Source of the DNA: a virus
DNA: 33,055 nt
Virus record (IMG/VR): IMGVR_UViG_3300034072_001088
Location: 1 to 33,055 of that record
Strand: one strand, 5' to 3'
The notes below the pieces were generated by a model. That model was not told the origin of the DNA and made no database searches. It saw only the letters and a list, made by a program, of their open reading frames with translations. The position numbers and the translations under genes are program-made. This document shows, piece after piece, positions 1-33,055 of this stretch (positions within the stretch are counted from its first letter, which is position 1; every line of letters starts with the position of its first letter).

Positions 1-2
1 TC

Positions 3-86
3 GACAGCGAAATCGAAAAGCTGCTGCGCCGCAAGAAAGACCTGAAGCGCATCAACCCGACCATCACGAGGAATCGCCGGAAATGA
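3..86 (+). CDS. C-terminal end of a small early phage gene (partial)
   Basis: The frame beginning at base 3 is open up to a TGA at 84-86 and has the GC-rich third positions of the real genes around it. The visible 27 residues are strongly basic and probably helical, with many Lys and Arg and motifs such as EIEKLLRRKK. Its stop overlaps the transposase ATG at 83 in an ATGA arrangement, so the two are likely translated together. In Mu-like phages this position usually holds a Ner-type or other small DNA-binding regulator, but too little is visible to name the family. The 5' end lies outside the window. Confidence 0.6.
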   Translation, partial: DSEIEKLLRRKKDLKRINPTITRNRRK

Positions 87-2059
87 TCGAACTGGGGGGC
101 GGAAAGACTTGGTTCACGTCACTGGAACTGGAGCAACTGGCATTGCCTGGCCTGCCGAAATCTAAGCGTAAGATCAACGAACGCGCAGCCGATGAGAATT
201 GGGTGCTGCGCGTTGACGCCCAGGGCATGTCGCTGGCGCGTAAGCGCGGCTCGGGCCGGGGTGGCGGCATGGAGTGGCATCTGTCGCTGTTACCGGATGC
301 GGCGAAGGCCGAACTGGTCAAGCGCGGCATCGCCTGGATGCCCGCCAATGATGAGGATGCCGTGTCGATCGCGCGCCAGACCCAGGGGTGGGCCTGGTAT
401 GAGATGCAGACCGACACGGTGAAGGCCGAGGCCGAGCGCCGCGCCGTCATCCTCGACATGTTCGAAGGGTTCGTCGCGGCCGGCATGAACCGGACCAGCG
501 CCGCCCAGGCCACGCACCAGGCGGTCAAGGACAGCGTCGGCACGATCTACAATTATCTGAAGCTGGTGAAGGGGATTCGCCGCGCCGATTATCTCCCCGC
601 ACTCGCCCCGCGCCGGAAGGGTGGCGGCAAGGAATGTGAGGTCGATGACGGCGCCTGGCAATATCTCAAGTCGGAATATCTGCGCCCCGAGCGGCCGACC
701 TTCAGCAGCTGCTACTTCAACACCGCCAAATTTTATGCCGCCCCGCGCGGCATCGACCTGCCTTCGGAAAAGACGCTGCTGCGCAAGCTCCAGCGTGAGG
801 TCGACCCCCGTGTCATCGTCGCAATGAGGAAAGGAATGGACGCCGTGCGCAATATGGTTCCCCCGCAGCAGCGCAGCAAAGCCCACATGTTCGCGATGGA
901 TATGGTCAATATCGACGGCCATAAGTTCGACGTGTTCGTCAATTTCGGCAAGGATGCGGCCGGCAAGGACATCATCGCGCGCCCGATGATGGTCGCGATC
1001 CAGGACGTTTACAGCTCGATGATGCTGGCCTGGCGGATCGGCGAGACGGAAAGCGCGCTGCTTACCCGCCTGGCCTTCGCTGATCTGTTCCGCGATTACG
1101 GGATTCCCAATCGCTGCCTGATGGACAATGGTCGCGCCTTCGCCTCCAAATGGGTGACCGGTGGCGTGCGCAACCGCTTCCGCTTCACCATCCGCGAGGA
1201 TGATCCGCTGGGCCTGCTGCCGAGCCTGGGCATCGGCGTCCAGTTCGCACAGCCCTATAGCGGCCAGTCCAAGCCGATCGAGCGTTCGTTCCGTACCCTG
1301 GCCGACTTCATCGCCAAGGATATCCGCTGCGCTGGCGCCTATACCGGCAACCATATCGACAATAAGCCCGAGAATTACGGCTCAAAGGCCGTGCCGCTCG
1401 ACGTGTTCGTCCAGGTCGTTCGTGACGGCATGGCCGCGTATAATGAGCGGGAAGGCCGCCGTACCGAAACCACGAACGGTGCCAGCTATCAGCAGACCTT
1501 CCAGGCGAGCTATGCGACCGCGCCCATCGGCAAGGCCAGCCCCGAGCATCTACGGCTGGCATTGCTGACCGGCGAGAAGATCAAGGCCGATCGCAAGGAC
1601 GGTTCGGTCAGGATCGTGGGCAATCGCTATTGGTCGCGTGACCTTAGCCGTCATGCCGGCCAGCTGCTGACGATCCGCTTCGATCCGGACGATCTGAGCC
1701 TGCCAATCCACGTCTATTCGATGGCGGGCGACTATATCTGCACTGCCGACCGCGTGGGTGCATCGCAGTTCGACAGCGTCGAGGATGCCAAGCGGCAGAA
1801 GAAGACGCTCGGCGACATGCGCAAGACGGTTCGCCGTCTGAGCGACCAGGAAAATCTGCTCAGCGCCCAGCAGCTGGAAGCCCAGCGCCGCTATGTCGAG
1901 CAGCCCGAACAGGAACTGGTGGCGAACGTCGTTCGGCCCGCCCGCTTCCGTGGAAACACGGCTCTTAAAGCCGCTCCAAAAGCCCTTCAGACACCCGTGG
2001 CAAATGAGCAGGTCGACCATTTCGTGGCGGCCGTCTCCAAACTGCGCGTGGTGGAGTGA
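83..2059 (+). CDS. A: MuA-type DDE transposase
   Basis: This 658-residue protein would bind the phage ends and catalyse integration and replicative transposition. The N-terminal stretch (residues about 5-70, WFTSLELEQLALPGLP) looks like the Mu DNA-binding winged-helix domain. The central RNase H-fold integrase core shows a DDE triad: D273 in FAMDMVNIDGH, D348 in CLMDNGRAF and E400 in SKPIERSFR, with spacing close to that of Mu A. A C-terminal beta-barrel-like segment (about 495-560, with VGNRYWSRDL) and a charged helical tail likely to contact MuB follow. Length is close to Mu A (663). The ATG overlaps the upstream stop and GAGGA lies at 68-72. The following ATPase gene and the phage genes beyond it argue against an IS element. 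Confidence 0.95.
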   Translation: MIELGGGKTWFTSLELEQLALPGLPKSKRKINERAADENWVLRVDAQGMSLARKRGSGRGGGMEWHLSLLPDAAKAELVKRGIAWMPANDEDAVSIARQTQGWAWYEMQTDTVKAEAERRAVILDMFEGFVAAGMNRTSAAQATHQAVKDSVGTIYNYLKLVKGIRRADYLPALAPRRKGGGKECEVDDGAWQYLKSEYLRPERPTFSSCYFNTAKFYAAPRGIDLPSEKTLLRKLQREVDPRVIVAMRKGMDAVRNMVPPQQRSKAHMFAMDMVNIDGHKFDVFVNFGKDAAGKDIIARPMMVAIQDVYSSMMLAWRIGETESALLTRLAFADLFRDYGIPNRCLMDNGRAFASKWVTGGVRNRFRFTIREDDPLGLLPSLGIGVQFAQPYSGQSKPIERSFRTLADFIAKDIRCAGAYTGNHIDNKPENYGSKAVPLDVFVQVVRDGMAAYNEREGRRTETTNGASYQQTFQASYATAPIGKASPEHLRLALLTGEKIKADRKDGSVRIVGNRYWSRDLSRHAGQLLTIRFDPDDLSLPIHVYSMAGDYICTADRVGASQFDSVEDAKRQKKTLGDMRKTVRRLSDQENLLSAQQLEAQRRYVEQPEQELVANVVRPARFRGNTALKAAPKALQTPVANEQVDHFVAAVSKLRVVE

Positions 2060-2066
2060 AATATTT

Positions 2067-2119
2067 GGGCCGCGCCGAGGCCTAGGAAACTTCCAGCGCG
2101 GCCCGTGCCGTACAGCACG
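2067..2119 (+). promoter_or_regulatory. Two stem-loops between transposase and MuB genes
   Basis: The 73-base gap holds a perfect 9-bp inverted repeat, GGGCCGCGC at 2067-2075 and GCGCGGCCC at 2096-2104, around a 20-base loop. A second hairpin follows, CGTGC at 2104-2108 with GCACG at 2115-2119, just before the MuB ribosome site near 2119-2125. No T tract follows, so this is not a standard intrinsic terminator. It could tune the ratio of transposase to MuB by attenuation, RNA processing or masking of the ribosome site; that role is inferred. Confidence 0.45.
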
Positions 2120-2132
2120 AGGATGAGTTAGC

Positions 2133-3122
2133 ATGATCAACGTCAACGAAATAGAAGCCACCCCCGATTTCATCAAAGACCAGCGCGAATGGCTGATCGC
2201 GCACAAGGCGGAAACCGGCTTCAGCTGGACCCGGCTGGAACAGCCGATCGGCCGCGCCGGATCGACGCTGTCGGCATTCTGCGGTGGCACCTACAACAAG
2301 TCGGAATATGAGGGCGGCAACGATAAGATCGCCCAGGAAGTCTATCGCTATCGCCAGACGCTGAAGGCGCAGGAGCAGCTGCGGATCGAGGCGCCCGAAA
2401 TCCCGCCCTTCTTCGAAACGCGCGCAGCCCAGATGGCCATGAGCCTTGCCACCTGGGCGCAGCGCGGCCGGGTCGGTGTTCTGGTCGGCACGCCTGGCGT
2501 GGGAAAGACGGAAGGCCTGATCGAATATACCGAGCGGGCCTCGAACGCCTATTTCATCCGCTGCCGCAAGTCGATGAAGACGATCACCGCGCTCTGCAAG
2601 GCGGTGCTGATCGCCATGGGCAACAAGGCTGCGCGCGGCTCCAGCGACGATCTGTCGCGCTGGGTGGTCTCTGAGCTGAAGTTCAAGAATGCGCTGCTGA
2701 TTTTCGACGACGCGCAGCATCTGACCATCGACATGTTGGAGGAAATCCGCGGCTGGTGGGACGAGCGCGAAATCACGGTCGGCATTCTGCTGGTCGGCAA
2801 TGAGCATGTGTCCTCGCAAATGGAAGGCACGTCGCGCACGGCCCCCTATCTGGCGCAGCTGTTCAGCCGGGTCAGCCAGACGATCGTCATCCCCCATGCC
2901 TATCCCGAGGATGCCGAGGCGCTGTCCGCCGCCTGGGGCGTGCATGACGACAAGTCGGTGGGCATCATCAAGGACATCGCTTCCCGGCCCGGTGGCCTGC
3001 GCGAATGCACCTTCACCTTGGAACTGGCGGTCACGATCGCGCGGTCCAAGGGCGAGGAACTGACGCGCAAGCATATCGCCGAAGCCTTTGGTCAGCGCGC
3101 CAGCCGTCCGGTGGCGGCATGA
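2133..3122 (+). CDS. B: MuB-type AAA+ ATPase, transposition target protein
   Basis: This 329-residue protein would bind target DNA with ATP, activate the transposase and give target immunity. The N-terminal 75 residues look like a helix-turn-helix domain (FSWTRLEQPIGRAGSTLSAF), as in Mu B. The AAA+ part has a Walker A motif GTPGVGKT at residues 119-126 and a Walker B motif LLIFDDAQH with D192-D193. A C-terminal helical region (about 270-329) matches the DNA-binding end of the family. It follows the transposase by 73 bases, with GAGGATGAG upstream of the ATG. An IstB-like protein of IS21 is the main alternative, but the DDE protein style and the phage context fit MuB better. Confidence 0.92.
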   Translation: MINVNEIEATPDFIKDQREWLIAHKAETGFSWTRLEQPIGRAGSTLSAFCGGTYNKSEYEGGNDKIAQEVYRYRQTLKAQEQLRIEAPEIPPFFETRAAQMAMSLATWAQRGRVGVLVGTPGVGKTEGLIEYTERASNAYFIRCRKSMKTITALCKAVLIAMGNKAARGSSDDLSRWVVSELKFKNALLIFDDAQHLTIDMLEEIRGWWDEREITVGILLVGNEHVSSQMEGTSRTAPYLAQLFSRVSQTIVIPHAYPEDAEALSAAWGVHDDKSVGIIKDIASRPGGLRECTFTLELAVTIARSKGEELTRKHIAEAFGQRASRPVAA

Positions 3123-3277
3123 TCCGGCTGCTGACCAAAGCGCGCCAGGCGCTGCTGACCGACCCGGTTACGGGCGAACCGATCAGCCCTGCGATGGTCG
3201 CGGCGTGGACCTACACCGCGTTCTTCATGGTGATGACCATGCTGATGCTGTCGCTCGGTCTGGGAGCGGGCCAATGA
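3119..3277 (+). CDS. Small one-helix membrane protein of the early region
   Basis: A 52-residue protein starts at an ATG overlapping the MuB stop (ATGA). It has a basic, amphipathic N terminus (MIRLLTKARQALL), a short polar linker and one hydrophobic helix from about residue 28 to 49 (AWTYTAFFMVMTMLMLSLGLG). The basic end is expected to stay in the cytoplasm. No family is recognised. It occupies the position of kil in Mu, immediately after B, where a small protein blocks cell division; that functional parallel comes only from position. Translational coupling and clean third-position bias support a real gene. Confidence 0.65.
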   Translation: MIRLLTKARQALLTDPVTGEPISPAMVAAWTYTAFFMVMTMLMLSLGLGAGQ

Positions 3278-3615
3278 CCGGGCAGATCATCGACATCAGC
3301 CGCGATCTGCGCTTCCCCGCGCCGATCGCCAACATCATTGCCGACGTGGCCTACCAGATGCATCTGCCCAAGGATGCCGTGATCGGTCCCGGCCGGACCC
3401 AACCGCTGGTCCAGGCGCGCGCAGCCGTGGTGTGGCTGTCGCGGGAGCTGATCGAGGCCAGCAATTGCATGCTCGGCCGCGCGCTAGGCGATCGCCGGCA
3501 CGGCGTGATCGAAACGGCCTACCAGACCGCCGCCAAGCTCCGCCTGCGCGATGCCGACTTCCGGCGCCGCACCGATCAACTGCGCGATCACTACCGCAAC
3601 CTTCAGGAGGACTGA
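3274..3615 (+). CDS. Stand-alone DnaA domain IV-like DNA-binding protein
   Basis: This 113-residue protein resembles the C-terminal DNA-binding domain of the bacterial replication initiator DnaA without the ATPase part. Residues about 18-90 follow the domain IV pattern: a helix with IIADVAYQMHL, the ARAAVVWLSREL segment that matches the basic helix of DnaA, and LGRALGDRRHGVIETAYQTA, which parallels the signature helix-turn-helix (family form GGRDHTTVLHA). It may bind DnaA-box-like DNA and affect host initiator activity or phage replication, which is inference. The ATG overlaps the preceding stop (ATGA), and GemA follows after a good ribosome site. Confidence 0.75.
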   Translation: MTGQIIDISRDLRFPAPIANIIADVAYQMHLPKDAVIGPGRTQPLVQARAAVVWLSRELIEASNCMLGRALGDRRHGVIETAYQTAAKLRLRDADFRRRTDQLRDHYRNLQED

Positions 3616-3617
3616 CA

Positions 3618-4346
3618 ATGGCTTCGACAGCAGCGGCCGTCCCGGCCGACGACAAGGCGCGCAAAATCCTGCTCGCCAAGGTGCATATCGCCAAGAAGCA
3701 GTTGGGCCTGGACGAGGACGCCTATGAAGGCGTCCTGCTGCGCGTCGCCGGCACCACCAGCGCGGGCAATTGCACGGTGCCCCAGCTGCGCCTGGTGGTG
3801 GCGGATTTCGAGCGGCGCGGCTTCAGCGCTTCGGCCAAGCGGCCGGGCGCGCCGCGCCGCGCGGATCACCCCCTGGCGCGCAAGGCGCGGGTGATGTGGA
3901 TCAGCCTGGCGCATCTGTGCGCGGTGCGCGAAGACCCGGCCCAGGCAATCCGTGGCGACAAGGCGCTGGAGACGTTCGCCTGCCGCCAGCTGCACTGCAC
4001 CAAGTTCCAGTGGGCGGACCAGACCCAGGGTGACAAGCTGGTCGAAGCGCTCAAGGCGATCGCCGATCGCCATGGCTGGGACCAGTCGGCCAAGAGCCTG
4101 TCAAAAGTCGCCTATGTCCATGTGCTCAAGGTCCGCCTGTGCGAGGCCATCCTTGCCAAGCTGAAGCGGGCGGGCATCGCAGCCGATCACTGGTTGCTCG
4201 GCGAGGCTGCATTCCGCCTGACCGGCATGGGTGCTGCCAATCGCGCCGTGTTCGAAACGCAGGAGCTGGAGCGGATGGCGGCGGCGCTGGGCGCGAAGCT
4301 GCGCGAACATGGCGGTGCTGGCGCATTCGAGGAAATGAGCAAGTGA
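3618..4346 (+). CDS. gemA: GemA-type regulatory protein (Mu gp16, DUF1018)
   Basis: A 242-residue protein of the GemA family, known in Mu for modulating host gene expression and DNA topology early in infection. The N-terminal part carries the typical pattern: short helices with AKVHIAKKQLGLDEDAYEGVLLR, then QLRLVVADFERRGF. A middle block has ARVMWISLAHLC, and a later block has FACRQLHCTKFQWAD, both characteristic of DUF1018 proteins. The C-terminal 80 residues are less recognisable and helical. Start ATG 3618 is preceded by AGGAGG at 3605-3610, the best ribosome site of the early region. It lies between the DnaA-like protein and the Mor activator, as in other Mu-like phages. Confidence 0.88.
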   Translation: MASTAAAVPADDKARKILLAKVHIAKKQLGLDEDAYEGVLLRVAGTTSAGNCTVPQLRLVVADFERRGFSASAKRPGAPRRADHPLARKARVMWISLAHLCAVREDPAQAIRGDKALETFACRQLHCTKFQWADQTQGDKLVEALKAIADRHGWDQSAKSLSKVAYVHVLKVRLCEAILAKLKRAGIAADHWLLGEAAFRLTGMGAANRAVFETQELERMAAALGAKLREHGGAGAFEEMSK

Positions 4347-4498
4347 GCCGCCGCTTCGACGCCGCGCGCGGCGGTCATCATCATCTGGCCTGGGAATCGC
4401 AGCCGCTGCTTGGAGCCTCCACGCAGCGGCGCGGCCGTTCTGCCGGATGGCTGACGCTGGCCTTCGCGCTGGGCCTGCTGATCGGGCTGCTTATCTGA
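4343..4498 (+). CDS. Tiny membrane protein between gemA and mor
   Basis: A GTG at 4343 overlapping the GemA stop (GTGA) opens a 51-residue frame that ends exactly where the next ATG begins (TGATG). The N-terminal half is polar and basic with a His run (RGGHHHLAWES), and the last 18 residues form one hydrophobic helix (WLTLAFALGLLIGLLI) that runs to the C terminus. This suggests a tail-anchored inner-membrane protein. No family is recognised. The exact packing between two certain genes supports it. A holin role is conceivable but the position in the early block speaks against it. Confidence 0.6.
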   Translation: MSRRFDAARGGHHHLAWESQPLLGASTQRRGRSAGWLTLAFALGLLIGLLI

Positions 4499-4878
4499 TG
4501 AGCCGGCGCGTCACCTCCGAACATCTGGTCGCCGAACTGGTGACCTTGCTCGGCGAGCGCGCCTTCATTGCGCTCGCCGAGAATTTCGGTGGGCGCCGTC
4601 TCTATGTTCCTCGCAAGATCGAAGCGGACGGGGAGATCGCCAAGGCGGTCGGCCTGGTCGCAGCCAAGCGGCTGTCCGATCGCAAGTCGCCCGACTATCT
4701 GCGCGTGCCCCTTGCCCGCGGGCTTCGCGCCCGCCATTATCGCGCCGCCGGTTTCAGCAATGGTGAGATCGCCACGAAACTCGGCATGACGGAAACGGGC
4801 ATCAATAGCCTGTTCGCTCGGATGGATGGCCCGCCCGAAAAGGGTAGCGAGCCAGACCGCCAACTCTCGTTTTTCTGA
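4498..4878 (+). CDS. mor: Mor-family transcription activator
   Basis: A 126-residue protein with the Mor pattern: an N-terminal dimerisation part with LVTLLGERAFIALAENFGGRRLYVP (here residues about 14-38), then a helix-turn-helix near residues 84-112 (YRAAGFSNGEIATKLGMTETGINSLF). Mu Mor binds a dyad upstream of the middle promoter and recruits RNA polymerase. Here the gene lies between the early block and the lysis genes, so it probably turns on middle/late genes directly. No separate C gene is visible in the window. The last five residues are QLSFF, close to the sliding-clamp-binding motif. The ATG overlaps the preceding stop. Confidence 0.85.
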   Translation: MSRRVTSEHLVAELVTLLGERAFIALAENFGGRRLYVPRKIEADGEIAKAVGLVAAKRLSDRKSPDYLRVPLARGLRARHYRAAGFSNGEIATKLGMTETGINSLFARMDGPPEKGSEPDRQLSFF

Positions 4879-4880
4879 GG

Positions 4881-4904
4881 CCATGGCCGCGTCGGCGGTC
4901 ATGG
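4881..4904. promoter_or_regulatory. Dyad downstream of mor, candidate activator site
   Basis: CCATGGCCGC at 4881-4890 and GCGGTCATGG at 4895-4904 form a 10-bp inverted repeat with a single G-T position and a 4-base centre. It starts three bases after the mor stop and about 80 bases before the endolysin start. Mor-family proteins bind dyads upstream of weak promoters, so this is a candidate operator for the lysis and head genes. No convincing -10 box is visible. As RNA it would form a hairpin without a following U tract, so a terminator is less likely. Confidence 0.4.
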
Positions 4905-4981
4905 GTTGAGCGCTTCCCTTGGCCGACAAGAGGCCATGGACAAAGCCCAAAACAACCCCGCTCGTCAACAGGTTCCCGGCC

Positions 4982-5545
4982 ATGGCTGAGGCACCTGGCA
5001 AAAGCGCGATCGGCCTGGTCGCTGCCAGTGCGCTGGTGGCTGCACCGGTCGGCATGGTCGTCAGCGATCCCGCTCAGCAGGTCGCCACGGGCCTGATCGA
5101 GAAATGGGAAAATGGACCGGGCGGCCCGGCCCTGGTGCCGTACAAGGATATCGTCGGCAAGTGGACCGTCTGCACCGGTGAAACCCGCGTGACGATGAAG
5201 CGCTACACGCTGGGCGAGTGCCGCGTCTTCCTGCGCAAAGCGATCACCAGCGATTTCGGTAAGGGCGTCCTGGCTTGCACGCCGCAGATCGCGACCGCCG
5301 TCTATCAGCTCGGCGCGGCGATCAGTGTTGCCTACAATGTCGGTGTCGCCGCCTATTGCGCCTCGACCATGGCCAAGCAGTTCAAGGCCGGTGACTGGTA
5401 CTCCGCGTGCCAGGCATTCGCCCTGTGGAACAAGGCCGGCGGCGTTGTCGTCACCGGGCTGAAGAACCGCCGCAATGACGAGATGCGGGCGTGCTTCACC
5501 AACCTGACGCCCGAGCGCACGCTGACGCCGAAGGTGCCGGCATGA
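4982..5545 (+). CDS. Phage endolysin, GH24 lysozyme with signal-anchor-like N terminus
   Basis: This 187-residue protein would cut the glycan strands of peptidoglycan. Residues about 8-27 are a weakly hydrophobic Ala/Gly/Val-rich segment (IGLVAASALVAAPVGMVV), like the signal-arrest-release anchors of R21- and P1-type lysozymes. The catalytic triad of the T4/P21 class is seen as E43 (EKWENG), D56 (PYKDIVG) and T62 (KWTVCTGET); the E-to-D distance is longer than in T4 lysozyme. Several cysteines in the mature part suggest disulfide control after release. A TTG at 4919 in the same frame would add 21 polar residues and weaken the export signal, so ATG 4982 is preferred. It opens the lysis cassette. 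Confidence 0.88.
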   Translation: MAEAPGKSAIGLVAASALVAAPVGMVVSDPAQQVATGLIEKWENGPGGPALVPYKDIVGKWTVCTGETRVTMKRYTLGECRVFLRKAITSDFGKGVLACTPQIATAVYQLGAAISVAYNVGVAAYCASTMAKQFKAGDWYSACQAFALWNKAGGVVVTGLKNRRNDEMRACFTNLTPERTLTPKVPA

Positions 5546-5817
5546 GGATGCTGGGCATCATGCGCGGGATGGCGCTGGCCGTGATGGCGATGCCGGTCGC
5601 AGCGCTGGCGATGGGATCGGAACGCGTGGCGTTGGTCGCGCCCGAGCCGGTCACCAGCAATGCGCGCAAGCGCGCACGCCGTGCCGCTCTAGTTGCGTCC
5701 GGCTACAGCGTGCGCCGTAGCAAGGGCGCCGCCGCGCGCCGCAAGATCAAGCCCAACCGCCTGCACGTCAGCCGTCGAACGCGTCGCCGGCATCGCCGTG
5801 CGCGGAGGCGTGCATGA
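5542..5817 (+). CDS. Small exported or membrane protein with very basic tail, lysis cassette
   Basis: A 91-residue protein starts at an ATG overlapping the endolysin stop. Residues 1-24 form a Met/Ala-rich signal-like segment ending in AALA, a plausible signal peptidase site. The rest is extraordinarily basic: about half of the last 50 residues are Arg or Lys, ending in RRTRRRHRRARRRA. No family is recognised. Its place between endolysin and spanin genes suggests a role in lysis. If exported, it might disturb the outer membrane as the cationic disruptin peptides do. The positive-inside rule instead favours a membrane protein with the tail in the cytoplasm, which would fit a one-helix holin or pinholin. 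Confidence 0.7.
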   Translation: MRMLGIMRGMALAVMAMPVAALAMGSERVALVAPEPVTSNARKRARRAALVASGYSVRRSKGAAARRKIKPNRLHVSRRTRRRHRRARRRA

Positions 5818-6446
5818 TGGCACGCCTTGCTTGGGGCCTGATCGATGTCGCCGGCATGATCCTGGGCGCTGTGCTGGAGCGCCTGGTCGAAGCACTGCGC
5901 TGGCTGCTGACCAAGCCGTCGCGGATGTTGATCGCGGGCCTGGTCCTGATCGGCCTGGTCCAGCATGTCGCCCTGCACCGCGCCAAGGACCTTGCCGCCA
6001 GTCGGAAGGACCAGGCGGCAGCCTGGCATGGCAAGTTTCGCGACCAAAAGGCCGAGATGCTGAAGCTGGTCGATCTGGTCCGCGCCGCCCGCATCGAGGC
6101 GGCCCGGCGCGACCAGGCCAATATCGTTCGCGTCCAGCGTGAATGGGACGCCAATCTTGCGGAGGTGAAGCATGGTTACACGGCTGATCTGGCCGACGCT
6201 CGCGCTGCTCTTGCTGAGTGGATGCGCCAGGGCGGCGGAGCGCGTGCAGCCGGCGCTGCCGGTCGTGTCGGAGACGCGTGCCTGTCCCCAGTTCCCGCCC
6301 TGTCCACCGGAGCTTTGCGGCCCGGTCACACGGCCACCCTGGATGGCGCCGAAGCCGAAGCGGTGACGGTCAACACCGTCCGCCTGGAGCATCTGATCGA
6401 CGCCTGGGGGCGTGCCGCGTCGATCAACCCGAATGCGCAGCCCTGA
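5814..6446 (+). CDS. Rz-like inner-membrane spanin
   Basis: A 210-residue protein with a transmembrane helix near residues 38-54 (MLIAGLVLIGLVQHVAL) and a long periplasmic coiled-coil-like region (about 55-150) rich in Ala, Arg, Lys and Asp. This is the layout of Rz proteins, which span the periplasm with Rz1 and fuse inner and outer membranes in the last step of lysis. A second amphipathic or hydrophobic stretch lies at residues 5-32 before the main helix, which is unusual for Rz. The C-terminal 90 residues overlap the nested lipoprotein gene in another frame and are correspondingly low in predicted order. ATG 5814 overlaps the preceding stop; ATG 5817 is possible. Confidence 0.75.
   Translation: MMARLAWGLIDVAGMILGAVLERLVEALRWLLTKPSRMLIAGLVLIGLVQHVALHRAKDLAASRKDQAAAWHGKFRDQKAEMLKLVDLVRAARIEAARRDQANIVRVQREWDANLAEVKHGYTADLADARAALAEWMRQGGGARAAGAAGRVGDACLSPVPALSTGALRPGHTATLDGAEAEAVTVNTVRLEHLIDAWGRAASINPNAQP
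6172..6366 (+). CDS. Rz1-like outer-membrane spanin lipoprotein, nested in Rz
   Basis: A 64-residue protein read in a different frame wholly inside the Rz-like gene. It has a short basic N terminus, a hydrophobic core and a lipobox LLSGC with the acylated Cys at residue 18 (signal WPTLALLLLSGC). The 47-residue mature part is Pro-rich with several Cys (CPQFPPCPPELCGP), as expected for Rz1. GGAGG at 6161-6165 lies seven bases before the ATG. Nested Rz1 genes are well known in lambdoid phages. The combination of lipobox, Pro content, ribosome site and location makes this more convincing than a chance frame. Confidence 0.82.
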   Translation: MVTRLIWPTLALLLLSGCARAAERVQPALPVVSETRACPQFPPCPPELCGPVTRPPWMAPKPKR

Positions 6447-6460
6447 AAGGGCCGTGAGCC

Positions 6461-6814
6461 ATGTTTGTAAGTCCTGAAGACACGGGGGAAATTGTGAGTT
6501 CTGGAGCGGGGTCTTTCCTGTCGTTCGTCGCGGTGCTGGTCAGCATCGCGAACATGCTGTGGAGCTGGCACACCAAGAGCCAGTCCGCTGCGGCCGATCG
6601 CGTCAAGAAGCTGGAGGATCGGCTCGACCATGTCGAGGATCGTCAGATTTCGCTGGAGGGCGAGTTCAAACACCTGCCCACGAAGGACGATATCAGCGCG
6701 CTGCGCATCCAGTTGGCCGATGTCTTGGGCAAGGTAAACGTCCAAGAAAATTCGCTCACTGCCATAGCCCGCACCGTCAACCGGATCGACGATTTTCTGC
6801 GAGAGAAAGCATGA
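6461..6814 (+). CDS. DUF2730-type membrane protein with coiled coil
   Basis: A 117-residue protein with one N-terminal membrane helix (about residues 17-37, GSFLSFVAVLVSIANMLWSW) followed by a coiled coil (DRVKKLEDRLDHVEDRQISLE) and a C-terminal helix (TAIARTVNRIDDFLREK). This matches the DUF2730 proteins found just before the terminase genes of Mu-like phages (Mu gp25 region). The function is not established; membrane attachment near lysis or packaging is all that can be said. The ATG at 6461 is 15 bases after the spanin stop and its own stop overlaps the next ATG. Confidence 0.75.
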   Translation: MFVSPEDTGEIVSSGAGSFLSFVAVLVSIANMLWSWHTKSQSAAADRVKKLEDRLDHVEDRQISLEGEFKHLPTKDDISALRIQLADVLGKVNVQENSLTAIARTVNRIDDFLREKA

Positions 6815-7110
6815 AGAGCTGGGAAGAGAAGAATGTCGAGGATGGTCGCTTGGTCATCCTTCGCGAGCTGGTCGCGCAGGTCGATGGCCGCCTCAATGAA
6901 GTGTCGCTGATGCATGTCCTCGACGCGTTTGCGATCAAGCGGTCGCGGGACTGGGTACGCACGCAACTGCGCAAGCTCGCCGAGCTGGGCGCCGTGCGCA
7001 TCACCGAAGCCGGCACCGTCATGATCGCGCAGATCACGAGCCTTGGCCGCAACCATGTCGAGCGCCGCGAGATCATCGAAGGGGTCTCGCGTCCTTCCGA
7101 CGATGCGTAA
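6811..7110 (+). CDS. Winged-helix-like protein upstream of terminase (Mu gp26 position)
   Basis: A 99-residue protein, predicted cytoplasmic. Helical segments LVILRELVAQVDGRLNEVSL and VLDAFAIKRSRDWVRTQLRKLAELGAV are followed by a beta pair (VRITEAGTVMIAQI), which reads as a winged helix-turn-helix. The same position in Mu and relatives holds a small protein annotated as ArsR- or VpaR-like, and the pattern agrees. DNA binding in packaging or regulation is possible but unproven. The ATG overlaps the DUF2730 stop (ATGA). Confidence 0.7.
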   Translation: MKSWEEKNVEDGRLVILRELVAQVDGRLNEVSLMHVLDAFAIKRSRDWVRTQLRKLAELGAVRITEAGTVMIAQITSLGRNHVERREIIEGVSRPSDDA

Positions 7111-7348
7111 GCGGGTAAAGCTGCGCAGGGTCCAGCTGATCCCTGCCAACGCCGTGGCGCTGCTTCACGAAGCCGGTGTCGTCAGCCGAGACCAGGACCC
7201 CGAAACGGTAATGGCCTGGCTGACCCCGTCCGGCAACCCGGCCCGGATCATCGCCCGCTTTTCCGATGGCTGGCGCGCGGACCTGCGCATCCGCACCGAT
7301 GGCAGCTTCTCGCTGACCCAGTCTCTCAAAATTCAGGTGACCCAATGA
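7103..7348 (+). CDS. Small protein of unknown function
   Basis: An 81-residue frame starts at ATG 7103, overlapping the preceding gene by eight bases, and its stop overlaps the next start. The N terminus is basic (MRKRVKLRRVQLIP), followed by a short helix and two beta-like stretches (ARIIARFSDGWRADLRI, GSFSLTQSLKIQV). No family is recognised. No clear ribosome site is visible, so it probably depends on coupling to the upstream gene. Codon bias is normal for this phage, which is the main support for calling it real. Confidence 0.55.
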   Translation: MRKRVKLRRVQLIPANAVALLHEAGVVSRDQDPETVMAWLTPSGNPARIIARFSDGWRADLRIRTDGSFSLTQSLKIQVTQ

Positions 7349-8010
7349 CCCGACAGGAGCTGCTGGCGAAAATTCGCAAGTGCCTGGCCATGTCCAAGTC
7401 GGCCAATGAGCATGAGGCGGCGGCAGCGCTGGCGACCGTGCGGCGCCTGATGGAGCAATATGGCGTTGACCAAGCCGATGTCGATCTGATCGACGCGGGG
7501 GAGTACCGGGCGAAGGGAAGCTGCGCCTGGACGCCAACGCGCTGGGAAACGTTGCTCGCGGTTACCGTCGCGCGGGCGATCCCGACCACCGCCATCTCTT
7601 GCGGGGACACTGGCTGGGCCTTTGTCGGCCTGACACCCAATCCGGAGATCGCTTCCTATGCATTTGGCACCCTCTATCGGCAGCTGAAGCGCGCGCGCAC
7701 TGCCTACATGGCGACCAACCTCAAGCGCCTAAAATCGACCCGCCGCAAAACTGCGCGAGCCGATGCCTTCTGCGAAGGCTGGGTGGTCGCGGTGCGGGTG
7801 AAAATCGAGGCACTATGTCCCGAGGCGGAAATGCCCGAAGTCGTGCGCGCATATATTGCCCGGAACTTCCGTGCGGTGGCACTACTCCCGCGCGAGACCG
7901 CTGCGAGCGGGGCCGCCGCAGAAAATGATCGGGATCACGGTTGGAGCGCTGGACGCAAGGTCGACCTCAACCAGGCTGTGACCTCGACCCGTCAGGAGCT
8001 ACTGGCGTGA
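7345..8010 (+). CDS. DUF2786-domain protein
   Basis: A 221-residue protein. Residues 1-40 show the DUF2786 signature (LLAKIRKCLAMSKSANEHEAAAA, then LMEQYGVD). The middle contains TRWETLLAVTVARAI and a segment (YAFGTLYRQLKRARTAY) typical of the phage and plasmid versions of this family, with further conserved helices around 125-160. The biochemical role is unknown. The start overlaps the preceding stop. The gene carries the same seven residues, TRQELLA, at both ends; the underlying 22-base direct repeat is listed separately. The terminase small subunit follows directly. Confidence 0.8.
   Translation: MTRQELLAKIRKCLAMSKSANEHEAAAALATVRRLMEQYGVDQADVDLIDAGEYRAKGSCAWTPTRWETLLAVTVARAIPTTAISCGDTGWAFVGLTPNPEIASYAFGTLYRQLKRARTAYMATNLKRLKSTRRKTARADAFCEGWVVAVRVKIEALCPEAEMPEVVRAYIARNFRAVALLPRETAASGAAAENDRDHGWSAGRKVDLNQAVTSTRQELLA
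7347..7368 (+). repeat. Direct repeat copy 1 (start of DUF2786 gene)
   Basis: This 22-base stretch, read as TRQELLA, recurs at 7986-8007 with 20 of 22 bases identical, 639 bases away and in the same frame. It includes the core CAGGAGCT. The two copies sit at the first and last codons of the DUF2786 gene. Confidence 0.7.
7986..8007 (+). repeat. Direct repeat copy 2, contains ribosome site for DUF3486 gene
   Basis: This is the second copy of the repeat at 7347-7368 with two differences. Here the CAGGAGCT core (7993-8000) lies seven bases upstream of the GTG start at 8007, so it doubles as the ribosome site of the terminase small subunit gene. Confidence 0.7.
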
Positions 8011-8609
8011 GCGACGATCGCACGGAACGCCGCCAGGGGCGCGGCTGGCTGTCGTCGCTCGACCAACTGCCCGAGGAAGCCGACGCCGATCTGGCCTGGG
8101 CAATCGAGCAGCTGCGCGATCGCACGATGCCGCAGACAGCGATCGTCGGCGAGTTCAACAAGCGGCTGGCGGATCGGGGGATCCCAGGCGTCAGCAAGTC
8201 CGCCTTCAGCCGCTGGGCGGTGCGCAAGTCCATCCAGTTCCGCAAGCTCGACGAGGTCCGCCATATTACGTCCGAGATCGTCGCCGACCTCGGCACCGAT
8301 GGCGCTGACCAGGTCACCGTCGCGGTCGCGGAAATGATCAAGGTCGCGATCTATGAAAATCTGGAAAAGGGCGCGGTCGACAGCAAGTCGGTCATGGAGA
8401 TGGCGCGTGCCCTGACCTCGGTCGTGTCGGCGCAGAAGGCGTCGAACGAACTGCGCAAGAAGCTGGAAGAGCGCGCCGCCCAGCAGATCGAGCAGGCGGC
8501 CGAGAAGGTCGAGACGATCGCGATCGAAGCGGGCATGACGGCCGAGCGCGCCAAGCAGATGCGTCATGATGTTCTGGGACTTCGCCCCCAGCCCAAAGCC
8601 GGCGCATGA
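8007..8609 (+). CDS. DUF3486 protein, terminase small subunit (Mu gp27-like)
   Basis: A 200-residue protein with the DUF3486 opening pattern RGWLSSLDQLPEEADADLAWA, a helix-turn-helix region (TMPQTAIVGEFNKRL, then KSAFSRWAVRK) and a long helical C-terminal half with coiled-coil character (SNELRKKLEERAAQQIEQAAEK). Such proteins act as the small terminase subunit in Mu-like phages, recognising DNA for packaging. GTG 8007 overlaps the preceding stop and has CAGGAG seven bases upstream. The large terminase follows after one small frame. Confidence 0.85.
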   Translation: MSDDRTERRQGRGWLSSLDQLPEEADADLAWAIEQLRDRTMPQTAIVGEFNKRLADRGIPGVSKSAFSRWAVRKSIQFRKLDEVRHITSEIVADLGTDGADQVTVAVAEMIKVAIYENLEKGAVDSKSVMEMARALTSVVSAQKASNELRKKLEERAAQQIEQAAEKVETIAIEAGMTAERAKQMRHDVLGLRPQPKAGA

Positions 8610-8764
8610 TCGGGCGGCTCCTTTGTCGTCTGGGGTTGCACGCCTGGCGCACTGACCAGGTGCGCGAGCTGCCTCCCGTGCCGCCGACCTTCCCCAGGCC
8701 GGCCTTCATTAATTCCCGCTGCGATCGCTGTGGCAAAACGGACTGGACGTTCCGCGATGAGTGA
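8606..8764 (+). CDS. Short CxxC protein, DUF1660-like
   Basis: A 52-residue frame opens with ATG 8606, overlapping the preceding stop (ATGA), and ends at 8764, overlapping the terminase start by eight bases. The layout is a basic N terminus with Cys and His (LLCRLGLHAW), a Pro-rich linker (LPPVPPTFPRP) and a C-terminal CDRCG motif. One Cys, one His and a CxxC pair could bind zinc, as in the short DUF1660-type phage proteins with an LC..-GH.W-CxRCG pattern. Function is unknown. Exact overlaps at both ends support the call. Confidence 0.6.
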   Translation: MIGRLLCRLGLHAWRTDQVRELPPVPPTFPRPAFINSRCDRCGKTDWTFRDE

Positions 8765-10649
8765 TGCCCCCAAGCCCCGCAAGGGCAAGTCCATGCTTGC
8801 CGCTGGCGCTGCCGTGGCGGCCGCGCTCGCCGGCCCGGCTCAGCCGATGCCAAAGGTCGGCGGCGAAGCGCCGGTCATGTCGCGCGATGTGGAAAGACTG
8901 CCGCCGGAACTGCCGCGCGGTTTCGAACTGCCCGATGATCATGATCCCCTGGCTGATGGCATCCTCATGGACCATCAGAAGGAATGGCTGGAAGATCAGT
9001 CGGACCTGAAGCTGTGCGAGAAAGGCCGCCGCACCGGCATCACCTATGCCGAGGCGCTGGACGATACCATCATCGCCGCTTCGTCACGCGCGGCCGGTGG
9101 CGACAATGTCTTCTACATCGGCGACACCAAGGACAAGGGCCGGGAGTTCATCGGCTATGTCGCGCATTTCGCGAAGATCATCGCCAAGGAAATGCTGGCG
9201 GTCGAAGAGTTCCTGTTCGAAGACACGAAGGAAGACGGCTCCTCCCGCTATATCAGCGCCTATCGCGTAACCTTCGCCTCGGGCTTCCGCGTCGAGGCGC
9301 TGTCGTCCAGGCCGGAAAACATCCGTGGTCTTCAGGGCGTCGTCGTCATCGACGAAGCGGCCTTCCACAAGGATGTCCGCGCCGTGCTGGACGCGGTCAA
9401 CGCGCTGCTGATCTGGGGCGGCCGCATCCGCGTGATCAGCACGCATAACGGCGTCCTCAATCCCTTCAACGAACTGATCCGCGAAGCCAAGGCCGGCAAG
9501 GTTCCCTTCAGCCTCCATTACATCCCCTTCTCAAAGGCGGTTGAGAACGGCCTTTATCGGCGCGTCTGCCTGACCAAGGGGAAGGAATGGAGCCAGGAAG
9601 CCCAGGACAAGTGGGAAGGCACTATCCGGGGCGCGTATGGCGCGCGCACCGCGCAGATGGCGCAGGAGCTGGATGCGATCCCGGCCGACGCGGAAGGGGC
9701 CGCGCTGCCGCGTGTCGTGATCGAGCGCTGTTCTGATCGCGGCGTTCCCGTCGTGCGCTGGCAGCTCCCCGACCGTTTCAAGGAAGCGCCGCCCGCCGAG
9801 CGCAAGGCGATCATGGAAGCCTTCCTGCGCGAGAAGCTGCGCCCGATCCTGGACAAGCTCGATCCGAACCGGCGCCATGATTTCGGGATGGACTTTGCGC
9901 GCAGCGGCGACGCGTCCGTCCTGATCGTGTCGTCGATAGAACAGGACCTGGTCCGACGCTGGCGGCTGGTCGTCGAGCTGCGCAATGTCCCCTTCGAAAC
10001 CCAGCGAGATGTCGTCTTCTACATCGGCGACGCGCTGCCGCGATTTGGCCATGGCGCTTTCGATGCGACCGGCAATGGTGCGTACCTGGCCGAAGTGTCG
10101 CGCCAGAAATGGGGCGAGCGGATCAGTGAGATCAAGCTGAGCCAGGAATGGTATCGCCTCAATTCGCCTGCCTATGTCGAGGCGTTCGGCGATGACAGCG
10201 TCATCGTGGCCGGTGACGACGATATCGTCCGCGACCATCAGGCGCTCCAGTTCGTGGGCGGCGTGATCAAGGTGCCCGACGACATGCGCTACAAGGGCGC
10301 GGATGGCCTTGACCGTCACGGCGACGCCGGCATCGCCGGCATCATCGCCTGGTACGCATCCAACCAGGATGCAGCCGAATATGGCTATGAGCCGGTGCCG
10401 GTCGCCAGGGCTTCCATCTATGGCGAGCAGGCCGACGACTTTGACGGCGATGAAGCGCCGCGTGGATGGTGGAAGCCACCTGTCGGCGCACGCATCAGGC
10501 GGGTGATTGTGGATATGGCGCAGAAGGCCCTGGGAGCCTCAGGGAGCCTCCTCCCGCCCCGAGTGTGCGCAGCAGGGGGTGAATGGGGCCTCAGCACCCT
10601 TTTAAGCCCTCTTAAAATGATTTTAGAACGCCAGGAGCAATGGGCATGA
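8757..10649 (+). CDS. Terminase large subunit (Mu gp28-like)
   Basis: A 630-residue packaging motor and nuclease. The ATPase part shows a Walker A-like GRRTGIT at residues 90-96 and a Walker B VVVIDEAAF with D199-E200; ISTHNG near residue 227 fits the coupling motif. The nuclease part begins with FGMDFARSGDAS, with D379 as the first metal ligand, in an RNase H-like context. ATG 8757 overlaps the CxxC gene; an upstream in-frame ATG at 8730 has poorer context. The last 45 residues differ from the rest in codon use and contain an AT-rich palindrome, so the tail is probably not a conserved part of the enzyme. Confidence 0.92.
   Translation: MSDAPKPRKGKSMLAAGAAVAAALAGPAQPMPKVGGEAPVMSRDVERLPPELPRGFELPDDHDPLADGILMDHQKEWLEDQSDLKLCEKGRRTGITYAEALDDTIIAASSRAAGGDNVFYIGDTKDKGREFIGYVAHFAKIIAKEMLAVEEFLFEDTKEDGSSRYISAYRVTFASGFRVEALSSRPENIRGLQGVVVIDEAAFHKDVRAVLDAVNALLIWGGRIRVISTHNGVLNPFNELIREAKAGKVPFSLHYIPFSKAVENGLYRRVCLTKGKEWSQEAQDKWEGTIRGAYGARTAQMAQELDAIPADAEGAALPRVVIERCSDRGVPVVRWQLPDRFKEAPPAERKAIMEAFLREKLRPILDKLDPNRRHDFGMDFARSGDASVLIVSSIEQDLVRRWRLVVELRNVPFETQRDVVFYIGDALPRFGHGAFDATGNGAYLAEVSRQKWGERISEIKLSQEWYRLNSPAYVEAFGDDSVIVAGDDDIVRDHQALQFVGGVIKVPDDMRYKGADGLDRHGDAGIAGIIAWYASNQDAAEYGYEPVPVARASIYGEQADDFDGDEAPRGWWKPPVGARIRRVIVDMAQKALGASGSLLPPRVCAAGGEWGLSTLLSPLKMILERQEQWA
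10600..10617. promoter_or_regulatory. AT-rich palindrome near end of terminase gene
   Basis: TTTTAAG (10600-10606) and CTTAAAA (10611-10617) form a perfect 7-bp inverted repeat with a 4-base centre, inside an AT-rich patch unlike its GC-rich surroundings and about 30 bases upstream of the portal start. It could be an operator or part of a promoter for the head genes. Confidence 0.35.
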
Positions 10650-12214
10650 CCGTGTTGGTCGATCATCGGGGCCAGCCGCTCCGCAAAGAGGTGATGACGC
10701 GCGATGTTGCGGCGCCGACCCTCGCGGGCGTTCGCTCGCCATATACCGGATATCCTGCCGATGGCCTCGATCCGGTGCGCCTTGCCCGCCTGATGCGGTC
10801 TGCCGACATGGGCGATCCGCTCGCCTATTTCGAACTGGCCGAGCAGATCGAGGAGCGCGACCTCCATTATCTGGGCATCTTGGGCACTCGCAAACGGTCG
10901 GTCGCGCAAATCGATGTGACGGTCGATGCGGCCAGCGACAAGCCGCTGGACGTGGAAATCGCTGATCGCATGCGCCGCTGGATCGATCGTGACGAACTGG
11001 CGGACGAAACCTTCGATATTCTCGACGGTGTCGGCAAGGGCGATGCCTTCACCGAAATCATCTGGGATACCAGCAGCGGCCAATGGGAGCCAAAGCGCCT
11101 GGAGTGGCGCGATCCGCGCTGGTTCAGCTATGACCGGCTGGACGGGCGGACGCCGTTGCTGCGGGGTGGCGAGGACGGCAACAGCCCGGATTGTCCGCTG
11201 CCGCCATTCAAGTTCATCCGCCACACCGTCAAGGCCAAGTCTGGTCTGCCGGTGCGATCGGGCCTCGCGCGAATCGCGGCCTGGGCGTGGATGTTCAAAG
11301 CGTTCACTCAGCGCGACTGGGCGATCTTCACCCAGACCTATGGCCAGCCGGTGCGCATCGGCAAATTCCGCTCGGGTGCGAGCGATGCCGACAAGGCCAC
11401 GCTGTTCCGCGCGGTCGCCAATATCGCGGGCGACTGCGCGGCGATCGTGCCCGAGGGCATGTCGATCGAGTTTATCGAGAGCAAGAATGTCGCGTCGGGC
11501 AGCGACCTCTACGAACGCCGGTCGGATTGGCTGGATCGCCAGATGAGCAAGGCGGTGCTGGGCCAGACCGGCACTACCGACACCAAACAGGGCGGCCTGG
11601 GCGACGGCGGCAACAAGGTTCATGACGGGATTCGCGAAGATATCGAGACCGCGGATTGCAAAGGCCTTGCCGCCACGCTGAACCGCGACCTGGTCCGGCC
11701 ATGGGTCGATCTCGAATACGGGCCACAGTCGGCCTATCCGCGCATTCGCATTGCCCGCCCCAAAGCCGAGGATGTCAAAGGCCTGGTCGATGCTCTGGAT
11801 AAGCTGGTCCCGATGGGTATGCGGGTCCAGATGAGCGAGGTCCGCGACAAGTTCGGTCTCTCCGACCCGGACGCCAAAGCCGAATTGCTGCGCGCGCCTT
11901 CTGCGCCCGCCGCGCCTGAGAGGATCGCGCAGCCCTCGCTGAAGCTGGTCCAGGCGCTCCAGGCAGCGCAGGGCAAGGCGGTCTTTCCTGCCGACGCGAT
12001 CGCGGATCGCACGGTCGCCGACACAGCGCCAGATATGGCCGAACTGCTCGATCATATCGATGTGATGATGGAAGCGGCCAGCGACCTGAGTGAGTTCCGC
12101 GAAATGCTGCTGGCGGCCTATCCCGATCTGCCGATCGCGCGCCTGGCGGGCAAGATCGGTGATGGCCTGGTCGCGGCGCATGCGGCCGGGCGGTTCGACA
12201 TCGAGGGCGGTTGA
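10646..12214 (+). CDS. Portal protein (DUF935, Mu gp29-like)
   Basis: A 522-residue protein of the Mu portal family. Typical pieces are the N-terminal LVDHRGQPL, the segment ELAEQIEERDLHYLGILGTRKRSV, and GKGDAFTEIIWDTSSGQWEPKRLEWRDPRWF, followed by RDWAIFTQTYGQPVRIGKF and a C-terminal helical part. Twelve copies would form the ring through which DNA enters the head and to which the tail attaches. Of two in-frame starts, ATG 10646 has AGGAG (10633-10637) at eight bases and overlaps the terminase stop; ATG 10640 would be too close to the ribosome site. The MuF gene follows by a TGATG overlap. Confidence 0.93.
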   Translation: MTVLVDHRGQPLRKEVMTRDVAAPTLAGVRSPYTGYPADGLDPVRLARLMRSADMGDPLAYFELAEQIEERDLHYLGILGTRKRSVAQIDVTVDAASDKPLDVEIADRMRRWIDRDELADETFDILDGVGKGDAFTEIIWDTSSGQWEPKRLEWRDPRWFSYDRLDGRTPLLRGGEDGNSPDCPLPPFKFIRHTVKAKSGLPVRSGLARIAAWAWMFKAFTQRDWAIFTQTYGQPVRIGKFRSGASDADKATLFRAVANIAGDCAAIVPEGMSIEFIESKNVASGSDLYERRSDWLDRQMSKAVLGQTGTTDTKQGGLGDGGNKVHDGIREDIETADCKGLAATLNRDLVRPWVDLEYGPQSAYPRIRIARPKAEDVKGLVDALDKLVPMGMRVQMSEVRDKFGLSDPDAKAELLRAPSAPAAPERIAQPSLKLVQALQAAQGKAVFPADAIADRTVADTAPDMAELLDHIDVMMEAASDLSEFREMLLAAYPDLPIARLAGKIGDGLVAAHAAGRFDIEGG

Positions 12215-13500
12215 TGCCCGGCCAGCCCAGCGCCATTTCCGGGACGTTCCGTCAGCCGTTCACCGAACAGATCGCCTTCTTTCGCGGCAAGCTCGGTAAT
12301 CTGGTTCCGACGCAGTTCTGGGACGATCTGGAGCGCGAGCAGCATGACACCGGCTTCATGGTGGCCGGCGCGCAGAAGGCGGACCTGCTGAGCGATCTGG
12401 CCATGGCGGTCGACCGGACGATCGCGGAGGGCAAAAGCCTGGACGCGTTCCGCAAGGATTTCCGCGCGATCGTCCAGCGCCACGGCTGGCATGGGTGGAC
12501 CGGCGAGGACACCAAAGGCGGTCAGGCCTGGCGAACCCGCACCATCTACAAAACCAACGCGTCGACCAGCTATTCTGCCGGCCGCTATGCCCAGCTGGTC
12601 GCCGACGATTATCCGATCTGGATCTACTTCCATGGCGGATCGAAGGAGCCGCGCCAGGAGCATCTCGATTTCGACGGCCTATGCCTGCCGCCCGACCACC
12701 CGTTCTGGAAAATCTTCTACCCGCCCTCGGACTGGGGATGCAGCTGCTATGTGCTGGGCGCCCGCAGCGAGCGGGAAGCGCGGCGGCTGGGCGGCAAGCC
12801 GGACAAGAAGCTTCCCGAGGGCTGGGACCGGATTAACCCCAAGACGGGGGCGCCATTCGGGGCGGGTCGCAATTGGGACTATGCGCCTGGCGCCAGTGTC
12901 GCGCCGATCGTCCAGGCATCGGCCGAGAAAATCCGGCATTGGGATTATCGCATCGGCAAGGGCTTCATGGAGGGCGTGCCCGAGGCGATGCGGGACGCCC
13001 TGGCGGAAAGCTATCGCGCGCTGCCTTCCGTGGCGGATGATGCCCGCCGCTATGCGCGCCGCATCTGGGGGCAGAGCGACGGCATCATCGAACCGCTGCG
13101 CACGCTCGGCCTGGTCGGGCCGCGCCAGGCCGAGGCGATCCGCGCGGTCGTTGCCGGCGACACGCCGATCGATCTCTACGATTACTCGTTGGCGCGCCAC
13201 GATCTGGACCATATCCGCGCCGCGCATGGCAGCTCCGCGACCGAAGCTCCGCGCGGGCAACGGGCTATCGTGCCGGACGATTTCGCGATGCTGCCCCAGA
13301 TCATCGCCCGGCCCGACGCGATCGAGCCGGCGGGCACGTCGAAGGACGGGGATCAGCTGGTGAACTTCGTGAAGCGGATCGGCGGCCAAACCTATGTCGC
13401 CACATTCGTGATCCGGCGCGGCCGGCGCACGGTGGCGCTGGTGACCATGTATGTTCGTATCGGGAAAGGTGGAAGCGCGGCCGCGACCCAACGCCGCTGA
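12214..13500 (+). CDS. MuF head morphogenesis protein with probable C-terminal PBECR-type toxin domain
   Basis: A 428-residue protein. The MuF domain lies in the N-terminal half: TIYKTNASTSYSAGRYAQL, then RQEHLDFDG and HPFWKIFYPPSDWGCSCYV, with H150, C176 and C178 as typical family residues. MuF proteins join the portal and enter the head. Residues from about 322 to the end look like a separate domain: DYSLARHDLDHIRAAHG with H329, H333 and H338, then a compact beta region (LVNFVKRIGGQTYVATFVIRRGRRTVALVTMYVR shortened here to its ends). This resembles the phage Barnase/EndoU/ColicinE5-D/RelE-like nucleases often fused to MuF. ATG 12214 overlaps the portal stop. Confidence 0.85.
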   Translation: MPGQPSAISGTFRQPFTEQIAFFRGKLGNLVPTQFWDDLEREQHDTGFMVAGAQKADLLSDLAMAVDRTIAEGKSLDAFRKDFRAIVQRHGWHGWTGEDTKGGQAWRTRTIYKTNASTSYSAGRYAQLVADDYPIWIYFHGGSKEPRQEHLDFDGLCLPPDHPFWKIFYPPSDWGCSCYVLGARSEREARRLGGKPDKKLPEGWDRINPKTGAPFGAGRNWDYAPGASVAPIVQASAEKIRHWDYRIGKGFMEGVPEAMRDALAESYRALPSVADDARRYARRIWGQSDGIIEPLRTLGLVGPRQAEAIRAVVAGDTPIDLYDYSLARHDLDHIRAAHGSSATEAPRGQRAIVPDDFAMLPQIIARPDAIEPAGTSKDGDQLVNFVKRIGGQTYVATFVIRRGRRTVALVTMYVRIGKGGSAAATQRR

Positions 13501-13503
13501 ACG

Positions 13504-13523
13504 TCCTGCACATAAGCGCAGGA
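13504..13523 (+). other. Short stem-loop after the MuF gene
   Basis: TCCTGC (13504-13509) pairs with GCAGGA (13518-13523) around an 8-base loop, four bases after the MuF stop and 35 bases before the next start. No T tract follows. It may protect or separate the upstream message, or be incidental. Confidence 0.35.
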
Positions 13524-13557
13524 GGCCGCTGCCACGCTTCCAGGGAAGTTTATAGCC

Positions 13558-14064
13558 ATGATCAAGGTCGATTTCAAATATGCGGTGGTAGCGGAGGCGC
13601 TGGGCGAGGTGTCGCGCCGCCTGTCCGATATGACGCCGATCCACCAGTCCATCGGCAACTATGTAGTGCGGGCCACCAAGGAGCGTTTCAAGAAGGGCAT
13701 CGATCCTGATGGCAACGCCTGGACGCCGAAGAAACAGGCGACGATCGATCGCTACAAGGAACGCGGCGACGGTGACCGACCCGATCCGCTGATCGGCCCG
13801 TCGAAACGGCTGTCGAGCGAGATTGCGCAATATGCCGATGCACAGGGCGTCGAGATCGGGTCAGCCCTGGAATATTCTGCGGTGATGCAGAATGGCGCGA
13901 AGCAAGGGGCGTTCGGCAAGTCACCACGCGGTGGCCCGATCCCCTGGGGCGACATCCCCGCGCGCCCCTGGCTGGGCCTGTCGGAAGAGGATGAGGCCAA
14001 TATCATCGACATTGCCGATGAATATCTGGAACAGGCCTTCAAGCTCAGCGGTTTCAATGGCTGA
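13558..14064 (+). CDS. G: Virion morphogenesis protein (Mu gpG-like)
   Basis: A 168-residue protein of the Mu G family (phage virion morphogenesis, phage tail S-type). Typical features are the N-terminal helix ALGEVSRRLSDMTPIHQSIGNYVV, the segment RFKKGIDPDGNAWTPKKQATIDRYK, the stretch LEYSAVMQNGAKQGAFG and the conserved IPARPWLGLSEED, followed by a final helix. It is thought to act in head-tail joining. A 57-base gap with a small hairpin separates it from MuF; GGGAAG at 13542-13547 may serve as ribosome site. Confidence 0.88.
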   Translation: MIKVDFKYAVVAEALGEVSRRLSDMTPIHQSIGNYVVRATKERFKKGIDPDGNAWTPKKQATIDRYKERGDGDRPDPLIGPSKRLSSEIAQYADAQGVEIGSALEYSAVMQNGAKQGAFGKSPRGGPIPWGDIPARPWLGLSEEDEANIIDIADEYLEQAFKLSGFNG

Positions 14065-14086
14065 CGCACGCCGTTTGATTTTCCAC

Positions 14087-14114
14087 GGCGCCGGTGGCAG
14101 GTTGCCATCGCGCC
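14087..14114 (+). other. Strong stem-loop between gpG-like and protease genes
   Basis: GGCGC (14087-14091) pairs with GCGCC (14110-14114), and GGTGGCA (14093-14099) with TGCCATC (14103-14109, one G-T), leaving one bulged C and a 3-base loop. The 139-base gap holds no gene. Without a T tract it is not a standard terminator; it may be an RNA processing or pausing element at the border of the protease/capsid unit. Confidence 0.45.
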
Positions 14115-14203
14115 CGAAACGAGCGCCTTCCCTAACATAACCAGCACCCATGGCCGCGCCCGCTGCCATGTTTTGCCATGTCCGCCGCAGGCACAACAGC
14201 GGC

Positions 14204-15265
14204 ATGACGAAGTCGCTCTCCAACATTGCCCTCTGCTCCGCGATCACGATCGCTGCCAGTGACGCGCCGCCCGAGTGGCTTCACCTGCTCCCGGCTGGTG
14301 AAATCTTCACCAATGACGGACGCGGTCCCTATCGCGCCGGTGACATGGTCGCCCTGATGGCGGCCTCGCTCAATGCCGGCGACAAGCTGGTCCTGGACGA
14401 GAACCATGCCACCGATCTGGCGGGGCCGCGCGGCGAGGAAGCCCCGGCACGCGCCTGGATCATCGAGCTTCAGCATCGTGATGACGGCATTTGGGGCAAG
14501 GTCGATTGGACCGAAGCGGCCATCGGCCGTCGCATCTGGAAAGAATATCGCGGCGTCTCGCCGGTCATCCTGCACCGCAAGGACGGGACGATCGACGCAG
14601 TGCTGCGCGCCAGCCTCACCAACAAACCCAATTTCCGGGGCCTTGTGGCCCTTCATCAGGAGAATGCCATGGATTTCCGTGCATGGCTGATCGAGGCGCT
14701 TGGCCTCGACAGCGCAGCCGACGACGCCGCGATCATGGCGGCGCTCAAGGCCAAGTTCGAGGGCAAGAAGGAGGATGGCGAAACCGCGCTCCAGTCTGCC
14801 CTTGATCCCATCGCCCAGGCGGCGGGTCTCGCGGTAGGCAGCAACGCCGCCGCGATCCTGGTCGGCGTGCAGCAGCTCGCTGCCGGCGGCGGTCGTGACG
14901 AGGTCATCACCGCGCTCCAGTCGGAACTGGCCGGTGTCACCAACCAGCTCAACGCCCTCCAGGATGATGGCAAGCGCCTGGCCGCCACGACGTTCGTGGA
15001 CGGCGCGATCGCCGCACAGCGGGTCGGCATCAAGCCGATGCGCGACCGGTACATCGCCATGCACATGGCCGATCCGGCAGGCACGCAGGAGCTGATCAAC
15101 GCGATGCCCTGCCTGGCGCCGACCGGCACCCGCCTTGTTCCCCCGGCCGATCGCAAGGCCGGCGAGCTGAACGAAGCCGACACCTCGGTCATCGCCCTGA
15201 TGGGTCTCGACCCCGAGGAATACAAGAAATCGCTCGCTGCGTCGGGCCAGCAGGAGGCACGCTAA
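14204..15265 (+). CDS. I: Head maturation protease (Mu gpI-like), with internal scaffold
   Basis: A 353-residue protein. The N-terminal half has the I-family pattern: PPEWLHLLPAGEIFTNDGRG, LDENHATDLAG (H68), then GIWGKVDWTEAA and EYRGVSPVILH (S119), ending with ASLTNKPNFRGL. H68 and S119 are candidate catalytic residues by position in the family pattern, not proven. The C-terminal half is helical and scaffold-like. ATG 14204 is preferred because the upstream ATG at 14150 adds an odd Cys/His/Arg-rich stretch; neither has a strong ribosome site. It follows a 139-base gap with a hairpin and precedes the capsid genes. Confidence 0.87.
   Translation: MTKSLSNIALCSAITIAASDAPPEWLHLLPAGEIFTNDGRGPYRAGDMVALMAASLNAGDKLVLDENHATDLAGPRGEEAPARAWIIELQHRDDGIWGKVDWTEAAIGRRIWKEYRGVSPVILHRKDGTIDAVLRASLTNKPNFRGLVALHQENAMDFRAWLIEALGLDSAADDAAIMAALKAKFEGKKEDGETALQSALDPIAQAAGLAVGSNAAAILVGVQQLAAGGGRDEVITALQSELAGVTNQLNALQDDGKRLAATTFVDGAIAAQRVGIKPMRDRYIAMHMADPAGTQELINAMPCLAPTGTRLVPPADRKAGELNEADTSVIALMGLDPEEYKKSLAASGQQEAR
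14657..14662 (+). promoter_or_regulatory. Internal ribosome site for scaffold protein
   Basis: CAGGAG at 14657-14662 lies six bases before the in-frame ATG at 14669 inside the protease gene, much better than any site before the full-length start. Confidence 0.7.
14669..15265 (+). CDS. Z: Internal in-frame scaffold protein (Mu gpZ-like)
   Basis: An internal ATG at 14669 with a strong ribosome site opens a 198-residue protein identical to the C-terminal part of the protease. It begins MDFRAWLIEALGLDSAADD exactly where the protease domain ends, and is mostly helical with a coiled-coil-like segment (ITALQSELAGVTNQLNALQDDG). In Mu the scaffold Z is made by just such an internal start within gene I and is removed by the protease when the head matures. 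Production of this form is inferred from the start signal and the domain border. Confidence 0.72.
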   Translation: MDFRAWLIEALGLDSAADDAAIMAALKAKFEGKKEDGETALQSALDPIAQAAGLAVGSNAAAILVGVQQLAAGGGRDEVITALQSELAGVTNQLNALQDDGKRLAATTFVDGAIAAQRVGIKPMRDRYIAMHMADPAGTQELINAMPCLAPTGTRLVPPADRKAGELNEADTSVIALMGLDPEEYKKSLAASGQQEAR

Positions 15266-15673
15266 ATGGCTGCGCTTACCGCAGATCGTAACACTCCGCG
15301 CCGCGAGCGCGGGATAGAGAGCCACCCGGTCAAGGGGGCGACCACCATTCATGCGGGCGCGCTCGTCTGCCTGGATGCTACCGGCCAGCTAGTGCCTGGC
15401 GCCTTGGCCACCGGCTTGATCGCGCGCGGCCGGGCCGATGAAAAGGTCGCTAACGACGGTGCGGACGGCGCTGTCCGCTGCAATGTCCGCCAGGGCATCT
15501 TCCGCTGGAACAATAGCGCCGCCGCCGACGCCATCACCCGCGCCGAGATCGGTGACCTCGCCTACGTCGTCGACGATCAGACGGTCGCCAAGACGAATGG
15601 CACCAACACCCGATCGGCCGCCGGCACGATCCGCGACGTGGACGCCCAGGGCGTCTGGGTCGAGACCCTCTGA
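15266..15673 (+). CDS. Head decoration-like (DUF2190-like) protein
   Basis: A 135-residue protein, mostly beta strands and turns, with motifs such as HPVKGATTIHAGALVCLDATGQLVPG and GIFRWNNSAAADAITRAEIGDLAYVVDDQTV. These resemble small capsid-decoration proteins (beta-tulip type) encoded beside the major head protein of many phages. It would bind the outer capsid surface after expansion. The ATG comes directly after the protease stop with AGGAGG at 15252-15257, a strong site that suggests high expression. The family call rests on pattern and position. Confidence 0.7.
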   Translation: MAALTADRNTPRRERGIESHPVKGATTIHAGALVCLDATGQLVPGALATGLIARGRADEKVANDGADGAVRCNVRQGIFRWNNSAAADAITRAEIGDLAYVVDDQTVAKTNGTNTRSAAGTIRDVDAQGVWVETL

Positions 15674-15686
15674 GGAGCTTTCCAGC

Positions 15687-16580
15687 ATGATCATCAACGC
15701 CGAAAATCTGGCGGCCGTTCGCACCGGCTTCAGCACCGCCTTTGCCAAGGGGCTGGGCCAGGCCAAGCCGCTCTATCAGCGCGTGACTACCGTGGTGCCC
15801 GCCAGCACCAAGGAACAAAAATATGGGTGGTTGGGCAAAGTGCCCAATGTGCGCGAATGGATCGGTGCGCGCATCGTCCAGAACCTTTCCCAGGGCGACT
15901 ATGCGATCCGCGAAAAGCCGTGGGAACTGACCATCGGCGTCGATCGCGACGATATCGAGACCGACAATATCGGCGTCTATGCGCCGCTGTTCGAAGAAAT
16001 GGGTCAGTCCACCGGCGCATTCTGGGATATGCTGGTTTGGCCGCTGCTCAAGGACGGCTTCACCACCCCTTGCTATGACGGCCAGAATTTCTTCGACACC
16101 GATCATCCGGTCCTGGACGCCGCCGGCCAGACCGTCACCGTCGCCAATACCGATGGCGGCGCGGGCGCGCCCTGGTTCCTGCTCGACGTGAGCCGCGCGC
16201 TCAAGCCGATCATCCTCCAGAAGCGCAAGGATTTCAAATTCGTCGCCCGTGACAAGGATACCGACGACAACGTCTTCGACCTCAACGAGTACAAGTACGG
16301 CGCCGACGCCCGTGCCAATGTCGGCTTCGGCTTCTGGCAATTCGCCTGGGGGTCCAAGCAGACGCTCGATGCGGCGCATTACGAGACGGCACGCGCCGCT
16401 CTGTCGGGCATGAAGGGCGATCATGGCCGTCCGCTCGGCATCAGCGGCAATCTGCTGATCGTCGGTCCGACCAACGAGGGCGCCGGCCGCAAGCTGCTCC
16501 AGTCGCAGCTGGTGAATGGCGGCGAGAGCAACCCCTGGGCAGGCACGGCCGAACTGCTCGTCTGCCCCTGGCTCGCCTGA
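15687..16580 (+). CDS. T: Major head protein (Mu gpT-like)
   Basis: A 297-residue protein of the Mu T family. Features are the N-terminal NAENLAAVRTGFSTAFAKGL, the block STKEQKYGWLGKVPNVREWIG, then KPWELTIGVDRDDIETDNIG, QNFFDTDHPV and the C-terminal LLIVGPTNEGAGRKLL with a final EL-LVCPWLA-type end. This is the main capsid subunit. It starts 14 bases after the decoration-like gene with GAGGAG at 15672-15677, again a strong ribosome site. Confidence 0.93.
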   Translation: MIINAENLAAVRTGFSTAFAKGLGQAKPLYQRVTTVVPASTKEQKYGWLGKVPNVREWIGARIVQNLSQGDYAIREKPWELTIGVDRDDIETDNIGVYAPLFEEMGQSTGAFWDMLVWPLLKDGFTTPCYDGQNFFDTDHPVLDAAGQTVTVANTDGGAGAPWFLLDVSRALKPIILQKRKDFKFVARDKDTDDNVFDLNEYKYGADARANVGFGFWQFAWGSKQTLDAAHYETARAALSGMKGDHGRPLGISGNLLIVGPTNEGAGRKLLQSQLVNGGESNPWAGTAELLVCPWLA

Positions 16581-16582
16581 TC

Positions 16583-17056
16583 ATGGCGCGCGAACCCAAG
16601 AAGACGCCGGTCCCTGTGCCGGCGTCCACGCCCGCCGCCGCTCCGGCTCCTTTCGTGGACGGGACGTCCATCGCGGCCTTGCAGCCGGGCGGTCCTGCTC
16701 AGGATGAAGCCATCGGAAAGGCTGTGTCGGAGGCCATCGCCGATGGTGCTCTGGCAGGTGCCGGCACGATCATGACTGCGCTCGCGCAGGAGGTCATTCC
16801 TGTCGCCCCGTCGATCGACGCTCTTCTCGAACTGGCCGAGAATGCGCCCGCCGATATCGTCGCGACCATCGGGTTCCGTGTTGTCGGACCTCGCCAGGGC
16901 CGCTGGCGTGCGGGTCGCAACTTTGGCCTGGAGGCGCAGGTTCTGCCGCTCATCAATCTGGGCGAGGATGAGTTGCGCTCGATCGACGGCGACGCGCTGC
17001 TGAACTGGTCAGTCGTGCGGCTGCCCGAGGTCGAAGAGGCGGAAGACGCCGAATGA
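16583..17056 (+). CDS. HI1506/FluMu gp35-like head region protein
   Basis: A 157-residue protein with a Pro/Ala-rich N terminus (VPVPASTPAAAPAP), a helical middle and a C-terminal block: GFRVVGPRQGRWRAGRNFG, then INLGEDELRSIDGDALLNW. The last part matches the short domain of HI1506-related (Mu gp35-like) proteins found just after the major head gene, with its pattern of GRRAG, an aromatic and ELxxLxxDxxL. The role is not established. It starts three bases after the head gene stop with no clear ribosome site, and its stop overlaps the next start. Confidence 0.68.
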   Translation: MAREPKKTPVPVPASTPAAAPAPFVDGTSIAALQPGGPAQDEAIGKAVSEAIADGALAGAGTIMTALAQEVIPVAPSIDALLELAENAPADIVATIGFRVVGPRQGRWRAGRNFGLEAQVLPLINLGEDELRSIDGDALLNWSVVRLPEVEEAEDAE

Positions 17057-17481
17057 GCTATGCCACCCAGGCGATGCTGGTGAAGCGTTTCGGTGAGCGG
17101 CAATTGGTGCAGCTCACCGACCGTGGCGAGGTTCCGACCGGCCAGATCGACACCGATCTGGTCGCTCAGGAACTGGCCAATACCGACGCGGTCATCAACG
17201 GCTATGTCGGCAACCGGTATCGCCTGCCGCTCGATCCCACGCCCGATCTGGTGACGGATCTGGCGATCTCGATCGCGCTCTACAAGCTGCATGCCTTCGC
17301 GCCCGATCCCAAGGTGAAGGACGATTACGACCAGGCGATCCGGACGTTGCGCGACATCAGCAACAACGTGGTCAAGCTCGACGCGGCGGGGGTGGAGCCG
17401 GCGTCATCGGGCGCGAGCGGGGTTCAGTTCATCGATCGTGAACGCCCGCTCACGCCCGAAAGCATGCGTGGCTTCATCTGA
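17053..17481 (+). CDS. DUF1320 protein (Mu gp36-like)
   Basis: A 142-residue protein with the DUF1320 pattern MSYATQAMLVKRFGERQLVQLTDR at the start, then DTDAVINGYVGNRYRLPL-type residues in the middle and a helix with AISIALYKLHA. These proteins sit between the head and tail genes of Mu-like phages and are believed to act in head completion as adaptors. The ATG overlaps the preceding stop (ATGA), and the stop overlaps the next ATG (TGATG). Confidence 0.87.
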   Translation: MSYATQAMLVKRFGERQLVQLTDRGEVPTGQIDTDLVAQELANTDAVINGYVGNRYRLPLDPTPDLVTDLAISIALYKLHAFAPDPKVKDDYDQAIRTLRDISNNVVKLDAAGVEPASSGASGVQFIDRERPLTPESMRGFI

Positions 17482-17924
17482 TGTTTGCCCAGGTCAAGGA
17501 CCGTCTGGCCGATGTCACGCAATTGTCGGGACGCGTGCAGCCAGGCGCCAGCCTGTCGGACCTGATGGCCCGCAACCAGGCGCCGCAGGTTTGCCCAGCT
17601 GCATTCGTGCTGCCGCTGGGGATTCGCGGCGGTCCGGTGACGGCGATGACGGGCGTGTTCGCCCAGACCATCGCCGAAACCCTGGGCGTGGTGCTGTTCC
17701 TGCGCGCGGCCGGCGACGCGACCGGCGGCAAGCTGACTGACCAGCTGGTGCCGCTGCGCAACGCGGTGATCCGCCGGATCGTCAACTGGGCGCCGCAGTC
17801 CGACTGGGGCGAGGACGAGACGATCGGCGTGTTCCGCCTGGCGCGCGGCGAGCTGATCAGCCTGTCGTCCGGCCTGCTTACCTATCAGCTCGACTTCGCT
17901 TTGGACGATCAACTGAGGATTTGA
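17481..17924 (+). CDS. Tail terminator-like protein (Mu gp37 region)
   Basis: A 147-residue protein resembling gp37 and tail terminator proteins: an N-terminal helix (FAQVKDRLADVTQLSGRV), beta strands (QVCPAAFVLPLG) and a middle region with TIAETLGVVLFLRAAGD and LRNAVIRRIVNWAPQ, ending in strands (LLTYQLDFALDDQ). Such proteins cap the tail tube and join it to the head. The gene order head-gp36-gp37-tube supports this. Confidence 0.75.
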   Translation: MFAQVKDRLADVTQLSGRVQPGASLSDLMARNQAPQVCPAAFVLPLGIRGGPVTAMTGVFAQTIAETLGVVLFLRAAGDATGGKLTDQLVPLRNAVIRRIVNWAPQSDWGEDETIGVFRLARGELISLSSGLLTYQLDFALDDQLRI

Positions 17925-17925
17925 A

Positions 17926-18186
17926 ATGGCTACCAAGAAGGCTTCATCGGCCGCTGAAACGCCGGCCACCGATACGCAGACGCCGGCCGTTACTAATCAG
18001 GACGATACGGCGGACATCGTGTCCGACGCGGTCGACACCCCCGCGATTGCGGAGGTCGACCCCGTACCGGCTGCGATTCCCGATCCCATCGTCGCCCTCA
18101 ATGAGCATGGCAACGAACGCCCGCTCTCGGGCGGCAGCTTCATCCGCCAGGCGGATGGCACCCTGACCCGGAACATGGAGGCGTAA
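17926..18186 (+). CDS. Small acidic protein before the tail tube gene
   Basis: An 86-residue protein. The first 50 residues are low-complexity, rich in Ala, Thr, Asp and Pro, and likely disordered. The end (PLSGGSFIRQADGTLTRNMEA) resembles the C-terminal pattern of small Mu gp38-like (DUF2635) proteins, but the match is weak. CTGAGG near 17913 may be the ribosome site. It could be a minor virion or tail-assembly component; no function can be assigned. Confidence 0.6.
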   Translation: MATKKASSAAETPATDTQTPAVTNQDDTADIVSDAVDTPAIAEVDPVPAAIPDPIVALNEHGNERPLSGGSFIRQADGTLTRNMEA

Positions 18187-19161
18187 ATGGCCGAACCGAT
18201 CAAATGGCGTAGCAAGATCATCCTGGCGAAGATCGAGCCGCTGGCCAGCTATGGCGTGGACTCAGTGCCCACCGGCGCGCTCAACGCGATGCTGATGACC
18301 AATGTCACCTTCCAGCCGATGGAAGGCCAGTCGGTCAGCCGTAATCTGGAGCGGCCCTATATGGGCGCGCAGGAAGAACTGCCGGTCGGTCTCTATTCGG
18401 TGCTCCAGGGCGATATCGAACTGGTCGGCAGTGGATCGACCGGCGTGGCGCCGGCCTGGTCCCCAATCATTCGGGCCTGCGGCGTGGCCGAGGTCATCAC
18501 GCCCGATGGCGGCACGGTCGGCTCGGGCAAGGTCGAATATTCGCCGGTCAGCGACAATCAGGAGAGCGTGTCGATCTATTTCCTGATCGGCACTACCCGC
18601 TATGTCATGCTGGGCGTGCGCGGCACCGGCCAGATCACCGTCAATGCGATGGGGATTCCCGTCTTCCGCGTGACGCTGACCGGCCTGTTCACGGTGCCCA
18701 GCGTCCAGTCGCGCCCCACCATCGATCTGACCAAGTTCGCCAAGCCGCAGGCGGCGAGCAAGGCCACCACACCGGTGTTCACGATCGGCGGCGTCTCGTT
18801 CGCCATGCGTGAATTCCAGCTCAACCTGGGCTGCGATGTCCAGACCCGCATGCTGGTCGGCCAGGAACGGATCGTCATTGTCGACAAGGCCGAGCAGATC
18901 AGCTGCACGGTCGAGGCCGTCGTGCTGGGCACCTACAACCCGGTGTCGCAGGCGGGTTCGCCCACGGCCGATGCCCCCAAGCAGGTCATCAACCTGGAGC
19001 ACGGGTCGATCGCAGGCCGCCGGGTGAAGGTCAATGCGCCGACCGCAGTCCAGCAGCGCTTCGCCGGTCCCCAGGAAAATCAGGGCGTCGAGGAATGGCC
19101 GCTCAGCTTCTCGCCGCTGCCTTCGGTCGGCGACGACCAGTGGAAGATCACGCTGACCTGA
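18187..19161 (+). CDS. Major tail tube protein, siphovirus type
   Basis: A 324-residue, beta-rich protein. The N terminus has KWRSKIILAKIEPLASYGVD and SVSRNLERPYMGAQEEL, a pattern seen in tail tube proteins of siphoviruses and Mu-like siphophages; the middle has EYSPVSDNQESVSIYFLIG, and the C-terminal part has IAGRRVKVNAPTAVQQ. It would polymerise into the long flexible tail tube. GGAGG at 18177-18181 lies five bases before the ATG. No sheath gene is present around it, which marks the tail as non-contractile. Confidence 0.85.
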   Translation: MAEPIKWRSKIILAKIEPLASYGVDSVPTGALNAMLMTNVTFQPMEGQSVSRNLERPYMGAQEELPVGLYSVLQGDIELVGSGSTGVAPAWSPIIRACGVAEVITPDGGTVGSGKVEYSPVSDNQESVSIYFLIGTTRYVMLGVRGTGQITVNAMGIPVFRVTLTGLFTVPSVQSRPTIDLTKFAKPQAASKATTPVFTIGGVSFAMREFQLNLGCDVQTRMLVGQERIVIVDKAEQISCTVEAVVLGTYNPVSQAGSPTADAPKQVINLEHGSIAGRRVKVNAPTAVQQRFAGPQENQGVEEWPLSFSPLPSVGDDQWKITLT

Positions 19162-19173
19162 TCACGAAATAAA

Positions 19174-19261
19174 CCCCGAGAGGGGCGATGATCCGTCGCT
19201 GGCGTCCGGGCTGGCGACTGGGGAGCCAGCAACAGGCGGCGGGCCGAGACGAACCGCCGCC
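19174..19261 (+). promoter_or_regulatory. Three stem-loops in the leader of the tail chaperone gene
   Basis: The 122-base gap before the chaperone gene contains three hairpins in a row: CCCC/GGGG with a GAGA tetraloop at 19174-19185, GCTGGC/GCCAGC at 19210-19230, and an 8-bp stem GGCGGCGG/CCGCCGCC at 19235-19261 with an 11-base loop. They end 12 bases before AAGGAG at 19273-19278. The first could act with RNA polymerase or ribosomes as an attenuator; all could protect the message. The role is inferred. Confidence 0.45.
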
Positions 19262-19283
19262 CACCAAAACCCAAGGAGCTCCC

Positions 19284-19616
19284 ATGTCTTTCGTTGTCGA
19301 TCCCAATCCCACCTTCACCCATGTCGTCAAGGTCAAGGTCCCCGTCGATGGGGGCTTCAAGGACCAGAGTTTCAAGGCGACCTACAGCGTGATCCCGACC
19401 GACGAGATCAGCCAGTATGACCTGGGCGCAGGTACGGGATCGAAGGAATTCTTGCAGCGCGCGGTGACCCACATGTCGGACCTGGTCGACAAGGATGGCG
19501 AGACCATCAGCTACAGCGACGAACTGCGCGATCAGCTGCTGGGCCAGCTCTATGTCCGCAAGGCGTTGGCCCGCACCTATTTCGAAGCGGTCGCAGGCGC
19601 CCAGTCGGGAAACTGA
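19284..19616 (+). CDS. Tail assembly chaperone (gpG-like, short form)
   Basis: A 110-residue protein with beta-rich N-terminal half (PTFTHVVKVKVPVDGGFKDQSF) and helical C-terminal half (YSDELRDQLLGQLYVRKALARTY), typical of the G-type chaperone that coats the tape measure during tail assembly. AAGGAG at 19273-19278 gives a good ribosome site for ATG 19284; an in-frame ATG at 19188 is unlikely. It ends in a TGA directly after a slippery heptamer, so a fraction of ribosomes should continue in the -1 frame to make a GT fusion. It lies between tube and tape measure genes, as expected. Confidence 0.88.
   Translation: MSFVVDPNPTFTHVVKVKVPVDGGFKDQSFKATYSVIPTDEISQYDLGAGTGSKEFLQRAVTHMSDLVDKDGETISYSDELRDQLLGQLYVRKALARTYFEAVAGAQSGN
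19607..19613 (+). promoter_or_regulatory. -1 ribosomal frameshift site GGGAAAC
   Basis: The heptamer is read in the zero frame as G GGA AAC and is followed at once by the TGA stop, matching the X XXY YYZ rule. After slipping, both tRNAs still pair (GGG AAA), and the -1 frame is open from there to 19969. Lambda uses a nearly identical GGGAAAG at the same point between G and T. Confidence 0.92.
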
Positions 19617-19969
19617 AAGACGCCGCCCGGCGCTGGGCGCTGGGCGGCCCGCCCGATCTTCGCGAGGCGATCGACGACGCGGAACAATGGGGAATCCCGG
19701 CCGAAGCGATCGCCACCCTTGAGCATAAGGAGCCGGGATTTCCGGTCTGGCCGCAGAATATGGTCATCGTCGACGCCTTCCTTGCCATCACCAGTCAGCT
19801 GCGGGCGATCCAGATCGCGCCGGGCCAGCTGCTCTGGCAGGGCTTCGACTATGCCGGCGCCAAGGCGGGTCTCGAACAATCGGCCATGCACCTCAATCCG
19901 ATCCAGTGGACCTGGCTGCGCGTGATGGAACGTGCGGCGGTCTCTGCCCTCAACGGCTATCGCGGGTGA
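19613..19969 (+). CDS. T domain of tail assembly chaperone, made by -1 frameshift
   Basis: This frame continues from the slippery site and adds 118 residues to the 110 of the short form, giving a GT fusion of 228 residues. It has no good start of its own: the first ATG (19760) lacks a ribosome site and would lose the first third. The added part has RRWALGGPPDLREAIDDAEQW, PGFPVWPQNMVIVDAFL and a final helical region (NPIQWTWLRVMERAAVSAL). In lambda, the T part of GT binds the tube protein and brings it to the tape measure. The tape measure gene follows after seven bases. Confidence 0.87.
   Translation: MKDAARRWALGGPPDLREAIDDAEQWGIPAEAIATLEHKEPGFPVWPQNMVIVDAFLAITSQLRAIQIAPGQLLWQGFDYAGAKAGLEQSAMHLNPIQWTWLRVMERAAVSALNGYRG
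19622..19648 (+). other. Frameshift-stimulating stem-loop
   Basis: GCCGCCC (19622-19628) pairs perfectly with GGGCGGC (19642-19648) around a 13-base loop. The stem starts eight bases after the slippery heptamer, the usual spacing for a stimulating structure. The GC-rich loop and downstream bases could also form a pseudoknot. Confidence 0.75.
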
Positions 19970-19976
19970 CCCAGGC

Positions 19977-22900
19977 ATGAGCCTCAAGACTTCCCTCATC
20001 ATCACCGGCGACAGCGGCACCGCGAAGGCAGCGGTCGATGCGCTGAAGGACAGCGTCGACAAGCTCAACGAAACCGCCAAGGCCGGCAGTGCGCCGGCCG
20101 ATGCAATGGGCAAGGCGGTCGATGGTGTTGCCGATAGCGCCAAGGATGCAGCCGGCGCGCTCGGCTCGCTCGACGGCGCGATCGGCGACATCGCCGGCAG
20201 CGCGGCCGATGCCGCCGGCACCGGTTCGGCGCTGGGCGGCGCACTGGACGATATCGGGACCGGCGCGCGCAATGCGGGCAAGGATGCGGGGTTCCTGGGC
20301 AGCATCCTGTCTGACGCTAGCGGTGCCATCAAAGACGCAATCAGCGGCGCGCTCGGCCTGGACGGTGCGCTCGACAATATGGGTGGCGCGACCAAGGAAT
20401 CCTCCAAGCTGGCCGGCGAGCTGGAAGGCAAGCTAGGCGACATGGCCAGGGGCGCGCTGGAGTCCTCCGCCGCCCAGGGCGCGATCGCCAAGGCCAGTGG
20501 CGTTGCCGCCACCGCCATGAGTGGGTTTGGCGTTTCGGCCGCGACCGTGGAAGCGATCCTCACTGGCGGGCTGTCCTTGGCACTGACCGCCGTCATCGGA
20601 TTTATGTCGGGCTTTGCAGCTGAGGCGCTGAGCGGCAGTGACGCGCTGGGCCAGCAGGAAGATGCTGCGGCTTCCCTGACCGAGCAGATCGAAGCGCTGA
20701 ACAAGGCGTTGGAGAAGGAAACCCGCACGCAATATAGCGCGCGGGTCGAGACGTTAAACCACGCGGAAGCTCAGCGCGCGCTTGCCGTCGAAGCTATCAA
20801 AACGCGTAAGGCGTTGCTCGAAACGGCAATGGCCGAGCAGAGGAAAACCCCGAGTTGGTCACCGGCTGGTCCGGGTCAAGCGATCCAGCAAGCTGCAATC
20901 ATGCAAGCAAATTCGGCGGTCGCTGCACTCCAGAAGCAATTGGACAGGGCTGAACAGGACCTCGCTAAAGCTAACTCCAATGTGAATATGGAGCGCCGCT
21001 ATTTCGTTGATCGTGGTGTTGAGGCCGCGACCGACCCACGCGCTCGCGCCAATCTGACGTTTGACCAGGGGCTGGATCGTCTCGATCGCCGTCGCACGCA
21101 GATCAGCGAAGCCCAGTATGCGCGCGAGCGGGCGCAGCTGGAGCGTGATCGCGCTGCCGCCCTGGACGCGGTCAGCGAAGCCGAGAAGAAGGCGAGCGCC
21201 AGCGGCAAGTCCCTGTCCAGCACGCGCAGCGCCGCCAGCGCCGCCGATCGCGCGGCGGCCGAGGCGACCAAGAAGCTGAAGGCCGATCTGGAGGGCGTGA
21301 TCGGTCGCTATGATCCGGCCCGCAAAGCGGCGGCGGATTATGCCGAGGAACTGGAGCGGATCGCCAAGCTCAAGGACGCCGGCAAGATCAGCGACGACGA
21401 CGCCACCAATTATCGCGCCCAGGCCAGTGCCGCTTATCTGAGCAAGTCGCTCGACGTATCGGGCATCAAGGAACTGGCCGAGCAGGAGCAGGCGGCGATC
21501 GACGCGTCGGGCGCGATCGACAAGATCGTCCAGTCGATCAACGATGAGACGGCGGCGCTGGGAATCCTCAATCCCGTCCAGCGCGAACTGCTCAATTATC
21601 GCGAGCAGCTGGCCGCGCTTTCGCCTGAAGAACGGGCGGCGGCCGAGGCGCGGATCGCGGGCGCGCTGGCCGAGAAGACTGCAACTGAAGAGGTCGCCCG
21701 CGCCACCGAGGAAGCCCGTCGCGCCCAGGAACAGCTTGGCAATATGGCGGTCGACGCCTTCACCGCGATCGTGGCGGGCGGGCAGAAGGCGAGCGACGTG
21801 ATCGGTCGCCTGGCTGAGACCATCGCGTCGGCCGCGCTGCAAGCAACGCTGTTCGGCACCGGCCCGCTGGCCGCGATGCTGAACGGCGCCGTCGCGCCCT
21901 CGACCGGCAGCAGCTCGCAGTCGGCGGTCAGCGACCAGGCCAACAAGGCGCTGGCCAAAACGCTGAGCGGCGAGATCGAAACCTCCATGGACAAGGTGTT
22001 CGGGACCAAGGGGTCGTTCGGCAAAACGCTCCAGAATGCCGGCCTTGGCTATGCGGCGGGCGGCATCACCGGCAGCAAGACGGGCGGCGCGCTCGGCGGC
22101 ATGATCGGCGGCGCGGTCGGCAAGGAACTGCTGGGTTCGGCATTGGGGTCGCTCGGCCAGTTCGCCGGCCCGATCGGCGCGATCGCGGGCGGGTTGCTCG
22201 GCGGCGCGATCGGCGGCCTGCTCAAGAAAACTAAGACGGGCGCGGCCAATATCACCAGCGTCGACAGCGATGCGACGCTGAGCGGCAATAGCTCGCAATT
22301 CAAGGCGGCCGCGTCCGGCGCCGCCAGCTCTGTCCAGGACGGGCTTTCCTCGATCGCCGAGCAGCTGGGCGGCTCGATCGGTTCGTTCAACGTTACCATC
22401 GGGCAGCGCCACGGCGACTGGCGCGTCCGCTCGGGCACTGGCTCGCTCAAGGTCGCCAAGGGCGCCAAGGAATTCGACGACGATCAGGAAGGCGCGATCG
22501 CCTATGCCATGCAGATAGCCATCTCTCAGGGGGCTGTAACAGGCCTTTCAGCGGCCGTTGCAAAGGCGCTTAACAGCTCGACCGATCTTGATGAGGCGCT
22601 GACCGAAGCGCTCAAGGTCCAGGAAATCGAGACGCTGCTGGGCGGCATCACGGCCGAGATGACGAACCAGTTCAAGACGTTCGAAGCCCAGGCCAAGGAA
22701 CGGCTGCGGATCGCAACGGAATATGGTTTCGACATTGTCGAGATCGAGAAGAAGAACGCCGAGGATCGCGCTGCCCTGGTCGATCAGATCCTGTCGTCGC
22801 GGATCGGTTCGCTCCAGGACCTGCTGGACGATCTGAAGTTCGGCGATCTGTATGAGGGGTCCGTTACCGATCAGCGCACCGCGCTGCTGGCCGAGATTGC

Positions 22901-23267
22901 CAAGGCACGCGCGGCGGCCGAAGCGGGCGAGGACGGCGCGGCCGACACGCTGGCGACCTTGTCGCGCCAGCTGATCGAGCTTTCGCGCGAAGCCTATGGC
23001 ACGGCCGGCAGTGAGTATCTGACCGACCGCGACAGCGCGATCGCCGACGCCCAGGCCGTCATCAAGGCAGAGACGGATCGCGTCACCGCTGCCCAGGAAG
23101 CGGCCGGCTCGACCAATGAGAAGCTGGACGAGGCCAATGATATTGCCGCCACATCGGCCGCGTCGCTGGAGGATATCAGCTCCAAGCTGAGCACGCTCAT
23201 CGACGCCGTTAGCACCGGGGCTTCGACCCTGGCTGTCGACACCAGCCTGGTGGCGCGCGGCCTATGA
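19977..23267 (+). CDS. Tail tape measure protein
   Basis: A 1096-residue protein that would set tail length and help DNA pass into the cell. It is Ala-, Gly-, Ser- and Asp-rich and mostly helical: an N-terminal region with many short helices (KDSVDKLNETAKAG), a hydrophobic stretch near residues 188-220 (ILTGGLSLALTAVIGFMSGF), coiled coils in the middle, and a glycine-zipper region near 690-760 (GGMIGGAVGKELLGSALGSLG; IGAIAGGLLGGAIGGLLKK). The C-terminal third is again helical. ATG 19977 is chosen because it follows the chaperone stop closely; an in-frame start at 19932 would overlap the chaperone. Bases about 20700-21060 use codons unlike the rest. Confidence 0.9.
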   Translation: MSLKTSLIITGDSGTAKAAVDALKDSVDKLNETAKAGSAPADAMGKAVDGVADSAKDAAGALGSLDGAIGDIAGSAADAAGTGSALGGALDDIGTGARNAGKDAGFLGSILSDASGAIKDAISGALGLDGALDNMGGATKESSKLAGELEGKLGDMARGALESSAAQGAIAKASGVAATAMSGFGVSAATVEAILTGGLSLALTAVIGFMSGFAAEALSGSDALGQQEDAAASLTEQIEALNKALEKETRTQYSARVETLNHAEAQRALAVEAIKTRKALLETAMAEQRKTPSWSPAGPGQAIQQAAIMQANSAVAALQKQLDRAEQDLAKANSNVNMERRYFVDRGVEAATDPRARANLTFDQGLDRLDRRRTQISEAQYARERAQLERDRAAALDAVSEAEKKASASGKSLSSTRSAASAADRAAAEATKKLKADLEGVIGRYDPARKAAADYAEELERIAKLKDAGKISDDDATNYRAQASAAYLSKSLDVSGIKELAEQEQAAIDASGAIDKIVQSINDETAALGILNPVQRELLNYREQLAALSPEERAAAEARIAGALAEKTATEEVARATEEARRAQEQLGNMAVDAFTAIVAGGQKASDVIGRLAETIASAALQATLFGTGPLAAMLNGAVAPSTGSSSQSAVSDQANKALAKTLSGEIETSMDKVFGTKGSFGKTLQNAGLGYAAGGITGSKTGGALGGMIGGAVGKELLGSALGSLGQFAGPIGAIAGGLLGGAIGGLLKKTKTGAANITSVDSDATLSGNSSQFKAAASGAASSVQDGLSSIAEQLGGSIGSFNVTIGQRHGDWRVRSGTGSLKVAKGAKEFDDDQEGAIAYAMQIAISQGAVTGLSAAVAKALNSSTDLDEALTEALKVQEIETLLGGITAEMTNQFKTFEAQAKERLRIATEYGFDIVEIEKKNAEDRAALVDQILSSRIGSLQDLLDDLKFGDLYEGSVTDQRTALLAEIAKARAAAEAGEDGAADTLATLSRQLIELSREAYGTAGSEYLTDRDSAIADAQAVIKAETDRVTAAQEAAGSTNEKLDEANDIAATSAASLEDISSKLSTLIDAVSTGASTLAVDTSLVARGL

Positions 23268-26200
23268 GCGTCGCCTTCAGGATTCGCGCCTGGCCCAGGG
23301 CCGCTGCTACCGGCGCCGCGATCGCGGTGTTCCTTGCCGGCGGCAATAGTGGTGCGCCCCATCATGACGGCACCAACCATTATCAGGCGGGTGTCATTGC
23401 TGATCCGCGCTTCGAAGCATCGGTCAGCTTTACCGACGATGGCTGGGCCGCGCAGGCGGTGCCCAGTGTCGGCGCGATCGGCTGGGCACCGGCCGAGCCG
23501 GCTAAGCTCGACCAGTTCACGGTCCTTTACTGGCGGGACGCCACGATCGAGGTCGACCGGATCAAGGATGGCGTTGTCACGCGCCGCCTTACCGGCACGA
23601 TCGCGGAAGCAACGGTCAGTGATGGCAAGCTGATCATCACCTGCGCCGACCTTTCCAAAATTCTGGACAAGCCCGTCACCGCTGCGACCTTCGCGGGCAC
23701 GGGCGGCATCGAGGGCGGCGACTTCGCCATCGGCCGCGCCAAGCGGCGCAGCTTTGGTCGGGTCTGGAATGTCGAGGGCCACCTGCTCGACAAGGCCAAT
23801 AATATCTATGAGTTCGGCGATCCGGCATTCCCGCTCCAGGGCTGCACGGCGCTGCGCGACATGGGCCGCGCCGGCCCGCTCGGCATCATCGCCTGGCAGG
23901 GCAGCATCGCCGCGACCCTCAATGCGCTCAAAGCCGCGACCCCCGAGCGGGGCGGCGGCCTGTTCGCGCCGTCGATCGCCTGCGCCAAATGGTGGACCCA
24001 GCCGGCCGGGCCGCTGACCGCTGACCTTCAGGGCGAGGCGGCTGGCTATGCCGAGACCGCTGCCGGCATTGCTGCCCAGCTTCTCGGGCTTGCCCAAGGG
24101 CCGACGATCAGCAACCTCGCTGCCGCCAATGCCCTGCGCCCGGCGGTCTGCGGCCTGCATATCGGCGACAATAGCGAGACCACGTCGGCCGCCTTGGACC
24201 GGTTGCTCCAGCGCGTGACACTGGGCTGGCGCGTGACGCCGGCCGGAACGGTCGAAATCTGGAACTATACATTCACCGGCCCGGTCGAGTCGCTGAACGC
24301 GACCTTCATCAGCCGTGAAAGCACCATCCAGCCGGTCAAATCCAGGCAGGTCGGATATAAGAAGAATGAGCGGGTCCACGGTGACGGCGAGATTTCCGCC
24401 GCCGTCCAGGCCAGCGATGTCGTCTATGAGGATGGCACCACCGCCGACGAGATGAAGCCGGCCGAGCCAGGCGCGACCAATGGCGCCAGCGCTGCGGAAA
24501 AGGATAAGCTGGCCCAACTGGAAGCCGATACCGCAACGGCAAAGACTAATATCGCTGCGGCCCAGGCGCAGATCGCGGCGATCCAGTCCAGCGTTGCGAC
24601 CGACTTCTCGGCGGTCAATGCCGAAGTCGATGCGCTGCAAGGCTCGCTGTCGACGGCGCAGAGCAATATTGCCGCGCTCCAGTCCGGCCAGTCGAGCCTG
24701 TCCACGTCGGTATCGAACCTCCAGTCGAGCATGACGGCGGCACAAAGCTCGATCAGCAACCTGCAGTCGTCGGTCAATGCCAGCCTGTCAGCGCTGAACA
24801 GCGATGTGGACGCGCTGGAAACACAGGCCGCCAATTTCGCCGCCAGCGTCTCCGGCCTCAATACGCAGGTCGGGTCGATCAATACCAATGTGTCGGCCCT
24901 GACCACGCGGATCGCGGACGCCGAAGGCGACATCGACAGCCTGCAATCGACCGTGGCGAGCCAGGGCGCGGCGATCACGGCGAATGCGACCGCGATCACC
25001 AATACTCAGGGATCGCTTGCCGAATATAGCCTGCGCCTGTCGAGCAACCGCCGGAACCTGCTGCCCAATGGCGGGCCGGAGGCGCTGCTACGCGGCTGGA
25101 CCGGCTCGGCGACCTGGGCGGTCAACACCAACAACAGCGAGGGCGCCTATTTCCTCTGCACGCCCACCGCCAGCGGCACATTCGTCCTGACCAGCGATGC
25201 GATACCGATGGAGGCGGCTGTCGCCCTGACGCTGGCCTATGAGACCCGCAACACGGGCGCGACCTCCTATTGCGATATCCAGTGCTATGACGCGGCCGGT
25301 GCGAACCTGATGGATAGCGGGCAAAACGCCGCAGCTTCGGGTACGGTATGGGGCGACCGAGCAAGCCGCGCCTTCACCCTCACCACGCCCGCCAACACGG
25401 CGTCGGTGCGCGTGCGACTGGTCTGTGTCGCAACCTCCGCTTCCGATCGCGCGCGCATCCGCCAGATCAAGCTGGAAAAAGGGACGACCTGGTCAGGCTA
25501 TTCCAATGACGCATCGGTCGCGCAGGCCTTCAGCGCGATCAGCTCGGCCGAGGTCAATGTCGCCAGCCTGCAAACGACCGTCGCAACCCAGGGCGCTTCG
25601 ATCACCAGCAATGCCACCGCCATCACCGCGCTGACCGGTCGCACTGCCACGCTGGAGACGACGGTGTCGAGCCAGGGCGCGACCATCGGCACGCTGCAAT
25701 CGGCCGTGTCAACCGCCAATGGCAATATCGCCAGCCTCACGACGCGGGTGAATGTCAGCCAGACGAACCTGCTGGCCAATGGCGGCCTTGAAAATGGCTT
25801 TTCTGGCGCCATCACTGGCGGGTCTTTTGCCTGGAGCAATGCACCGGAATGGGGTCCGATCGCGACCACGTCTACTAACGGAACCCAGATATTCGAATTT
25901 GCCGACATCACCGCCGTGCAGGTTGGCGCGACCTATTGGATTTCTTGCGACCCGCTCGCGCTGGGCGCGTCATCCATCTATTGCGATCTGCTGTTCCTCG
26001 ACGCCAGCGGCAATGTGCTGCTCGATGGTGGCCAGAACAGTCAGGCAGCGCCTTTCAATTTCAGCGCCAATGACACGCGCCGATCGCTGATCGCGGTGTC
26101 GGCCGTGGCGCCCAGCGGCACAGCCAAAATCCGCCCCCGCGTCGTGGCCAATGTAGTCAGCAATCAGGTCGCAGGCTTCCGCCGCGTGAAGGTGGAAACC

Positions 26201-29200
26201 GGCAATAGCTGGACGCCGTTCTCCAGCGAAGCCAGCCTATTCTCTAACTGGTCGGCGACCAACACCGCGACCGCCAGTGTCGCCAGCCTGACCACGACCG
26301 TCAGCACGCAGGGCGCGTCGATCAGTTCGGCTCAGACCGCGATCACCACGCTACAAGGGTCGGTGTCGAGCTTGCAGACGACGGTCAGCACGCAAGGCGC
26401 CTCGATCACCTCGCTGCAAAGCACGACCTCGACCCACACCGGGCAGATCGCGCAGCACACGACCGACATCGCCACCGCCAACAGCAATATCAGCACGAAT
26501 GCCCAGGCCATCACCACGGCCAACGGCAATATCGCCAGCCTGACCACACGGGTGTCGTCGGCCGAAAGCAGCATTTCCAGCCAGGCGACGGCCATCACCG
26601 GCCTGACCGGTCGCACCGCCACGCTGGAAACGACGGTCAGCAGCCAGGGCGCGTCGATCACCTCGCTCCAGACCACGACCTCGACCACCAGCGCGAACCT
26701 CGCCACCCTCACCACGCGGGTCAATGCAGCGTCCACCAACCTGCTTAAATATGGCGGCTTTGAAAGCGGCGCGACCGGCTGGGTGATTGTGGGGGCGGCC
26801 AGCTGGGGCGCGGTCAACGGCTTTTGGGGACCGTTCGTCAACACGGCCGGGCTTTCGAACGGCAATGCCGGCTTGCAGAGCGAGCAGTTCGACGCTTCGC
26901 CCGGCCAAGCCTGGACGGCATCGGTCGACGCCGAGTTTCTGGCGACCGCTGGTCAGATGTATTTGCAGATGGCCTTCCTGGTCAGCGGCAGCTGGACGAC
27001 GGTCGGCACGGTCACCAAGACATTGGGCGCAGGCTTCACCAGCACGGCCGACGGTCGCCTGCGCACCACTGCGACAGCGCCCGCCAACACGACCAAGGTT
27101 CGCATGCAGATCGGCGTCGTCAATGTGACCGGCGTCACCAACTGTGGCTTCCGCCAGGCCAAGCTGGAAGTCGGGTCGGTCATGTCGCCCTACAGCAACG
27201 AGGCGAGCGTCTATCAGACGATCCAGACCCTCACGAGCGCCACGGGCAGCCTTGCAACCCTTTCGACCACCGTATCGACCCAGGGCAGCAGCATCACCAG
27301 CCTGCAATCCTCCTACACCTCGCTGAGCGGGTCGCTTGCCAGCCTTACCACGCGGGTCGGAACGGCCGAAAGCTCCATCACCTCGCTTCAGTCGGCGTCG
27401 ACCACCCAGGCCGGGCAGATCAGCACGTTGCAATCGACGGTCGCGACCCAGGGTTCGTCGATCAGTTCGAACGCGACCGCCATCACGACGCTGCAAGGCA
27501 ATGTCGCCTCGCTGACCACACGGGTGAATGCGGCCCAGACCAACCTGCTGGTCAATGGCGGGCTGGAGAATGGCTTTGCGGGGGCGGTCACTACCAGCAC
27601 CTTCGTCTTTGCCAACAGTGGCGCATGGGGGCCGTCTGCAACCACCAGCGTGAACGGCACGCAGCTATTCGAATTCGGCGACATAGTTGGGGTCCAGCAA
27701 GGCGCGACCTATTGGATTTCCTGCGATCCTCTCGCCTTCGGTTCGTCCACTATCTACTGCGATCTGCTGTTCCTCGATGCGAGTGGCAACGTTCTGCTCG
27801 ACGGCGGCCAGAATGCGCAGACCGGCTCCTTCGACTTTTCGGGCAACAACAGCCGCCGCGCTCTTATCGCTGCGTCGGCGGTCGCGCCCAGCGGAGCGAC
27901 GCGGATCCGGGCGCGAATTGTCGGTGAGGTTGTCAGCAATGCCGTTGTTGGCTTCCGGCGGGTAAAGGTGGAGCGAGGCGAGGCGTGGTCTGGCTTCTCG
28001 TCCGAGGCCTCGATCGTCCAGAGCTTCACCGCTTATTCCGGCCTCGACAGCAGCCTCGCGACGCTGTCGAGCACGGTATCCACCCAGGGCGGCAGCATCA
28101 CGTCGCTGCAATCGAGCTTCACCAGCCTTAATGGTACGGTGTCGAGCCTGTCCTCGACCGTGTCCGCGCAGGGCACGTCGATCAGCACGCTGCAATCGGC
28201 ATCCTCGACACAGTCGGGGCAGATCGCAACGCTTCAGACCCAGATCGTGCTGGGCGGCAACCTGTTGCAGAATACCGATTTCGCGGTCGATACGTCGGGC
28301 TGGTTCTTCAACCAGAGTGGCAGCAGCCACACCGGCGCCCGCGATCTGCTGGGCGATGCCTATCGCCTGCCCAATGAGCACACGGTCGGTATTCGTCAGG
28401 GTGACACCAATACCACCGCCTATGCCTTCTGGCAGTCGACCGCCGTCGCCGTGGAGCCGGGCAAATATTATGAAGCCAGCTGCCTGGCCGCCAACGTCAA
28501 TGCCAACCTGACCATCTATCTGCGCTATCAGGATGCGAACGGGGGCACAGTCCAGGACTTCACCGCCGCTAAGACCAGCGACAGCCAGGGCGCGACATTG
28601 TCGGCCTTCCTGCCGCTGTTCCGGCGTGGCCTGGCCCCGGCCGGCGCCACCAAAGCCGTAGTCATCCTGCTCAAGAACAGCACCAAGGCTGGCAGCGAAA
28701 GCTATGGCTGGTTCATTCGGCCGCAGCTGGCCCAGGTGCCGAGCCTGACCGGTGGCCCGGTGGCCTATTCGCCGGGCAGCGCCAGCACCACGATCAACAC
28801 GCAGGCAACCGCACTCAGCAATGCGACCAGCAGCCTTGCGAGCCTGACCACCACGGTCAACACCCAGGGCGCGACTATCTCCAGCCAGGCGACCGCGATC
28901 AGCACGTTGCAGGGCCAGCAGTCCAGCCTGTCGTCGACGGTCTCGGCGCAGGGCGCGTCGATCACCTCGCTCCAGACCGCCACCTCGACGCTGCAAGGCA
29001 ATGTCGCGACCCTGACGACGCGGGTGGGCGCTTCCAGCCCCAACCTTCTGCCCAATGGCGGGCTGGAGAACGGCTTTGCCAGCGGCATTAGTTCGACCGG
29101 CGGTTACAGCTTTGCCACCAGCGCGGACTGGGGCACGATTGCGACCACGACTGCGACCGGCACCCAAGTGTTCCAGTTCGCGCCGATCGCGGCTGGTTCC

Positions 29201-29884
29201 AGTCGGGTTTACACGCTGGCTTGTGATCCGGTCTGCACCGGCTCGGGCAGCACGGTTTATTGTGACATGCTGTTCCGCGACGCGAGCAATAATATCCTGC
29301 TCGACAGCGCGCAGAATGTGCAGACGGGATCGTTCGACTTCGACACCACCACCGGCCGGCGCGGTCAGATCGCCATCACCGCGACGGCGCCTGCCGGCAC
29401 AACTAACGTCGTTTGCCGCTTCGTGGGCGTTGCGGCCAATGGCGGGACGGTCGGCTTCCGGCAGATGAAGCTGGAGCGGGGCAGCACCTGGTCGCCCTAC
29501 AGCGCCGAAGCCAGCATCACGCAGAGCTTTTCGACGCTCTCGACCCTGACCACGCAATATGCCTCGCTCTCCAGCACCGTGGCCACCCAGGGCGTCAACA
29601 TCAGCACCCAGGCGACCGCAATCACCACGCTCCAGGGCAATGTGACCGCGCTCTTTGCCAAGTGGAGCCTGGAGCTGGACGTCAATGGTTATGTCAGCGG
29701 CATGGTGACCAACAATAATGGCACCCGCGCCGACATGACGCTGCGCATGGACAAGGTGAAGATGGTCACCCCGTCCGGCCTCGGCGGTTATTGGCAGGTG
29801 ACCTTCGACAGTCAGGGCCGTCCCACACAATCGATCGGCGACGATTCCTCCGGCGTCACGATCGAGATTGGGTATCTCGCATGA
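23264..29884 (+). CDS. Giant tail-tip / host-recognition protein with six jelly-roll-like modules
   Basis: A 2206-residue protein. Residues 1 to about 390 form a compact domain resembling tail hub proteins. The rest alternates Ser/Thr/Gln-rich coiled coils (units like SLQTTVSTQGASITSL) with six modules of about 150 residues starting near residues 598, 835, 1159, 1427, 1666 and 1927, each opening with NLL.NGG or similar and ending near PYSNEAS/FSSEAS. These look like carbohydrate-binding jelly rolls. Modules 2 and 4 are nearly identical over DLLFLDASGNVLLDGGQN. The end (WSLELDVNGYVSGMV and RMDKVKM) resembles the DUF1983 region of lambda J-like proteins. It likely binds the host surface. ATGA overlap with the tape measure gene. 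Confidence 0.82.
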   Translation: MSVAFRIRAWPRAAATGAAIAVFLAGGNSGAPHHDGTNHYQAGVIADPRFEASVSFTDDGWAAQAVPSVGAIGWAPAEPAKLDQFTVLYWRDATIEVDRIKDGVVTRRLTGTIAEATVSDGKLIITCADLSKILDKPVTAATFAGTGGIEGGDFAIGRAKRRSFGRVWNVEGHLLDKANNIYEFGDPAFPLQGCTALRDMGRAGPLGIIAWQGSIAATLNALKAATPERGGGLFAPSIACAKWWTQPAGPLTADLQGEAAGYAETAAGIAAQLLGLAQGPTISNLAAANALRPAVCGLHIGDNSETTSAALDRLLQRVTLGWRVTPAGTVEIWNYTFTGPVESLNATFISRESTIQPVKSRQVGYKKNERVHGDGEISAAVQASDVVYEDGTTADEMKPAEPGATNGASAAEKDKLAQLEADTATAKTNIAAAQAQIAAIQSSVATDFSAVNAEVDALQGSLSTAQSNIAALQSGQSSLSTSVSNLQSSMTAAQSSISNLQSSVNASLSALNSDVDALETQAANFAASVSGLNTQVGSINTNVSALTTRIADAEGDIDSLQSTVASQGAAITANATAITNTQGSLAEYSLRLSSNRRNLLPNGGPEALLRGWTGSATWAVNTNNSEGAYFLCTPTASGTFVLTSDAIPMEAAVALTLAYETRNTGATSYCDIQCYDAAGANLMDSGQNAAASGTVWGDRASRAFTLTTPANTASVRVRLVCVATSASDRARIRQIKLEKGTTWSGYSNDASVAQAFSAISSAEVNVASLQTTVATQGASITSNATAITALTGRTATLETTVSSQGATIGTLQSAVSTANGNIASLTTRVNVSQTNLLANGGLENGFSGAITGGSFAWSNAPEWGPIATTSTNGTQIFEFADITAVQVGATYWISCDPLALGASSIYCDLLFLDASGNVLLDGGQNSQAAPFNFSANDTRRSLIAVSAVAPSGTAKIRPRVVANVVSNQVAGFRRVKVETGNSWTPFSSEASLFSNWSATNTATASVASLTTTVSTQGASISSAQTAITTLQGSVSSLQTTVSTQGASITSLQSTTSTHTGQIAQHTTDIATANSNISTNAQAITTANGNIASLTTRVSSAESSISSQATAITGLTGRTATLETTVSSQGASITSLQTTTSTTSANLATLTTRVNAASTNLLKYGGFESGATGWVIVGAASWGAVNGFWGPFVNTAGLSNGNAGLQSEQFDASPGQAWTASVDAEFLATAGQMYLQMAFLVSGSWTTVGTVTKTLGAGFTSTADGRLRTTATAPANTTKVRMQIGVVNVTGVTNCGFRQAKLEVGSVMSPYSNEASVYQTIQTLTSATGSLATLSTTVSTQGSSITSLQSSYTSLSGSLASLTTRVGTAESSITSLQSASTTQAGQISTLQSTVATQGSSISSNATAITTLQGNVASLTTRVNAAQTNLLVNGGLENGFAGAVTTSTFVFANSGAWGPSATTSVNGTQLFEFGDIVGVQQGATYWISCDPLAFGSSTIYCDLLFLDASGNVLLDGGQNAQTGSFDFSGNNSRRALIAASAVAPSGATRIRARIVGEVVSNAVVGFRRVKVERGEAWSGFSSEASIVQSFTAYSGLDSSLATLSSTVSTQGGSITSLQSSFTSLNGTVSSLSSTVSAQGTSISTLQSASSTQSGQIATLQTQIVLGGNLLQNTDFAVDTSGWFFNQSGSSHTGARDLLGDAYRLPNEHTVGIRQGDTNTTAYAFWQSTAVAVEPGKYYEASCLAANVNANLTIYLRYQDANGGTVQDFTAAKTSDSQGATLSAFLPLFRRGLAPAGATKAVVILLKNSTKAGSESYGWFIRPQLAQVPSLTGGPVAYSPGSASTTINTQATALSNATSSLASLTTTVNTQGATISSQATAISTLQGQQSSLSSTVSAQGASITSLQTATSTLQGNVATLTTRVGASSPNLLPNGGLENGFASGISSTGGYSFATSADWGTIATTTATGTQVFQFAPIAAGSSRVYTLACDPVCTGSGSTVYCDMLFRDASNNILLDSAQNVQTGSFDFDTTTGRRGQIAITATAPAGTTNVVCRFVGVAANGGTVGFRQMKLERGSTWSPYSAEASITQSFSTLSTLTTQYASLSSTVATQGVNISTQATAITTLQGNVTALFAKWSLELDVNGYVSGMVTNNNGTRADMTLRMDKVKMVTPSGLGGYWQVTFDSQGRPTQSIGDDSSGVTIEIGYLA

Positions 29885-30162
29885 GCGGCTGGGGCATGAC
29901 GGTGAAGCGTGGGGGCGTGGTAGAGCAAGACCCCTTCACGAACATTGGCCGGATCATCGGCCGCGTGAACACCAACGGCGCCGATGGCTCGGTTACGGAT
30001 GATGGCCTTGTGACTGGCACGCCCGAATGGCAGGTCGTGCTACTCAATACGCCGTCCGCCGCCTCGGCAGCACCGACCATCAGCGTGTCAGGCAATACCC
30101 TGTCCTGGGAATATCCCAGCGGCGCCAGCTGGCCCGCTGTCATCGTCTATTGGGTGCGCTGA
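29881..30162 (+). CDS. Small tail-tip associated protein
   Basis: A 93-residue protein overlapping the tail-tip gene by ATGA. It begins SGWGMTVKRGGVVEQDPF, has a Gly/Asp-rich middle and ends in strands (PTISVSGNTLSWEYPSG, AVIVYWVR). The opening motif recurs inside the next protein (GWGIRIKRNGVVKYD), so the two probably share a fold. No named family is certain. It is likely a minor tail protein because of place and style. Confidence 0.65.
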   Translation: MSGWGMTVKRGGVVEQDPFTNIGRIIGRVNTNGADGSVTDDGLVTGTPEWQVVLLNTPSAASAAPTISVSGNTLSWEYPSGASWPAVIVYWVR

Positions 30163-30163
30163 G

Positions 30164-30904
30164 ATGGCGAGGTTTGGCGCACGATTTAAGAACGCAGCCA
30201 CCGGTTCGGTGCAGATCGACGATCTGTACGCGAACATGGCGCTTCTCTCGAAGTCGTCTCACACGGTGGGCGCCTCGGTCGGTAACGACCTGCGTAACAC
30301 GACCGTCACCTTCACCGCCACGGACATGCCTACAATCGCCTTCAGCTGCACGGCGCCGACGTTCCTGGCCTGGGTTGTACGGGACAACAGCGCCAACAGC
30401 TGGGCCTTCACCTTCTCGACCTACACGACGAACGCCGCGCTCACGATCACCGTCTATCGGTTCGCTGAGCCGCCGGAGCTTGGGGCGGGCTGGGGCATCA
30501 GGATCAAGCGCAACGGCGTGGTCAAATATGATAGCCGGCACAAATATGCCTCTATCCCCGCATCTCTCCGGGGCACGTTCGACACCAGCTCCGAGATTGG
30601 GGCGACTGGCCCATCCACGACGCTGACATCGGGCAAGACCTATGCGCTGATGATGGGGTCGAGAACCGGCCGCAACACGCGCGTCGTTACGCCCGTGTCC
30701 GGTGCTCAGAACGGCTACAATGACAATATGTCGTCGGCCGCGCTGGCGGCAGCGATCAACGGCAACGCGATCTCGTCTCGCTACTGCCTCACGCAGTTCA
30801 GCACGACCTTCTTCCCGGTCCCGCCATCACCGCCCGCCCCATCTGGCTACAGCTACAACCAGCGCCAATATTCCTGGGCAATCCTCGACGTAACCAACTT
30901 CTGA
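30164..30904 (+). CDS. Tail-tip or fibre-associated protein, DUF6453-like
   Basis: A 246-residue, beta-rich protein. The start (ARFGARFKNAATGSVQIDDLYANM) resembles the DUF6453-type proteins encoded beside J-like tail genes. The middle has GWGIRIKRNGVVKYDSRHKY, shared with the preceding protein, and the end has a Pro-rich link (PVPPSPPAPSGY) and a short aromatic tail. It probably decorates the tail tip or fibre. It starts two bases after the previous stop. Codon choice is a little less GC-rich than in the head genes, as often seen for exchangeable host-recognition genes. Confidence 0.65.
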   Translation: MARFGARFKNAATGSVQIDDLYANMALLSKSSHTVGASVGNDLRNTTVTFTATDMPTIAFSCTAPTFLAWVVRDNSANSWAFTFSTYTTNAALTITVYRFAEPPELGAGWGIRIKRNGVVKYDSRHKYASIPASLRGTFDTSSEIGATGPSTTLTSGKTYALMMGSRTGRNTRVVTPVSGAQNGYNDNMSSAALAAAINGNAISSRYCLTQFSTTFFPVPPSPPAPSGYSYNQRQYSWAILDVTNF

Positions 30905-30920
30905 CTGAAGGAGACAATGA

Positions 30921-31475
30921 ATGCATAATCTCGTGAAACTTGTGCAATCCAGCGGCAAGGCCATCCTGTTGCCGGCCGACGCTATCGCCGCCGGTATCCT
31001 GCGCACGCTCGAACCCCATGAGCGTAAGAAGAACCCCGACGCCAAGACGTTCGCCTGGGTCATCATGTCGGGGCAGGCGCAGACCGCTCTGCTGCGCGAA
31101 AGCCTGGGCTTCATCCTCAACAAAGCCGGTGGCAACAGCGGTGACCGCGTCGTGCTCAAGGGCCTGGGCGGCACCAAGGTCTCGATGCAGCGCAGCGCAT
31201 TCGTCCATGCGATCGAGAGCGAGCGCGTTCTTCGGGAAGACGACAAGCCCAACGGCAAGGAAATCTCGCGCGAGGATGCAACGATCCTTCAAACCAGCCT
31301 GCATAGCCCGAACGGCCCGGTGGCCTTCTTTGTCGAGGAAAGCGCCGCCGATCTATTCGACATCTTCAATGCCGACGCATCGGACGATGATGGCAGCGTG
31401 GAATATGATGACGATGGCAATCCCATCGTTGCTGACGAGCCGGCCACGCCCGCCAAGAAGCGGACGAAGGCCTGA
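30921..31475 (+). CDS. Unknown protein with acidic tail, right-end region
   Basis: A 184-residue protein not recognised. The first 115 residues look folded (LVKLVQSSGKAILLPADAIAAG, AKTFAWVIMSGQAQTALL, VLKGLGGTKVSMQRSAFVHAIES). The C-terminal part is very acidic (DASDDDGSVEYDDDGNP) and ends in a basic KKRTKA. GAAGGAG at 30907-30913 lies seven bases before the ATG, so expression should be strong. It follows the tail genes, where Mu-like phages often carry accessory genes, and could be a virion component or a host-directed protein. Confidence 0.65.
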   Translation: MHNLVKLVQSSGKAILLPADAIAAGILRTLEPHERKKNPDAKTFAWVIMSGQAQTALLRESLGFILNKAGGNSGDRVVLKGLGGTKVSMQRSAFVHAIESERVLREDDKPNGKEISREDATILQTSLHSPNGPVAFFVEESAADLFDIFNADASDDDGSVEYDDDGNPIVADEPATPAKKRTKA

Positions 31476-31498
31476 CCTTTTTCAACAGGAGAATGACC

Positions 31499-31804
31499 AT
31501 GAGCACAACGAACCCCACCCAGGCTGAGCTGCTGGCCCAGCGCAATGAAATCGATCGTCAGATTGCGATCGCCAATCTCGACGGCCTCAAGGCCATCCAG
31601 GCTGCACTGAAGTCCGGCAAGGTCGCCACGCTCGCGACCGATCTGGAAGCGCTTGTTCCGCAGCTGGCCCAAGACACCGCGCAGGGCGCGCCATGCCAGC
31701 AGATCGGCAACGTCATCACGACCGTCCGCAACGTGACCAACTTCTTCGACGGCGAAGTGGCGCGCGTGCAGGCGATCGTCGACGCGCAGGTGCCTACCGA
31801 ATGA
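31499..31804 (+). CDS. Small helical protein of unknown function, right-end region
   Basis: A 101-residue, mostly helical protein: TQAELLAQRNEIDRQIAIANLDGLKAIQ is likely a coiled coil when taken as a whole (only its ends need be noted), followed by a middle with one Cys and a C-terminal helix (NFFDGEVARVQAIVDAQ). ATG 31499 has AGGAG (31487-31491) at seven bases; the in-frame ATG at 31493 is too near it. No family is recognised. Its stop overlaps the next ATG. Confidence 0.62.
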   Translation: MSTTNPTQAELLAQRNEIDRQIAIANLDGLKAIQAALKSGKVATLATDLEALVPQLAQDTAQGAPCQQIGNVITTVRNVTNFFDGEVARVQAIVDAQVPTE

Positions 31805-32163
31805 GCGTAGACGCCGAATTCGCGTCCTGGCTCGGTTCGGCGTGCCTCAACGCCGTCGCCTCTTCCTCTTCGCTGGAAGCAGCCTGGGGGAAGTTGGCGG
31901 TGGTGGCCGAGAGCGTATCGGCGCTCGCCTACAAGGCTGATGCGGAAGCCGAGGCCGCCCGTCAGCTCGACCTGTTCGGCACGCCGATGGTCGTGGAGAT
32001 TTTGCAGGTGGGCGGTCTGCGTGTCGATCTGGTCTGTAAGCCGGTCACCCTGAAGGCCAGCCGCGCTGGCTATGTGAATGGCGCCACCGTGTTCGTTCTG
32101 GGCGCCAAGGAAGTCGACAAGGTCGAGCGCACCAATCTGACTGTATTGAGGAAGCTGGCATGA
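31801..32163 (+). CDS. Unknown protein with sliding-clamp-type motif QLDLF
   Basis: A 120-residue protein in an ATGA-coupled row. The N-terminal half is helical (FASWLGSACLNAVAS, AAWGKLAVVAESVSALAY). Residues 55-59 read QLDLF, an exact match to the consensus by which bacterial proteins bind the DNA polymerase III sliding clamp. The C-terminal half is beta-rich (PMVVEILQVGGLRVDLVCK and VNGATVFVLGAKEVDKVER). No family is recognised, and the motif alone does not prove clamp binding. Confidence 0.62.
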   Translation: MSVDAEFASWLGSACLNAVASSSSLEAAWGKLAVVAESVSALAYKADAEAEAARQLDLFGTPMVVEILQVGGLRVDLVCKPVTLKASRAGYVNGATVFVLGAKEVDKVERTNLTVLRKLA

Positions 32164-32912
32164 GCGGTGTCCTGATCATTAAACCGCTGGCGATCGCCGC
32201 GACTCCCACGGTGACCGGCACGGGACAGGCCAACCTGCTGACGGCCGATCCTAATGAAGCGTGGATCGCGGCATCGACGGCCGCCGTCACGATCGACATC
32301 GACATGGGCAGCGCGGTCGCCGTCGACAGTTTCTTTCTCGGCTATACCAATGCAGCTGCGGCCGCGACCTGGACGATCGCGCGCGCTACCGGCCTGGGAA
32401 CCGGCCTCACCACGATCAAGGCGTCCGGCCTGATGCGCGCGGCCGACAGTGAGGGGCCGCGTCACCATTGCTTCGCGCGCCTCGCGGCCTCGGTCTCATC
32501 GCGCTATTTCCGGCTGACGCTTACGCAGGCGGGCACAGTGCCGCTCTATGTCGGCGCGTTGGCGCTGGGTCTCGCATTCGAGAAGTATCGGGAATATGGG
32601 CAGGGCCGGGGAGCGGTCGATACCTCGACGCGAGAGGACCTGCCGGGTGGCGGCTTTGGAATTGGCGAAGGCGTGGTCAAATCACAGTTCGCGTTCTCGT
32701 TTGTCGACCTGACCGATGCCGAGACCCGCACCCTTTGGTCGATCAAGAAAGATCGTGGGCTGACCCGCCCCGTCGTCCTGATTGAGGACGCCGATCTGAC
32801 CGCTGGCCTGAACGATGCTATCCACTATGGCGTCTTCGATAGGTTCCAGCCGATCGAGCGATCCAGCCCCCGATATAGGAAGTGGGCAGGCACCGTCACC
32901 GATTGGGCCTAG
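32160..32912 (+). CDS. Putative tail or surface protein with discoidin-like N-terminal half
   Basis: A 250-residue protein. Residues about 20-130 have the strand pattern of discoidin-like binding domains: NLLTADPNEAWIA, then AVAVDSFFLGYTNAAAAATW and SSRYFRLTLTQ. The second half (QFAFSFVDLTDAETRTLWSI, RPVVLIEDADL, YGVFDRFQPIE, and KWAGTVTDW at the end) recalls distal tail-type proteins of siphoviruses. Such a gene normally lies between tape measure and hub; here it is last, right before the phage end. ATG overlaps the preceding stop. A virion role is likely but not certain. Confidence 0.62.
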   Translation: MSGVLIIKPLAIAATPTVTGTGQANLLTADPNEAWIAASTAAVTIDIDMGSAVAVDSFFLGYTNAAAAATWTIARATGLGTGLTTIKASGLMRAADSEGPRHHCFARLAASVSSRYFRLTLTQAGTVPLYVGALALGLAFEKYREYGQGRGAVDTSTREDLPGGGFGIGEGVVKSQFAFSFVDLTDAETRTLWSIKKDRGLTRPVVLIEDADLTAGLNDAIHYGVFDRFQPIERSSPRYRKWAGTVTDWA

Positions 32913-32933
32913 CAGCTTTCTGTGAAGGGGCTA

Positions 32934-32947
32934 TGAGAGGCCTCTCA
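32934..32947. promoter_or_regulatory. 14-bp perfect palindrome near phage right end
   Basis: TGAGAGGCCTCTCA at 32934-32947 is its own reverse complement and lies 22 bases after the last gene. It could be a protein-binding site or part of a weak terminator; no T tract follows. Confidence 0.4.
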
Positions 32948-32974
32948 AGGCGCTCTGAGAAATAGGATTTGGTG

Positions 32975-33046
32975 CTACAAAAGCTCTTGTCCCGCACTAC
33001 AAAAGCTTTTGGGCCGCTTCACTTGCCTGTCCTACAGTTCGCCTTG
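32975..33046. repeat. Right-end repeats, candidate transposase binding sites
   Basis: CTACAAAAGCTCTTG at 32975-32989 and CTACAAAAGCTTTTG at 32997-33011 differ at one base and are exactly 22 bases apart, each followed by a short C/G-rich step ending CCGC. A degenerate third copy, CTACA then seven other bases then TTG, starts at 33032. Mu-like phages have about 22-bp transposase sites repeated at the right end, so this is probably that array. The non-coding 143 bases after the last gene hold nothing else apart from the palindrome at 32934. The exact end of the phage cannot be fixed from this window. Confidence 0.65.
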
Positions 33047-33055
33047 CCTGATAGA

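Follow-up and report, generated by a model that had tools for sequence, protein, structure and literature searches.

Evidence for programmed -1 ribosomal frameshifting between the tail-chaperone genes G and T of a Mu-like phage

Results

Genes and features of the locus

The DNA analysed here, referred to throughout as the window, is a 33,055-base IMG/VR virus record (IMGVR_UViG_3300034072_001088), which encodes a Mu-type transposase and portal, a MuB-like transposition protein and a Mu gp36-like protein; the phage is Mu-like. On the + strand the gene order is tail protein, G, T and tape measure protein, with two overlapping open reading frames flanked by tail-tube-type and tape measure genes. 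The features of this region are the following:

18187..19161, + strand: tail protein gene, probable major tail or tube protein (PHROG 290, category tail, E 9.9e-15)
19284..19616, + strand: gene G, tail assembly chaperone of 110 aa, zero frame (PHROG 569; stop TGA at 19614-19616)
19607..19613, + strand: slippery heptamer GGGAAAC, read G_GGA_AAC, in the zero-frame phase X_XXY_YYZ within the G/T overlap
19607..19969, + strand: T frame (-1) with a DUF1799 domain, C-terminal half of the predicted G-T fusion (PF08809, PHROG 680)
19614..19616, + strand: zero-frame TGA stop, which abuts the heptamer, lies in the A site once AAC has reached the P site and may be part of the signal
19614..19621, + strand: 8-nt spacer from heptamer to stem, from the sequence and the hairpin prediction
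19622..19648, + strand: stem-loop, predicted stimulator, of 12 bp (19622-19633 with 19637-19648) including one G-U, loop TGG
19977..23267, + strand: tape measure protein gene (PHROG 10574, tail length tape measure protein)

Gene G has an AAGGAG a few bases 5' of its ATG at 19284. For the tape measure gene the PHROG 10574 match is given from codon 2, and the ATG at 19977 was read from the sequence. In relatives, the gene at the position of the window's 18187-19161 is annotated as a major tail or tail tube protein. As a separate observation, the tail-fibre-like protein encoded at 23264-29884 is 2206 aa long, and copies of an NLL.NGG.E.G-like motif (at residues ~598, 835, 1159, 1427, 1666 and 1927) alternate in it with coiled-coil-like stretches; a tandem DNA repeat was looked for in this gene and none was found.

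The shift site in the window

The zero-frame codons at the 3' end of G are TCG GGA AAC TGA and, as originally predicted, GGGAAAC (19607-19613) is read G GGA AAC directly before the TGA at 19614-19616. The -1 frame runs without interruption from 19421 as far as the TGA at 19967-19969, giving 120 codons from GGG and 118 from CTG, the latter being the length predicted from the sequence at the outset. The accompanying claim that this frame lacks a usable start also held, since a search for ATG, GTG and TTG between 19421 and 19759 found none, and the earliest is the ATG at 19760.

The + strand of the window contains 15 heptamers of the form XXX(AAA/TTT)Z, two of which are in slippery phase within the genes checked. 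Among these genes, GGGAAAC at 19607-19613 is the sole in-phase heptamer with a stop right next to it and a long open -1 frame beyond. From base composition, the per-site chance of GGGAAAC or AAAAAAC is 8.8e-5, which over ~26 gene ends amounts to ~0.002; a chance origin of the heptamer at the end of G is ruled out by its conservation in relatives. The other in-phase heptamer, GGGAAAG at 2501-2507, is internal to the MuB-like gene (2133-3122), whose stop comes 204 codons later; the -1 frame at this heptamer runs 57 codons, and it is probably a chance occurrence.

Downstream of the spacer, GCCGCCCGGCGC / TGG / GCGCTGGGCGGC (19622-19648) is predicted to form a hairpin with a dG of -27.5 kcal/mol and a local z of -2.1. 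The original prediction had placed a perfect 7-bp GC stem eight bases from the heptamer; the spacing is indeed 8 nt, but the seven pairs are only the outer part of the full 12-bp stem, which includes one G-U. The pseudoknot that had been suggested is unsupported, as the predicted loop, of 3 nt in the window and 4 nt in several relatives, offers little for pairing.

Identity of the two proteins

The window's T scores 27 bits against PF08809 (DUF1799), for which the curated cut-off is 26, and the DUF1799 profile is matched by nine of the nine members of the first T alignment. A Pfam search with the window's G gave no match; Phage_TAC_4 (PF08748) matches three of the nine alignment members of G. 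AlphaFold2 models were built from family alignments, with rows from annotated-phage records left out, and reached a pLDDT of 92.9 for T and 88.1 for G. Foldseek comparison of both models with the PDB returned nothing significant. With VIA-align, the first three rows for the G model were 3fgx, 3klu and 2ob9, with weak Z values of 5.1, 4.3 and 3.8 and an rmsd of 4.5-5.1 over 83-86 residues; 2ob9 is the HK97 tail assembly chaperone, and 3fgx and 3klu we take to be phage chaperone-like proteins. It is notable that these top rows share one likely function despite the weak Z. VIA-align with the T model gave nothing clear, and a sequence search of solved structures with G gave nothing convincing. The T family profile gives a marginal match (E 5e-4) to the C-terminal region of ribosomal protein bL20, and comparison of the T model with PDB chains did not bring up bL20. 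Together, the position in the genome, the DUF1799 domain of T and the weak resemblance of the G model to tail-assembly chaperones are consistent with reading the pair as a G/GT system.

Conservation of the heptamer among relatives

Relatives were gathered by similarity to T or G, and the heptamer was not used. Close relatives sought by single-protein scans came to few loci, and a genome scan gave none. Since the single-protein scans yielded so little and the family alignments diverged too far to be used for scanning, the main collection was made with a heptamer-free DNA pattern for the T motif QWR...GLDY, which lies far downstream of the junction, in viral contigs and genomes. To this collection a T-alignment scan and a few loci from earlier protein similarity were added, and the counts given here cover the matches listed. 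The pattern favours GC-rich codons, so that low-GC relatives are under-sampled, and annotated phages were added by hand. A query with T matches phage records numbering over 1000.

The alignment of related phages proposed with the original prediction bore it out, a slippery heptamer being present in 161 of the 161 listed loci with a readable junction. It is AAAAAAC in 85, GGGAAAC in 75 and AAAAAAG in one, that is, XXXAAAC in 160 of 161. The zero-frame stop is adjacent to the heptamer in 143 of these loci, one codon later in nine, and 4 to 28 codons away in another nine. The T proteins of the listed loci share 15-65% identity with the window's T; the T domain is conserved, with an invariant K-L that begins at the heptamer. 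With one locus taken from each of 88 clusters at 60% T identity, the heptamer is AAAAAAC in 57 and GGGAAAC in 31, with the stop adjacent in 74, although the clusters are mutually related and these counts are not independent trials. Over the rest of G and T, Lys is encoded by AAA at only 217 of 728 positions and Asn by AAC at 289 of 391; consequently, the heptamer is not forced by amino-acid conservation. Furthermore, in L032, L067 and L093, and in the annotated phages L263 and L274, a -1-frame stop immediately precedes the heptamer, and because the -1 frame opens right there, the slip would be pinned to the heptamer.

Annotated and divergent phages

The nearest annotated phages, Rhodobacter phage RC1, Rhodovulum phage RS1, Thiobacimonas phage vB_ThpS-P1 and Rhodobacter phage RcWaterboi, have homologous G and T as in the window, with GGGAAACTGA at the corresponding place; in three Synechococcus phages the junction reads AAAAAACTGA. 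The records of the first four give separate genes, with CTG or internal starts, and annotate no frameshift. In those of RC1 (L005 2507-2851) and RS1 (L006 2507-2851) the T with a CTG start is named tape measure protein, and in S-LBS1 (L009 2501-2881) the G homologue is named ABC-transporter ATPase (FepC); both names are likely misannotations. Many of the examined records give T a late or unusual start or leave it unannotated. For Serratia Smarc2 and Klebsiella Shelby, the deposited records already give a joined product made by frameshifting.

Among 17 more divergent annotated phages, XXXAAAC with an adjacent stop is found in 11. Relatives keeping both frames without a heptamer had been named as evidence that would count against the original prediction; none of the 161 listed loci is of this kind, whereas several divergent enterobacterial and Xanthomonas phages do lack XXXAAAC. 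Most of the divergent phages without it have another recognisable shift-prone site near the stop, mainly an A_AAG tetramer. Their junctions include:

Xanthomonas MK21: GGGAAAA TAG
Pectobacterium Pappous: CAA AAG TAA
Klebsiella Op1_ER4: CAA AAG CGC TAA
Klebsiella Shelby and Trimon: GCA AAA GTT TAA
Enterobacter phage N5822 (L267, ~790-820): AGT AAA AAC TAA, with a -1 TAA that overlaps the would-be heptamer

N5822 has no XXXAAAC, A_AAC alone standing before the stop; its junction may have decayed or been misread, or it may slip in the P site only. As judged by these sequences, the family keeps shift-prone sites near the stop, and the heptamer is not universal.

RNA structure and upstream signals

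Over the 88 clusters, the 45 nt that start 5 nt past the heptamer have a mean z of -1.25, compared with -0.10 to -0.33 in control stretches. This excess of structure is uneven, with z < -2 in 32% of the clusters versus 5-15% in the controls. The best hairpin after the heptamer has a median dG of -17.3, against -8.7 at a control 100 nt further on (Wilcoxon p 1.6e-11). The pairing columns of the hairpin show weak covariation in 14 close relatives, the register of the stem shifts between relatives, and the covariation score of the stem slid by +3 is about the same as that of the predicted stem, so that the exact stem is without proof. A structured stimulator is likely in many members of the family. 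On the 5' side, anti-Shine-Dalgarno pairing in the 88 clusters has a mean of -4.5 kcal/mol at 3-16 nt before the heptamer, compared with ~-2.3 elsewhere in G, which recalls the dnaX stimulator; the window's own pairing at this place is weak.

Discussion

A -1 slip before a stop codon that gives a longer form of the tail chaperone is known in lambda and in many other tailed phages. From the comparison of sequences, we consider it highly probable that a programmed -1 ribosomal frameshift joins the tail-chaperone genes G and T of the window. Most ribosomes would read G to the TGA and release the 110-aa chaperone, while a minority, aided by the GC hairpin 8 nt downstream, would move one base back on G_GGA_AAC and continue in the -1 frame. 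The product of the slip would be a G-T fusion of ~228 residues that contains DUF1799, with the junction ...AQSGN-LKDAARR.... By analogy with lambda, G would coat the tape measure protein and the T part of the fusion would recruit tail-tube subunits, neither protein being present in the virion. Since heptamer and stop stay in contact across most of the family, some of the slippage may take place while AAC occupies the P site and the A site holds the stop.

T might instead be a separate gene, translationally coupled to the end of G and starting at the CTG at 19613 or at the internal ATG at 19760. The records of RC1 and RS1 do place the start of T at the CTG within AAACTGA, and the short G/T overlap resembles a coupled ATGA junction. 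However, the -1 codon after AAA in relatives is CTG, CTA, CTC, CTT or CGC, and the last four, found in many of them, are no usual start; the CTG start was rejected because of this variation (CTG, CTA, CTC, CTT). Moreover, AAAAAAC and GGGAAAC are kept and neither is a Shine-Dalgarno sequence, a start at ATG 19760 would remove the N-terminal part of T with its invariant K-L, and later T starts are inconsistent in position among relatives, all of which makes a separate gene very improbable. Transcriptional slippage on an A-run, which would yield a fusion mRNA, seems even less credible: the runs of at least six A in the AAAAAAC relatives could permit it, but the window and 74 other listed loci have GGGAAAC, in which the longest run is three, and for GGGAAAC sites this origin was rejected. 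The T frame has no start, as might be expected if T were a dead fragment or a frameshift created by sequencing error, but the G/T arrangement recurs in the 161 listed loci with the T domain conserved, and this conservation refutes a reading that we rate as having almost no chance of being correct.

Within the frameshift reading, the part played by the adjacent stop has to be considered. The slip could be mainly a post-translocation E/P-site event that competes with the release factor while the A site holds the stop codon, and this would make the stop a part of the signal; we regard this as a serious but doubtful possibility. The stop is adjacent in 143 of the 161 listed loci and one codon later in nine, while in other collections it lies 26 to 36 nt away on average (PMC10885494), and outliers with other motifs still have shift-prone sites beside or near it. 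In N5822 (TAA_AAA_C TAA) re-pairing is possible for the AAC-to-AAA step only, and in E. coli an A-site AAC-to-AAA step is reported to be poorly tolerated (PMC4066793). Where CTG follows AAA, the next base is A, completing TGA, in 56 of 56 clusters versus 11.7% for other CTG codons in T, although this UGA excess is confounded with the frequent use of CTG as a Leu codon. On the other hand, the nine loci whose stop is 4 to 28 codons distant still have a heptamer, the first XXX is strictly conserved where a pure P-site slip would need it less, and adjacency may simply keep the C terminus of G short. That the DUF1799 tail-chaperone family, in phages of many bacteria, shares a stop-coupled -1 shift of the form X_XXA_AAC followed by a stop is rather unlikely in our estimation. 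If true, release-factor availability would set the G : G-T ratio, which would give an inefficient bacterial heptamer a use, and tail assembly would be tied to the termination capacity of the host.

A programmed frameshift between G and T would give the orphan T frame a function, and DUF1799, which in Pfam is still an uncharacterised phage protein, would be, throughout a large family, the half of a tail chaperone whose expression depends on frameshifting. Since many of the examined records misplace or omit T, a rule of XXXAAAC plus a stop would correct its annotation. The near-fixed contact of heptamer and stop, on a motif reported to be weak in E. coli, also raises the question of whether the stop aids the slip.

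The mechanism, the gene pair and the heptamer beside a stop are already known or predicted in other phages; a family-wide heptamer-stop rule for DUF1799 chaperones was not found in the literature searched. The passages on lambda in one account describe, as in the window, a small open reading frame before the tape measure gene with a -1 slip on XXXYYYZ near its end (PMC5009743), and a T half without its own start (Levin 1993; Xu 2004, cited in PMC5009743). The G/GT reading put forward in the original prediction fits the gene position, the T of the window being DUF1799 (PF08809) and the weak chaperone fold matches of G, but the shift site differs, being GGGAAAG in lambda and GGGAAAC abutting the stop in the window. 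In E. coli, heptamers with AAC as the second codon are reported to be of low efficiency, yet are probably used by IS elements (PMC4066793); the host of the window's phage may be another bacterium. One such bacterial element, IS1, has in insA-insB' an A6C motif read A_AAA_AAC near the end of the upstream frame, like the AAAAAAC relatives, but there it makes transposase, and the proteins are unrelated to G and T (PMC12428005). In haloviruses AAAAAAC and GGGAAAC have both been predicted (PMC5009743). Burkholderia phage KL1 has a predicted GGGAAAC beside TGA in gp18/gp19, as in the window; unlike the window, it has a tail protein gene between the chaperone pair and the tape measure gene, the two being compared by arrangement alone (PMC3483164). 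According to the relevant parts of their genome descriptions, Acinetobacter phage Loki has a predicted AAAAAAC adjoining the gp12 stop in gp12/gp13 (PMC5313236), and predicted chaperone shift sites in the Caulobacter phages are AAAAAAC in phiCbK and GGGAAAC in Colossus (PMC3556154). As presented in those parts, the sites of Loki and of phiCbK and Colossus are single-phage predictions, whereas for the family of the window the site comes from a survey of relatives.
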